Positions 1-64,000 of a stretch of 64,000 nt of DNA are shown piece after piece. A program made the position numbers and the translations under genes. The stretch lies in the NCBI GenBank assembly GCA_933207985.1, contig OW240921.1, positions 2,223,466 to 2,287,465 of the forward strand, in the 5' to 3' direction. Position 1 is the stretch's first letter. Each line of letters opens with the position of its first letter. Source of the DNA: Pelobates cultripes. Taxonomy: Eukaryota > Chordata > Amphibia > Anura > Pelobatidae. The notes below the pieces were generated by a model. The model did not search any database. It was not told the DNA's origin and saw nothing but the letters and a program-made list of their open reading frames with translations.

Positions 1-150
1 AAACAGATTTGTAGTGATTGTGTTCACATAATAATAATAATATACGCAGAGCACAGAAAACAGTCTAGAGTGCGATATACCATCTGAACCAGTTACTTCA
101 AGCACCATAACAATTTTGCATTATTGCAATTTACAATGTGTGTACTAACA

Positions 151-1050
151 AACATATAATTTTAAATACAAAAAAGAAGGAAAGTGACTGGCGCTTACAC
201 AGTAAAACAGGAGCACAGTTGGAGTGGAAAGGGTGTTCCCCAACACCCTAAAATCAAGTAATAGAAAAAGGTACTAAAAGCAACAAGTGCCAAATACACA
301 CACCACTCCCTGTGTATCAAAACAGGCAATAATAATACTTATACATGTACAGGTACATATAGGAGATGGTCCATATAAAAACCTATAAAGATAAAAAATA
401 GTACATAGTATAGCCTGTATATACAAAAGAAGGAAATATGGAAGTGATTGAATACACTCACGAATTTCAGAGCCGTGCCAGGCTCTGTATATGGTGCCCA
501 AGGGTGCCTCAGAAGGCTCTGTGGAAAATCTTGAATAATATCCCCCAGAAGTAGGAAAAAACAGCAGCAGAAGGATGAATAAAAAATTTATTGTAAGTAA
601 AAATTAAAAATTAAAATAGTAACTGTGCAGGTCCCATATGGTGACACACAGAATCACAGTCATGCAGACGCGTTTCAACTCAGTCCGAGTTTTCATCATG
701 CACTGTAAATTTTTTATTCATCCTTCTGCTGCTGTTTTTTCCTACTTCTGGGGGATATTATTCAAGATTTTCCACAGAGCCTTCTGAGGCACCCTTGGGC
801 ACCATATACAGAGCCTGGCACGGCTCTGAAATTCGTGAGTGTATTCAATCACTTCCATATTTCCTTCTTTTGTATATACAGGCTATACTATGTACTATTT
901 TTTATCTTTATAGGTTTTTATATAGACCATCTCCTATATGTACCTGTACATGTATAAGTATTATTATTGCCTGTTTTGATACACAGGGAGTGGTGTGTGT
1001 ATTTGGCACTTGTTGCTTTTAGTACCTTTTTCTAAAACATATAATTTTAA
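151..1050 (-). mobile_element. Foldback retroelement copy with hammerhead-like core (copy 1)
   Basis: Two long arms, about 262-590 and 706-1035, are near-perfect reverse complements around a loop of roughly 115 bases. The whole unit is bracketed by a 15-base direct repeat, aacatataattttaa, at 151-165 and 1036-1050. Between the left repeat and the left arm is an unpaired tail (166-261), A-rich at its edge and containing tggcgctt; read on the minus strand this is the T-rich 3' end. Such a direct repeat is what target-primed reverse transcription leaves, so the palindrome probably arose during retrotransposition (5' inversion or snapback cDNA). Sense is taken as minus because the loop carries a hammerhead-like motif in that direction, followed by aataaa. 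Best guess is a nonautonomous Penelope-like or retrozyme-type element; the family name is inferred. Both arms encode the same 75-residue open frame, a by-product of the palindrome. Confidence 0.75.
656..706 (-). ncRNA. Hammerhead-ribozyme-like motif in loop of foldback copy 1
   Basis: On the minus strand these 51 bases fold as a type I hammerhead. The outer stem pairs acagtgca with tgca-tga-ctgt, leaving tga as a bulge. Then follow tgatga, a perfect 5-bp stem aactc/gagtt with loop ggact, gaaa, a very short acgcgt stem III, and the expected cleavage site after gtc. Minimal stem III is known for hammerheads of Penelope-like elements. The invariant C before tgatga (C3 in standard numbering) appears missing, so this copy is probably inactive. 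The motif position and stems are read directly; cleavage ability is not known. Confidence 0.6.
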
Positions 1051-1062
1051 CCAGATAAATTG

Positions 1063-3216
1063 GACACACAGTAACAGAGGGATTGAGAGCCTTGTTCAGT
1101 GAGGTTACATGTTAGAGGGAGTGGGGTATAGTGACACAGTAACAGAGGGATTGAGGGCCCTGCTCAGTGAGTTTACATGTTAGAGGGAGTGGGGTATAGT
1201 GACACAGTAACAGAGGGATTGAGGGCCCTGCTCAGTGAGTTTACATGTTAGAGGGAGTGGGGTATAGTGACACAGTAACAGAGGGATTGAGGGCCCTGCT
1301 CAGTGAGCTTACATGTTATAGGGAGTGGGGTATAGTGACACAGTAACAGAGGGATTGAGGGCCTGCTCAGTGAGTTTACATGTTAGAGGGAGTGGGGTAT
1401 AGTGACACAGTAACAGAGGGATTGTAGGGCCCTGCTCAGTGAGTTTACATGTTAGAGGGAGTGGGGTAAGTGACACAGTAACAGAGGGATTGAGGGCCCT
1501 GCTCAGTGAGTTTACATGCTAGAGGGAGTGGGGTATAGTGACACAGTAACAGAGGGATTGAGGGCCTGCTCAGTGAGTTTACATGTTAGAGGGAGTGGGG
1601 TATAGTGACACAGTAACAGAGGGATTGAGGGCCTGCTCAGTGAGTTTACATGTTAGAGGGAGTGGGGTATAGTGACACAGTAACAGAGGGATTGAGGTCC
1701 CTGCTCAGTGAGTTTACATGTTAGAGGGAGTGGGGTATAGTGACACAGTAACAGAGGGATTGAGGGCCTGCTCAGTGAGTTTACATGTTAGAGGGAGTGG
1801 GGTATAGTGATACAGTAACAGAGGGATTGAGGGCCTGCTCAGTGAGTTTACATGTTAGAGGGAGTGGGGTATAGTGACACAGTAACAGAGGGATTGAGGG
1901 CCCTGCTCAGTGAGTTTACATGTTAGAGGGAGTGGGGTATAGTGACAGTAACAGAGAGATTGAGGGCCCTGCTCAGTGAGTTTACATGTTAGAGGGAGTG
2001 GGGTATAGTGACACAGTAACAGAGGGATTGTGGGCCCTGCTCAGTGAGTTTACATGTTAGAGGGAGTGGGGTATAGTGACACGGTAACAGAGGGATTGAG
2101 GGCCTGCTCAGTGAGTTTACATGTTAGAGGGAGTGGGGTATAGTGACACAGTAACAGAGGGATTGAGGGCCTGCTCAGTGAGTTTACATGTTAGAGGGAG
2201 TGGGGTATAGTGACACAGTAACAGAGGGATTGAGGGCCTGCTCAGTGAGTTTACATGCTAGAGGGAGTGGGGTATAGTGACACAGTAACAGAGGGATTGA
2301 GGCCCTGCTCAGTGAGTTTACATGTTAGAGGGAGTGACACAGTGACAGAGGGATTGAGAGCCCTGCTCAGTGAGTTTACATGTTAGAGGGAGTGGGGTAT
2401 AGTGACACAGTAACAGAGGGATTGAGGGCCCTGCTCAGTGAGTTTACATGTTAGAGGGAGTTGGGTATAGTGACACAGTAACAGAGGGATTGAGGGCCCT
2501 GCTCAGTGAGTTTACATGTTAGAGGGAGTGGGGTATAGTGACACAGTAACAGAGGGATTGAGGGCCCTGCTCAGTGAGTTACATGTTAGAGGGAGTGGGG
2601 TATAGTGACAGTAACAGAGGGATTGAGGGCCCTGCTCAGTGAGTTTACATGTTAGAGGGAGTGGGGTATAGTGACACAGTAACAGAGGGATTGAGGGCCT
2701 GCTCAGTGAGCTTACATGTTAGAGGGAGTGGGGTATAGTGACACAGTAACAGAGGGATTGAGGGCCTGCTCAGTGAGTTTACATGTTAGAGGGAGTGGGG
2801 TATAGTGACACAGTAACAGAGGGATTGAGGGCCTGCTCAGTGAGTTTACATGTTAGAGGGAGTGGGGTATAGTGACACAGTAACAGAGGGATTGAGGGCC
2901 CTGCTCAGTGAGTTTACATGTTAGAGGGAGTGGGGTATAGTGACACAGTAACAGAGGGATTGAGGGCCTGCTCAGTGAGTTTACATGTTAGAGGGAGTGG
3001 GGTTTAGTGACACAGTAACAGAGGGATTGAGGGCCTGCTCAGTGAGTTTACATGTTAGAGGGAGTGGGGTATAGTGACACAGTAACAGAGGGATTGAGGG
3101 CCTGCTCAGTGAGTTTACATGTTAGAGGGAGTGGGGTTTAGTGACACAGTAACAGAGGGATTGAGGGCCCTGCTCAATGAGGTTACATACTAGAGGGAGT
3201 GGGGTAAAGTGACACA
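1063..3216. repeat. 68-bp minisatellite, about 32 copies
   Basis: Tandem units of 66-68 bases run without interruption. Each contains gtgacacagtaacagaggga, then ttgagggcc(c)tgctcagtgag, ttacatgttagagggagtgg and ggtata. Variants are mostly single-base changes, a ggcc/ggccc length difference, and a few short deletions (for example near 1949 and 2335). No unit has open coding potential of note. High identity between units suggests recent expansion or gene conversion. It ends about 190 bases before the NIDO exon at 3407, so it lies in the intron downstream of that exon or beyond the gene. Confidence 0.97.
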
Positions 3217-3406
3217 AAAGGTAAGGGTAGTATTAGAGAAGTAATGACAGTTGTAGGAGAGGAATTAGCCAGAAGCTATAAACAGTTTAATTGTTACGCT
3301 TTTATGAAGATGTGAGTTTTAAATAATTTTTTGAATAAATGGAGACTGAGTGGGTGAGTGTCTAACGAAGAAGAGAAGGGAGTTCCACAAATCTCTCCAT
3401 ACTTAC

Positions 3407-3538
3407 CAAAGCTGGGATTCCTCCAGTTCCATTTATTCCCCCACTGGCAGTACCCGTCGTCCATTCAATGGTCCCATAGTTGAACAGAACAAATGTGTCA
3501 TTCCCATCAGTGGTCAGAAGTACTTGGAAAGAGTTTGT
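3407..3538 (-). CDS. NIDO-domain protein, downstream exon (C-terminal part of domain)
   Basis: This 132-base exon (44 codons) is bounded by an acceptor, ttgaaccaacag, and a strong donor, gtaagt. It encodes TNSFQVLLTTDGN, FVLFNYGTIEWTTG and TASGG, the typical second half of a NIDO (nidogen-like) domain as found in alpha-tectorin, mucin-4, SUSD2 and nidogen. It follows the exon at 3622-3903 in frame across a phase-0 intron of only 83 bases. NIDO domains are extracellular modules in matrix and mucin-like proteins. The reading frame is open and the splice sites are intact, so this looks like a functional host gene rather than a relic. The gene continues toward position 1 and beyond, because no further exon is visible before the minisatellite. 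Which family member it is cannot be decided from these exons. Confidence 0.8.
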
Positions 3539-3621
3539 CTGTTGGTTCAAAGCAAGAGTGTGGAATTAGCTTCCTGAAGTCATTAATAAAATAATTCTGG
3601 ATTATCTAGGTAACATTATAC

Positions 3622-3903
3622 CTTTTTGGATACAGATCCATAATACGCAACTTTGTCCCATGTGGAAACAAACAGCCATCGAGAAGTGAAGTTTGGGTAA
3701 TTGAAGTAGTATCTGATATCAGATGTGACCTGTGATCGGAGGCTCAGATCCGTGCTCTGACGGTAATATATGTCTCCTGTTAGAACAATATCCACATCAG
3801 CCCAAAAAGGTGCAATAATTGGGTTCCCGGGAGCTAAAGGCACATGACTGGGTGTATACACACTAACTGGTTGGCCGAATGACAGCAATCCATTATTGTT
3901 TAC
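3622..3903 (-). CDS. NIDO-domain protein, upstream exon (N-terminal part of domain)
   Basis: This 282-base exon (94 codons, phase 0 at both ends) has an acceptor with a pyrimidine tract, tctcttctaacag, and a gtataa donor. The translation opens with VNNNGLLSFGQ, then PIIAPFWADVDIVLTGDIYY, and ends with FVSTWDKVAYYG. These are hallmark segments of the NIDO domain first half, including the FWADVD block. It joins in frame to the exon at 3407-3538, together giving about 138 residues, close to a full NIDO domain. The signal peptide and start of the protein must be encoded at higher coordinates; one weak candidate exon is at 14469-14552. Several kilobases of transposons in between would then be intronic. 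Alpha-tectorin-like is the closest description by motif, but mucin-4 or SUSD2-like proteins cannot be excluded. Confidence 0.82.
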
Positions 3904-4597
3904 CTGTTAGAAGAGAGAAACACAATAGAATGTTACATACATACATATTTTACCAAAATAGTCAAATCCTGGGTCAGTAACGATAATCTCCAGAACTCGC
4001 AGTGATGTGATGGAATTCCTGGCTGACTGGAGACACTAAATATTACCCTTCATCTTGGACAGAACGTTGTGGGAACTGTTAGGCGTCTGAATTACCTGGT
4101 GAATGTTTTTGCAGATTTTTATTGATTTTTTGTTTTGTTTTATTGTGGATGTTTTAAGACAATTCCTGAGACATGTTCTGCTTGGAATTTGGAGATCACA
4201 TGAGTTCCCAATCCTACTCTCTGGAAAGCGATCATTAAATTATAATGAATAGTGAATAAGCTTCCAGGTGCACAGAGTTTCCCTATTTATTCCAATGTAT
4301 GAGAGGATTATATCTGTATAATGGATTCTTTAATCGACACAGGGGGCAACGTGGCTGTATTCATCTCACTATTCTAAAAGTAAAAGAAAAAGGTCTTATT
4401 TCTAATAATTGCAACTTTTTCCAAATCGTTGCAGATCTTTATCTATTTGAATGTCTACATGCTGTTTTAATGTGTGAGAAGGAAACAATGACAAATTAAA
4501 TTCTGTCCACTACATGAAAGAAATAAAGCTGAATAAATGAATAAAAATCAATCCCCTACCAATACGTTCTATACATGCAAAGCAAAACAAATTGCAG
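3904..4597. other. Probable intron of NIDO gene, nothing else seen
   Basis: Upstream of the NIDO exon acceptor in gene sense. Moderately AT-rich sequence with short open frames that do not resemble known domains. No splice-bounded exon or repeat family was recognised. Confidence 0.4.
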
Positions 4598-5147
4598 TCT
4601 ATACATTCATTTCAAATAAACAAAAAAAATATAGCTGGCGCTCAAAGAAAAGACAAAGGTGCTACTACCTCACCCCAAGTATACTGTCACTCAAATATAC
4701 TTAAAGAATTCAAAGAGAAACAAATACATCATATACAGGTTCTTCTTACAGTATATAACAAGGAAGACCCTTTGTAGGGATGAAACGCGTTGTCTTTTAT
4801 TATTTAATAAATATTCATCATTTTGAATCTTGGAGTTCCTGATTTCTGGTTTCATTATCGGGTTCCTGAATTCCTGGGAGTCTTAATCCTCCACAGCTCC
4901 ATCTGATATCCCTATTTGAGATGATATGCACTGCAAGTCATGAGCCGACTTCTAACTGGCTCTGAAAAGTGTGAGTTTATCCACCATCTATTCAGCATTA
5001 TACACACCTCATACAGGTTACGCTGTGTATCTTTGTTTGTTTCATCCAATACAACATTGTAAGGAATATCCTTGTTATTTACTGTAAGAAGAACCTGTTT
5101 TCTTTGTGTGCGCTTATCACCCTTTCCCATTCTTTCTTCTATACGTT
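4598..5147 (+). mobile_element. Foldback/hammerhead-type retroelement copy (copy 3)
   Basis: Flanked by tctatacatt (4598-4607) and tctatacgtt (5138-5147), an imperfect 10-base duplication (9/10). The left edge is A-rich followed by tagctggcgctc, matching the edge of copy 1 (tgactggcgctt). The right edge is T-rich after gcgcttatcaccctttcc, its inverted counterpart. Near the left arm end lies accctttgtagggatgaaac followed by gcgttg, which keeps the stem II hairpin, gaaa and short stem III of a hammerhead, but the preceding core (ggaaga) is degenerate. An aataaa follows about 30 bases later, as in copy 1. A segment around caggttcttcttacagta is repeated inverted at 5062-5097. Older and more diverged than copies 1 and 2. 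Confidence 0.5.
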
Positions 5148-6267
5148 AATTGTTTTCCCCATGTCCTGTGACTATATCTATTTGTCAAAATGTGCGGCTG
5201 CCTTCTAACAGCCAGCAAGGGTGGGCTCTGTCGGAAATTCTGCTGTAGATTCTTTTCCAGTCTGCTGCAGATGAATGTAAAGCCTCGTATTGTGTAAGTT
5301 GATATATTAAAAGTGATAATAGTGACCTTTAACATGTTTCTGGTATCTCTAAACAGAAATTTTTACCAGTTGCGCTTTTCAAAATGCTTTGAGTGGTAGT
5401 GAAAGGATCCATGAAAATGTCAGCGCAATTAAATGAAATTTCACTGCGTTGTTTGTTCCAATAAATATTAATTTACTTACATACAAATATGAGCGAAATT
5501 TGCCAAACAGCGGTAAAGGGGTAGTAAGTGTTATTTTTGGTGATGATCCATCGTCAGATTTTGGACTGGTTATGTCAACTGCTGGACCATAAGGGTAAAA
5601 AAGCTCTGAAAATAAATATTGATTTTGTTATGTCTGATGAATATAACATTGATGAACACGAGGCATTCAACTCATTATTTATTTTATATTTGGGACATTT
5701 CAATTTAGTTTTTTTGTTTAAATATTGTGTAATTAATGAAATTTTTACTAACTGAGATATTTTCCAGACAATTAAAACTCTGTTAAGAATGGACAACTGC
5801 ATTGTGATCTGAAATTTAACAGCTGGCGTCGCTGAGAATGCCCACCCATGCCTTAAATATATATATATATATAAAACACCAAGGCAGCAATTTTATATTT
5901 TTGGATATAAGTTTAAAATGATATATTTTCAAATTATTTCGCTTTTTTTTTGTTTATTAAACTTTAAAACGATTTAATATTTACAAAAATGTTTTAATAT
6001 TTTGATAATTTTTAAATCTTGATTTTTTTTATATGTGATATATTTTTGATAGTTTAATATTTAAAAAAAAAAAGTGTTTTAAAAGTTTATCCAAAAATAT
6101 TCAATCAATGCCATCATTTGAAATGTTTTTGTTTTTTTCTCTATCATTTTTGATTCTGGTTTAAATAAACTGAAACAAGGCCATAGTTTGTTTGGGGTAT
6201 GATATAAACCAATTGGTTTTGTGCAGTTGATGAATTGAATTACTTAGAATGCATTAAATCTATAATT
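5148..6267. other. AT-rich noncoding stretch
   Basis: No coding sequence recognised. AT content rises from about 5600 on, with an (AT)n tract at about 5859-5872 and long T and A runs to about 6100. Two short opposite-strand open frames around 5528-5802 overlap and have no recognisable motif. Confidence 0.5.
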
Positions 6268-6390
6268 GTGTTAAGGGCTCATGATAGTACAGAAGATAAA
6301 AACACTGATAAGTGTGGGATAGTGTGAAAGAGCAAGTCGGTTGTGGTGTGCCGGAACCGACGATGAGGTAGGCCTGCAAATAAAGAGGGC
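6268..6390 (-). repeat. DIRS-like element, split direct repeat B2
   Basis: A 123-base block starting gtgttaagggctcatgatag and ending near aataaagagggc. It matches B1 (6563-6685) almost base for base, with a small difference in the aagata(aa)aacac segment. It forms the 3' outer end of the minus-strand element. Confidence 0.9.
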
Positions 6391-6449
6391 CCACCAATAA
6401 GAAATGTATGAGAAAAAGGAGTTAATAAAAGAGGAGTGGGTGGGAGGGT

Positions 6450-6562
6450 GATGCAGCGCTGACCTCGAACGGTATGGAGCCAGGTAAGGGGTGTCCCTTA
6501 AGTAGGGAGAAGGTGAGTCATACGCCCCTCCCACAATTACAGGCCAAAAGGCCTTAATACTT
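6450..6562 (-). repeat. DIRS-like element, split direct repeat A2
   Basis: A 113-base block from gatgcagcgctgacctcgaa to ccttaatactt. It is repeated at the other end of the element (A1, 12078-12190) with essentially no differences. Confidence 0.92.
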
Positions 6563-6685
6563 GTGTTAAGGGCTCATGATAGTACAGAAGATACAAACAC
6601 TGATAAGTGTGGGATAGTGTGAAAGAGCAAGTCGGTTGTGGTGTGCCGGAACCGACGATGAGGTAGGCCTGCAAATAAAGAGGGC
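6563..6685 (-). repeat. DIRS-like element, split direct repeat B1
   Basis: The internal copy of the B repeat, directly abutting A2. The A2-B1 junction ...aatacttgtgttaagg is the internal junction expected for recombination of the element ends. Confidence 0.9.
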
Positions 6686-6731
6686 AAAAGTAGAAAATAT
6701 ACTTTATTACGAAACGAGCAGTATACATACT

Positions 6732-7664
6732 TCAACCAGACATATCTTGAAAGGCATTTCTAACTTCTTGTACCGGGTTAGGTATGTATCTAGAGTATGC
6801 AGAAGACTTCCAGCGCCCTAGTGACTTGATAACATGTACTGGAATGTTTGCACTGGACGCTGTGGAGGCCGCCCCTATGCGGAAGGAGTGGCCCGAATAG
6901 TTAGCTGATTTTAGGCCTAGTTGTGTAAGTAGGGACCTGACGTGGGTCATGAAGGTGGTGGTAGTGAGTACCGAACCTTGTAGACAGAAAAGTGGTTGAG
7001 ATGGTGATGCTTTGAAATGCTGAGTATAGGTGTCCAGTAATGTGACGGGGCACCACACGTTGTGGGTAGGATAGTATCTAACCTCTACCGGGGGTGCGTG
7101 TTGATTGGTTTTGGAGTGATGCAGAGCTAAAATATAGTAATCCATGTGTTTCGTTAAGTGTGAATGAAGCAGAATGTGAGTGGACTGGGATGTGTTGATG
7201 GCGGTAAATTCTCTTGGTCTCAAGAAACCATAAAAAGCTACGTATATGGCGGTTTTTATAACAAGGTTTGTGTTGTTCGCAAAGGGTTTTGAATCTAGTA
7301 GGCTGGATAAATCCTTGAAGATATTGAAGTCTATAGGTAGCCTTTGCGCGGTACGTGGGGGTTCGGATCTCTGGATACCTCTAAGGATGTTTTTTATCTG
7401 GTAGGAGGACATGAAACTTGTGTTGTTTGGTTGTAATGTTAGCATGTGATGTTGTATGCCTGTCAGATATAGCTTGATTGTGTTGTAAGATAATTTAAGT
7501 TTGAGGTGGCAAAAAGAAGCAAAACCTAACAAAGATGTCATGATGAAAGGTTGTGTGACGTTGTGCAGTGACAGGAATCTTTTAAATAGAAGGAAAGCCC
7601 TGTCATATGTTCTCCGGGTATTGGTGGACAGTGCTAATTGTGCCAATGTCCTGCTATGTTGCAT
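6732..7664 (-). CDS. DIRS-type tyrosine recombinase
   Basis: A 310-residue intact protein that would recombine the circular cDNA of the element into a target site, replacing the integrase of LTR elements. The N-terminal part (about 1-100) is the core-binding SAM-like region. The catalytic domain shows box I arginine in GFLRPREF (R149), the H-x-x-R motif in GHSFRIGAAS (H259, R262), a tryptophan in GRWKSSAYSRYI (W285) at the second histidine position, and the nucleophile tyrosine Y293 (Y290 is a less likely alternative). Length and motif spacing are typical of the family. The ATG lies only 8 bases after the stop of the upstream RT ORF, suggesting reinitiation or frameshifting on one transcript. 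All key residues are present, so the enzyme could be active. Confidence 0.93.
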   Translation of the reverse strand: MQHSRTLAQLALSTNTRRTYDRAFLLFKRFLSLHNVTQPFIMTSLLGFASFCHLKLKLSYNTIKLYLTGIQHHMLTLQPNNTSFMSSYQIKNILRGIQRSEPPRTAQRLPIDFNIFKDLSSLLDSKPFANNTNLVIKTAIYVAFYGFLRPREFTAINTSQSTHILLHSHLTKHMDYYILALHHSKTNQHAPPVEVRYYPTHNVWCPVTLLDTYTQHFKASPSQPLFCLQGSVLTTTTFMTHVRSLLTQLGLKSANYSGHSFRIGAASTASSANIPVHVIKSLGRWKSSAYSRYIPNPVQEVRNAFQDMSG

Positions 7665-7672
7665 AATAGCTT

Positions 7673-10417
7673 CTAGTCCATGACTAGCTGGTGGAAAGGT
7701 GGAGTGGTCGTGGCTGTACGTGCGGCTGACGGAAGTATTTGCCGAAAAGCCTGAAAATTGAAACGAGACAAATTGTCAGCAGCCGTGTTACAAACACCTG
7801 GGACATGGACACAAAACAAGAAGAAATTATGGCATGCAGCCAGCCAGGTGAGTTTCCTCAAGAACCTCATAATGGTCAGTGACTTGGATCGGCCTTTGTT
7901 TATGATGTGGCAGGTAGCTTGGTTGTCTGAGTGGCAACGTACTGACGAACCTGCCCATAGATGCCCCCATGTCACGGCAGCTGCCACAATGGGATACATC
8001 TCAAATAGAGCTGAGGTAGTGGAAAACCCTTCCAGGTCCTGTACCTCTGGAGGCCAGCTACCCCAAAGCCATTCATTCCCGTAAATTGCTGCAAAACCTG
8101 TGGTAGACGCCGCGTCTGACCAGATGGTAGGTGAGGAGTCAGACAATTTAGGGAGAAACATGCTTTTCCCATTCCAGGTGGTCAAAAAGTTTCTCCACAT
8201 AAGTAGGTCTGCCGTGGCTTGGGTATCCAGTGGTAACCTGTGTGCATCATGTCTAAACAGTGGGAACATGGTTAGGAGCCGTGAGATGAAAGCCCGGCCT
8301 TGAGGTATAATGCGCATGGCAAAGTTCAGTGACCCAAGTAGAGACTGCAATTCTTTGCGATTGCAAGTACCGAGGTGTATGTAGAGGTTAATGTTGGTGA
8401 GAATGTTCTCTATCTTGGTGCGTGGCAGGCTGGCTTGCATGGTGGCTGAGTCTAGCATGATTCCCAGAAAGGTGATGACTGTATCTGGTCCTTCAGTTTT
8501 GGTGGGGGAGACTGGAACACCCACCTGTTTAAAAAGACTGATGGTTTCTATGAGGCTACTGGGAGGGGAAGTGTTCTCTTCGATCAGTAAGAAATCATCC
8601 AGGTAGTGTATAACTGTAGGGCATCTGGCTACATTTAATAATAACCAGCATAATGTTTCGGCGAATACGTCGAAAATGGCCGGACTACTTTTTGAACCAA
8701 ACGTTAGGCGTGAGAAAAAGTAGTAGTGCCCGGCCCACTTAATGCCATGCAGGTGCCATAGTGTAGGGTGGATAGGCAATAATTTGAAGGCATTTGTAAT
8801 GTCAGTCTTGCTGAGCCATGCTCCGACCCCTGCCTGCATGATAGCTGTAATGGCGTGATCTATGGTGGAGTATTGAAGTGAAAATTCCTCAGAGGGGATA
8901 AGGGAGTTCAGACTAGGTGAGGCAGAGGTGTGAGGTGCAGACAGATCGATGATAAGTCTTTGTTTGTGGGAAGATTTCCCTGTGACAATACCGATGGGGT
9001 TTGTCCGCCATGTGGAAAAAGGAGGGGACTGAAAGGGTCCCAATAGGAAGCCCTCTGCCACTTCTTTGGCTATGAGTGTGCTAACCGCTGTAGGGTTTTG
9101 TTGTGCAGATTGTAAATTAGGACATTCAAGGATTCCTGAAGGCATGTGTATGAGACCAGTATGGAATCCTTGTGATAGACCAGTGATGATGAAGTCTACC
9201 AAATGTCTAGATGGATGTCGTGACAGTAATGCCGTGAGTACAGAAATATTTATCTCAGTTAAGTATTGCTTAGGGTACATTTTATTTGGACACATGGTTT
9301 TCGCATGTGCCCTAAAACATTTTGAACATATATGCAATAACCGACAACCGCTGTAATTACATGCACCGACATTGAAATTATTACATATTTGGGACTTCCC
9401 CAAAAACTTGATAGGTCGACCCAGTTTGTCTTTGGGTGTTCTCTCTGCTGACACAGCGGAGCTAGTGCCCTGCGAGGTGGTAGGTTCGTTCGCAGTGGTC
9501 GGACAAAAATTGGCAGTATGAGCCATGGAGGAGCAGTGTGCACAGGCCGGTGCTCTTAGACCTGCAAAGTGCCTGCAAAATATGATCGTATCAATCTTAC
9601 TCCAGTTGGACCTTGTCCCGTACTGTGAGAAGGCGCCAGACACTTTGGCAGAAAAGGATCTATGGTAGTCATAGAAAGCTGACCCACCATATTTGTTGCC
9701 CAGATCAACCAGCCTGTGCATATATAAGTCAAACTCCTCACGTCTGTGGGGATATACCGTACAGACCACATCCCGATAAATGCCAAAAGCTAATACAAAT
9801 TCTGGAATGGTTAGCTTCCTATTTAATCGTGCATCCCTGGATTTGACCACCACAGAAATATCGTCATAAGCGTAGGTCTTATGTTCCACTATATCCTGGG
9901 AGGCAATTAGTAGTGAGGCCAGATTGACATCTTTACCTTCCAGGATATCTCTCCTGAGGTGCTCAGGAATCATGTGGGCAGGGTAAACTTCTTGGTCATC
10001 CGAGGTGATAGCTGGAGAAACTGATTGCGACTCCACCACTGATGGGGGAATTGCCGTGGCCGGTCCAGCCATAGTGAGGGCTGTAGTGACCGATTCAAGT
10101 TTCTCCAGCCTAGAATTGACCTTGCTCATGGATGTCATGAGGGACGTGAGCATGTCATGTATGTTTCCTGGGTGGGACTGGCTCGACCCTTCCCCAGCGT
10201 CCACGTTATCGGTTGAGGTGTGTAATAATTTGTAAAGTTCCGCTTTCCTTGCTGTTGCTGGAAAAGGGATTTGTCGTCTCCTGAGTTCGCTAGTGATACG
10301 AGGGATAGTCCATGATCTGAAAGATGCTGGACTAGCCGTATCTTCCTCCTGTGATGGGGTGTTTGTTCTAGCCGGAGTCCTTGGGATGGAGAAATCCTCT
10401 ACCCCTTCTTGAGACAT
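7673..10417 (-). CDS. DIRS-type Gag-like/reverse transcriptase/RNase H polyprotein
   Basis: A 914-residue uninterrupted ORF. Residues about 34-66 (TIPRITSELRRRQI and RKAELYKLL) resemble a SAP DNA-binding helix pair. Residues 145-305 form a Gag-like region with CAHCSSMAHTANFC near its end. A second Cys/His cluster lies at about 345-376 (CNNFNVGAC, CSKCFRAHAKTMC). The reverse transcriptase spans roughly 440-655, with catalytic Asp in LSKTDITNAF (D539) and the YLDD box (605-608). The RNase H region follows, with IWSDAAS (D768), FEMYP (E806), CHSDNQA (D831) and NTAADNLSR (D881). Gag and RT are fused in one frame here, whereas some relatives split them. Start chosen at the first ATG giving an acidic N-terminus before the SAP-like segment. 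Expected to copy the element RNA in the cytoplasm or nucleus. Confidence 0.92.
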   Translation of the reverse strand: MSQEGVEDFSIPRTPARTNTPSQEEDTASPASFRSWTIPRITSELRRRQIPFPATARKAELYKLLHTSTDNVDAGEGSSQSHPGNIHDMLTSLMTSMSKVNSRLEKLESVTTALTMAGPATAIPPSVVESQSVSPAITSDDQEVYPAHMIPEHLRRDILEGKDVNLASLLIASQDIVEHKTYAYDDISVVVKSRDARLNRKLTIPEFVLAFGIYRDVVCTVYPHRREEFDLYMHRLVDLGNKYGGSAFYDYHRSFSAKVSGAFSQYGTRSNWSKIDTIIFCRHFAGLRAPACAHCSSMAHTANFCPTTANEPTTSQGTSSAVSAERTPKDKLGRPIKFLGKSQICNNFNVGACNYSGCRLLHICSKCFRAHAKTMCPNKMYPKQYLTEINISVLTALLSRHPSRHLVDFIITGLSQGFHTGLIHMPSGILECPNLQSAQQNPTAVSTLIAKEVAEGFLLGPFQSPPFSTWRTNPIGIVTGKSSHKQRLIIDLSAPHTSASPSLNSLIPSEEFSLQYSTIDHAITAIMQAGVGAWLSKTDITNAFKLLPIHPTLWHLHGIKWAGHYYFFSRLTFGSKSSPAIFDVFAETLCWLLLNVARCPTVIHYLDDFLLIEENTSPPSSLIETISLFKQVGVPVSPTKTEGPDTVITFLGIMLDSATMQASLPRTKIENILTNINLYIHLGTCNRKELQSLLGSLNFAMRIIPQGRAFISRLLTMFPLFRHDAHRLPLDTQATADLLMWRNFLTTWNGKSMFLPKLSDSSPTIWSDAASTTGFAAIYGNEWLWGSWPPEVQDLEGFSTTSALFEMYPIVAAAVTWGHLWAGSSVRCHSDNQATCHIINKGRSKSLTIMRFLRKLTWLAACHNFFLFCVHVPGVCNTAADNLSRFNFQAFRQILPSAARTATTTPPFHQLVMD

Positions 10418-12077
10418 GCTAGATTACAAAGTATATGGTTAGCGTAAAAACCCCCGAGGGGATGTACTGGCAGGCTAATTATGCCGGATGAGGCGAAAAA
10501 TTAAACTTGTTTTTTTTTTGGTGACAGGTGAGGCCCTGCTAGTTGCCAAGTGGCTATGAGAGGCTCTATCTATGCGTTGGCGCGAGGGGTTATTGAGGCC
10601 ACCCGACATAGTGGCAGGAATTCGTAGGCCTCTCGGTGACAATACAAGAAAACAGGGGAAGGGAGTGACAGGTGGCACCCTCTCTATAATGCGAGGCGGC
10701 TAACTCACGTGTGGCCCGGGGGGCATTACCTCCGAAACGTTGAGGCGGGGTGTTGGCCTCGCGGACCACTAAACGATAGGCAGAATGCCCGGAGGGGGGA
10801 TACCTATTTGGGCCTATAACCCCTAAAATTGCCAGTACTCTATGTCCTAAGTAGAGGAGGAGCCATATGTGATGTATGGCGTGAGCAGGCTTAACGTACC
10901 TGGTAGTATGTATGCGTTTGATAAGCGATAGGTAGAGAAAACTGGAAAAAACCTAAAGGGATAGAAAAACCCAAATATGATAGTGTGAGAATTGGATCCT
11001 ATGATACCAATTTAGACTAGTTAGTTGTGATGAGTTCTAGTAGTACATATGGAAGGGGAATACATGAATGATATTGGCCCGACTGGCCCTGTATGTGGTA
11101 TGGTAATCATGCTTGGGGTGTGTATGATATGTCTCTTATGGTGACAAGATTAATGTGTATGATATAGTAATGCTAGTGTTTGTAGTATAATAAGGTGCAG
11201 GATTTAAAACAATACCGTATATGTTAGGCCGTAAACGTAAGCCATGAAAAGAGGTAAGTACGAGGTACAGGAATATTTGAGAAATTATCCCAAATTAGGA
11301 AACAACGTGACGTATGAGTGGTTGAATCAAGACGTGTGATTCAACCCGAAAGTTTGTGAGATTTTATGAGACCGTGTTCTTGTGTACTTGGTATGTCGTT
11401 TGAGTACACAAAGAAAAAGTCAGAATATATAAGTGCCATGTAAGAAACGTGAGTACATGGTATGATAGAAACGTAATTTCTAAACATAATTTATAACGTA
11501 AATCCTACAAGAGATATCTGTAAAATGTAAAAGCTTGTCTAAGCTTAACTCCATAAATATATGTATATAACATGAAGAATTTCAATAAAACTTTAATAAT
11601 GCCATATCTGCTAACAGATTGAACCATAACCTAAATAAATACTTATTTATAAGTAGTTAACAGGGGTATTGCCCCAGTCATATGCAAGGATTTCGTAATT
11701 TGCATAAAATAAATAACAGTAATAACATGAAACCAACTATAGCTGCTGATATGCAGAACAAGTTTGCTTAATACAAGAAAAACCGAAACCGATATGCCTG
11801 CCGGCAGCAAAGGGGTTAATATGCCTGTGACTTGGCCGTAAAGCGTGTGGCCGTAAAGTAAGGCCGTTTTAAATCGCGACGCCGTGGGAAATGATCCGGG
11901 CGACGGACTTACGATTTTGAAGTCCTGTGGACTTAATCTGCGACGAAAACACCGGGTATGTGCGTGGCTGAACGGGCGGAAAACCTGTAAGGATTCCTGG
12001 ACACAGCTACACCAAACGAAAACCGCGGGTTTTTGAAAAGCAAGATGGCGCCGTACGTGAACCGGAAGTGGATTCTC
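10418..12077 (-). other. Leader/5' noncoding region of DIRS-like element
   Basis: About 1.66 kb between A1 and the first ORF, with only short open frames and no recognised domain. It probably holds the promoter and untranslated leader. A poly-T run at 10510-10519 is the only simple sequence. Confidence 0.6.
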
Positions 12078-12190
12078 GATGCAGCGCTGACCTCGAACGG
12101 TATGGAGCCAGGTAAGGGGTGTCCCTTAAGTAGGGAGAAGGTGAGTCATACGCCCCTCCCACAATTACAGGCCAAAAGGCCTTAATACTT
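12078..12190 (-). repeat. DIRS-like element, split direct repeat A1
   Basis: The 5' terminal copy of the A repeat, matching 6450-6562. The outer flank after ccttaatactt differs from the A2-B1 junction, marking the element boundary at about 12190. Confidence 0.9.
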
Positions 12191-12887
12191 ATGTATCCTG
12201 ATACAGGCACACAAGAGCAATTGTTTTTTCACCAAAAAACAAACAAACAATTAAATACACGAAGAAGTAAACAAATAAACAAATAAATACTTGAAAAGCA
12301 ATATTTAGACTCACGTAATGAAAAAGATGCCTGTTAGACAATTTACAAAGCTAGTACAGCCATTTTATATGCTGAGAAGCCATATTTAAAGTGAGCCACT
12401 TCAAACAGACAATTTGTTCTCAAGTTAAAATATTAAATATGCTTAGTCAGGTCTAGCCAAGGAACGTACCCTCATATAACCTTATATAACCTTAGATAAA
12501 CGTGTTCTTCCTCTTATATCTTGTATCTATCTGTCATTACATTCTACTACTGTGCCACATAATATCAAAACACGCTGTAAGAATAAACTGTAAATTAAGT
12601 GATATTTAACAGATACCATTAACCTAGATATATCTAAAGATACAGCAGTATGTTTCTACTTTGCAGTGATAAAATGATAAACATATAAGAGTATTAAGTA
12701 TTCGAATAGTTTGGTATTCAGAATTTTGGAGGTAAACATTATATAACTTGGAAAAAGCGACACATGGTGTGACAAAACTTCATATTTCTTTGTCCCAGTT
12801 CTTTTTTCCTGCGTTTGATAGATTGATCTACCGAACACCGACCACCACCATTTGTAACTATTTTATTTTGTGCCACTCATAAAGATC
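12191..12887. other. AT-rich unassigned sequence
   Basis: Contains aaac/aaat-rich short repeats near 12230-12300 and no recognised coding sequence or repeat family. It may be intronic to the NIDO gene. Confidence 0.4.
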
Positions 12888-12987
12888 NNNNNNNNNNNNN
12901 NNNNNNNNNNNNNNNNNNNNNNNNNNNNNNNNNNNNNNNNNNNNNNNNNNNNNNNNNNNNNNNNNNNNNNNNNNNNNNNNNNNNNNN
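12888..12987. other. Assembly gap (100 N)
   Basis: Exactly 100 N, the usual placeholder for a gap of unknown size. Sequence continuity across it is not assured. Confidence 1.
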
Positions 12988-13659
12988 TTTTGAAACCGAA
13001 CCTATTATAAAACCTGTGGGTTTTTTTTAAAAATAGACAAATTGTCAGATTGCACCAGAAACTCTGTCACTCTGTCTGAAACAACAAGAGTTGGTCGATA
13101 AATTGTTCGACTTTTCAATAAATGTTGGCCAACCGTAGAAGATATCCCAGTCGGTTAAAATACTTTATCGGGATTTGGCAAAAATAAAATCAGTGATTCT
13201 TTATATTTCCGAAGTTTAAAATACTGTAATAAGAGCTATGTACACTTATCAACCACAGCATTAAAACCTATTTGGCACCAAACATGGGTTTAAAAGACAC
13301 ACTTATCATTCTGTGGTCACATCACCTAAGGTGATCCATTGAAACGTGTTGTGCTGCTTGTGGACACTATATGGTGACAGTTTTTATACCTCCATGAAAG
13401 GTTTTTATTACTTTCTGTTTTCAATAAATGTTTTCGATACTTATGTGATGTATCCTGCCTTTCTTCTGCTTTGTCTCTGAGGAGAGAGTTGCTGCTACCC
13501 TGCATCCAGCCTCCAGTGTCACACTCAAGTTTATTTACCTGAGCCAGTTAGAGGAACAGGCTCAATAAAATGTGAGTGTGATACCAACTTTTACCATAAC
13601 TATCAATTTTAAGTAAAACTGTGCTGTACTACCCTTTGAGAGTTTTACTGTTTCTTATA
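12988..13659. other. Unassigned sequence with a weak hammerhead-like trace
   Basis: No gene seen. At 13321-13355 atcacctaaggtgat forms a hairpin followed by ccattgaaacgtgttg, with aataaa about 80 bases later. This is the same order as in the foldback elements (hairpin, gaaac-g-gt, polyadenylation signal). The conserved ctgatga part is not visible, so this could be a decayed fourth copy or chance. Confidence 0.25.
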
Positions 13660-14230
13660 TTTTCAGGAACATACACTCTCCCAACATTACTTTCTCACTA
13701 GATACACATGGTGTATATGATGATTAAACTTGGGGTTTTTCTGGTATTTTGCACTGTTCACTTGTTTTCATTGCTCCATGGTCCAGTGCGGATGCTCACA
13801 TCTCCATGAAAGGCACTTTCCAGCATTAGACGTCCATTACCCTGAAGCTAGATTGCTGGTTATCCTTCCTTGCACCACTATTGGTAGGTACTAACCACTG
13901 CATACCGGGAACGTCCCACAAGACTTGCCATTTTGGAGATGCTCTGACCCAGTTGTCTAGCCCAGTGGTCCCCAACCCAGTCCTCAGGGACCAGCAACAG
14001 TCCAGGTTTTGTCAGTATCTCCATTTGAATTAAAAAAGGAAATACATAAATCCTGGACTGTTGGTAGTCCATGAGGACTGTGTTAGGGACCACTGGGTTA
14101 GCCATCACCATTTGGCCCTTTTTAAAGTCACTCAGATCTTTTAGCTTGCCCATTTTTCCTGCTTTTATCAACACATGAAATTCAAGAACTGACGGTTCAC
14201 TTGCTGCCTAATATATCTTACCCTATGACA
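13660..14230 (-). pseudogene. Tc1/mariner transposase relic, N-terminal part
   Basis: On the minus strand the start around 14150 reads MGKLKDLSDFKKGQMVMA and, after an inserted MITE, continues RQLGQSISKMASLVGRSRY. This is the helix-turn-helix N-terminus of a Tc1-like transposase. Further on, about 13760-13800, a trace of the catalytic-domain region (ALDHGAMKT in another frame) can be seen. Most of the about 340-residue enzyme is missing or shifted, so this is a dead, heavily deleted copy. Terminal inverted repeats were not identified with certainty, so the limits are approximate. Confidence 0.7.
13963..14095. mobile_element. hAT-type MITE inside the Tc1 relic
   Basis: A 133-base element with terminal inverted repeats starting cagtggtccccaac and ending ...agggaccactg; the arms (cagtcctcaggga, tccaggattt/cctggactgtt) pair over much of their length. 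Flanks gtctagcc and ggttagcc are an imperfect 8-base target duplication (6/8), the size hAT transposases make. It interrupts the transposase frame, so it is younger than the Tc1 copy. Confidence 0.7.
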
Positions 14231-14468
14231 GGTGCCAACAATATAATCAATGTTATTCCCTTCACCTGTCAGTGATTTTCATGTTGTGACTTATCAATGT
14301 ATAATTGCAATATTAAATGATGGTATATCTGTATCTCTTTCAAGCCTCTTCTAAGGGTAGACTTGTTCTTCGACATCTAAAATACTATATCAATGACATA
14401 ACAGAATACGGTATAACAGTCAATAATCAGTTGCACTAATTTACCAAGTATTTATTTATTTACTTTAC
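14231..14468. other. Unassigned sequence
   Basis: AT-rich, with no gene or repeat recognised. Confidence 0.4.
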
Positions 14469-14552
14469 CTGTTCCAAGTATCGGTAGATTATTTACTGTC
14501 TCTTGTGTTGACAAAGCTGCTATGAGTAAAGGACCGGAATATACAAGCAGAT
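14469..14552 (-). other. Weak candidate exon, possibly 5' exon of the NIDO gene
   Basis: On the minus strand, tttgtttccatcag precedes 84 bases open in only one frame (LLVYSGPLLIAALSTQ then ETVNNLPILGT), followed by a gtaaag donor. The hydrophobic stretch could be part of a signal peptide. Its intron phase is 1 at both ends, so it cannot splice directly to the phase-0 exon at 3903; at least one further exon, perhaps in the assembly gap, would be needed. It may be chance. Confidence 0.22.
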
Positions 14553-14956
14553 CTGATGGAAACAAAACATTAATTTAAGATACTTTCAATGCATAACTTA
14601 TACATGACTTAAAGGCTTGAATAATATTTTTGGATAAGCTGTTCAAGTGCTCACACCTGTTGCACCTGGATTATCATATTGCAGCCTAAGGTGTGTTGTT
14701 TACTCTTTCCAATGCTGGTAAATTGAGTTCTTAATCTCTTAAATCAAGGAATCGCATTCCCCACCCACTTAAGCACACACCATCATCTAAACAATCTGAA
14801 CATCAAAGAGCTCCATTAAAGTGTTTTCCACACCTTGTACAAAAGTCACAAACCGCAATCCTCTATACCCGCTAATCCAGAGTACGGAGGAGAAAAGCTG
14901 TAAAACCATCATATTTCAGCTCAGTAGTGCGGCTTTGCCCTAAAACATTTTTGTAA
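14553..14956. other. Unassigned sequence before tandem array
   Basis: No gene or repeat recognised. Confidence 0.4.
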
Positions 14957-15305
14957 AGGAGTATACACCACGGCTATTTAATTTGTTAATCCAAGAAGGA
15001 GTATATACCATGGGTATTTAATTCGGTAATCCATAAAGCAGCATATACCACGGGTATTTTATTTGGTAATTAATAAAGGAGTATATACCGCGGGTATTTA
15101 ATTTGGTAATCCATAAAGGAGTATATACCACGGGTATTTAATTTGGTAATCCATAAAGGAGTATATACCACAGGTATTTTATTTGGTAATCCATAAAGGA
15201 GTATATATCATGGGTATTTTATTTGGTAATTCATAAAAGGAGTACATACCATGGGTATTTTATTTGGTTATTCATAAAGGAGTATATACCACGGGTATTT
15301 ATTTG
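14957..15305. repeat. 40-bp tandem repeat, about 9 copies
   Basis: Units of about 40 bases built on ggagtatataccacgggtat followed by ttaatttggtaatccataaa. Divergence between units is moderate (cgg/tgg, atttta/tttaat). Confidence 0.92.
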
Positions 15306-15480
15306 TTTGAAAAACAATAATCTTTTTTGATACATATGATAAAATATGATATATTTTTGATATTTTGAAAAATCATTTGAAACGTTTGACCATAACTATT
15401 CAATTGAGGTCAAAATCCGAAAAAAATCCAGTTTGTTAAAAAACAACTTTTCAAATTCTTTCTTTATTTCTGGACGTTAC

Positions 15481-16045
15481 TGTAGCCGACCCCGGATAAC
15501 CCAACTGATTACCTCCGATAATTCACTTCCCTCAGCCGGCAACAACCATTTAAAGTATAAAAAGGCCCATTTCACCCCCAGTAACTGGACGGCACACATT
15601 CCTGAAGATACAACATTTTATTGGCCACATACAACTTTATTCATAACCCTGTGCAAGGGGTTTCCCACACAAACAGGCAAGGTCACATGCCAAGATTCTC
15701 CCCCTCCCTGGGACCCTAGCACAGGAAGGGACTTTGTTCCCTTTGTCCCTAATGCCCGCAACCAAAACACAGGGTTTCCCAACCACTAGGGGGTCTTCTT
15801 CCCAGGAGCCTCTGTGCCTGGGAGTCCTGGTGCGGGAAAAGGGGACTGTCTCTTTGTTTCACAGGCACAGAAGTGCCCGTCCATGAGAAAAGACCTGGTC
15901 TTTTTATCTCTGTAGGCACCAAAAAGCCCGCCAACCTAGCCAGTGTCCCAGAAGTGTCCACACCAACCTCAGGGACTCTTGTAGCTGTGCCTTCCTCGAC
16001 CAGGCTCCACTCGCAAGATCCCTGTGTGAAACACTGCAACACCCT
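15481..16045 (-). mobile_element. Solo LTR fragment (LTR family L1T), minus orientation
   Basis: The reverse complement matches the LTRs at 29743-30345 and 59865-60466. Shared landmarks are the ccttgca..ggg, tataaag-like, gtgtggccaataaa polyadenylation region, the cagttactggggg segment, and a ctaca end. The 3' end (plus 15481, tgtagcc) is clear. The other end looks truncated near 16045, where a different LTR's sequence takes over, and no 5-base duplication was found. Confidence 0.65.
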
Positions 16046-16230
16046 TCATCTAGTCTAGGCTGATGTTTGGGTATTCGTCTGATTGCTTGGGGAATTTTAA
16101 TTGGATACTGCATTTTCTTCTGGAGAACGTTCAAATCAACACCCGAACTGCAAGCTATAATCACTCAACCTTTAGCAGTTTGGGAGGAAATGAAAATAAA
16201 CTGGTATCTGAAATACCAGCATTCATAACA
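16046..16230 (+). mobile_element. 3' part of a gypsy-type LTR
   Basis: From cttcatctagtctaggctga to cattcataaca. It shares the ...gtctaggctgatgtttgggta block and the aataccagc-tt end with the solo LTR at 35217-35680. Immediately after it comes gctggtggcaggagtggga, in the position of a primer binding site and leader. Confidence 0.55.
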
Positions 16231-16760
16231 GCTGGTGGCAGGAGTGGGATATGTCTCCCGAATGTATCCCTAACCAGGAAGGCAGGGGGAAGCCCAGCAG
16301 TGTCTCAGTTTGAAGAGGAACTCAGGAGATGGAGCGAGCTAGCCCCCGGGCAGAGTCCCAATATGAGGTGGAGTTTCAACGGAGACTGCAAGACATACTG
16401 GCACAGGAACAAGGCCTTATGTCAGCTGAGGACAAGGTGTCCTGGAGAGAATGTGGGAGAACTCTGGCAGGAGTTCATGGAGGTAGCACAGCTTTGTCGG
16501 AAAAAGAAGCTTTCAAGTACAGTGTACTGCAAACAGGAACAAGTAAGCCAACAGATCCTGATCCGAGGAGAACAACCCTTGACGGAGTGGGTAAAGCACC
16601 TTGAGTTCCTGGTTCAGAAAGAGATGAGGTTGGATGACTTGTGCACTATGGTGGTATGCAGTCCAGTGAGACACTTGGTTGGCTTGCGACTGGAGGTGGA
16701 AGGCTATGATGGCCCCGGTCTATTGTGGAGGGCCATGGAGAAGGATGATGATTTTCGCAG
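16231..16760 (+). pseudogene. Gypsy-type gag region, frameshifted
   Basis: Open frames in two registers overlap here. One (from about 16329) gives ESQYEVEFQRRLQDI and AQEQGLMSAEDKVSWRE; the other carries LWQEFMEVAQLCRKKK and QPLTEWVKHLEFLV. The charged, glutamine-rich helical character just after an LTR end and leader fits a gypsy Gag. Register changes show it is not functional. It is cut at 16761 by a LINE tail and resumes after the foldback element at 18382. Confidence 0.5.
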
Positions 16761-17117
16761 TTACATAGTTACATAGTTACATAGCTGAAAAGAGACTTGC
16801 GTCCATCAAGTTCAGCCTAACTCACATTTGTTTTTTGCTGTTGATCCAAAAGAAGGCAAAAAAAAAACAGTTTGAAGCACAATTTTGCAACAAGCTAGGA
16901 AAAAAATTCCTTCTTGACCCCAGAATGGCAGTCAGCTTTATCCTTGGATCAAGCAGTTATTACCCTACATTGAAAGATGATATCCTTGAATATTCTGTTT
17001 TTGCAAGTATGCATCTAGTAGCTGTTTGAACATCTGTATGGACTCTGATAAAACCACTTCTTCAGGCAGAGAATTCCACATCCTGATTGTTCTTACAGTA
17101 AAAAAACCTTTCCAGTC
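16761..17117 (-). mobile_element. CR1/L2-type LINE 3' end fragment (family A)
   Basis: Starts with the tandem 8-mer ttacatag (three copies), the LINE 3' terminal repeat read in reverse. It matches 36426-36760, where it is the 3' end of a longer LINE with RT. Severe 5' truncation is normal for this clade. Inserted in the gypsy gag. Confidence 0.8.
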
Positions 17118-17214
17118 TTATGGAGTCGTGGTTCTTGGCCATATAGTGTTATCGGCAAGAGATGCTACCATTCCCAGGAGCTACGGAACTGGGACCAGAC
17201 TTTACCCACCAGGC

Positions 17215-18381
17215 TACCTTAGAGTGGGATAATGAAAAAGTGGAAAACACCCAGAATACGTGTAGGTTACTATATAAAATATACAACAACCTGATGGAGA
17301 GAGAAATCCATATGAATTCTGTATGGAAATCAAAAATTTGACATAGCGTGATACAGTAAAGGAATTTTAACTTTATAAATATAAATGATTATAGATGCAC
17401 TCACAAACGCACGTGAAATAGAGCTTCTCGCCCACCCAGGGGCAGTATGTAATCCGATGGATAAATTAGAGAATCACCTCATAGGATATATAAAAATAAA
17501 GGAAAAAACAGAATAGTGAAGTTTGTTATAAAAATTACAAAATCACATTTATTGGTCACACTTACATGTGTGTAAATCACAAAGAGCGTATCTCTCAATA
17601 ACTTGGAACTCCATGCAATGTTGTCATCAATCCAAGAATAGGGATAAACAGGAGTAGTTATAAATGAGTAGCCAAAAAATAAATATATACAAATAAAAAA
17701 CAGTTAAAACAATGTAAAGTAGGTCCAATATATTGCACAAATAAAAAACAGTTAAAACAATATAAATATATTGGACCTACTTTATATTGTTTTAACTGTT
17801 TTTTATTTGTATATATTTATTTTTTGGCTACTCATTTATAACTACTCCTGTTTATCCCTATTCTTGGATTGATGACAACATTGCATGGAGTTCCAAGTTA
17901 TTGAGAGATACGCTCTTTGTGATTTACACACATGTAAGTGTGACCAATAAATGTGATTTTGTAATTTTTATAACAAACTTCACTATTCTGTTTTTTCCTT
18001 TATTTTTATATATCCTATGAGGTGATTCTCTAATTTATCCATCGGATTACATACTGCCCCTGGGTGGGCGAGAAGCTCTATTTCACGTGCGTTTGTGAGT
18101 GCATCTATAATCATTTATATTTATAAAGTTAAAATTCCTTTACTGTATCACGCTATGTCAAATTTTTGATTTCCATACAGAATTCATATGGATTTCTCTC
18201 TCCATCAGGTTGTTGTATATTTTATATAGTAACCTACACGTATTCTGGGTGTTTTCCACTTTTTCATTATTTCACATTGTTTCTTGGGTGTCTGTGAGGT
18301 ACACCTAGGAATTCTTCCAGTTATACGTTTCTATTTTGCAGTGTATATACAATTTTTTTGTTTATATACCTTAGAGTGGGA
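17215..18381 (+). mobile_element. Foldback retroelement copy (copy 2)
   Basis: Left arm 17230-17732 and right arm 17767-18270 are near-identical reverse complements over about 500 bases, with a 34-base centre. A 96-base unpaired tail (18271-18366) ends atttttttgtttata. The 15-base direct repeat taccttagagtggga flanks the unit at 17215-17229 and 18367-18381 without mismatch. Layout (palindrome, one-sided tail, T-rich 3' edge, 15-base duplication) is the same as copy 1 at 151-1050, although the arm sequences differ. An aataaa lies in the right arm (caataaatgtg), and gattgatgac about 100 bases upstream may be a remnant of the hammerhead core; no gaaa partner is seen. Inserted into gypsy internal sequence. 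Confidence 0.85.
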
Positions 18382-18966
18382 GTTGGAATAAGAATACTGG
18401 AACCTAATAGACACAGTCTATTAGCAGCAAGCCCTTGACGGAGAGCAAGGAATAAGCTGGGTAACAACAGGAGAGGAAATTTTTGTTCTCTCATCCTAGC
18501 AGCAGCAAGCAGCACTGGGAGTGGAGATGATCGGTCCTACTATCCAGTCCCAGGCAGCGTTACCGGGTGTCAAGACAGTTGGTCCGTCTCCTCAGCGGCA
18601 GCCAGCGTTACTGGGAGAGGAGATTGGAGATTCCTTATCCCAACAGCAGTAGACATCACTGGAAGAAAGGACAGCTGGTCCCACTTCCCCAATACAGGGG
18701 AACCTTATAGACTGGTCCTGGGTGGACCCCCAAATAGCAGGTGGAGATGGTACCGAGGTCTCTCCAGCGGCCCCACAGGGTTGCTGGGCACCCGGCCCAG
18801 ATCCACAACTACAGCTGGAGATACCCTGGGAGGGGACAACTGGTCCCTCTCCCCCACTACAGTATCGGGGTAGTCCCCATTCAGGAGGTAAATGGATTCC
18901 CTTCACGGAGAACCTCCTGAAAGGGGAGCGGGCACAAAAAAACGAAATGATGGGGAAACACACATA
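18382..18966 (+). pseudogene. Gypsy-type gag/linker region, continuation
   Basis: Sequence continues from before the foldback insertion. It is a GC-richer, internally repetitive stretch of gcag(c)gttactggg, gacagttggtcc and tccccca-type motifs seen as proline/glycine-rich frames. No long open frame remains. Assignment to the same gypsy element rests on the shared insertion site and orientation and is moderate. Confidence 0.4.
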
Positions 18967-19382
18967 ATATAAAGACAGAGAGTGGTTCTGCCACACTCAC
19001 CATGAAAATCTGCTGGGTATTTTGTAAATAAAGCATTTGTAAAGTTTTTTTTTTCTAACAGAATGACATATATTGTGATGCTAGTCAAAACAAATTAATT
19101 CTAGTTCATGATGTACAAACTACATTGTATTTTCCATAAATTATACTTTGTCTATTTTCAGAGTGGATGCGTTACAAATCGACATTTCTGGAACGTAAAC
19201 AATTCGAGCTGCTATGTAAAAAAATACCCCAGAAACTCACCAAACCAAAGAACTAGCGCAGGGAGGATGAAGGTCATTTTTAGACAAAGATTGTCACTCA
19301 CTCTAAGCATCAGGAATCCAGAAAATATTTTATTTTCACCTATTAAACACAGGAAATACATGGAAATAAAATGTTTTGCAAA
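18967..19382. other. Unassigned sequence
   Basis: No gene or repeat recognised. A poly-T run lies at 19043-19052. Confidence 0.35.
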
Positions 19383-20943
19383 GCAGAAATCAATCAGAAA
19401 GCTAAATCAATCAATAATAGCAGAAGTCAGAGAGCTAAATCAATCAATAATAGCAGCAATTAATCAGAAAGCTAAATCAATCAATAATAGCAGAAGTCAG
19501 AGAGCTAAATCAATCAATAATAACAGCAATCAATCAGAAAGCTAAATCAATCAATAATAGCAGCAATCAGTCAGAAAGCTAAATCAATCAATAATAGCAG
19601 CAATCAGATAGCTAAATCAATCAATAATAGCAGAAATCAGTCAGGTAGCGAAATCAATCAATAATAGCAGAAATCAGTCAGGTAGTTCAATCAATCAATA
19701 ATAGCAGCAATTAATCAGAAAGCTAAATCAATCAATAATAGCAGAAGTCAGAGAGCTAAATCAATCAATAATAACAGCAATCAATCAGAAAGCTAAATCA
19801 ATCAATAATAGCAGCAATCAGTCACAAAGATAAATCAATCAATAATAGCAGCAATCAGATAACTAAATCAATCAATAATAGCAGAAATCAGTCAGAAAGA
19901 TAAATCAATCAATAATAGCAGCAATCAATCAGAAAGCTAAATCAATCAATAATAGCAGCAATCAGTCAGAAAGCTAAATCAATCAATAATAGCAGCAATC
20001 AGATAGCTAAATCAATCAATAATAGCAGCAATCAATCAGAAAGCTAAATCAATCAATAATAGCAGCAATCAGATAGCTAAATCAATCAATAATAGCAGCA
20101 ATCAATCAGAAAGCTAAATCAATCAATAATAGCAGAAATCAGTCAGGTAGTTCAATCAATCAATAATAGCAGCAATTAATCAGAAAGCTAAATCAATCAA
20201 TAATAGCAGAAGTCAGAGAGCTAAATCAATCAATAATAACAGCAATCAATCAGATAGCTAAATCAACCAATAATAGCAGCAATCAGTCAGATAGCGAAAT
20301 CAATCAATAATAGCAGCAATCAGATAGCTAAGTCAATCAATAATAGCAGAAATCAGTCAGATAGCGAAATCAATCAATAATAGCAGCAATCAATCAGAAA
20401 GCTAAATCAATCAATGATAGCAGCAATCAGTCAGATAGAGAAATCAATCAATAATAGCAGCAATTAATCAGAAAGCTAAATCAATCAATAATAGCAGAAA
20501 TCAGTCAGGTAGTTCAATCAATCAATAATAGCAGCAATTAATCAGAAAGCTAAATCAATCAATGATAGCAGCAATTAATCAGAAAGCTAAATCAATCAAT
20601 AATAGCAGCAATTAATCAGAAAGCTAAATCAATCAATAATAGCAGCAGTCAAAGAGCTAAATCAATCAATAATAGCAGCAATCAGTCAGAAAGATAAATC
20701 AATCAATAATAGCAGCAATCAGAAAGCTAAATCAATCAATGATAGCAGCAATCAGTCAGATAGCGAAATCAATCAATAATAGCAGCAATCAGAAAGCTAA
20801 ATCAATCAATAATAGCAGAAATCAGTCAGATAGCGAAATCAATCAATAATAGCAGCAGTCAGATAGCTAAATCAATCAATAATAGCAGCAATCAATCAGA
20901 AAGCTAAATCAATCAATGATAGCAGTAATTAGTCAGAAAGATA

Positions 20944-21194
20944 AATTAGAGGGGCAAAGGTTTAAAAATAATATCAGGAAGTATTACTTTACTGAGAGGG
21001 TAGTGGATGCATGGAATAGCCTTCCAGCTGAAGTGGTAGAGGTTAACACAGTAAAGGAGTTTAAGCATGCGTGGGATAGGCATAAGGCTATCCTAACTAT
21101 AAGATAAGGCTAGGGACTAATGAAAGTATTTAGAAAATTGGGCAGACTAGATGGGCCGAATGGTTCTTATCTGCCGTCACATTCTATGTGTCTA
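20944..21194 (+). mobile_element. CR1/L2-type LINE 3' tail (family B), array copy 1
   Basis: Encodes the end of ORF2 (KYYFTERVVDAWNSLPAEVV) and the 3' UTR through gatgggccgaatggttctta to ctatgtgtcta. The same sequence ends the long LINE at 50981-54691. It starts at ttagaggggcaaaggtt, directly after minisatellite bases. Confidence 0.88.
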
Positions 21195-21588
21195 AGTCAA
21201 TCAATAATAGCAGCAATCAGTCAGAAAGCTAAATCAATCAATAATAGCAGCAATCAATCAGAAAGCTAAATCAATCAATAATAGCAGCAATCAGATAGCT
21301 AAATCAATCAATAATAGCAGCAATCAATCAGAAAGCTAAATCAATCAATAATAGCAGCAATCAATCAGAGAGTTAAATCAATCAATAATAGCAGCAATCA
21401 ATCAGAAAGCTAAATCAATCAATAATAGCAGCAATCAGATAGCTAAATCAATCAATAATAGCAGCAATCAATCAGAAAGCTAAATCAATCAATAATAGCA
21501 GCAATCAGATAGCTAAATCAATCAATAATAGCAGCAATCAGTCACAAAGATAAATCAATCAATGATAGCAGTAATTAGTCAGAAAGAT

Positions 21589-21840
21589 AAATTAGAGGGG
21601 CAAAGGTTTAAAAATAATATCAGGAAGTATTACTTTACTGAGAGGGTAGTGGATGCATGGAATAGCCTTCCAGCTGAAGTGGTAGAGGTTAACACAGTAA
21701 AGGAGTTTAAGCATGCGTGGGATAGGCATAAGACTATCCTAACTATAAGATAAGACTAGGGACTAATGAAAGTATTTAGAAAATTGGGCAGACTAGATGG
21801 GCCGAATGGTTCTTATCTGCCGTCACATTCTATGTGTCTA
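21589..21840 (+). mobile_element. CR1/L2-type LINE 3' tail (family B), array copy 2
   Basis: Nearly identical to the copy at 20944, with the same entry (agaaagataaattagagg) and exit (tgtgtctaagtcaatcaa) junctions. Confidence 0.88.
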
Positions 21841-22020
21841 AGTCAATCAATAATAGCAGAAATCAGTCAGAAAGCTAAATCAATCAATAATAGCAGCAAT
21901 CAGTCAGAAAGCTAAATCAATCAATAATAGCAGCAATCAGATAGCTAAATCAATCAATAATAGCAGCAATCAGTCACAAAGATAAATCAATCAATGATAG
22001 CAGTAATTAGTCAGAAAGAT

Positions 22021-22270
22021 AAATTAGAGGGGCAAAGGTTTAAAAATAATATCAGAAAGTATTACTTTACTGAGAGGGTAGTGGGTGCATGGAATAGCCT
22101 TCCAGCTGAAGTGGTAGAGGTTAACACAGTAAAGGAGTTTAAGCATGCGTGGGATAGGCATAAGGCTATCCTAACTATAAGATAAGGCCAGGGACTAATG
22201 AAAGTATTTAGAAAATTGGGCAGACTAGATGGGCCGAATGGTTCTTATCTGCCGTCACATTCTGTGTCTA
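22021..22270 (+). mobile_element. CR1/L2-type LINE 3' tail (family B), array copy 3
   Basis: Same junctions as the other two array copies. Small differences include ggatgc to gggtgc and a shortened ctgtgtcta end. Confidence 0.88.
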
Positions 22271-22496
22271 AGTCAATCAATAATAGCAGCAATCAGTCAG
22301 AAAGCTAAATCAATCAATAATAGCAGCAATCAGTCAGATAGAGAAATCAATCAATAATAGCAGCAATCAATCAGAGAGTTAAATCAATCAATAATAGCAG
22401 CAATCAATCAGATAGCTAAATCAATCAATAATAGCAGCAATCAGTCAGATAGCTAAATCAATCAATAATAGCAGCAATCAGTCAGAAAGCTAAATC

Positions 22497-23513
22497 CATT
22501 TAATGATAGTAGATGAACATTAAATCAGTTGACTCAACGTTCGGTTCTGTAAAGAATATCTGATTTCCAAGTCACTGGCCAAGTTGGCTCGAGGTGCCCG
22601 AGTTCGTTGGAAATAGTGGATTAATGAGTCAGACAATGAAAATCAAAGACAGAGAGAGAAAGATAAAAGCTGTAAATGTCCTTCGTGCCATCTGGGTGTA
22701 ATAATAGAATATTAGATCACCAAATAGAGATATTTACCTTTGACTGGAATGACAATACAGGGTGCACGTCACACGTTTCATGACGAATAATGACAATCAG
22801 CAATGCTTGTGTCACTGGGTGACTATTACTGACAGTTGAGGGGGCAGAAAACTGGAATTACAAGTCTGGGGTCTTTGTGGGCCGTATTGTAAGAGTCACT
22901 AAGCTTGTGAAACACGATTATCCCGTCTCTGCTTGGTTGTGACATCACTTTGTGCCCAGCTGAAGGCATTCAATATCTACCCAGACTTAACACTTTCAGT
23001 GCCAAGCACACTGGGACACACACTGTCTGGCACTAAAACAGTTAAACATGAAGAACTCTATAGAGAGTCTATATTAATTTATACTGGTTTTCTTGGGCTA
23101 AATCAACAAAGATAGATTCTACTCAGATTTACAGGAACTCAATGGCAAATTTTAAATAAACAGAACTTAGAATTAATAAAGGAATTCAGATGCCTAATAC
23201 CATCTGTTAATCACATAAAAAAAATCTTCTTAAAAATAATTCTCTTTTTATATGAAAATGATTTAACAAAGCTTTAAAATATCTCACAACTACAGCTAAC
23301 GTCAAGGAGCAATCAAAGAGGGAGAACAGGAATCCGCATGGGGGAGTGGGAGTACTGGGGGTCTCCCAAAATCCAATAGAAGCATTGCATCACAGTGGAA
23401 ATCCCAGTAACAAGCAGTTACCTTTATCAATAATTTCCAATAATTTATTTAATTATGTAAATTCCAGAGAAGTGAACTGTACATCACTACATTATGTGAA
23501 GGATATATCCCTC
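22497..23513. other. Unassigned, apparently single-copy sequence
   Basis: About 1 kb without recognised repeats or coding domains. A splice-like pair around 22740-22840 (minus) is discussed and rejected elsewhere. Confidence 0.4.
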
Positions 23514-23607
23514 CATCTTGTCTCACTATGTCCCTCCATCTTGTCTCACTATGTCTCTGCACCTTGTCTCACTATATATCACTATGCCTTATCTCACTAT
23601 GACTCTG
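23514..23607. repeat. 23-bp minisatellite, first segment
   Basis: Units of ctcactatgtccctccatct plus tgt, the left end of an array that resumes at 27843. It is broken by the solo LTR whose target duplication ctctg is at 23603-23607 and 26643-26647. Confidence 0.88.
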
Positions 23608-24640
23608 TGTGACAGAACCATCTGTCTATTTATTACGGTGGATTCGTCTGCTTCTGCACCGTTCGTGTAAATGGCTGTTTCCTATAGCCCAGCCATACGA
23701 ATGACTGTTTTTCCCGAACGAACCTACCGAATGGACGGCCACCCAGGAGAGAAGTGTGCTGCTGGTTAACCTATTGATCCCAATTAGAATGTTGTGGTTA
23801 ACCGCAGACACTTCTCAATTAAACCGAATTCAGGGTGGTCATCATTCGTATGTCGACCACGAGGCAGCGGCCATTTTAAACCACGCGAAAGCCCAGCGGT
23901 GTTCAGCTCTATTTTCATGGAACTAAAAACGGACACTTTGTCTGCCGAACACCGCTGAAACAACGGAACGCCTGGCTGCCTCCACGAAAGCGTACGAACA
24001 CCGGCCATTCGGGAGTTTTGAAACACATGAAAGGACTTAACCCAGATAGCCTTCCCATGGAGTCAATCACATACTGAAAGACTGTAAGAACTTTGACTCC
24101 ATGGCGATTGAACTGTGTGTGTGGGATCTGAGCGCCATTCGCTAATAATATGCACTCAGATCCAGGCTATCTGGGGATATGTGATGCGAATGGGAAATGT
24201 TCGGTTATTTTAAAGTTATGTATTTTTATGTATTTTCTGGTTTTATATTTAAGATGGCGATTGTCTTTGTCCTGGAGATAATTGAATTACTTCTCAATTA
24301 TATCCAGGGCAGAGGGGAGGAAACCATAGTGCATTGTGGGTAAAAGCTGTGACTGTATGTCTGGAATGTCTTTATGTCCATCTGTAATTCCAGTCTCCCA
24401 TTTGGTCCCCTAGGGGAGTGTCCACCAAGTGGGAGACCTGCATAAATACGGGCAGGTAGCCCACAGTAAAGCGAGCTCCTGTTTGACCCTCAATGCGGAG
24501 CTTCTGTCTCGTTATTGGGGGGATTTATTATTTGCGTTTAGAGACTGCTGATTGGAACCCGAAAGCCGCTTGGTGGATATCGTTGTTCGGCGGCTAGCAG
24601 CAGTTCGTGGAGTTCCTTCGGGAGGTTGGAGCCTTTCACG

Positions 24641-26495
24641 CAGACCCGGACTGGCCATCGGGCATACCGGGCAAATGCCCGGTGGGCCGTGATGGCCGTG
24701 GGGCCGAGGTCGGCAGGGGAGATCACAGGATCTCCCCGGCCCGTTCCTGCAGGGCCAGCACTACCAGAGCGCCGGCCCTGCTGTGTGTCTCCATGGGCCG
24801 GTGGGGAGATCAAAGATCTCCCTTTACCGGCCCAGAGACACTTCCAGGCGGCTGCTTGCTGGGGTGTGAGGGAGGGAGGAGAGGACCGGCGGAGCTCTAT
24901 CCAGCAGCTCCGCCGGGTCCTCTCGCGGGATTCTGAGCGTTGCCGCGGTTACGGCGGCAACGCTCAGATCTCGCGAGAGTGAACTCTAGCCTACAGGCTA
25001 GAGTTCACGCTCACCACTAGGACCACCAGGGATCAGGCAGCATGGCTCTCCCATGGCAGAACGGCTCCCCCCCCCGTCCCAGGCAAAACGGCCCCCCCCT
25101 CCCAGGCTAAAGGTAAGAAGGGAGGGGGGGGATATAACTTTTTTTTAAAATTATTATTATTAATTAAAAAAAATAAATTTAAATTAAAAAAAATCACACT
25201 CACACACATCACCCCCAGACACACACACAGCACCCAGACACACACACAGCACCCACAGACACATACACAGCACCCAGACACACACAGCACCCCCAGACAC
25301 ACACATCACCCCCAGACACACACATCACCCCCAGACATACACAGCACCCAGACACACACAGCACCCCCAGACACACAGCACCCAGACACACACAGCACCC
25401 CCAGAAACACACAGCACACACAGCACCCCCAGACACACACAGCGCACCCAGACACACACAGCACCCTCACTCACACACAGCACCCTCAGACAGACAGCAC
25501 CCTCGCTCACACACACACATATATATATATATATGTATGTATATATATATATATATTTACAGATATATATATATAATATATAAAATAACCCTCAGTAAGT
25601 TAACAGACAAAGAAAATTAGAATGTGACGGCAGATAAAAACACCCTCACACACAGCACCCCTCTTACATACACACACACTGCGCCCCTCACACATACAAT
25701 ACGTCCAAATATATATATGTATGTATATATATATATATATACACACACACTACAGCACTACATACATTACGCTCCAGATACACGCTAGATCCCTTACCTT
25801 ATATGCACTCTTAATCCTCTATACACACACACACACACAATCTCCTATACACACTCTGGGTCCTTTACACACTAGATCTCCCACACACACACTGCACCAC
25901 CTACACACACACTACATTCCTTGTCAGCAAACACATACAACATTATCTAAACACACCCTCTCTACAACCCCTACACACACTACGCCACCTATACACACAC
26001 ACTACAGCCCGTATGCACACACTCGCTACACCCCTTATAACACTATGCCCCCTATACACACACTCTCTACAGCCCCTAGCCACACATATTACACCACAAA
26101 CACAAATGAAATTGACCTATTTACACAATACCACACCACACTCTACACACACGCAATTCCACAAGCAGGCTCCAAACACATGCACCATACACTTTCCTGG
26201 CCCTTTTGTCCTCTGGTATCCCACTTATGGAGACACCAGAGACAATTTAAAAGCAAACACAGCGCAAGTATGTTATTAAATTTGCTTGCGCTGCGCAGAA
26301 CAAATACAGGGCCTTTTTCTAATGCCAGAGCTCTTCAGCGCAGCTCTGCGCATTGAACCAACATGCTCACTTTGAGAGGAGGCGTGCTTGTCATTAGTGA
26401 TGACAAAACACACCCTCTCTGGCCCCGCCCCCTTCTTAGGGGGCCGCTCTGATTGAAAAATGCCGGGGCCTAATTTTTTTCCCAGTCCGGCCCTG
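24641..26495. mobile_element. Nonautonomous hAT transposon, 1.86 kb
   Basis: Ends are cagacccggactgg and ccagtccggccctg, inverted repeats with two mismatches. The 8-base duplication ctttcacg is exact at 24633-24640 and 26496-26503, which is the hAT signature. The interior is GC-rich near the left end, then CA/TA microsatellites; no transposase frame is present. The open frames here are Cys/Val or Thr/His-rich products of CA repeats or of GC-rich noncoding DNA. Confidence 0.88.
25195..25760. repeat. CA-rich and TA microsatellites inside the hAT element
   Basis: Irregular (ca)n with interspersed gcaccc-cca-ga words from 25195 to 25520, then alternating ta tracts (about 25519-25590 and 25711-25740). 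Confidence 0.9.
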
Positions 26496-26663
26496 CTTTC
26501 ACGGATCCCGGTCGGGAGATTACCGCTTCCCCTGGTTATGGTTCGTGTATTACACATTGATGCGAATGGATTACTGATATTGCGAAAGGGGAAGGTGAAC
26601 TAAACGGCGGTTTCCCTTAAAGACACCCGGGGTGTCTTAACACTCTGCATCTTGTCTCACTAT

Positions 26664-27842
26664 TGTGACAGACCCATCTGTCTGGATTACAAATACTTTG
26701 TTCGCCTGTTTTGCCGGTTACATGAATTTCCCCATTCGTATGCTTTATTCAAGGGAATGTCGTTTTTTGTCGAACGGAACTACCGAACGGACGGCCACCC
26801 AGAAGAGAAGTGTGCTGCTGGTTAACCTATTGATCCCAATTAGAATGTTGCGGTTAACCACAGACACTTCTCAATTAAAATCGAATGCCGGGTGGTCGTC
26901 GTTCGTATGTCGACCACGAGGCGGCGGCCATTTTGTCCATGCGAAAGACCAGCGGTGTTCGACGATTATTTCATGGATCTGAAAACGGACACTTTTTCAG
27001 CCGAACACCGCTGAAGCCGTCGACCTCCTCTTCTCAATCGACAAAAGTATACGAATGCCAGCCGTTCGGGAGATTCAACCACACGAATGGACTTAACCCA
27101 GATAGCCGTCCCATGGAGTCAATCGCATACCGACGAACTGAAAGAGACTTTGACTCCATGGCGATTGAACTGTGCGAATGGGATCTGAGCGCTATTATGC
27201 CAATAATGTGCACTCAGATCCAGGCTATCTGAGGATATGCAATACGAATGTAAAATGTTCGGCAGTTATGAAGTTATGGATTTTCATGTGTTTTTGTGAC
27301 TTGTGTTTAAAATGGCGATTGCCTCTGCTCGGGGAGATAATTGAGTTACTTCCCAACTATCCCCCGAGCAGAGGGGAGGGAACTGTACTGCATGCTGGGA
27401 TTATTGTGGGGATGTATGTCCAAAATGTCCCCATGTCCTTCTGTGATTTCAGTCTCCCATTTGGTCCCCTAGGGGAGTGTCCACCAAGTGGGAGACCTGC
27501 ATAAATACCGGGCAGATAGCCCACAGTAAATCAGTTCGTGTTTTACCCCCAAAGCGGAGCTTGGTCTCGTTATTGGGGGGATTTGGTTACCAGCGACTAG
27601 AGACTGCTTATTTGGATTATTTGCCGCTTGGGAGATATTGACGTTCGGTTACTATTTGCCGTTCATGGATTTGCAGCTCGTGAAGGGAATTAGCCGTACA
27701 GGTACCGTTCGGGAGTTTGGAGTGTTCCCTGGCTAGCGGTTTGCATGGTTTTACTATACCCGCTACCCGACCACATTATTGCGAACGGGGAATACTCGCT
27801 AAATGGCGGTTTGTACATTTCCTTACTGGAGGTACCGTAACA
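26664..27842 (+). mobile_element. Solo LTR 2 (CGAA-rich family)
   Basis: A 1179-base LTR, tgtgacagaccc...taccgtaaca, with exact 5-base duplications actat at 26659-26663 and 27843-27847. Colinear with LTR 1. Only 21 bases of host repeat (26643-26663) separate the two, so two related elements inserted independently almost side by side. Contains repeated ttcg/cgaa words and a tttaaaatggcgattgcctc region near the presumed promoter. Confidence 0.88.
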
Positions 27843-28785
27843 ACTATGTCTCTATATCACTATGCCTTATCTCACTATGACTCTGCATCTTGTCTCACTA
27901 TGTCTCTATATCACTATGCCTTATCTCACTATGACTCTGCATCTTGTCTCACTATGTCTCTATATCACTATGCCTTATCTCACTATGACTCTGCATCTTG
28001 TCTCACTATATCCCTCGATCTTGTCTCACTATGCCTCACTATGTCTTATCTCACTATTTCTCTCTAACTTGTCTCACTATGTCCTTCCATCTTGTCTCAT
28101 TATGTCCCTCCATCTTGTCTCACCATGTCTCTCCAACTTGTCTCACTTTGTCCTTCCATCTTGTCTCACTATGTCCCTCCATCTTGTCTCAGTTTGTCCC
28201 TCCATCTTGTCTCACTATTCCTCACTATGTCTTATCTCACTATGATTCTCCATCTTGTCTCACTATGTCTCTCCATCTTGTCTCACTATGTCTCACTATG
28301 CCTCACTATGTCTAATCTCACTATGACCATCCATCTTGTCTCACTATGTCTCACTATGCCTCACTTTCTCTTATCTCACAATTTCTCTCTAACTTGTCTC
28401 ACTATGTCCTTCCATCTTGTCTCATTATGTCTCTCCATCTTGTCTCACTATGTCTCTCCAACTTGTCACACTATGTCCCTCCATCTTGTTTCACTATGTC
28501 TCACTATATCTCACTAGGCATCATTATGCTTTATCTCAGTATGTCTCTCCATCTTGTCTCACTATATCCCTCCATCTTGTCTCACTATGTCTCTCCATCT
28601 TGTATCACTATGTCTCACTATGCCTCACTATGTCTTATCTCACCATGACTATCCATCTTGTCTTACTATGTCTCACTATGCCTCACTTTGTCTTATCTCA
28701 CTATGACTATCCATCTTGTCTCACTATGTCCCTCCATCTTGTCTCATTATGTTCCTCCATCTTGTCTCACTATGTCTCTCCATTT
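27843..28785. repeat. 23-bp minisatellite, main segment
   Basis: Long run of ctcactatgtccctccatct-type units with higher-order variation (ctcactatgcctcactatg, tgactatccatcttg). The open frames with LVSLCPSILSHY-type repeats are read-through of this array and not genes. Confidence 0.95.
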
Positions 28786-29398
28786 TTATTTTTTTTAAAT
28801 CATTTTTATTTTTCATAGAAGATAAAGGATATGAGATTCAATACCGACAGAAACTGTGTCTCGGGCTCGCAGGCCCGTTTTGTATTTAAAGCATATTGAT
28901 CTGTTTCGAATGAGATATAACACAGTACATCAATCGCTATTCTTGGCGATTTTGAGTCTTATCTGGATATGTGTTATTAAGCATTCAGTGAGTGATAAGG
29001 CTTGGTGTAATCAAGGGTATCTGTCTCCCCCTTCCCTTCGTCCTCTACTTATAAAACTTTGGTTGTGCTTCAGTAGTCTCGTGTCCTTCTAGTGTGGTCC
29101 CCCTGGGTCCTGCCATTAACTTGGTGGTTCATGAATGTGAGTCCTTGGTCAGGTCGTGTATGTCAGTCAGTTTAATAGTGGACCTCTTCCAGTAACCTCT
29201 GGACCGTTCACCAGCCTCGTCAGCAATTCTAGACATATGGGTAGGGTCTGGGTCCTGTGGCCCTCTCCCCTCAATTTATTCAGTCCCCCTGATGTTTATG
29301 TTTATCTCCGGGTCTGGAATAGATTTGGTAGCTTTCGAGAGTGGGAAGTTGCTGTATATTCCTCCCAATTATGTCTAATGTGATTTCTTCTTGGGCCT
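28786..29398 (-). mobile_element. 5'-truncated L1-like 3' end
   Basis: Begins on the plus strand with a T-rich tract (tttttattttttttaaatca), the poly-A end of a minus-strand insertion, followed by about 600 bases foreign to the satellite. Satellite sequence tctcactatgtctctccatt occurs on both sides, a likely target duplication, although ambiguous within a tandem repeat. No coding part is present. The L1-like assignment is based on tail type only. Confidence 0.55.
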
Positions 29399-29742
29399 GT
29401 GTCTCACTATGTCTCTCCATTTTGTCTCACTATGTCTCACTATGACTATCCATCTTATCTCACTATGTCTCTCTAACATGTCTCACTATGTCCTTCCATC
29501 TTGTCTCACTTTGTCCATTCATCTTGTCTCACTATGTCCCTCCATCTTGTCTCACTTTGTCCCTCCATCTTGTCTCACTATGTCTCACTATTCCTCACGA
29601 TGTCTTATCTCACTAGGATTCTCCATTTTGTCTCACTATGTCTCTCCAACTTGTCTCACTATGTCCCTCCATCTTTTCTCACTTTTTCCCTCCATCTTGT
29701 CTCACTATGTCTCACTATTCCTCACTATGTCTTATCTCACTA
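29399..29742. repeat. 23-bp minisatellite, third segment
   Basis: Resumes the ctcactatgtccctccatct array after the L1-like insertion. Confidence 0.93.
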
Positions 29743-30345
29743 TGATTCCCTGGGTGGCCGCTGTTCATATAGATGGACGATGGCCAGGGGGAACATTTGT
29801 AACCCAAATGTAGACTCTTCCCTAGCCTGTTTTCAGCCGAGGACCCTGCGAACGGAGGTTGTTCATGGCCATTACCATCCTGGGGGTCCCTTAGATTAGT
29901 GGGGACACTCTTTGGGGACAATGGCGGTTTGGCTGACTTTCTGTAGCTTGTGAGCCAAAAGGAAACTTTCTCACGCTGGGGCTCCCAGGTACAGAGGCTC
30001 ATGGGATGAAGACCCTTGTCACCGGAGGTGGGAAGCCCTGAGGATGGGTAGCGGGAACAGGGGACAAAAGAACTGGAGCTCCATTTCTATCAGGAGACCC
30101 CTGGGACGGGGAGGACTCAGTGGTGGGAACAGTGGACAAAGCGTCTGGAGTTCCGGATCCGTTATAAGACCCCTGGGAGGGGACAATGTCCTTGTGTGGT
30201 GTCCACCCCTTGCATGGGGAAAAGTATAAAGATGAGTGTGGCCAATAAAGCTGTTGTTGCACCCCTGGAACTGTGTGTCGTTCAGTTACAGGGGGGATAA
30301 TGGGTCTCTTCATTCATTAATAGCGGAGGTAACCAGTCCGCTACA
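29743..30345 (+). mobile_element. Solo LTR (family L1T), 603 bp
   Basis: From tgattccctgggtggccgct to gtccgctaca, embedded in the 23-bp satellite. It contains gtataaagatgagtgtggcc and aataaag, a TATA/polyadenylation region shared with LTRs at 15481-16045 (minus) and 59865-60466. A clear 5-base duplication was not visible because the flank is repetitive. Confidence 0.78.
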
Positions 30346-30538
30346 ATGTCCCTCTATCTTGTCTCACTATGTCTCTCCATATTGTCTCATTAAATCCCTC
30401 CATCTTATCTCACTATGTCTCACTATTCCTCACTATGTCTCTCCATCTTGTCTCACTATGTCCCTCCATCTTGTCTCACTATGTCTCTCCATCTTGTCTC
30501 ACTATGTCTCTCCATCTTGTCTCACTATGTCCCTCCAT
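30346..30538. repeat. 23-bp minisatellite, last segment
   Basis: Final units of the ctcactatgtccctccatct array. Confidence 0.93.
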
Positions 30539-30880
30539 GCTGAATTCATACAGAATGCTGAATTAATACAGACTGCTGAATTCATGCAGACTGGCGAATA
30601 CACACATGCAGACTGCTGAACACACACACACAGACTGCTGAATACACACACTGCTGAACACCCACAGAGAGACTGCTGAACACACACACACAGACTGCTG
30701 AACACACACACTCACTGCTGAACACACAGAGAGACTGCTGAATGCACACAGAATGCTGAATACACACAGGCTGCTTTATACACACACACAGACTGCAGAA
30801 TACATACATACTGCTGAATACACACACAGAGACAGCTAAATACACCCAGATTACTGAATACACACAGACTGCAGTGAGTG
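30539..30880. repeat. Imperfect 18-23-bp repeat with gactgctgaa and CA runs
   Basis: Units of (a)cacacagactgctgaa with variable CA length begin directly after the 23-bp array. Confidence 0.85.
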
Positions 30881-31618
30881 ACGCAGTGTGTGTGTGTGTG
30901 TGTGTGTATGTGTAGGAGTGCTGTGTGTGTGAGGGGTACTGTGTGTGTGTGTGTGATTGGTGCAGTGTGTGAAGGGTGCACTGTGTGTGAAGGATGCGCT
31001 GTGTGTGTGTGAGGGGTGCTGTGTGTGGGTGTGAGGGGTGCAGTGTGTGGGCGTGAGGGGTACAGTGTGTGTGTGTGAGGAGTGCAGTGTGTGAAGGGTG
31101 TTGTGTGTGTGGGGTGTTGAGAGTATGTGAGGGCTGCAGTGTGTGAGGGGGTTCTGTGTGTGAGTGAGGAGTGAAGGTGTGTGTGAAGGGTGCAGGGTGT
31201 GACGGGTGATGTGTGTGTGTGGTGCTTTTTTGCCAGGGGTGCTGTGTGTGAGGGGTGCTGAGTGTGTGTGAGGGGTGGTGTGTGCGTTAGAGGTTCTGTG
31301 TGTGTGACGGGTGCTGTGTGTGTGTGTGAGAAGTGCTGAGTGTGTGAAGGGTGCAGAGTGTGTGTGAAGGGTGGTGTGTGTACGAGGGGTGCTATGTATG
31401 TGTGTCAGAGGTGCTGTGTGTGTGACGGGTGCTGGGTGTGTGTGTGTGAGGGGTGCTGAATGTGTGTGATACACACACACAAGCTCACTACAGACAAGCT
31501 CACTGACACACATACAAACTTTATCACTAGCAGGTACAAACAAGCTTTCTCACTAGAGACTGAATACACCCAGTGAGGGGGGAATACACCCAGTGAGGGT
31601 ATGTGCGTGTGAGGGGTG

Positions 31619-31651
<33 letters not shown>

Positions 31652-31807
31652 TGGTGCAGTGTGTGAAGGGTGCACAGTGTGTGTGTAAGGGGTACAGTGT
31701 GTGTGTGAGGAGTGCAGTGTGTGAAGGGTGCTGGGTGTGTGTGTCAGGGGTGCTGTGTGTATGAGGGGTGTTTAGAGTGTGTGAGGGGTGCAGTGTGTGA
31801 CAGGTGC

Positions 31808-31842
<35 letters not shown>

Positions 31843-32185
31843 GGTGCTTTGTGTCAGGGCTGCTGTGTGTGAGGGGTGTTGAGTGCATGTGAAGGGTGCT
31901 GTGTGTGAGGGGTGCAGGGTGTGTGTGATGGATGCAGGATGTGACGGGTGCTGTGTGTAGGGTGCTTTGTGTCAGGGGTGCTGTCTGTGTGAGGGGTGCT
32001 GAGTGTGTGTGAGGTGTGGTGTGTGTGTGAGGGGTGTGTCAGAGGTGATGTGTGTATGACAGTTGCTGTGTGTGTGAGGGGTGCTGAGTATGTATGACAC
32101 ACACACAAGCTCACTACAGACAAGCACTGAGTATGTGTGACGCACACACAAGCTTTCTCACTAGCACAGACACACACACACACAT
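30881..32185. repeat. TG-rich low-complexity tract
   Basis: About 1.3 kb of (tg)n broken by aggggtgct-type words, with short CA islands near 31470 and 32095-32185. Its reverse complement resembles the CA/gcaccc tract inside the hAT element at 25195-25520. Long open frames here are low-complexity artefacts. Confidence 0.92.
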
Positions 32186-32700
32186 AGCTGAGTATATCAA
32201 GCCTAACTGGCACTGGAGGCTGTTGTTGGGAGGTCAGGTGGCCATTCTCTGGCCTCTTCCAGCTGCAGGAAGGTCTGCTGCTTAACAGTGTGGGTGGAGC
32301 TTGGTGGCAGGAGGTTGAGCTTGCAGACCTGGGTGGAGCTTCTGTAATGGGGGCAGAATGTATTTGAGAGGCAGAACAGGAGCCTGTGTGCAGGGGAAGC
32401 TGCTGGGAAATCGGAAGGGAGTCTGTCGGTGCAGGCTCTAGCCCTCAGCACCTCTCCACAGTCCCCAGCATTTCTGCCCTGGATTCCCTCAGACTGCAAG
32501 TTGCCGGGACTGTCCCAGGAGAGTAAATTGCCCAGGTCAGACTCCAGTTTTCCAGGACTGTCCCTGAAAAAACGGGATAGTTGTCAACTACGTTCCAATT
32601 TATCATTCATGCTCACATGGTCAGATTGCCAGCAGTTATTAATGACTATTTAATATTGAAGAAAGGTCCCGCATTACCCAGGAGGCTCTTAAGTTTCTTA
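32186..32700. other. Unassigned sequence, possible transposon end
   Basis: No coding sequence supported. Near 32560-32595 the words gactgtccc, aaacgggatagttgtcaact resemble the end of a DNA transposon, but no partner end or target duplication was found. Confidence 0.3.
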
Positions 32701-33010
32701 AAGCTTCACCGGGGCAGGATTGGGTTAACAGCCCTGATGATTGAGCAAATACACACTTCCCAAATGCAGAGAGGGTTTTATACTCTTCTTTTATCCACTT
32801 CCACAGCTGTGAAAGTTAATGAGATCACCCTGTGAATTCACCATTCCAGAATCAAGCCTGCTTCTGCCCCATGGAAAGTAACGTCTGTTGATCCTGATAA
32901 CCCTTTGAAGCTCCATTTTAAGAGAGTTAAAGCCTGGCCACCTGCCATTGATGGAAAGCAGAGGACCCCGTAGGAGGCCTCGTGAAGATGAAAAGAACCA
33001 GAAGTAATCT
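32701..33010 (+). pseudogene. Class I ERV integrase C-terminal remnant
   Basis: The frame around 32760-32980 reads TLLLSTSTAVKVNEITL, then after a stop HHSRIKPASAPWKV. This is the pattern of the C-terminal integrase domain of gamma/epsilon-type retroviral Pol, just upstream of env. In-frame stops show decay. It is followed in the same orientation by an env-like ORF at 33069, the normal pol-env order. Confidence 0.55.
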
Positions 33011-33068
33011 TTGCTCTACAGTCCTCACATCCGGAAACTGAGGTGCAGACGCTTTATCTGGATTTTCA

Positions 33069-33470
33069 GTGTTTCTTGTATTAATGCTAATGTCATTTTC
33101 TTATCCTTGTCTTGCTACCTCTTGTATCCAATGCATATTTACCACTAGAACTGGCTATCATGTGAATAAGACTTTGATTTGGCATTTCCATTGTGATTGT
33201 GTTACAAAAAATATTTCTACCTGCACACACCAAGGTATTACCTATTCCATTTGTAATATGCCACAAGGCTCAGCTTGTTTTGATCCCATGTATGCTCCCC
33301 GTAGAGTCTGGTTAGTGGCCCATAGTTTTAATTCAAAAGGTAGTATCAAAAATAGAACATTACTAGTAAATGGGGAAAAGCCTACTTCCTTATATTTTGA
33401 TGCTTGCACAGCTATTGGTTTAAACACTTGGCCCAGTTATACTATGAGAAATAACTTATATGTCAAATGA
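33069..33470 (+). pseudogene. Class I ERV env (surface subunit) N-terminal fragment
   Basis: An open frame of 133 residues starts with a hydrophobic, signal-peptide-like segment (MFLVLMLMSFSYPCLATS), then a Cys-rich ectodomain with several N-x-S/T sites (NKT, NIS, NRT). It sits where env begins after integrase. The family's Env is several hundred residues, so this is the beginning only: the frame stops at 33470 and no transmembrane subunit is seen, gypsy-type LTR sequence following soon after. Assignment rests on context and composition more than on a diagnostic motif. Old, non-functional copy. Confidence 0.45.
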
Positions 33471-33499
33471 TACGTATAGGAACTTTGTATATCCAAAGA

Positions 33500-33819
33500 A
33501 TAATTTCTGTGCATATTGGGATTGCGTGGGTTTGGCCGCCTATAAATAAGGTTTCTGCAGAAAATGCCGACTACTACTAATTGTGTTTCTGGCATCTTTT
33601 TGACTAGTCTTGCTCTCTGTTATCCTGATCTTGGCCAGACTATCGAATCCATGTATTTCTATTATCCTGACCTCGGCCTGTCTCTCGTTTATTCTTTGTC
33701 TACTTGCAGACATTTCATATTTCTGTCTCAGACACTAACCTGGCCAATCTAAGGACCGGTACTTGTACCTTTACAGTTACCTTTAGGTTTGCGTATTAGG
33801 GTAACTCTTATCCTGATAT
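33500..33819 (+). other. Gypsy LTR/leader remnant
   Basis: Contains tttttgactagtcttgctct, gttatcctgatcttg and tataaataagg. A related stretch (ttgactactcttgctctctt) recurs at 58408-58445. Confidence 0.4.
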
Positions 33820-34690
33820 TTGGACAGGGCCATGGAAAACCTAGGGCAACAGATTGCTTCCTGTGAGGCATGGATGGGAAATATGGATCACAGGATGGAT
33901 CAGTTTGCACAATTCTCACTAGAACTGTCTGTCTCCAGCCTGAGAATCAGTCTGCTCCGGTGGCAGCCCAGGTCCCTTTCAACCCTGTTTCCCCTTCTGT
34001 TCCTTTAAGACACTTTACACATTTTAATGGGGATCCATCTCTGTGCAGGGGATTCCTTAATGAAGTAAGGGGTGCATTTTGAGATGGTTTCCCAAGCTTT
34101 TCCTTCTGACAGAGCCAAGACAGGCTTTATCATAAATTTACTGGAAGGGAAGGGTCTGGTATGGATCAACCCCTTATGGGAAAGGGAGGATCTACTTATG
34201 TTTAATTATCCCAGCTTCCTGGCTACCTTTAAGAGAGCATTCAGTCCTCCTGGTAGAGCCAAGAATGCTGGTAACAAAACTTCTGAGGATAAAAAGAGGA
34301 TCCAGATCAATATCTGAGTATGCCATCAAATTCTGTATCCTTGCTTCTGAAACGTCTTGGAACAACAGTGCCTTGGTCTGTGCATTTGAGAAGGGTTTAT
34401 CTGAAATCCTACATGATGAGGTCGCTGCCAAAGACCTTCCTGAAGGTTTAGAGGATCTCATAACTTTTATGTCAGACATTGACAATCAATTAAGAGACAG
34501 ATTTGCTGTTAGAGAAAAGGAAAGCAAACCTAAACTTAAGTTAGCACCTAGGACTTCCCCTCCGGAACCTTTAACTGAACAATCACCTGAGCCTATGCTG
34601 TTAGCTAAGATCACAAATGCAGAGAAACTTTAAGCAGGGACTCTGCATGGATTGTTTAAAGAAGGAGCATTTTATGAACTCTTGTCCTTC
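33820..34690 (+). pseudogene. Gypsy gag
   Basis: Several registers together give a Gag. The start is MDRAMENLGQQIA; then FNGDPSLCRGFLNEV and FPSDRAKTGFIINLL are the capsid-like region, and SISEYAIKFCILASE with ALVCAFEKGLSEILHDE the C-terminal half. The end is a C-x2-C-x4-H-x4-C zinc knuckle at about 34650-34690 (CMDCLKKEHFMNSC). At least four frameshifts separate these pieces. The protein would package element RNA; this copy cannot make it. Confidence 0.72.
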
Positions 34691-35109
34691 CAGGTCTGTG
34701 CTAGGCAAAGCATTCCATGCACCTCACTTTGGGACCGAACGCTCGGGGAGAGCCTTTCAGTGATATACAGACAACGTATTTAAATTTTGGCTACTACCAA
34801 TGTATTAGGGCTCAGGCAAACACATTTATAAACAGAAGTTACAGCAAAAGTAACATGAAAGATCACATCAGTTAAACACTATATTGCTTATTCAGCAACC
34901 AACAACATGTATTTCTGGTAGCGAGGTCAAAGGGTTATTTATTTGATGGTCTGTGACAGATTTCACTTTAAGTTGACATTTAAAAATTGCTATTTTTAAA
35001 AATGTAGTCTTGTCCATGTACAGTAGTCACGTAGTTCATTTTTAACCCTTTCAGTCTGTCTTTGGTTAAACCCGTTTGAAATATAAACATTCCTACTGAT
35101 CCCCCGTTA

Positions 35110-35215
35110 TCTACTGTTGTACCTTCTCAGTACTGTGGTTTGAAAAATTTATTTGATAATTGTGAAGCAGACCATCTTCCTCCTCATGGACCTTATTATT
35201 GCGTCATAAACATCT
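35110..35215 (+). pseudogene. Gypsy pol, start of reverse transcriptase region
   Basis: Reads VPSQYCGLKNLFDN and HLPPHGPYYCVI in one frame, the well-conserved entry to gypsy RT. It is cut by the solo LTR at 35217. Confidence 0.55.
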
Positions 35216-35216
35216 T

Positions 35217-35680
35217 TGTGACTGTGTTACATGTGTATGTATATGCAGCTGTGGGTATCTACCCCTCCCCCTTCCTTTGTTGAATGTATTGCTTGCCTGA
35301 CTCTCTCTCCCTTCCCCTAGCAGGATGTTGCCATATAGACCCTGCCAGCCCAGTTTAACCTACATGCTTTGTCTTTCCTCCCTCCCCCTTCAGCTTCTTG
35401 GGATTGAAACCTCTGTTGTTTTGTGTTGGAGACCCCATGTAGGGGTCTGTGTCTGTAAAAACTATGTATAACAAAATTAACTGAGTCATTCCTGTTGTAC
35501 CCTTCATATAGTCTCGACTGATGTTTGGGTAAGGGATTGCTGAACCACTGAATCCACTTGTAAGCTGTACTTTGATTCCTGGGAACGTAGGAATCCGGAC
35601 TGAGAGCTAAAATCACAAAATTCCTAGCTGTTCGGTAGGAACCAATTAAACAGGAAATGGAATACCAGCTTTCGTTATAC
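35217..35680 (+). mobile_element. Solo gypsy-type LTR inserted in gypsy pol
   Basis: About 465 bases from tgtgactgtgttacatgtg to aataccagctttcgttata. Shares acccttcatatagtct..gctgatgtttgggta and the aataccagc end with 16046-16230. Contains a polyadenylation-like region after accccatgtaggggtctgtg. The target duplication is not certain. Confidence 0.6.
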
Positions 35681-36420
35681 TTGTAGTGGTCATTAGGAGT
35701 ACCTGGTCATGCCATTCAGGTTATGTAATGCACCTGCTGTGTTCCAAGATTTTGGTAATGATGTCTTACGAGAGTACCTTAACAGTTTTTTTTTTAAATC
35801 TCGATGACATCCTTATACACTCACCTGATCTTGAAACCCACCACGTTCATGTTCATGCACTTCTTGAGAATGGCCTGTATTGCAAACTTGAGAAGTGTTT
35901 ATTCGACCATACTAGTGTACACTTCTTGAGTTATGTTATTTCTTGTAAAGGGTTTCAAATGGACCCAAACAAATTTAAATCAGTGTTAGAATGGCCTCTG
36001 CCACTGGGAATCAAGGCTGTCTAGAGATTTGTGGTTTTGCCAGTTATTTTCGAAGCTCCTATCACCAACATGACCAATAAGGGTGCTAACACCAAGCAAT
36101 GGTATAAGGAAGCCAAGCAGGCTTTTGATACTCTGAAACAAACATTTTCCTCTACTCCTGTGCTTGTCCACCCTAATCCTCATAAACCCTTTGTTCTAGA
36201 AAGGGACGCATCTGAACTCGGTGTGGGGGCAGTGCTTTCTCAAAGGTCATCTCCTGAGTCTCCTTTACATCCTTATGGCTTCTTTTCAAGGAAATTGACA
36301 CAGACAGAAAGGAACTATGACAAAGGGAACAGAGCATTTTTGGCTATTAGTTTTGCCTTGAAAGAATGGAGACATCTCCTAGAGGGTTCTAATATACCAG
36401 TTAAGACTTGTATAATTTAC
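35681..36420 (+). pseudogene. Gypsy reverse transcriptase/RNase H region
   Basis: The RT palm end is recognisable: [14 protein letters not shown] (catalytic Asp pair, first position Leu-Asp-Asp), then CKLEKCLFDH and VISCKGFQMDPNKF. After a stop, [16 protein letters not shown] and the RNase H-like start [19 protein letters not shown], then [11 protein letters not shown] and EWRHLLEG. Orientation and order are normal. Frame changes and stops around 36023 make it inactive. It ends where a LINE has inserted at 36421 and continues at 40511. Confidence 0.8.
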
Positions 36421-36904
36421 ATATTTACATAGTTACATAGCTGAAAAGAGACTTGTGTCCATCAAGTTCAGCCTTCCTCACATTTGTTTTTTGCTGTTGA
36501 TCTAAAAGAAGGTAAAAAAACCCAGTTTGAAGCACAATTTTGCAAAAAATTCCTTCTTGACCCCAGAATGGCAGTCAGATTTATCCTTGGATCAAGCAGT
36601 TTTTACCCTACATTGAAAGATTATATCCTTGAAAATTATGTTTTTGAAAATATGCATCTAGTAGCTGTTTGAACATCTGTATGGACTCTGATAAAACAAC
36701 TTCTTCAGGCAGAGAATTCCACATCCTGATTGTTCTTACAGTAAAAAAAACCTTTCCTTTGCCTTAGACAAAATCTTCTTTCTTCCAGTCTAAACGCATG
36801 GCCTCGTGTCCTATGTAAAGTCCGGTTTGTGAATAGATTTCCACACAATGGTTTGTATTGGCCCCGAATATATTTGCATAATGTTATCATATCCCCTCTC
36901 ATTT

Positions 36905-38249
36905 TTATAAACTAAATAGGTTTAAATTTGTTAACCTTTCTTCATAGCTGATATGTTCCATTCCTTTTATTAATTTTGTGGCCTGCCTCTGCACTTTTTC
37001 TAGTGCCATAATATCCTTCTTTAGAACAGGTGCCCAAAATTGCACAGCATATTCCATATGTGGTCTTACCAGTGATTTATAAAGAGGCAAAATGATATTC
37101 TCATCCCGAGAATGAATGCCCTTTTCCATGCATGACAATACCTTACTGGCCTTGGCCACTGCTGATTGACATTGCACATTGTTGCATAGTTTGTTGTCTA
37201 TAACAATTCCCAAGTCCTTTTCGTGTGTTGTTATCCCTAATTCGCTTCCATTAAGGGTATACGTTGCTTGTGTATTCTTTACGCCGAAGTGCATAACTTT
37301 GCATTTTTCAACATTAAATTTCATCTGCCATTTGAGTGCCCAGTCCCCCAGTCTATCTAAATCCCTCTGCAGCAAAGTAATATCTTGCTCACATTGTATT
37401 ATTTTACAACGTTTTGTGTCATCTGCAAACACTGAAACATGACTTTCAATGCTGTCTTCAAGATCATTTATAAACATGTTAAATAGAAGGGGTCCCAGAA
37501 CAGATCCCTGAGGGACACCACTTGCCACCTCTGTCCAGCTTGAAAATTTACCATTAATAACAACTCTTTGTACTCTGTTTTTAAGCCAATGTTCTACCCA
37601 AGAACAAGCAATTTCATCTAGAACGATTTCCTTGAGTTTGAACACTAATCTATTGTGTGGAACTGTATCAAATGCCTTGGCAAAATCCAAACACCCTGAT
37701 CTATACTTCTACTTACTTCTTCTTAGAATGCAATCAAGTTAGTTTGACATGACCTGTGCTTCATAAAACCATGCTGATTTTTGCTGATAACCATGTTCTT
37801 CTCAAGGAATTCTTGAATATTATCCCTTAATAACCTTTCAAATGTTTTACCAGCCACAGAAGTTAAGCTCACATGTCTATAATTTCCAGGCAAGGATTTT
37901 GAACCCTTTTTGAATATAGGAACCACATCTGCCTTCCTCCAATCCTCCGGAACACTTCCTGAAAGAAAAGAATCTTGAAAGATTAAAATAGAGGTTCACT
38001 TATTTCTACACTTAGTTCCTTAAGTACACATGGATGGATATCATCAGGCCCTGGAGCTTTGTTTATATTAACTTTCTTTAGTTGTTGCAACACCTTGTCT
38101 TGAGTTAACCAATTACAATTATTCTGCAAGTTTTTAATAGCAATCATTTGCACATCTATTGCCATGGGTTCTTCCTTAATATATACGGAGGATAAATAGT
38201 TATTTAAAATTCCTCCCTTTTCCTGGTCTTCATTAACTAACACCCCCAT
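36905..38249 (-). pseudogene. CR1-type reverse transcriptase (family A)
   Basis: Three consecutive minus-strand frames give one RT: NKAPGPDDIHPCVLKEL (38249-37983), MVPIFKKGSKSLPGNYRHV with QHGFMKHRSCQTNLIAF (37926-37723), then MDFAKAFDTVPHNRLV, SGVPQGSVLGPLLFN and the FADD catalytic box at residues 88-91 of the last frame (37690-36905). Past it lies the typical thumb with WAPVLKKDIMALEKVQ. Two frameshifts and upstream stops inactivate it. This is the Jockey-superfamily LINE polymerase that would copy element RNA at a nicked target. Confidence 0.88.
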
Positions 38250-38297
38250 TTCAGTTTTTAGTGTACCTACACTTTCATTTTTTTAGAATTTATGTAC

Positions 38298-39801
38298 TTA
38301 AAAAAAATGCTTTGGGGGGTGGGGCCGGGCGGCCATGCCAGCAGGCTGCATATCACAAGGGCTCCTCGAGGGAATCGAAGAAACCTAGCTTATACTGACC
38401 CGGGGGTCCACGGCAAGAACCTCTGGAGTGTCCCGGTGTTGCTGGGGCACCCGAAGCAGGGTGGCCCTAGGTCCTGGTGAGAGACTCTGGGGCACGGAGA
38501 TTGAGGCCTACCCGGGAAGGGAGTGAGGCGGACGGCCGCTGCCTCGCTCTCCGCCCCGACAGCAACTATCATTTGCCTGGCGCACTCTTGGTCCCGTTAC
38601 CCCCCCCCGTGGGCCGGGGGGGTCATCCCGGCCCCCACCGGCTGGATACCGCTTTTGCATCTCACCTGGGCGGCCCGAAGCAGTAGGAGAAAGGCTACCA
38701 CACGGTCTCATCAAAATGGCCGACTGCTGCACAGCAACTTCGCTGACTGGGACGGTAATCCCTCTGAGACACACACACAACCTGAGCTGTTATCACAGGA
38801 GGTCCTTACGGGCTCTTGAGCCCCCACACAGCGACACTGGCACATGCATGCTGACAGATGAAAACCACCACAGCCAGCACTTCTTCCACGTACCCGTGTC
38901 AAATCGGCAATACCCGAAGCACACTCCGGGCCACATCAGACCGAGCAAGCTCCATCCACGATCAGTGCTGAAAGAATAAACGGAAAGCAGCCAAAACCAT
39001 TGACCGCACGGTGCTACAGCCCTTGACTGCACACCAAGGCTTACAAGGCACGACACTCAAACATGCCCATCAACTGGGAAGCTATGGCGGGACTATAGGA
39101 TCTCATAGGGTAATCTCCAAGAACTCTCCCCACACCTAGGCATGGACTATGACCCCGCTGTCTCATGCTTTGCGCTCAGTTGGAGCTGGCGGTGACCCCA
39201 GCCGTTCACAATATAAAGCATAATGTACAGTATGCGTTGACTAACATACACAACCTCTGCATATAACCTTGTATATAGTTAATTTTTGTTTAAGCTTAAT
39301 ACGTACTGAGGGAGATAGCGGAATGTGTGATGCTCTGCCTGGTGGCACCCTGTTTTAATGATAATATTAGCTAAGCTGGAAACAGAAATAGAACTGCATA
39401 CTTCTCTTTAGTTAGCACTGCGTAATCTATCATAACCTGAACGTTAATTTAATGTCTTACCTACTGCATGTTATGCTGTTACTGAACAAAATGTATGTCC
39501 TTCACTTAAGCATAGTCATGCATAACCATATCAATGACACTAAAGCGGTGACACTTAGCAAAAATCAACCTTAAGCTACTGTTATTAAGCGACAAATAAT
39601 TCACAATGACAGACGTAGTTACCCAGCTTGTATCTAGCTTGTATTATTAACCAAACAATTTGTGCGTTTTCTCTGATGCTGTTCAGCAGTTAGCGAATAA
39701 GTGCTTGTAAACCGCTTGTCAATGCTGTTGTGGCATTACTGATATACGAATATTAAACCATGCACAGAAAAAATAAAAAATTTAAAAAAAATGCTTTGGG
39801 G
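38298..39801 (+). mobile_element. Internally deleted L1-like retroposon inside the CR1 LINE
   Basis: A 1.46-kb insert (38318-39781) bracketed by an exact 20-base duplication, ttaaaaaaaatgctttgggg. It begins with a GC-rich leader (gtggggccgggcggcc) and ends aaaaaataaaaaat, so it retroposed in plus orientation. About 38710 the frame MADCCTATSLTGT sits where an ORF1 would start, but no ORF1 or RT follows. This is a nonautonomous or deleted derivative carrying an intact 5' end and 3' end. The L1 label is by structure. Confidence 0.72.
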
Positions 39802-40500
39802 TTGGTTTTGCTCTCTTCAGCTATCATTATTTCATTTTGAAGTTTAGCAAGTCTAATTGCCTTTTTGCACACATTATTGGCTTCCTTATATCTTTTATAA
39901 GATGCATCTGATTTGTCCGATTTAAATGCTTTAAATGCCCTTTTCTTATTTTTAATCTCTTGTTTTACTTCTCTACTAAGCCACATTGGTTTTAATTTGT
40001 TTCTTTTATATTTATTTCCCAATGGTACATACTGAGAAATGTACCTTTCTAATATTTGTTGGAAGATGATCCATTTATCCTCAGTGTTCTTTTTCACTAA
40101 AGAGTTTATGCCAGTCAATATATTGTAAAGCTTCCCTTAACTTATTGAAATTGGCCTTTTTAAAATTATATGTTTTAGTATACCCCATGTGCTTTTGTTT
40201 TTTTGAGTTTATTTCAAAGGACACTATATTGTGATCACTATTTCCCAAGTGGTCACCTACTTGAATGTTGGTCAAAAGATCAATGTTTTTTGTTAAAGCC
40301 AAGTCCAGACAAGCGTCCATTCTAGTTGGTGCTTGTACAAGTTGTGACATAAAGGTATAATTTAACAAGTTTAAAAACCTAATTCCCTTTGCCTAATTCC
40401 CTCTGTCCCAATTTATGTCTGGGTAATTAAAATCTCCAATAATTGAAGTGTTACCCAGATTTGAAGCTTTCTCAATTTGCTCAAACAGCTTACTTATGGA
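39802..40500 (-). pseudogene. CR1-type endonuclease domain and linker (family A)
   Basis: On the minus strand, IIGDFNYPDINWDRGN (about 40395-40440) is the GDFN motif of an apurinic-type endonuclease, followed by QLVQAPTRMDACLDLAL and GDHLGNSDHNIVSFEI (SDH catalytic motif). The stretch LKPMWLSREVKQEIKNKKRAF leads to RT. An in-frame stop and frame change show decay. Confidence 0.82.
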
Positions 40501-40510
40501 TCATCAGCTA

Positions 40511-40698
40511 TGCTAAAAGTTGAATTCTAGAAAGGCTTAGTCTCTACTTTTATCACACTATCACTATGTGATTACATATGGATCTGGTAGTAGAAACATC
40601 AAGGCTGATTTCCTTTGCAGGCAATTTGAGGCACCTGACTCCAAGAGGAGTCCCCTATAGTACCTCCTGACAGAATCATAGCTATGACCAGAACCATT
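40511..40698 (+). pseudogene. Gypsy RNase H end, continuation
   Basis: Reads KLNSRKA, stop, SLLLSHYHYVITYGSGSRN and IKADFLCRQFEAPDSKRS in one frame, the end of gypsy RNase H/connection. It resumes the pol frame broken at 36420 and stops at the L1 target duplication. Confidence 0.7.
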
Positions 40699-41756
40699 CT
40701 GTCTCATTCTTTTTTTTTTTTTCAATGTCTGATTTTTATTGAGAAGATTTATGCATAAAAGTACAGTGACAGTGGGGATACAGAAAGAAAGAAGGGAGGG
40801 GAGGGAATGAGGGAATACAAATGGAGCAGACTTCTTGCTCTTCCGTACATTACAGGTTCCTTTACATGGTGGGTTATACAGCCTAACAGACAATGTTCTA
40901 CTAGCATCATGAGTAGACTAGCCATACAATTTTATATTACATGTGTGCATAATGTGTACAGAGGGAACATCATGACATCTTCAAGTAGTGCAGCAATGGC
41001 TCGGCCATGGCAGGACCAGAGTAGAGTGAACCAACCAACATATACATAACATAACATCGTATTCATATGTTCATATAATGGGGCTCTTGACATCCTGTTG
41101 AAGTGAGATACAGGTGTTAGAGTTATCGTTTCTTATTGCTGATGGTTCCTATTCAAATATGTGTAACCTTCTACTGGCTATATATGTGCATTCATGTGTT
41201 GAAATGATAGATCTGGTCAGGGGCCTCATAGAGGTCAAACCAGTGCTTAGTTTACTGTACCTGGTACAGAATATGATGAGAGTGGCCTTGTGGTCATAGC
41301 GAAGGTAGAAGGGAGTTTCTAATAGGAGTCTACATGGGCTACATGCATTCCATATGTAAATCTAACTTGATAGATTAGAATATTGCATAGTAGTGCGTTT
41401 TAGTGGATATCATATCGGAGATTGCGTGAGGACAGTTGTGTTCAGTCGTGTTCAAAAGTCAAGTTTAGGGAGATGTAACAGTGTTGATACAGCCATTAAA
41501 CCTTGTCTTCCGCTGCACACTTTCTGATTCATTTGCTCATAAAGTTAGTCGTTATTGGGTGTAAAGAAGGAAAGAAAGAGGGTAGGAGGGAGAAAGAGAT
41601 TAGGGAAGGGAAAGGAGGGAAAAGAGAAAGATGGATAGTCTGAGATAGATGAGAGCAAGAACAAGAACAAGAACAAGAACAAGAAGAACAAGAAACCCTC
41701 ACATCCGAGTAGTCATAATTGTAGTATGGGAGTACTGTACATCTTAGAGAAGGACG

Positions 41757-44700
41757 TTATCCCAAATCGGTAAGGTGTGTATACGTAGTTTCCCATCCAT
41801 GCCATTGTCCGTTGAATTTGGTCATATTCCCTTTTTTTGCCCATTCCTTTTCATAGCAATATGTAATGTTTATTCTGTTCAGCAATTCTTTTGCTGAGGG
41901 TATAAAGTCACTTTTCCAGTGAAATGCTATACATAGTTTGGCCGCGATCAAAGTGTTAATTACAGCTGCCATCGAGGGGAGTTGGTTCAGGTTTGGTAGT
42001 AGATGAAGCAGGTAGAAATCAGGCCGTAGGGGGAGTTGTAAACCAGATATGGTGTGAATAACATTCTTTACGTAGTTCCAAAAAGTACCTAACTTGGGGC
42101 ATTCCCAAAAAATGTGTAATACTGTACCCCTTCCGCTATTGCACCTCCAGCATGTAGGGGCAACCGTAGGATATATTTTGCTCAGCCTATTGGGTACTAA
42201 ATACCATCTCATTAATACCTTGAAGTACGCTTCCCATAGAGTGACACATTTGGTGGATTTTTTGGTAGTTTTTATCGCTGATAGCCAATCTTTAAGGTGA
42301 AATTCCGCACCTAAATCTTTTTCCCAGTTTAGCATGTAAGGTAATTTATCCTCTTTGGATGTGTTTAGCAGGGCTAGGTAGCACATTGAAAGGAATTTCG
42401 GTGGAGTACGAAATTTACTTATATTATAGCAGGAGTGACCTATTGAACTGAATGTCGAAGGGTCTTGATATTTTATAGTTGCAGTGTGCAGTATGTGCTT
42501 GACTCTCAAGTAGAGGAAGATATCCTTGTGTGGTAGGTTATGAGAGGCTTGTAAGTCAGGAAAGGTGCGGAGGCCGTTGGAGTTATACAAGGAGTAGACA
42601 TGGGTTAAGCCTTGTTGAGACCAATTCTGTATCGACAAATCTGGTGAAATCATAGACAAGGCTCGTATTGGGGCCAAGTAGAGAAGTTCCTGATTGGAAC
42701 AGAGGTTTGAGCTCCACCTTTTCCAGGAGGTCAGAAGGAATTTTGTGCATGGCAATGATAGGTGGGAAGGACAATTTTTTGTGGCCCACATAGCGTCGGA
42801 TAGTGAATGGAGTTGGCTACATGCCTGTTCAAGTTTAAGCCAAACTGGATTGGCTTTTTCTGACATTATGTCCAGGCTCTGTGCAAGCGTGGAGGCTTTG
42901 TAGTAGTTAGTGATGTTAGGAACACTCAGGCCGCCTTGATGAATGGGGCGCCATAGAGAGTGAGCCGCGACTCTCGGAGGTTTTCTTTTCCAAATGTGCG
43001 CGTTGATTGTTGATTGGAATTTCGTAAGAATCGATTTGGGAAGATTGATAGGTAGTGTTCTGAAGAGATAAAGAATATGAGGGAGCGCCATCATTTTAAC
43101 CGAATTCACTCTGCCTATCCAGGAGGTGTTCAATTTGTCCCAGGATTTCAACTGGTTGGAAATTTTCAATAGGACTGCCTCATGATTTTCTTTTATAGTG
43201 TGAGAGTGCGATAGCGTAAGTTTGATACCTAAATATGTAACAGAAGTTTTGCGCCAATCAAAGGGGAATTGTGATTTCAATTTGGCTGTTACATGGGACT
43301 CAAGGTTCAGAGGAAGTATTTGTGTTTTACTGATATTGTTTTTATAAAAAGACAAGTTGCCATATGTGGCAAGAGTATGCATGAGATGGGGTATGGCAGA
43401 AACTGGGTTAGTTAAAAAAAGAATAACATCATCTGCAAATAAAGCAAGCTTCTTTACTCCTGCTGGTGTGGTAAAGCCTGGGAGTGAGGGATCTTGTTTA
43501 ATTGTACGAATGAGAGGCTCTAAACATAAAATAAATATGAGGGGGGATAAGGGGCACCCTTGCCTCGTGCCGTTTGAGATATCAAAGCTTTTAGATAAGA
43601 ATCCTGAATTGAGAACTCTCGCTGATGGCGCGGAATAAAGGGCCAAAATGCTCATGATAAAGGAATCTGAGAATCCATAGGCTTGTAGGGTGGTCTTCAT
43701 ATATGTCCAGTTTAGGCGATCGAAGGCCTTTTCTGCGTCCAAGGCCATTAAGACCCCGGATATACGTTGTCGAGATGCCCAATTGATGAGGTCCATGCAA
43801 AATCTGGTGTTGTCACCTACCTGCTTGCCAGGCACGAAACCTGCTTTTTCTTCCGAGACCAAGGTAGACAGCGAAGATTTCAGTCTGGTGGCTATAAGTT
43901 TTGCATAGAGTTTCACATCAGCGTTCAGCAACGAAATTGGTCTTAGATTACCACATGTTGTGGGTGGTTTATTCGGTTTGGGTAGGGTAATAATGTATGC
44001 TTCTAGCATAGTTCTAGGGAAGCGGCCAGTTTCTTTTATTTTATTAAAAAGCTTGGTAATGTGCGGAGATAGGTATGGTTCTAGTTTAAGATAATAGTAA
44101 TTCGGAAGTCCGTCTGGGCCAGGGGCTTTGTGCTTAGGGAGGGATTTGATGGCCGCAGCAACCTCGGATTCCGTAAACGGGGCTGTGAGCAAATCATTTT
44201 GTTGCTGTGAGATTTTTGGCAGTTGTATTTGTGCTAGAAAATTTTGAATTTCTATTTTGTCTGGAGTGTACGTATTCTCGTTTGCGTTCAGGTTGTATAG
44301 ATCCTCATAGAAAGATGCTAGTTCATTCACTATATCGGTGGGGTTATATATTTTTATCTGTGATTTTGAGAGAATATATGGGATTTTTGTTTGAAGATAT
44401 TTGGACTTCAACTGACTTGCTAACAATTTACCGGCTTTGTTGCCCGTGCCATAAAAGTGTCGTTGAAGTTTTGCTGCATTCGTGGTGAATTCTTTGATCT
44501 TAAGTTTTAGAATCTCTTCGCGTGTTGCTGTAATTTGCTTTGTCATGGTACGGGAAGGGGTTGCTTTGTTGGCGTTTTCCAAGGTCGTGAGCTTCTGGAG
44601 CAATTTTTGTTGTAAATTATGAGATTTCTTCTTGTTGATTGATCCTAATTTGATAAATTCACCCCTGACCACCGCTTTGTGAGCGAGCCATTGGGTTTCT

Positions 44701-45559
44701 ATTGAGGTCTCATTTGTAGTGTTGGTTTCGAAATAGTTTTGCAGTTCGCGGGCAGTCTTCTCTAAATTTGAAGGTGTGTCAAGAATGGACTCATTTAATC
44801 TCCATTTTCCACGGCCTCTCGTAGGGTAAGGCACTGCTATTGTGATAATTATTGGGGCGTGGTCTGACCAGGTTCTGGTCCCTATCATTTGATCTAGAAG
44901 GTGAGGCAATGTAGATTTATCTATCAGGCAGATATCTATCCGGGTATATGTTAAGTGGACCGGGGAGAAATAAGTGAAGTCCTTAGCCGCTGGGAACAGG
45001 TTCCTCCATGTATCGTAAAGATCGTACGAAAAAATGAGATTGGAAAATAATTTACTGTTATGGAGGGTTAGTTTGCTAGGCTTTTTACCGTTGGTACGTT
45101 GAACGTCTAATGCAGGGTCTAGTGTGCAGTTGCAGTCGCCGCAAATTATAACATGACCTTGTTTTAGTGAGGAGATTTTCTTTATGGCTTTATTGAGAAA
45201 GGAGAATTGAGCCTCATTTGGTGCATATAAGGATGCTATCGTCACTTGGATCCCGTTAGGTCTCCCACTATGATTAACAATCTTCCGCTAGGGTCTGCAT
45301 GTTGTGTAGTAGGGGTGAATACCCAGTCTGCATGTAGTAGAATGGCTACTCCTTTTGATTTGTTTGGCGCGTAAGCATGGTAAGCTATGGGGTATCTGGA
45401 GGACCGTAGTTTAGGAGGATTTTTCTTACAAAAATGAGTTTCTTGAAGGCATACTATAGCGGCATTGGAGTCATGCATGTCTCTTAGAACTTGTCTTCTT
45501 TTATACGGGCTGTTGAGGCCTTTGACATTGAGAGATAAAATTTTCATCGTGTTAGCCAT
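41757..45559 (-). pseudogene. L1 ORF2: endonuclease, reverse transcriptase, zinc knuckle (one frameshift)
   Basis: The first frame (45559-45242) carries the endonuclease start MKILSLNVKGLNSP and CLQETHF. A one-base loss at about 45246-45250 shifts to the main 1162-residue frame, which continues with IASLYAPN, GDCN (residues 36-39) and WSDHAP (126-131), completing the endonuclease. RT follows: HKAPGPDGLP, NLRPISLLNADVKLYAKLIA, catalytic D503 in ALDAEKAFDRL, GTRQGCPLSPLIF, the FADD box at 603-606 and YLGIKL. Near the C-terminus is the CCHC knuckle CWRCNSGRGTVLHIFWECP. Apart from the frameshift there are no stops, and all catalytic residues are present. The enzyme nicks target DNA and primes cDNA synthesis from the nick. 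Confidence 0.94.
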
Positions 45560-47154
45560 TATATTGATTGTGTAGTATTAGTGGTTGTGCTTAAGTGTCT
45601 TGTCCTTGTGATATGAGGGTTAAGCTGAACGTTTGCTTCCACACGAGTAGAGCTATTAGTATCAGGTATAGCAATGCTTACTTTAAGGCATACGGATGGG
45701 CTACTTATTGATGCGTTTGGATGTGAGGGTAATGAGAAAAGGAAGAGGAAGGAGAGAGAGAAAGAAATAACAAGTAATACATAACTATGTACAAAGATTC
45801 CTTCTTTGGGGAGAAGGTGTAGTTTGGTCATTTTGAGAACACTATGTGTGTCTCAAACCGTGACCTGGGGGGCAAGAGAGAGTTCCTTCAGCCTGATGTG
45901 AGCCGCATTACAATGAGCAACTGCATTTGCAGACAAAAAAGAAACAAACTATAAATAGGTAAAAGAGAGGCGGCTCAAAGCGGCAGGGAATTGTGGTGTT
46001 TCAAGAAGTGACGAAGGTAAAGCTAATGCCCCACTAGCAGGGTACCATTTAGTAGTGAGTGTGTCGCCTAGGCTGGAAAGTGCGTACGGCAGGCAACGGT
46101 TTCCGAAATATAATGGAGCGAGACCTGCAATTCTGGGTAGTGGTATTAGCATGTGGTGATACTACGTTAAAAGGGGGGATTTAAGGAAGGTCAATACTGC
46201 CGAATAATGAGCCGTCTATGCAAATTCGTTATGGGTTGTCCTTACCCTTCCAGTGAGTATAGGCTTTAAACAATGAATTATAAACATAAAACATAAAAAA
46301 CGAATTGTGAAATCAACAATAATAACAGGTATAAAATGCAAAATAAAGCGAGTCTCACTCTATATACAGGTAAATGATGGATAGGTGATTCAAACCTGTA
46401 GTTGGCGCTTAGTTCTAAGTGCATTTAGAGTGTGTGTACCTGTGAAAGTTTGCACTCGGAATCATATGCTTGTGACAGAGAAAGGACAACCGCAATGCTT
46501 AATGCAGTCCTGGAACCATAAATAAAACTGCAAAGAGCTACATACATCAAAATAAATTGAAGAAAGTTTTGTATTTAGTAATTCTTGGGCGATGTAAGCG
46601 TATGCGCTCATCCCCATATTCAAGTGTGTTGTAATTGATAGTATAATATTGTGCCAATCTAAGTGGGTCTAAACGCCCAATATTAGTTAAGCGCTGATTT
46701 GCACTGATAGTGCTTCATACTTTAGTTATGATGGGATAGCCTATTATATTTATGGACAAAGATCTGAGTACAGGAGTACTGGGTTGAAAATTGTCGTCCA
46801 TATTTTAGTGCAGTGTGGATTTATAGTTTACAGTGAGTTAACATCTAGCGACCGTGATTAGTCACGGAGAACCAGGCTTGTAGTAATGCAGCTAACAGAG
46901 GTTCCATGTCACAGTGTGTGCTTCAAGTGAGACATGTACGGTTAACATGTCAACGTTCAGGTGGTAACTAAGGGAGAATGAATTAAGGTATAAACTTAAC
47001 TAAGTGGTGATTTAGAGTCAGCTGTGCTGAAATATCATTACAAATTTAACTGACATGTTACATAGAAAGAAATGGTTTAGCTTAAAATTTTAACTGACAG
47101 ATCACAGTGCAGGTTATACTCATCACTTTTCAAGCATGTAAGATAGAAGACAGT
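45560..47154 (-). other. Inter-ORF spacer of the L1, 1.6 kb
   Basis: Between ORF1 stop and ORF2 start no long frame, repeat or domain was recognised. This is far longer than the usual short L1 spacer. No target duplication or inverted ends marking an insertion were found, so it may be a family property (a lost or unrecognised reading frame, or a regulatory spacer). Confidence 0.5.
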
Positions 47155-48225
47155 TCATGGTTTTGTAGATGACGATCCCGTCATATTCCAATCCGCCTGA
47201 AGCTTTTTCGAGGAAAGGTCTGTTGCTGATGCGTCTTGTGAGGATGTTGTAGTCGCATTCCAGAGACCCCAGGAGGTGAGTGCTTTCATGCCTTCGGCTG
47301 GTTCGGTTATGACCGATGTTCTGCCTTGTCTCCAGATCAGAAGCTTCGTTGGATAACCCCACTTGTAAGAAATATTATTGTTGCGTAGGGTTTTAGTGAT
47401 GGTTATAAATTCTTTTCGACGTGCCATTGTGGAAGCCGATAGGTCTGCGAATAGAGATATTTTCTGAAAGGGTTCAGGTAAGGTGCCTGCTTTCCGTGCT
47501 GCGTTGAGCAGGGTGTTCTTGTGTGCAAAATAATGGAATTTCACAATGGTGTCTCTAGGGACATCATTCGCCATACGTGCCGGACGTGGAAGTCTGTGCA
47601 TGCGATCGAAAGTCCAGGCAGAGTCAGGCAGGTCTGGGACTATTGATTTACAAATAGATAGTATAAAAGCAGGTAGGGCGTCATGGGAGATATCATCTGG
47701 TATACCCCTAAATCTGACGTTCTGTCTTCTGGATCTGTCCTCCAAGTCTGCTAATTTTAATTGAAGTGTATTGTTGTCTTCTGAGAGTTTCTGAAGTTTA
47801 TCCACGACTTCGTTGTGAGCTACACACAGCTCATCGGATTTGTTTTCTAAGTGACTGGTCCTGTCCCCCAGCGTTGAAATTTCCTTCCTCAGTTCACTGT
47901 CGATCTGTAGGAAGTCCTTTCTAATGGTAGATCGGAGATCTTGCAGCATTCTATGCAGGCTTCGTTCTGTAATCATAGAGTCCGATAGTTTGGAGGAGAT
48001 GGACTCAGCGTCTGACTGGTCGTCCGACATGCCAGGCGCATCGCCGCCATCTTGTCTTTCTTTCCCCTGGTCTTTTTTTCGGGTTTTCACCGCGTCCATG
48101 ATCTTCATCTGTTTGGGGGGTGACATAGTCGTGGGATACCACCTTGGGAGTGTGGGTAGTTGAAAAAGTTGCAGTTTCTTGCTGTCGTTGTCGCTAACAG
48201 GCTGGAGTTGTAGCGGAGCTCTCAA
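47155..48225 (-). CDS. L1 ORF1 RNA-binding protein
   Basis: A 356-residue intact protein. Residues about 85-165 form a heptad-rich coiled coil (LSDSMITERSLHRML to LQKLSEDNNTLQLKLADL). An RRM-like domain follows with LEDRSRRQNVRFRGIP, then the C-terminal domain with FDRMHRLPRPAR, VKFHYFAHKNTLL and ISLFADLSASTM. This is the order of L1 ORF1 (Transposase_22 family), a trimeric chaperone that coats element RNA. The first ATG is only 28 bases from the element 5' end; the ATG at residue 34 (MSPPKQMKIMDAV) would leave a 127-base leader and is a credible alternative start. The N-terminal 33 residues look less conserved in type. Confidence 0.9.
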   Translation of the reverse strand: MRAPLQLQPVSDNDSKKLQLFQLPTLPRWYPTTMSPPKQMKIMDAVKTRKKDQGKERQDGGDAPGMSDDQSDAESISSKLSDSMITERSLHRMLQDLRSTIRKDFLQIDSELRKEISTLGDRTSHLENKSDELCVAHNEVVDKLQKLSEDNNTLQLKLADLEDRSRRQNVRFRGIPDDISHDALPAFILSICKSIVPDLPDSAWTFDRMHRLPRPARMANDVPRDTIVKFHYFAHKNTLLNAARKAGTLPEPFQKISLFADLSASTMARRKEFITITKTLRNNNISYKWGYPTKLLIWRQGRTSVITEPAEGMKALTSWGLWNATTTSSQDASATDLSSKKLQADWNMTGSSSTKP

Positions 48226-48267
48226 GCCATGCGTCCGTACTCGCCGGAAGTCCCTGTCTCATTCTTT

Positions 48268-48530
48268 GATGGCAAATATTCAAAGGGCACAAACACAGGC
48301 TTCCCCTGACAAACCAAGGGGAAAACTGTTTGTCCCGTTAGAGGAAATAATCTTGGCCATTTACAAGTCCTTTACAAGTCCTTGGCCATTTACATGACAC
48401 CAAAACTGCAGGACATGCAGGTATAAATAAGACTGTTTATTTGATTTCTCGTGATTTCTTGTGGCCTTCTTTCCGTAGAGAAGTTAAAGAGTATGTCCTT
48501 GCATGTACTGTATGTGCACATGCTGTCATG
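48268..48530 (+). pseudogene. Gypsy integrase N-terminal part
   Basis: After the L1, the frame reads QTQASPDKPRGKLFVPLE and, with a shift and a small duplication at 48365-48390 (tttacaagtccttggccatt), SRDFLWPSFRREVKEYV then CTVCAH. This is the zinc-binding H2C2 region of integrase with its CxxC. It continues the gypsy pol and then ends in unrelated sequence. Confidence 0.65.
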
Positions 48531-49227
48531 TTCTGTTACATTCTGCAGATCATTTCTGACATTGGCTTCTGATATCCAGTACTCTTTTTACAATTCTTGT
48601 TTAGATTTTCTTGATATTTCTGTTTTTTTATTCTGTATCTGGTTTTCTCTATGTTGGGTTTTATGGGTTCATTCCTGTATTCCGTTCCTGGAATTCCTAG
48701 TCTATTGGATTCCTTTAAATGTTTGCGTTTGTTGGCACATTCGTTCCTTTGCCATTAATCCTTTTGTTTCAGTCTGTTCCTGCAGGCAGTGGTTTCAGGT
48801 CCTCTGCTCCTTTCTTTGCAGGTGTACTGTATGTGTTTTATTGTTGTTTTTTTAGTCATGCGTAGCTAGGCAGTTAGGACCCACGGTAATTGGAGTACTT
48901 TGGCGCAGTGGATGGCTGCATACATCTTGGCCATTTATGTATGTCTAAATATCCAATGTTTATTACACAAATTAGTACTTGGTTATTTCTCCTCTTGTTT
49001 TGCCTTGTATCTCTTGTCTTGTTTTATTTTATTCCCAGTTCATGTACAGTCCTGTCCTGTCCATGTCCTGTTTGTGTTTCCCTCATGTATTGTGTACATG
49101 TTCTGGGTTCTGCTTTCTGTCCTGCTCTGGTTCAGAGCTCTTCTAGTATTGTGTTGTTTGGTGCTTATTCTAGTCTTGCCTTGTTTCTAGTATTGGATAA
49201 ATATCTGCAGAAACATGAGCTATTGTA
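48531..49227 (+). other. Probable LTR-derived noncoding sequence
   Basis: T- and C-rich sequence with tgttctg/tcctgtcc words, two overlapping hydrophobic open frames (48451-48855 and 48890-49237) that look like read-through of pyrimidine-rich DNA, and no protein motif. It may be an LTR of the gypsy element or another, but no matching copy in the window confirms this. Confidence 0.3.
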
Positions 49228-49581
49228 TTCCCTATGACTGCACTGACTGAACTCTTGCCTAGCCACCCCAAATTGTCTGGTCTATATAGAGAATCTCAGG
49301 TAAGTATGATAACCAAGTAAAAGTAGGTAAGGGGTAGATATTGCTAAGGTGATAAGAGCAATGGAGCAGTGGAGGTGATAGGTGGACCAATGGAGGTGAT
49401 AAGAGCAGTGGCTCCACTGCTCTTATCACCTTAGAAATATCTACCCCTTACCTACTTTTACTTGGTTATCATACTTACCTGAGATTCTCTATATAAACCA
49501 GACAATTTGGTGTTAGAAGGTAGGCACGATTCTTGAGGGGTGGCTAGGCAAGAGTTCAGTCAGTGCAATCATAGGGAATGT
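49228..49581. repeat. Large imperfect palindrome
   Basis: Left arm (about 49228-49350) and right arm (about 49399-49581) are reverse complements, from tccctatgactgcactgact through tctatatagagaatctcagg to taaggtgataagagca. The left arm lacks about 26 bases present in the right (around ggtaggcacgattcttga). The centre carries short inverted gtggagcagtgg-type words. The arms' outer sequence continues the LTR-like left flank, so this may be two LTR ends head to head. Confidence 0.85.
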
Positions 49582-49677
49582 GATAATCTACATATCAGTC
49601 TCTATATTAGCTGCCCTTGAAGGCACAGACGTAAGGGTTCTTTTTGACAGGTAGCGGCAGCCAGGTGGAGGTGATGG

Positions 49678-50049
49678 TTAACTCTGCATCCAGGATGAAG
49701 GTAATCGTATCCTTGAACCACTTGAGCATTTCACGTTCTGAAAGCATCCTGCAAATTGTGTAGGGACTCCCAGAGGTTTGTTGGTATCTGGCTTAGAACA
49801 TGTAAGACAAATATATACAAAAGTGCGAGTACCATATACATGTCTCTCGGACCAATCCCACACACAGAATGTTGAAGCATACAAGGCTCTTTTCATCCCC
49901 ATATTAGTTACAAGTATTACTGAATTGTTAGTACATGCAAAGGTGTAGCGGTCAGTCATGTTTACCACCATACTAGCACTCACATTCACAGGTCGCTCTT
50001 TCAAACATCTCAATACCTTAGTCACTGTCTTTTCATCACAGTCTCCCAA
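49678..50049 (-). pseudogene. Possible ERV env fragment
   Basis: A 123-residue minus-strand frame downstream of integrase, with N-x-S/T sites and scattered cysteines (FACTN, STFCVWDWS, YICLTC). Position after pol suggests env. There is no diagnostic motif, so the assignment is by context and weak. Confidence 0.3.
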
Positions 50050-50150
50050 TCAAACTTTTTCATGCATAAGCTGTTGAGGAACCCACAAGAAACAGAGTCA
50101 TTTTGGAGCCATGTCATATTGAAAGTAGTCATGTCTTTGCCTAGGTACAA

Positions 50151-50407
50151 AGAGGGACAAAGGTTTAAAAATAATATCAAGAAGTATTACTTTACTGAGA
50201 GGGTAGTGGATGCATGGAATAGCCTTCCAGCTGAAGTGGTAGAGGTTAACACAGTAAAGGAGTTTAATCATGCGTGGGATAGGCATAAGGCTATCCTAAC
50301 TATAAGATAAGACTAGGGACTAATGAAAGTATTTAGAAAATTGGGCAGACTAGATGGGCCGAATGGTTCTTATCTGCCGTCACATTCTATGTTTCTATGT
50401 TTCTATG
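50151..50407 (+). mobile_element. CR1/L2-type LINE 3' tail (family B) in ERV
   Basis: The same ORF2 end and 3' UTR as at 20944-21194, here ending in ttctatg repeats (about 3 copies), the genuine LINE terminus. Independent 5'-truncated insertion 570 bases from the long copy. Confidence 0.9.
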
Positions 50408-50625
50408 TCAACTCCGTTGCCCAGTATACCAATTTCCATTATATTTTCTGATGCTAACCAGTCTGCAGTTAGGGAGGGACATGTTGGCAAAGCAGGGGTA
50501 ATTGTCCAGAGTTCTGTTAAAATTTACTCTGTCCTAGCTTAAAAAAACAAAAACATAGTGTCGTTTGAACTGTCTGTTAACTTAACCAGGTCTAAGTATA
50601 GCAGACAAGGATATGAAAAGTAACT

Positions 50626-50950
50626 TCATTCTGAATCAGGCACCAATTTACAGTGACTCCAAGTAGATTTTCCTTCTAGCTTTATGGATGTGGCAGTAGT
50701 CAACAGTACTTGGAAAGGAACATCAAATCTGGACTCCAGACTTTTCCTCAAGTGTCTCTTTATCATTACACAATCTCCAGGCTGAAGCTTGTGGGTAGAG
50801 GTGTCACTATCAGGATCTGGAATAGAATGAAACATCTGTTTATGCACCCTGCCTAATCTCTGGTGTAAGGCCTGTACATAAGTAGTCATGTTGCTATGTT
50901 GCAGCTGGAGGGTTTGGGGGAAGTAAAGTCCTGTCTTGGGGGCACATCCA
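50626..50950 (-). pseudogene. ERV integrase C-terminal part
   Basis: Minus-strand frames include FEILFGCAPKTGLYFP, then LQPGDCVMIKRHLRK and FDVPFQVLLTTATSIKL, the C-terminal SH3-like region of a class I retroviral integrase. It joins, across the LINE at 50981-54691, with the integrase core ending at 54694. Non-functional as it stands. Confidence 0.72.
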
Positions 50951-51318
50951 AACAGTATTTCAAAGGAAACATGTATGTTTTAAGGTGTGGAGATTGTATG
51001 TTTTAAGGTGTGGAGATTGTATTTTTGAAGTCTGAGATTTGTAAATTATCTGGTAAACAAACTCATGCTGGAACTGCTGCAAAGCCACTACCACAGAGAC
51101 GTACTAGGAATGGCAGATGGATTACTGTAGGATCTGGTAGACTTAGAGTTGTGGATAAAAGGCATATTGCACAGTCTGTTGCTCTACATAATTAATTTTC
51201 GGCACTTTCGGAGTGTAATGGTGTTATGGAGAGAGGCACTGAGGCTAGTGGTGTTGTGGAGAGAGGCTAGGCTAGTGGTGTTGTAGAGACAGGCTCAGGC
51301 ACTGAGGCTAGTGGTGTT

Positions 51319-51915
51319 TTGGAGACAGGCTCAGGCACTCAGGCTAGTGGTGTTGTGGAGAGAGGCTCAGACACTGAGGCTAATGGTGTTGTGGAGACAG
51401 GCTTGGAAACTATGGTGAGGCCTAATAGAAAGCAGTTGTTGTTGGGGGATTCCATCATAAGAGGTGTGGAGATGGACAATGGTGGTCTTGTGAGGTGTCT
51501 TCCCGGAGCTACTGCTCACAGAGACAGGAGACGTATCTGTAATATTGTTAAGCGAGAAAAGCAGGAAAGGGAATTGGATGTACTTGTCCATCTAGGGACA
51601 AATGACTTGGCTTGCAATGAGGTTTCAGAGGTTAAGGAAGTTTTTAGTGTTTTTGCCAATGATATACGGCAGGTTGCTTCCACACTGTCATTTTCTGAAG
51701 TTCTACCTGTGCATAACACTCAGAATGACATTAGGGACTTTAACTTGTGTCTTGGTGAATGGTATCGGGATCAAGGATTTGGCTTTATTTCTCATGGTAG
51801 CTCTGTTTGGAATGGAAATAAACTGTACAAAAAATATGGTTTGCATCTTTCTCAAAAGGGAACAAATGGTCTCAGTGAGCAGTTCAGAGGTTTTGCTAGG
51901 ATGTATTTAAACTAG
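51319..51915 (+). pseudogene. CR1-type ORF1 with SGNH/GDSL esterase-like domain
   Basis: The frame begins in a 36-base tandem repeat coding GSGTEASGVVETG-like units (about 51225-51400). The domain follows: LLLGDSIIRGVE (nucleophile Ser block), VHLGTNDLACNE (third block with Asn) and LHLSQKGTNGLSEQF (His block). These are the motifs of the esterase domain found in ORF1 of many CR1 elements, of unknown role in retrotransposition. The catalytic Asp usually before His is replaced by Gly in KYGLHLS, so activity is doubtful. An upstream frame (51010-51195) probably belongs to the same ORF1 but is out of register. Confidence 0.78.
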
Positions 51916-51916
51916 G

Positions 51917-54434
51917 ATGGGGGGCAAAAGGGTGATAAAACATCAATCCAATTGTCCCCCAAAACAAGGACAGAAGGTGCCTGTAGCAAGTGTGTTAAAA
52001 AATGATAAACTTAGAGTCATGTCTACAAATGCTCGCAGTTTAGGGAATAAGATCCATGAACTTGTGGCAATAATGGCAACTGATAGTGTAGATTTAGTCG
52101 CTGTTACTGAGACATGGTACAATGAGAAAAATGACGGACATAGCAATACCAGGGTACTCTTTATATAGAAAAGACAGGTAAGGCAAGAAAGGGGGGGGGG
52201 AGGTATGTGAAGGATAGCATAAAATCTAGCCTAATAAAAGTTAAGGAGGCGAACATAGAGTCCGTTTGGGTTACGTTAGAATTTGGTAATCACACAGTAA
52301 CTTGTGTAGGTGTGATTTATAGGCCCGAAGGAAGAGTTAGATAATCTACTAGTTGAGGAAATAGCTAAAATGATAATGAAGGGGGAAGTTATCATCATGG
52401 GTGACTTTAATCTTCCTGATGTGAATTGGTAAACAAAAATAGCTGCTTGTGTCAGGAGCACACATATTCTAAACTCCCTAGTGGGATTATCTCTAAAACA
52501 AGTCATTGAGGAGCCAACTCGTAAAGAGGCCATACTAGATTTAGTGTTAACAAATGGAGATTTGGTATCAGATATTATTGTAGGTGAAAGTTTAGGATCC
52601 AGTGATCATGAGTCAGTATGGTTTAATATAAGAACAGTGACTGAGTCACACCACACAAAAACTAAAGTTTTAGACTTTCAAGAAACCACTGTGGTACTCC
52701 ACAGATGTGGACAAAATAGTAAAAAAGAAAAAAGTTAGCATTTAGTAATTATAAAAAAACTCAGAGTGAGGAAGACAGAATGATCTATAAGATTAGGCAG
52801 AAAGAGGCTAAGCAAATTATACGAGCTTCCAAATCACAGACAGAAGAGAAAATAGCACAGTCAGTAAAAAAGGGGGGACACAACTTTTTTTAAATACATA
52901 AATGAGAAAAGAAAAGTAAAACAAGGATTAGTTAGATTAAAAACAAAGGAAGGAAGATATGTAGAAGAGGATAAAGGTTTAGCTGACTGCCTCAATGAAT
53001 ATTTTTGTTCGGTATTTACAGATGAAAATGAAGGAAAGGGACCTCAGTTAAGAAAAAGGATAAATGAGTCATTTATTACACATAAGTTTACGGAGGAAGA
53101 GGTTTTATTTCAAATGTCAAAACTAAAGACAAATAAGTCAATGGGACCTGATGGAATACAGCCAAAGCTATTAAAAGAGCTTAGTGGTGTACTAGCAAAA
53201 CCATTAACAGATTTATTTAACCAATTATTGTTAACAGGAGTAGTCCCAGAAGATTGGAAGTTAGTGAATGTTGTGCCCATTTACAAGAAAGGTAATAGGG
53301 AGGAGTCGGGCAACTATAGGCCAGTAAGCCTTACTTCAGTAGTGGGGAAAGTGATGGAAACCATGTTAAAGGATAGGATTGATGAACATCTAAAAACACA
53401 TGGATTTCAAGATCAGAGACAACATGGGTTTACTTCAGGGAGATCATGCCAAACTAATCTTATTGATTTTTATGATTGGGTAACTAAAATTATAGATCAG
53501 GGTGGTGCAGTAGACATTGCTTACCTAGATTTCAGTAAGGCTTTTGACACTGTTGCACATAGAAGGCTTATCAATAAACTGCAATCTTTAAGTTTGGATT
53601 CCAATATTGTTGAATGGGTAAGGCAGTGGCTGAGTGACAGGCAACAGAGGGTTGTAGTTAATGGAATATATTCGAAGCTTGGACTTGTCACCAGTGGGGT
53701 ACCTCAGGGATCTGTACTTGGACCCATTCTCTTTAATATTTTTATTAGTGATATTGCAGAAGGTCTTGATGGTAAGGTATGTCTTTTTGCTGATGATACT
53801 AAGATTTGTAACAGGGTTGATGTTCCAGGAGGGATAAGCCAAATGGCAAATGATTTAGGTAAACTAGAAAAATGGTCAGAGTTGTGGCAACTGACATTTA
53901 ATGTGGATAAGTGCAAGATAATGCACCATGGATGTAAAAACCCAAGGGCAGAGTATAGGATATTTGATACCCTACCAACCTCAACATCTGAGGAAAGGGA
54001 TTTAGGGGTAATTATTTCTGATGACTTAAAGGTAGGCAGACAATGTAATAGAGCAGCAGGAAATGCTAGCAGAATGCTTGGTTGTATAGGGAGAGGTATT
54101 AGCAGTAGAAAGAGGGAAGTGCTCATGCCATTGTACAGAACACGGGTGAGACCTCACTTGGAGTATTTTACGCAGTACTGGAGACCGTATGTTCAGAAGG
54201 ATATCGATACCTTAGAGAAAGTTTAGAGAAGGGCTACTAAACTGGTTCATGGATTGCAGGATAAAACTTACCAGGAAAGGTTAAAGGATCTTAACATGTA
54301 TAGCTTGAAGGAAAGACAAGACAGGGGGGATATGATAGAAACATTTAAATACATAAAGGGAATCAACACAGTAAAGGAGGAGACTATATTAAAAGAAGAA
54401 AAACTACCACAACAAGAGGACATAGTCTTAAATT
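51917..54434 (+). pseudogene. CR1-type ORF2: endonuclease and reverse transcriptase (family B)
   Basis: Endonuclease pieces: LRVMSTNARSLGNKIHEL and VAVTETW (51917-52168), a break at a G run (52190-52200), IIMGDFNLPDVNW (about 52390-52430), then GSSDHESVWFNI. RT is a continuous frame at 53114-54226: TNKSMGPDGIQPKLL, YRPVSLTSVVGK, YLDFSKAFDTV (D139), SGVPQGSVLGPILFN and FADD (225-228), followed by the thumb. A stop after LEKV precedes the rest of the thumb (54236-54434). Frame breaks in the endonuclease and the stop make this copy inactive, though the polymerase core is whole. Confidence 0.9.
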
Positions 54435-54693
54435 AGAGGGACAAAGGTTTAAAAATAATATCAGGAAGTATTACTTTACCGAGAGGGTAGTGGATGCATG
54501 GAATAGCCATCGAGCTGAAGTGGTAGAGGTTAACACAGTAAAGGAGTGTAGGCATGCATGGGATAGGCATAAGGCTATCCTAACTATAAGATAAGACTAG
54601 GGACTAATGAAACTATTTAGAAAATTGGGCAGACTAGATGGGCCGAATGGTTCTTATCTGCCGTCACATTCTATGTGTCTATGTTTCTATGAG

Positions 54694-55403
54694 TAATTCA
54701 GTCCATGGTTTCCTCTTGCATAGCTTTTGTTATCTTATTCTTCAGGGTGCCATTTGCCCTCTTTACTTTCCCACTGCTTTTGGGGTGATATGGTGCATGG
54801 AAGGCCTGACTGATCCACAGTGCTTGCATTATTTCTTGTATTATTTCACCAGTAAAGTGGCTCCCTCTGTCACTTTCAATTACCTCAGGTACCTTGTATC
54901 TACATACCAGTTCCTTCAGTAGCTTACTTGCTGTTGCCTTAGCTGTGGCCTTCGATACTGGGTAGGCTTCAGGCCAACTTGAAAAGAGGTCAATGCACAC
55001 CAACACATATTCATACAATCCTATCTTAGGCAGTTAAATATAGCCTATCTGTACTCTCTGGAATGGCTTTGGCATGTGCTTGGAGGGCGTTTTAATCACT
55101 TGACCTGCATTATTCCTATCACAAATCATGCAGCTTTGTATATGTTTTGAAGCAATTACAGTGAAACCTGGAGCAATCCAATGTGCATTTACCAAACTGA
55201 TCATGTTCATTTTTTATAGATGTGTAGGTCCGTGGGCCACCCGGACCAGCACTGGGTATAAAAAGTTTCTCACCTTTCTTCCACATCTTGTCAGCAACCT
55301 GATACGCTGCTCCCAGCTCCTTCCATTGTTGTTCTTCTCCTGTGCTTGCCTGCTTCTGTAGGATTTGCAGTATGTCATATTTAACAGATTGGGCTACGGT
55401 CAT
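54694..55403 (-). pseudogene. ERV integrase core and upstream linker
   Basis: The frame 55018-54698 contains LVCIDLFSSWPEAYPVSK (first catalytic Asp), VIESDRGSHFTGEII (second Asp) and FHAPYHPKSSGKVKRANG, just before the expected Glu region; these belong to the retroviral DDE integrase core. The frame 55403-55119 is the RNase H-integrase linker and degenerate zinc region (CNCFKTYTKLHDL). Frames are out of register. Old class I ERV copy. Confidence 0.8.
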
Positions 55404-55489
55404 AGTCTGTAAAGGAGTTTACCTGCAAGGTATGGTAGCTTGGCAGCCTGCTTAGGTGCTACATCATCTCCATGATTATCTTGGGATGC

Positions 55490-56545
55490 TTCATCTGTGA
55501 TCTTCACATGAGCTGCCACCTTGAGGATTCCCACATGCCTGGGTAGCAGGATAGCATCCATTATGGCACTCACAGCTTCTGAGTTCTAGATGGGGGTTCC
55601 TGCAGATGTGAGAAAATATTGGGAGCGAGTGGTTCTGCTTTAATTTCTTTGTGTGCAGAGACAATAGCATATCATGTATGGAAGTTACCCTTCTCATCAA
55701 CAAATCGAGAGCCATCTGCAAAATACTCAAAGTCTGGTTTAGACAATGGTGAATCAATGACATGCGAAAAACCTACAGTTTCCTGAGCCATTAAGTCTGA
55801 ACAGTCATGAGGTACCTGGGTCTCAACTAACTCATCAAGGGGTAAGGAATTCATAAAAAGGCCTGTGCCACTTCCCTCTTTTAAATTAGCATAGGGAGTA
55901 TTGTAGATAGATTTAACACCATACACCGTTTCAGTATAACATCAGGTGGCATAAATAAGGCACACTGCATTCTCAGATGCCTTGCAGTATGTATGTGCTT
56001 GGGATGAAACAGAATGCTTTTAATGCCATGAGTAGTGTAGATAGTAACTGGATTGTCAAAAACAATGTCTGTTTCTTTATCTAGCAGAACAGTGACAGCA
56101 GCTAATACCCTAACACAGGGAGGGGCACCTCTGGCAACGGGATCTAACTTGGCTGAGTAGTAGGCAACTGGCCTTTGCATTTGCCCATGGTCCTGGGTAA
56201 TTACTGCTGTAGCATAGCCTGCCTGTTCAGTACAGAACATGGAAAAGGGCTTTCGATAATCTTTCGATAATCTGGTAGACCCAGTCCCGGGGCTGAGGTG
56301 ACAAGCAACTTAAGAATGTAAAAGGCTTTTTCTGCTTCAGGAGTTAAATAAAAGGGGTGAAAGGTTAGGCAATCATACAAGGGCTGCATGTAGACTGCTG
56401 CAGAGCAAAGCCATGGTCGACAATAGGAGACTAGGCTCAGGAAAGTACATAGCTGGACTAGGCTGTGAAAAGGGGGAATCTTTTGTACTTCAAGCTTTAC
56501 ACTCCTCATGACATTAACAGCATTCTGTCTCAGGTTCAAGCACAT
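55490..56545 (-). pseudogene. ERV RT connection and RNase H region, minus strand
   Basis: Minus-strand frames give SYCRPWLCSAAVYMQPL and LLVTSAPGLGLPDY (RT thumb/connection), GYATAVITQDHGQMQRP with YYSAKLDPVARG, and the RNase H opening FEYFADGSRFVDEKGNFHT. The three frames are shifted relative to each other. The RT palm itself is not seen. It faces a plus-strand copy of the same region beginning at about 56546. Confidence 0.78.
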
Positions 56546-57720
56546 ACATACTACAAGGCATCTCAGAATGTGCCTTATTTATGCTACCTAATGTTACACT
56601 GAAAAGGTGTATGGTGTTAAATCCATCTACATTGCTTCCTATGGATTTAAAAGAGGGGAGTGACAGAGACCTTTTTATCTTCAAGGCTTCAGGCATGTCT
56701 TCCAACTGTTATTTTCTTAGGACGCTGTATTTCCCATGCCACAAAGCATCTCACGGAAAGTAGGAAAACTGCAGTTCAAAATATTACACCCCCCCCACAG
56801 CCTAGCCCAGCTACGTACATTCCTGGGCCTGGTTTCCTATTGCCATCCTTGGCTTCACAATGCAGCAATCTACATGCAGTCCCTGTATGATTGCCTTGCC
56901 CACATTCCCTTTAATTTAACCCCTGCAGCAGAAAATTATTTTTACACTCTTAAGTTGCTGGTGACCTCAGCTCTAGCACTGGGTCTCCCAGACTATAGAA
57001 TGTCTTTCACACTGTTCTGTACTGAGCTATCGGGTTATGCTACATCTGTCCTTACACAGGACCATGGTGGTAAACACGTACATAGTGTAAGGCATCTCAG
57101 AATGCAATGTGCCACCTAATGTTACATTGAAAAGGTGTATGGTATTAATCCATCTACATTACTTTCCCTGGATTTAAATGAGGGGAGTGGGGATAGTGGG
57201 AATGGTACTTGTACTTCTGATCTTTTTGTAAATTCACTTTCACCAGATGAGTTAGCTGATGCCCAGGTACCCCATGATTGTGCAGCACTAATGGCACAAG
57301 AGACAGCAGGTTTTTCACATGTAATTGATTCTCCATTATCTAACGCAGATTTTGAGTTTTTTATAGATGGTTCCAGATATTCTGATGAGAAGGGTAATTT
57401 CCACACTGGATATGCTGTAGTCTCTGCACATGAGGTAATAAAAGCTGAACCACTCGCCCCTTGCTGCTCTGCACAGGAGGCGGAGCTGAAGGCACTTGCT
57501 GAAATGTGCAAACTGGCCTCTGGTAAGACAGCTAATATTTACACAGACTCTCGCTATGCCTTCGGTATAGCCCATGATTATGACCCTATATGGCGGGCTC
57601 GTGATTTTCTCACCTCAGCAGGTACTCCAATCAAGAACTATGAAGTGAAGTGTATTTGTTATTATGGCCATTTTTCTAACTTTCAAGTTTTTATCATGTC
57701 AACTATCATCTCTATGTAAA
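56546..57720 (+). pseudogene. ERV RT connection and RNase H region, plus strand copy
   Basis: Homologous to 55490-56545 but on the opposite strand. It includes LGLVSYCHPWLHNAAIY, LKLLVTSALALGLPDY and SGYATSVLTQDHGG, then a continuous 194-residue frame (57135-57719) with RNase H: FEFFIDGSRYSDEKGN (first Asp), QEAELKALAEMCKLA (Glu) and IYTDSRYAFGIAHDYD (Asp). A short extra copy of the RT/RNase H junction lies at 56546-56690. RNase H reads intact for its first three catalytic positions, then the frame diverges near 57660. Confidence 0.78.
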
Positions 57721-58020
57721 AACAAATCTACTGTTGGTCTTACCTTAACTTACCTTCCAGCTCTGACTTCGGAAGGTTTTTACAATGTTACCTCGCTTAA
57801 CAAATGAAGAAATTCTCCTCAGTTGATTCTGTTGGTCTCTCAGTCCAAGTGAACCGTGGTGAAGAAATACTGAAAGTCCCACAGGCTTTGGCTAGCAGAC
57901 CTGGAGACACCTTGGACATTTGGGTGACCTTTGGATCAAAAGAGGGGATTGTGAAAGAGGTTACCTTGATTGCAAGGTTCAAGTTTATTGGTGTCATATT
58001 AGATAGCCTATATTAAATTT
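57721..58020 (+). other. Unassigned sequence between ERV RNase H and LTR
   Basis: A 70-residue frame (57804-58016) has no recognised motif. Position suggests deleted retroviral 3' sequence. Confidence 0.3.
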
Positions 58021-58385
58021 GGCTAACTTGGACTCAGGAAATGCTTAATGCTTAAAACGACACTTAAGACCATATATGTCTAGTTCCGGGAGCAGATAGC
58101 CCCCACCTGAGCTGTCTCTCCTAAATCAGTCTGTTCCTTCTCTTTCCCGGAACTTATATGTTATATGTACATGACGCTCATCCCTATATCTTATCTGTAC
58201 TCCCTTCATCCTTTCACTCCCTTCCTACTACTATCTATGAGTATTTGCACGTAAGCACTTACTTTTTAATGTACTGTATAAAAACACAACTGACAAAATA
58301 AATTTTGAGAAGCAACACAAGTCTGGTGTCTAATTCACGCTTCACTTGATACAATTTGGGTTCCCCTGTATATAACAAATATGAA
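58021..58385 (+). mobile_element. Probable ERV LTR
   Basis: Contains a TATA-like gtataaaaacacaactgac, aataaattttgaga polyadenylation signal, and the cagtc/tggtgtctaattcacgc end typical of a retroviral R-U5. The pair gttccgggagcag and cttctctttcccggaac, about 60 bases apart, are partial inverted repeats. It follows the plus-strand ERV fragment. Confidence 0.5.
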
Positions 58386-58626
58386 TATTGGATCTATAAC
58401 AACTTGTTTGACTACTCTTGCTCTCTTTTACCCTGATCTTGACCTGTGGCAGATCACCCTGTCCCTGGATTATTGCATAACTATTTTTACGTTGCATGGT
58501 CAGGTATACAAATGTCACCGAATGGATGGAAGTAACAAAGTAACAAACAGACAGACCCCCCTGAACAGTTGTGTGCCGCTCATTGACCTTCTTAACCCTC
58601 ATTATTTCCTTTGTGACTACATTAAT
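58386..58626. other. Gypsy LTR remnant and unassigned sequence
   Basis: Ttgactactcttgctctctt and accctgatcttgacctgtgg match the gypsy LTR-like words at 33595-33680. The rest is unassigned. Confidence 0.4.
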
Positions 58627-59864
58627 CACAACATTCTAAGCGGACAGCATGGTTGCTACTGTTCGTATAGATGAATACATTGCAGCAGCCATCTTCAGAT
58701 GTGAATGCGTACAGCGGTGTTTGGTCATCGAGTTCATGGAACTAAAATCGGGCACATGACAGTGCGAACACGCTGTTATTTCCATCCCCATGCACGTTTG
58801 GTTTTATTCGTCTTGGTAGAGCAGTGTTCGGTGGGGTCACACTCCAGAACGAGGGGCACCTGACCAGCACATGCACAAACTGTTATATTTGTGGTTTTAT
58901 TGTATTTTGTACTCCCGAAAGAGACCAACCGTTCAGCTTGAATTCATGGAATTCTTTTGGGCAGGTGCCTCGTGTGCGGTCGGTTTAAGCTATACTCCGG
59001 TGGCATTTCGGCTGCATTTGTGGGATCTGAGCACTTTTTGAATATGTAGGGTACTCAGATCCAGGCTATCTGGGGATATAGGACTTGAAGGGGTACTCAA
59101 TTGTTAAGTGTATATTTTGGGGTGTTTTCGTTATGCATGTCATGGTCCTGAGAGTTAATGTAATTAAGTTGCGTACTCTTACTGTAGTATCCTCTCAGGT
59201 TCAGTGGGGAATGACTCTGGAAAATGTAATAAGAAACCCCTTGCATGGGGAGTTGCAAATAAGGCTGCATGTGGCTCCCATTAAACCAGTTCTACTTCAC
59301 AATCAACAGAGAGCCTGGCCTTGTGTTTGTATGGAACAGCTATAACTGCTTTACAACCGCTTGGCTTACTGCTTGGGAATACTACAGCATTACTCATACT
59401 AGGGGGAAAGGAATCGTCTGCGTTCAGTTCTACTGTGTTTTCCCTATCCTTACCCTGTGTTTCATTCATTGTACTTGTAAAGCTATCTGTTCCCCATTCG
59501 GGAGAGCTCATACGAATGTGTTCCATTCACCTCCCGAATGGGGACAACCCCAGGATCACATTTAGAATGTTTAGTTAGAACGTTCACACCTCGCTAACAA
59601 GGTGTGAAAAACCATGAACCACGAGAGAGGCCTCGGAGCGTGCCGACCGTTGGGTGGCAGCCCGTTGCTTAGATGATCGCCATTGCCTCTGAATGGGAGC
59701 ATTCACGGATTGCTTCTCATCTCGTTCGGTTCCCGAATGAGGACCTTCCCACTGACCCTTGGAATGTTCGCACCAATCAATTCGAACGTTGGCAATTTGC
59801 AACATAAGGGCAAAACCGCAATAACATTTCACAACAAGGGTGAAACTGCGAGGGAATTAATTAA
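58627..59864 (+). mobile_element. LTR-derived sequence related to the CGAA-rich and 60467 LTR families
   Basis: The first half shares ttcatggaactaaaa and gggatctgagc...ctcagatccaggctatctgg with solo LTRs 1 and 2 (23608, 26664). The second half shares ccagtggggaatg, aaccccttgcatggggagtt and the ataaggctgcatgtggct block with the LTR at 60467. Exact ends not established. Confidence 0.5.
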
Positions 59865-60466
59865 TGAGTGCTCCCCCTGGGTGACCAAAATTTGTATGGA
59901 TGAACGCCGACCAGGGGGAGCATTCGTATCCTAAAAGGAGACACTTCCCTTGTCTGGTTTCACACAGGGACTTCACAAAACGAGGAGGTTCGCAATGGAC
60001 CCCGTTGTGAAGGTCCCTGAGACATTCCTTGTGGGGACATTCCTTGGGGACAATGGCAGTTTGGCGGGAAGCTTTCCCACACTGGGACTCCCAGGCATAG
60101 ATGCTCATGGGATAAAGAACCCTGGTCACTGGAGGTGGGAAACCCTGAGGATGGGTGGTGGGAACTGGGAACACGGAATCTTGAGTTCCTGTCACACACA
60201 CAGGCCTCTGGGAGGAGGAGGACCCTGGGAGGGGACACTGAATGGCGGGAACAGAGGAAAAAAGGGACTGAGGTTCCAGTTCCGTTACATGACCCTCAAG
60301 AGGGGGAGGACCCTGGAAGGGGTGTGTTCCATTCCTTGCATGGGGAGAAGTATAAAGCCGAGTGTGGCCAATAAAGTTGTTGTACCCCTGGAACTGAGTT
60401 TCATCCAGTTACTGGGGGAAAATGGGTCTTTTCATTTATTAATAGTGGAAGTAACCAGTCAGTTTT
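59865..60466 (+). mobile_element. Solo LTR (family L1T), third copy
   Basis: Matches 29743-30345 over its length: ccctgggtgaccaaa at the start, gggacaatggcagtttggcg, the gggaggggac region, ttgcatggggagaagtataa, gtgtggccaataaagttgtt and gtaaccagtcag at the end. Ends are approximate. Confidence 0.72.
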
Positions 60467-60998
60467 ATGTGCCTGGAAATAATTCCTGACTCAATTATCG
60501 CTCAGGCACAGGAGAGGGATTACCCTGTTCTGTGTGGGAGTGTCCTAGACCTTAGAACCATTTTAATTACAGTGTGTATTCTGTCATAGTCCCTTCTCTG
60601 GTCCAGTGGGGAATACCCCTAAATTATATTATAGAAAACCCCTGGTACGGGGACTTGCATATAAGGGCAGTTGTGGCTACCAATAAATCAGTTCCACTTC
60701 ACCCTCAACACAGAGCCTTGTCTTCTGCTTGTAGGGAACAGCCATAACAGCTATATCGCAAGCTCTTGTAAGAGCTGTCCTGCTATACTCTCTGAAGTAG
60801 GAGAGGCCTACCAACTAGAAGCTGTATCCCTAACTTGGGTCCAGGGTGGGTGGAGGACAGTGAGACCCCAGCCAGTTTGCTGCAGCTAAGGGTCTACAGT
60901 GCTGATGGTGTCTGGTGGAGTGCTTAGAGTACTCGGTGAGCACTAGGAAGCATTTATTGGTGGAGGCACCCAGTTGGGGTGCTAGGCGGTCCTCCACA
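60467..60998 (+). mobile_element. Solo LTR, different family
   Basis: Starts tgtgcctggaaataattcct and ends ggtcctccaca (TG...CA). Contains catataagggcagttgtgg and ccaataaatcag as core promoter and polyadenylation signals. It directly follows the previous LTR. No target duplication confirmed. Confidence 0.55.
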
Positions 60999-61501
60999 AT
61001 TGCTATATTATATTACATACATTATATTGTGATATTATATTAAATACATTAAATCACTATATTGTATTACATTGCATACTTTATACACCCTGCTCCAAAT
61101 TATTATGCAAATGATATTTTTCTAATTTTCCTAAATAATTAGATTCTCATGTTATCAACTATTAAGTGTACAATTCAAATTTTATTGAACAAACCTCCTA
61201 ATGATAACAGTATTTTTTTAAAACATAAAAAACTCACAATGCACTGTTCCAAATTATTTTGCACAGTTTCAAAACACTTTATAGGTAGTGATGTCCCGAA
61301 CTGTTCGCCAAACGGTTCGCGAACTGTTCGCCACGAGCGGTTCGCCACGGACTCATCGTTGAGTAAACTTTGACCCTGTACCTCACAGTCAGCAGACACA
61401 TTCCAGCCAATCAGCAGCAGACTCTTCCTCCCAGACCTTCCCACCTCCTGGACAGCTCACTAAGAATGCAGCTTCACAATGGATGCTGTCCAGGAGGTGG
61501 G

Positions 61502-62430
61502 AGGTGTGAAGAATCACCCTCAATTCATTTTTATTTCTCTCCCTGCTGTTGCATTCATGAGATTTATTACTGGTGCATTCGTTATTTTCTGTACGTTCAA
61601 ATCCCTTGTTCGGTAAAATCGCTATTTTACCGAACAAGGACCACCCTGGGTAGCAATTAGAACATAGAATCGTGTGTAACCACAAGTAATTGAGAGTTCC
61701 CGGGTGGCCGCCATTTCGGGAGCCTAACACATGGCGAAGAACAATGGATGGCGGCCATCTTAAACTCCCGAACGGCCAGTCAGCGGGACTTAGGCGTCGA
61801 CCGGCTGGAACTATTTTCGGCATAGCCCTCCAGCATGACCCGGTCCCCATGGAAGTCCCGCCTGACCTATTTCCACGAACTTGACACGAACGGCGTTCGG
61901 AAATTCAATCTACCGAATGGGGGGAACACTTTCCCCAAACTCTCTGTATCTTAACCCTGGTAGTTTTTGTATAAATTGATGCGAACGGAGACCGGCTCTT
62001 GGCCCCAATTTCATGGAACTCTAAATCGGATACCAGCATGCAGGGAGCCGGTCAAACTTCCACACGACGCGACACGAAAACTACCAAACGGATTTTCGTG
62101 AAATTTAAGTATGTTGCTTCCCAGACCATCAGCTACCCAGGGATGTTAAAATTATGTTTGTATGTAATATAAAAAGTACTTTTCTGAAATTGTAATGTTT
62201 CTGGCCAGCAGATAATTGAGTATAATTGAGTGTATTGTAGAAACTCAATTATCTTGCATAAATTGTGAGTTCTGTGTGCCAGTAAATCAGACTTGTTCCA
62301 GCATTAAGCCTTGGCTCATGTGTGGATTCTTTGGTGATTACAGCGATATTTCTTCTCGTGGATTATTGGGATTACTCTGCTATTGGGAAGAGGAAAACTA
62401 GACGGTGATATTGACTACTACCGTCACAGA
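61502..62430 (+). mobile_element. Possible LTR insert within the hAT element
   Basis: The stretch begins tgtgaagaatcaccc, ends gactactaccgtcaca, and carries cgaac-rich blocks (cgggtggccgccatttcggg, ccaaacggattttcgtg) like the LTRs at 23608 and 26664. Flanking ggagg and gaagg would be a 4/5 target duplication. Tentative. Confidence 0.35.
61604..61639. repeat. Perfect 16-bp hairpin
   Basis: ccttgttcggtaaaat, spacer cgct, then the exact reverse complement attttaccgaacaagg. It could form a stable stem-loop in RNA or be an operator-like or LTR-internal structure. Confidence 0.85.
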
Positions 62431-62721
62431 AGGGTCTGGGAGGGAGGGTCTGCTGCTGATTGGCTGGAATGTGTCTGCTGACTGTGAGGTACAGGGTCAA
62501 AGTTTACTCAATGATGAGTCCGTGGCGAACCGTTTGTGGCGAACCGTTCGCGAACCGTTCGCGAACCGTTCAGCGAACAGTTCGGGACATCACTATTTAT
62601 AGGTTATAGAGAACTGAAAATTGGCATTTGTTGTGTTTGCAGCATATTTACTGAAATCAAAAGCTATTTCAATCAAACTTATAACAACATTTTAACATTT
62701 TAAACATTTTAACAGGTCACG

Positions 62722-63717
62722 TTACATTTTAACATAGGACCCCTTATTTGATAGCGGCTTCACAAGTCTTGCATCCATTGAACTTGTGAGTTTTTGGACA
62801 GTTTCTGCTTGAATCTGTTTGCAAGATGTCAGAATAGCCTCCCAGAGCTGCTGTTTGGATGTAAACTGCCTCCCACCCTCATAGATCTTTTGCTTGAGGA
62901 TGCTCCAAAGGTTCTCAATAGGATTGAGGTCAGGGGAGGATGGAGGCCTCACCATGACTTTCTCTCCTTTTATCCCCATAGCAGCCATTGATGCAGAGGT
63001 ATTCTTTGAAGCATGAGATGGTGTATTGTCATGCATGAAGATGAGTTTAATACGGAAAGCATAGTTCTTCCTTCTGTACCAGGGAAGAAAGTGGTCAGTC
63101 AGAAACTCCACATACTTGCAGATGGCATCTTTACACCTTCTGGGCCCCTAAAGGGGCCGACCAGCTCTCTTCCCATGATTCCGGCTCAAAACATGACTCC
63201 ATCAATGCCTTGCTGACGTTGCAGCCTTGTTGGAATAGGGTGGCCGTCCACCAACCATCCACTACTCCATCCATCTGGACTATCCAGGGTTGCATGGCAC
63301 TCATCAGTGAACAGGACTGTTTGAAAATTAGTCTTCATGTATTTTTCTGCCCAATGCAGCATTGGTTAGTGGTGGCTGAATAGAAGGTTTATGCACAGTT
63401 GCAAGACTCTGGAGGACTCTACACCTTGATGTCCGTGGGACTTCAGAGGCACCAGCAGCTTCAAATATCTGCTTGCTGCTATGTAATGGTATTTTAGCAG
63501 CTGCTCTCTTGATCTGATGAATGAATCTGGCAGAAATCTTCCTCAATGCGCCTTTATCTGCACTAACCCGTCTGTGCTTTGAATCAGCCACAGATTTCTT
63601 AATAGTGCGATGATCACGCTTAAGTTTTTGTGAAATATCTAAGTTTTTCATACCTCGTCCAAGGCATTGAACTATTTCACTCTTTTCGGCAGAAGAGAGA
63701 TCCTTTTTCTTCCCCAT
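62722..63717 (-). pseudogene. Tc1/mariner transposase, frameshifted
   Basis: The N-terminal frame (63717-63328) has the paired-type helix-turn-helix domain: MGKKKDLSSAEKSEIVQCL, ISQKLKRDHRTIKK, then the second DNA-binding part. The middle (about 63328-63111) is in other registers and includes TDECHATLD with the first catalytic Asp, and MFWAGIMGREL. The last frame (63111-62722) gives FMHDNTPSH (second Asp) and SPDLNPIENLW (Glu). Counting from that Asp to the Glu leaves 37 residues between, so the signature is DD37E rather than DD34E. Total length is about 330 codons, normal. Frameshifts make this copy inactive; terminal repeats could still be mobilised by a related enzyme. Confidence 0.9.
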
Positions 63718-64000
63718 ATTGCATGCAATTGGTGCTCTGCTTAATAATGTGGAACACCCTCCATTTGTAGTTTTTCCTTAAATTGGGCTCACCTGGCAAT
63801 CTAATTATCACAGGTGTCCGAGATTGTTTTCAGTGATCAAAAGAGCCCTGAGACACAATGCCATCCATGAGTTAAACTGAAAAACAAAATATTTAACCTT
63901 TGAGACACTTAAATAGAATTTGCATAATAATTTGGAACAGGGTATATAGCTGTTATATTACATACATGATATTGCTCTATTATATTACATTATATATTAC

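Follow-up and report, generated by a model that had tools for sequence, protein, structure and literature searches.

Poseidon of Anolis carolinensis (PAc) is a Penelope-like element (PLE) with a GIY-YIG endonuclease and a hammerhead (PMC11167929), and the element of the frog Pelobates cultripes described here resembles it in both. The available portion of the PAc study describes two adjacent reverse-transcription starts with a tail that is the stretch between them, AT-rich targets and the use of uncleaved RNA as template, and all of these have their likeness in the frog. It also describes this lizard element cleaving and extending both target strands in vitro, from two adjacent starts, which supports the two-ended reading favored below; for the frog, the same two-strand cutting and extension is inferred from the genome. 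However, no start-site difference between the strands was seen in vitro, according to that portion, which counts against a two-ended rule, and the later insertion steps are left open there (PMC11167929). One further difference concerns position. In PAc the hammerhead and the start of the ORF overlap, with initiation 111-118 nt into the ORF (PMC11167929, same portion), whereas the frog starts are ~95 nt apart and lie upstream of the ATG (624 in the map copy).

The Penelope families of the rotifer Adineta vaga provide a second comparison. As in the frog, their pseudo-LTRs (pLTRs) are direct and inverted, the latter head to head, and they have target duplications (8-10 bp in the cases seen there) and an optional tail on one of the inverted pLTRs, although this tail is 31 bp long and that of the frog element ~95 nt (PMC3846280, available sections). 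These sections explain the rotifer structures by self-priming, probably on an antisense template, whereas the frog structures are explained here by two-ended priming on sense RNA. Hammerheads have also been described in amphibians. Those of Xenopus tropicalis are repeat-associated, a likeness in another frog that is drawn by description only (PMC3088659, in part), and the retrozymes of the axolotl share with the frog element a type I hammerhead with a weak stem III. However, axolotl retrozymes are short tandem monomers that spread through circular RNA (PMC7229834, in part), and tandem monomers were not seen in the frog loci.

The window, as we call the whole 64,000-nucleotide stretch of P. cultripes DNA analyzed, carries one insertion of interest at 150-1050 (copy 1). 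The target duplication on its two sides, AAACATATAATTTTAA (150-165 on the left, 1035-1050 on the right), is 16 bp long and exact. Inside are two cDNAs of a pLTR in opposite orientations. One, on the minus strand, begins at the long reverse-transcription start (166) and extends as far as the hammerhead (705). It is 92-100% identical to sister pLTRs (mostly 96-98%), and its outer end at TTCTTTTTTGTAT is the same as in sister insertions. The other, on the plus strand, runs from the short start (1034) inward to 706, is 98% identical to the map copy and ends on the outside at GTACCTTTTTCTA, like the short ends of sister insertions. The two meet head to head at 705/706, where ~6 bases (703-708) fall outside both matches to the map copy. 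The stretch common to both forms the arms, 262-590 and 706-1034, each of 329 nt, which pair at 328 of 329 bases; the sole mismatch is 372 C versus 924 T. Two minus-strand pieces are left unpaired. The tail between the short and long starts (166-261, 96 nt) is present on one side only, and the loop (591-705, 115 nt) is the portion of the long-start cDNA beyond the reach of the other cDNA. The original prediction, a near-perfect palindrome with ~330-base arms inside an exact 15-base target duplication, is therefore confirmed for the palindrome and for the exactness of the duplication, but not for its length.

A long near-perfect palindrome alone would permit a fold-back DNA transposon or an assembly artefact. 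We give these next to no credence. The outer ends are not mutual inverted repeats, with 96 nt of tail on one side only, a 16-bp duplication is present, and sister insertions of the same architecture lie elsewhere in the genome. The tail is supported by sister pLTR matches, which stop at query 434-464 or 536-540, with one exception (246) in the rearranged locus L027. Other readings of the stretch were rejected. A 125-aa ORF (645-1022) had no family in Pfam and no homologue in homologue searches, and was discarded as a protein on that account. As for a tRNA-derived SINE, ARAGORN found no tRNA in the window and thus no tRNA-like head, although a degenerate head would escape it. An array of ~32 copies of a 67-bp repeat (1066-3216) starts ~15 bp past the right target duplication.

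The loop had also been said to have, on the minus strand, the arrangement of a type I hammerhead, and the order of the parts is as claimed. The minus strand reads TGCA-TGATGA-A-AACTC-loop-GAGTT-GAAACGCGTC-TGCA (657-702), a hammerhead-like arrangement with TGCA/TGCA as stem I and AACTC/GAGTT as stem II. However, C3 is missing and there is one extra A ahead of stem II, so that the window copy holds a remnant and not an intact hammerhead; its predicted cleavage site would be 667/666. A first, stricter descriptor did not match the loop motif. A relaxed descriptor, written after the motif had been seen, matches it and nothing else in the window, and finds a mean of 0.07 matches per window shuffle (n = 150) and one match in 5000 loop shuffles. 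The core folds as RNA at -14.4 kcal/mol (z -2.0), which 7 of 200 shuffles equal, and the corresponding parts of two older relatives (copies 2 and 3, see below) fold no better than shuffles. The proposed Rfam check was negative, and no hammerhead family matched the window or the loop, even with 141 bases searched at E up to 10. This says little about the window, because Rfam (E up to 1) also found no hammerhead in the five sister loci tried, where C3 is intact. Weak C/D-box snoRNA matches in Rfam (sR30, 17.2 bits against a cut-off of 38) were taken as chance. The exact core was not found in IMG/VR, and a degenerate hammerhead pattern occurred in no viral and two bacterial contigs, again taken as chance.

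What happened to C3? All 28 matched sister hammerhead heads have a C before TGATGA, i.e., C3 (loci L013-L042, with a pattern that required TGATGA and with L028 omitted as the same place as L036). These putative sister hammerheads have CUGANGA, GAAA, UH at the predicted cleavage site and stems I and II, but in them too an extra A precedes stem II, and stem III has no more than 2 bp. In the window copy the loss is seven bases from the internal junction 705/706, and the long-start cDNA stops at map position 31, inside the hammerhead. The best reading is that C3 was lost through damage at a joined end. Elsewhere, any cDNA extending as far as the 3' region has passed the predicted cleavage site, which the cDNAs of L015 (minus) and L018 (plus) traverse twice. 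Therefore, uncleaved RNA was the template there, as reported for PAc in the available portion of that study (PMC11167929). At L051:894-947 the short-start cDNA match begins at the base following the predicted cleavage site. Its fusion there to a piece from the ORF start would suit a template jump caused by the end of a cleaved RNA. One such case is too few to claim cleavage in vivo from cDNA ends.

Two older relatives lie in the same window. Copy 2 (4612-5137, plus strand) is inverted, with arms at 4735-4764 and 5069-5098 (29 of 30 paired), GAAACGCGT at 4782 and an imperfect duplication (4598-4611/5138-5151, 12 of 14 bases) that 11 of 2000 random zone pairs reach. Copy 3 (13327-13783, plus strand, limits approximate) has a single orientation, GAAACGTGT at 13341, GAGCC..GGCTC..GTGAGT at 13541-13577 and no reliable target duplication. 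GAAACGYGT occurs at four places in the window. Three of them (676 minus, 4782 plus, 13341 plus) have GAGCC..GGCTC..GTGAGT within 110-240 nt downstream on that strand; the fourth (22779 minus) is without this module. Searched for by itself, the module matches the window four times, including once in each arm of copy 1, and is absent from 100 shuffles. By itself GAAACGCGT is at chance level (4 matches with one mismatch, 3.3 expected) and is informative only with the downstream module. The relatives have hammerhead, T-rich stretch, GAGCC hairpin and tail in this order. This is therefore the natural order, to which the arm at 706-1034 was added. A GCGCC tail at the right end of copy 2 has weak alignment support (48 and 61 of 2000 shuffles as good). 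A comparison of the two outer ends of copy 2 gave no significant alignment (equaled by 386 of 2000 shuffles), which counts against the two-ended reading favored below. The hairpin loop of copy 2 (4942-4963) resembles the reverse complement of that of copy 3 (13541-13563; AGTTAGA), as if the GAGCC..GGCTC hairpin had been flipped between them.

Other repeats in the window include a DIRS-like element on the minus strand (6732-10423) with an RT ORF (PF00078) and an ORF with a below-cut-off phage-integrase match, and Tc1/mariner-like transposase pieces, also on the minus strand (62722-63777, DDE_3 in 62722-63147). A LINE ORF (41757-45287) has its best relatives in Leptobrachium leishanense (closest 46-49% identity) and other frogs. 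A hairpin with 57-nt arms (13954-14104), on which weak miRNA-family matches also fall, is presumably a hAT-type MITE, judging by its appearance.

As the sister copies indicate, the window palindrome is a short piece of an endonuclease-bearing PLE. The window copy itself holds the pLTR only, with no GIY-YIG. Its sequence at 591-1034 has at least 82 matches in the 3.09 Gb assembly (40 of 456 candidates scored), and a 30-base pattern close to the short end is found 63 times at up to 3 mismatches. Full sister copies read pLTR, ORF, GIY-YIG, 3' region, pLTR. The GIY-YIG family PF01541 (cut-off 22.6) is matched weakly, just above cut-off, at L015:1747-2082 (22.9 bits) and L017:5455-5790 (22.8 bits), and scores 17.5 bits, below cut-off, in L018:3114-5540, so that two of the three copies scanned exceed it. 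No Pfam RVT_1 or RT domain was matched in the long ORFs scanned; the text LPKIHKD..GRPIVSG in the ORF of sister copies may come from a PLE-like reverse transcriptase. The pLTRs are both direct and inverted, with an optional tail and a target duplication, as in PLEs. Their 3' ends fall at a short site, AGTACCTTTTTCTA, spread over about 20 nt, or at the long site given above, which in full copies continues into the ORF. In the map copy the starts lie near 480 and 575, upstream of ATGGAATTATTT (ATG, 624), and are ~410 and ~510 nt downstream of the predicted hammerhead cleavage site.

The copies turned up by the genome search that the original prediction proposed have the same order and tail, C3 being intact in the sisters, and they bear out its target-primed retroelement tied to a hammerhead. 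Of its alternatives, "retrozyme- or Penelope-type," the ORF with GIY-YIG supports the second. The first, a non-autonomous hammerhead element spread via circular RNA, would explain the hammerhead, and type I hammerheads that perform best as dimers have been described in amphibian retrozymes (PMC7229834, in part). However, the fetched loci contain no tandem hammerhead monomers, sister copies have an ORF with GIY-YIG, and cDNAs continue through the hammerhead into the upstream 3' region. A retrozyme is thus highly improbable.

The outer ends of the insertions follow a pattern. In all 16 resolved two-cDNA insertions with a target duplication, one outer end is short and the other long. The first ten are the window copy, L013, L014, L015, L016, L017, L029, L030, L037, and L038 (10/10), and the further six are L043/L044, L045, L047, L051, L058, and L059 (6/6), of which L047, L051, L058, and L059 were read base by base. 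L052, an inverted duplicate of L051, was left uncounted. The long piece of L051 is ~18 nt and was recognized by eye; without L051 the count is 15/15. If ends were independent and equally likely, the chance of 16/16 would be 0.5^16 = 1.5e-5 (by hand). Single-cDNA insertions with a duplication use either site, four the long (L034, L041, L053, L063) and four the short (L040, L055, L060 and L033/L049, counted once, with a duplication of only 7 bp). The duplication words found by scripts are 10-18 bp; random flank pairs have at least 10 bases in common in 3 of 600 cases and at least 12 in 1 of 600.

Outside the 16 are L018, L019-L028, L031-L032, L035, L036, L039, L042, L046, L048, L050, L054/L061, L056, L057, and L062. 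L019-L028 and L031-L032 have a single end in the fetched stretch, are rearranged or have no duplication. L018 has two short-type ends and no duplication was found; it would break the rule if it is one insertion. L027 has one end within the pLTR, and L048 has one end in the 3' region. At L023 (G000:C5:159193000-159195600) and L032 (G000:C5:159275500-159278000), short and long PLE ends face outward ~82 kb apart and share a 13-bp word, CAATGTCCGACTT, as a target duplication would; the interval may be nested insertions or captured DNA. The literature searched contains no statement of a one-short, one-long rule, although key hammerhead and PLE papers lie outside its coverage and the rule may be in print.

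Does one cDNA copy the other? The original prediction had the cDNA fold back on itself, i.e., a single target-primed cDNA snaps back, self-primes and copies itself into a hairpin. The window arms, which differ at 1 of 329 sites, permit this when taken alone, which is a point against the two-ended reading. The loop and arm geometry fits as well, and self-priming is favored for inverted PLE repeats in the available sections of the rotifer study (antisense template; PMC3846280). However, sister insertions contradict it. In L047, L051, and L059 the two cDNAs come from separate stretches of the element, and therefore neither can be a copy of the other. In L015 the partners differ at 6 of 63 shared polymorphic sites, against 0 of 44 and 2 of 52 for the nearest other insertions. 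In L017 each cDNA is nearer the cDNAs of other insertions than its partner, but by a small margin. On these comparisons self-copying fails for L047, L051, and L059 and is unlikely for L015 and L017, although later gene conversion could mimic some of the allele differences. Nor is a copied long-start cDNA expected to stop at the short start, yet every one of the 16 pairs is short plus long. Snap-back is therefore an unlikely account of these insertions. This does not make the templates random. Partner cDNAs are discordant at 16 of 310 shared polymorphic sites versus 85 expected for random templates, and most insertions therefore had related or identical templates. They are from the same subfamily, and perhaps from the same locus or the same tandem RNA.

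Another possibility is that an older inverted PLE locus gave rise to a palindromic RNA, which then underwent ordinary one-ended target-primed reverse transcription. Inverted pairs of PLE loci do exist. However, head-to-head junctions fall at different element positions in different insertions, which are therefore not copies of one source palindrome, and the BLAST maps of the fetched loci show no second case of the window junction 705/706. We consider this source very unlikely. At the junctions the two cDNAs, judged by BLAST ends, share at most 5 nt or are separated, mostly by 0-6 nt and in L038 by 18 nt. A hairpin at L013:2162-2291 that is matched by Rfam miRNA families spans the head-to-head junction of L013 (2214-2217) and is a product of its own two cDNAs. 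In two opposite-orientation pairs, L020/L031 (C4) and L051/L052 (C14), the members are separated by ~20 and ~72 kb. Both members of a pair have the same outward flank, which in L020/L031 is shared for 20 bases past the element end and differs thereafter; the pairs are either inverted duplications or assembly duplicates.

Very probably, then, cDNA synthesis on PLE RNA is primed by both target strands, each using a different one of the two starts, and the two products are joined head to head. In this scheme the enzyme would cut both target strands ~16 bp apart, as the duplication suggests. Each 3' end would then prime reverse transcription on PLE RNA. The short start would serve one strand and the long start, ~95 nt further 3', the other, as suggested by the outer ends, which are short and long in every resolved pair, the window copy included. 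Both cDNAs would extend toward the RNA 5' end, stop at unrelated places and be united by end joining, and whatever both had covered would become the palindrome (329 bases in the window copy). There, the long-start cDNA would have stopped in or beside the hammerhead core, hence a loop hammerhead without C3. Snap-back would be unnecessary, and the two templates could be separate RNA molecules or different units of a single tandem RNA.

The element itself is a variant of known PLEs, and the insertion rule is the interesting part. The two-ended reading fits the in vitro PLE data and opposes the published self-priming account. For PLEs in general, we think it rather probable that integration is two-ended, with the two RNA starts assigned one per target strand and no part for snap-back. 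The mode of PLE insertion and the frequent inversion with a one-ended tail are left open in the available parts of both studies (PMC3846280, PMC11167929). Here, a young family with clean target duplications allows both ends of every insertion to be scored from the genome. If true, a single rule would account for inverted pLTRs, the optional tail on one side, variable truncation and palindromes alike. The one-short, one-long rule is also a simple prediction for any PLE genome or in vitro system, and it would tie the two in vitro start sites to the two DNA strands.
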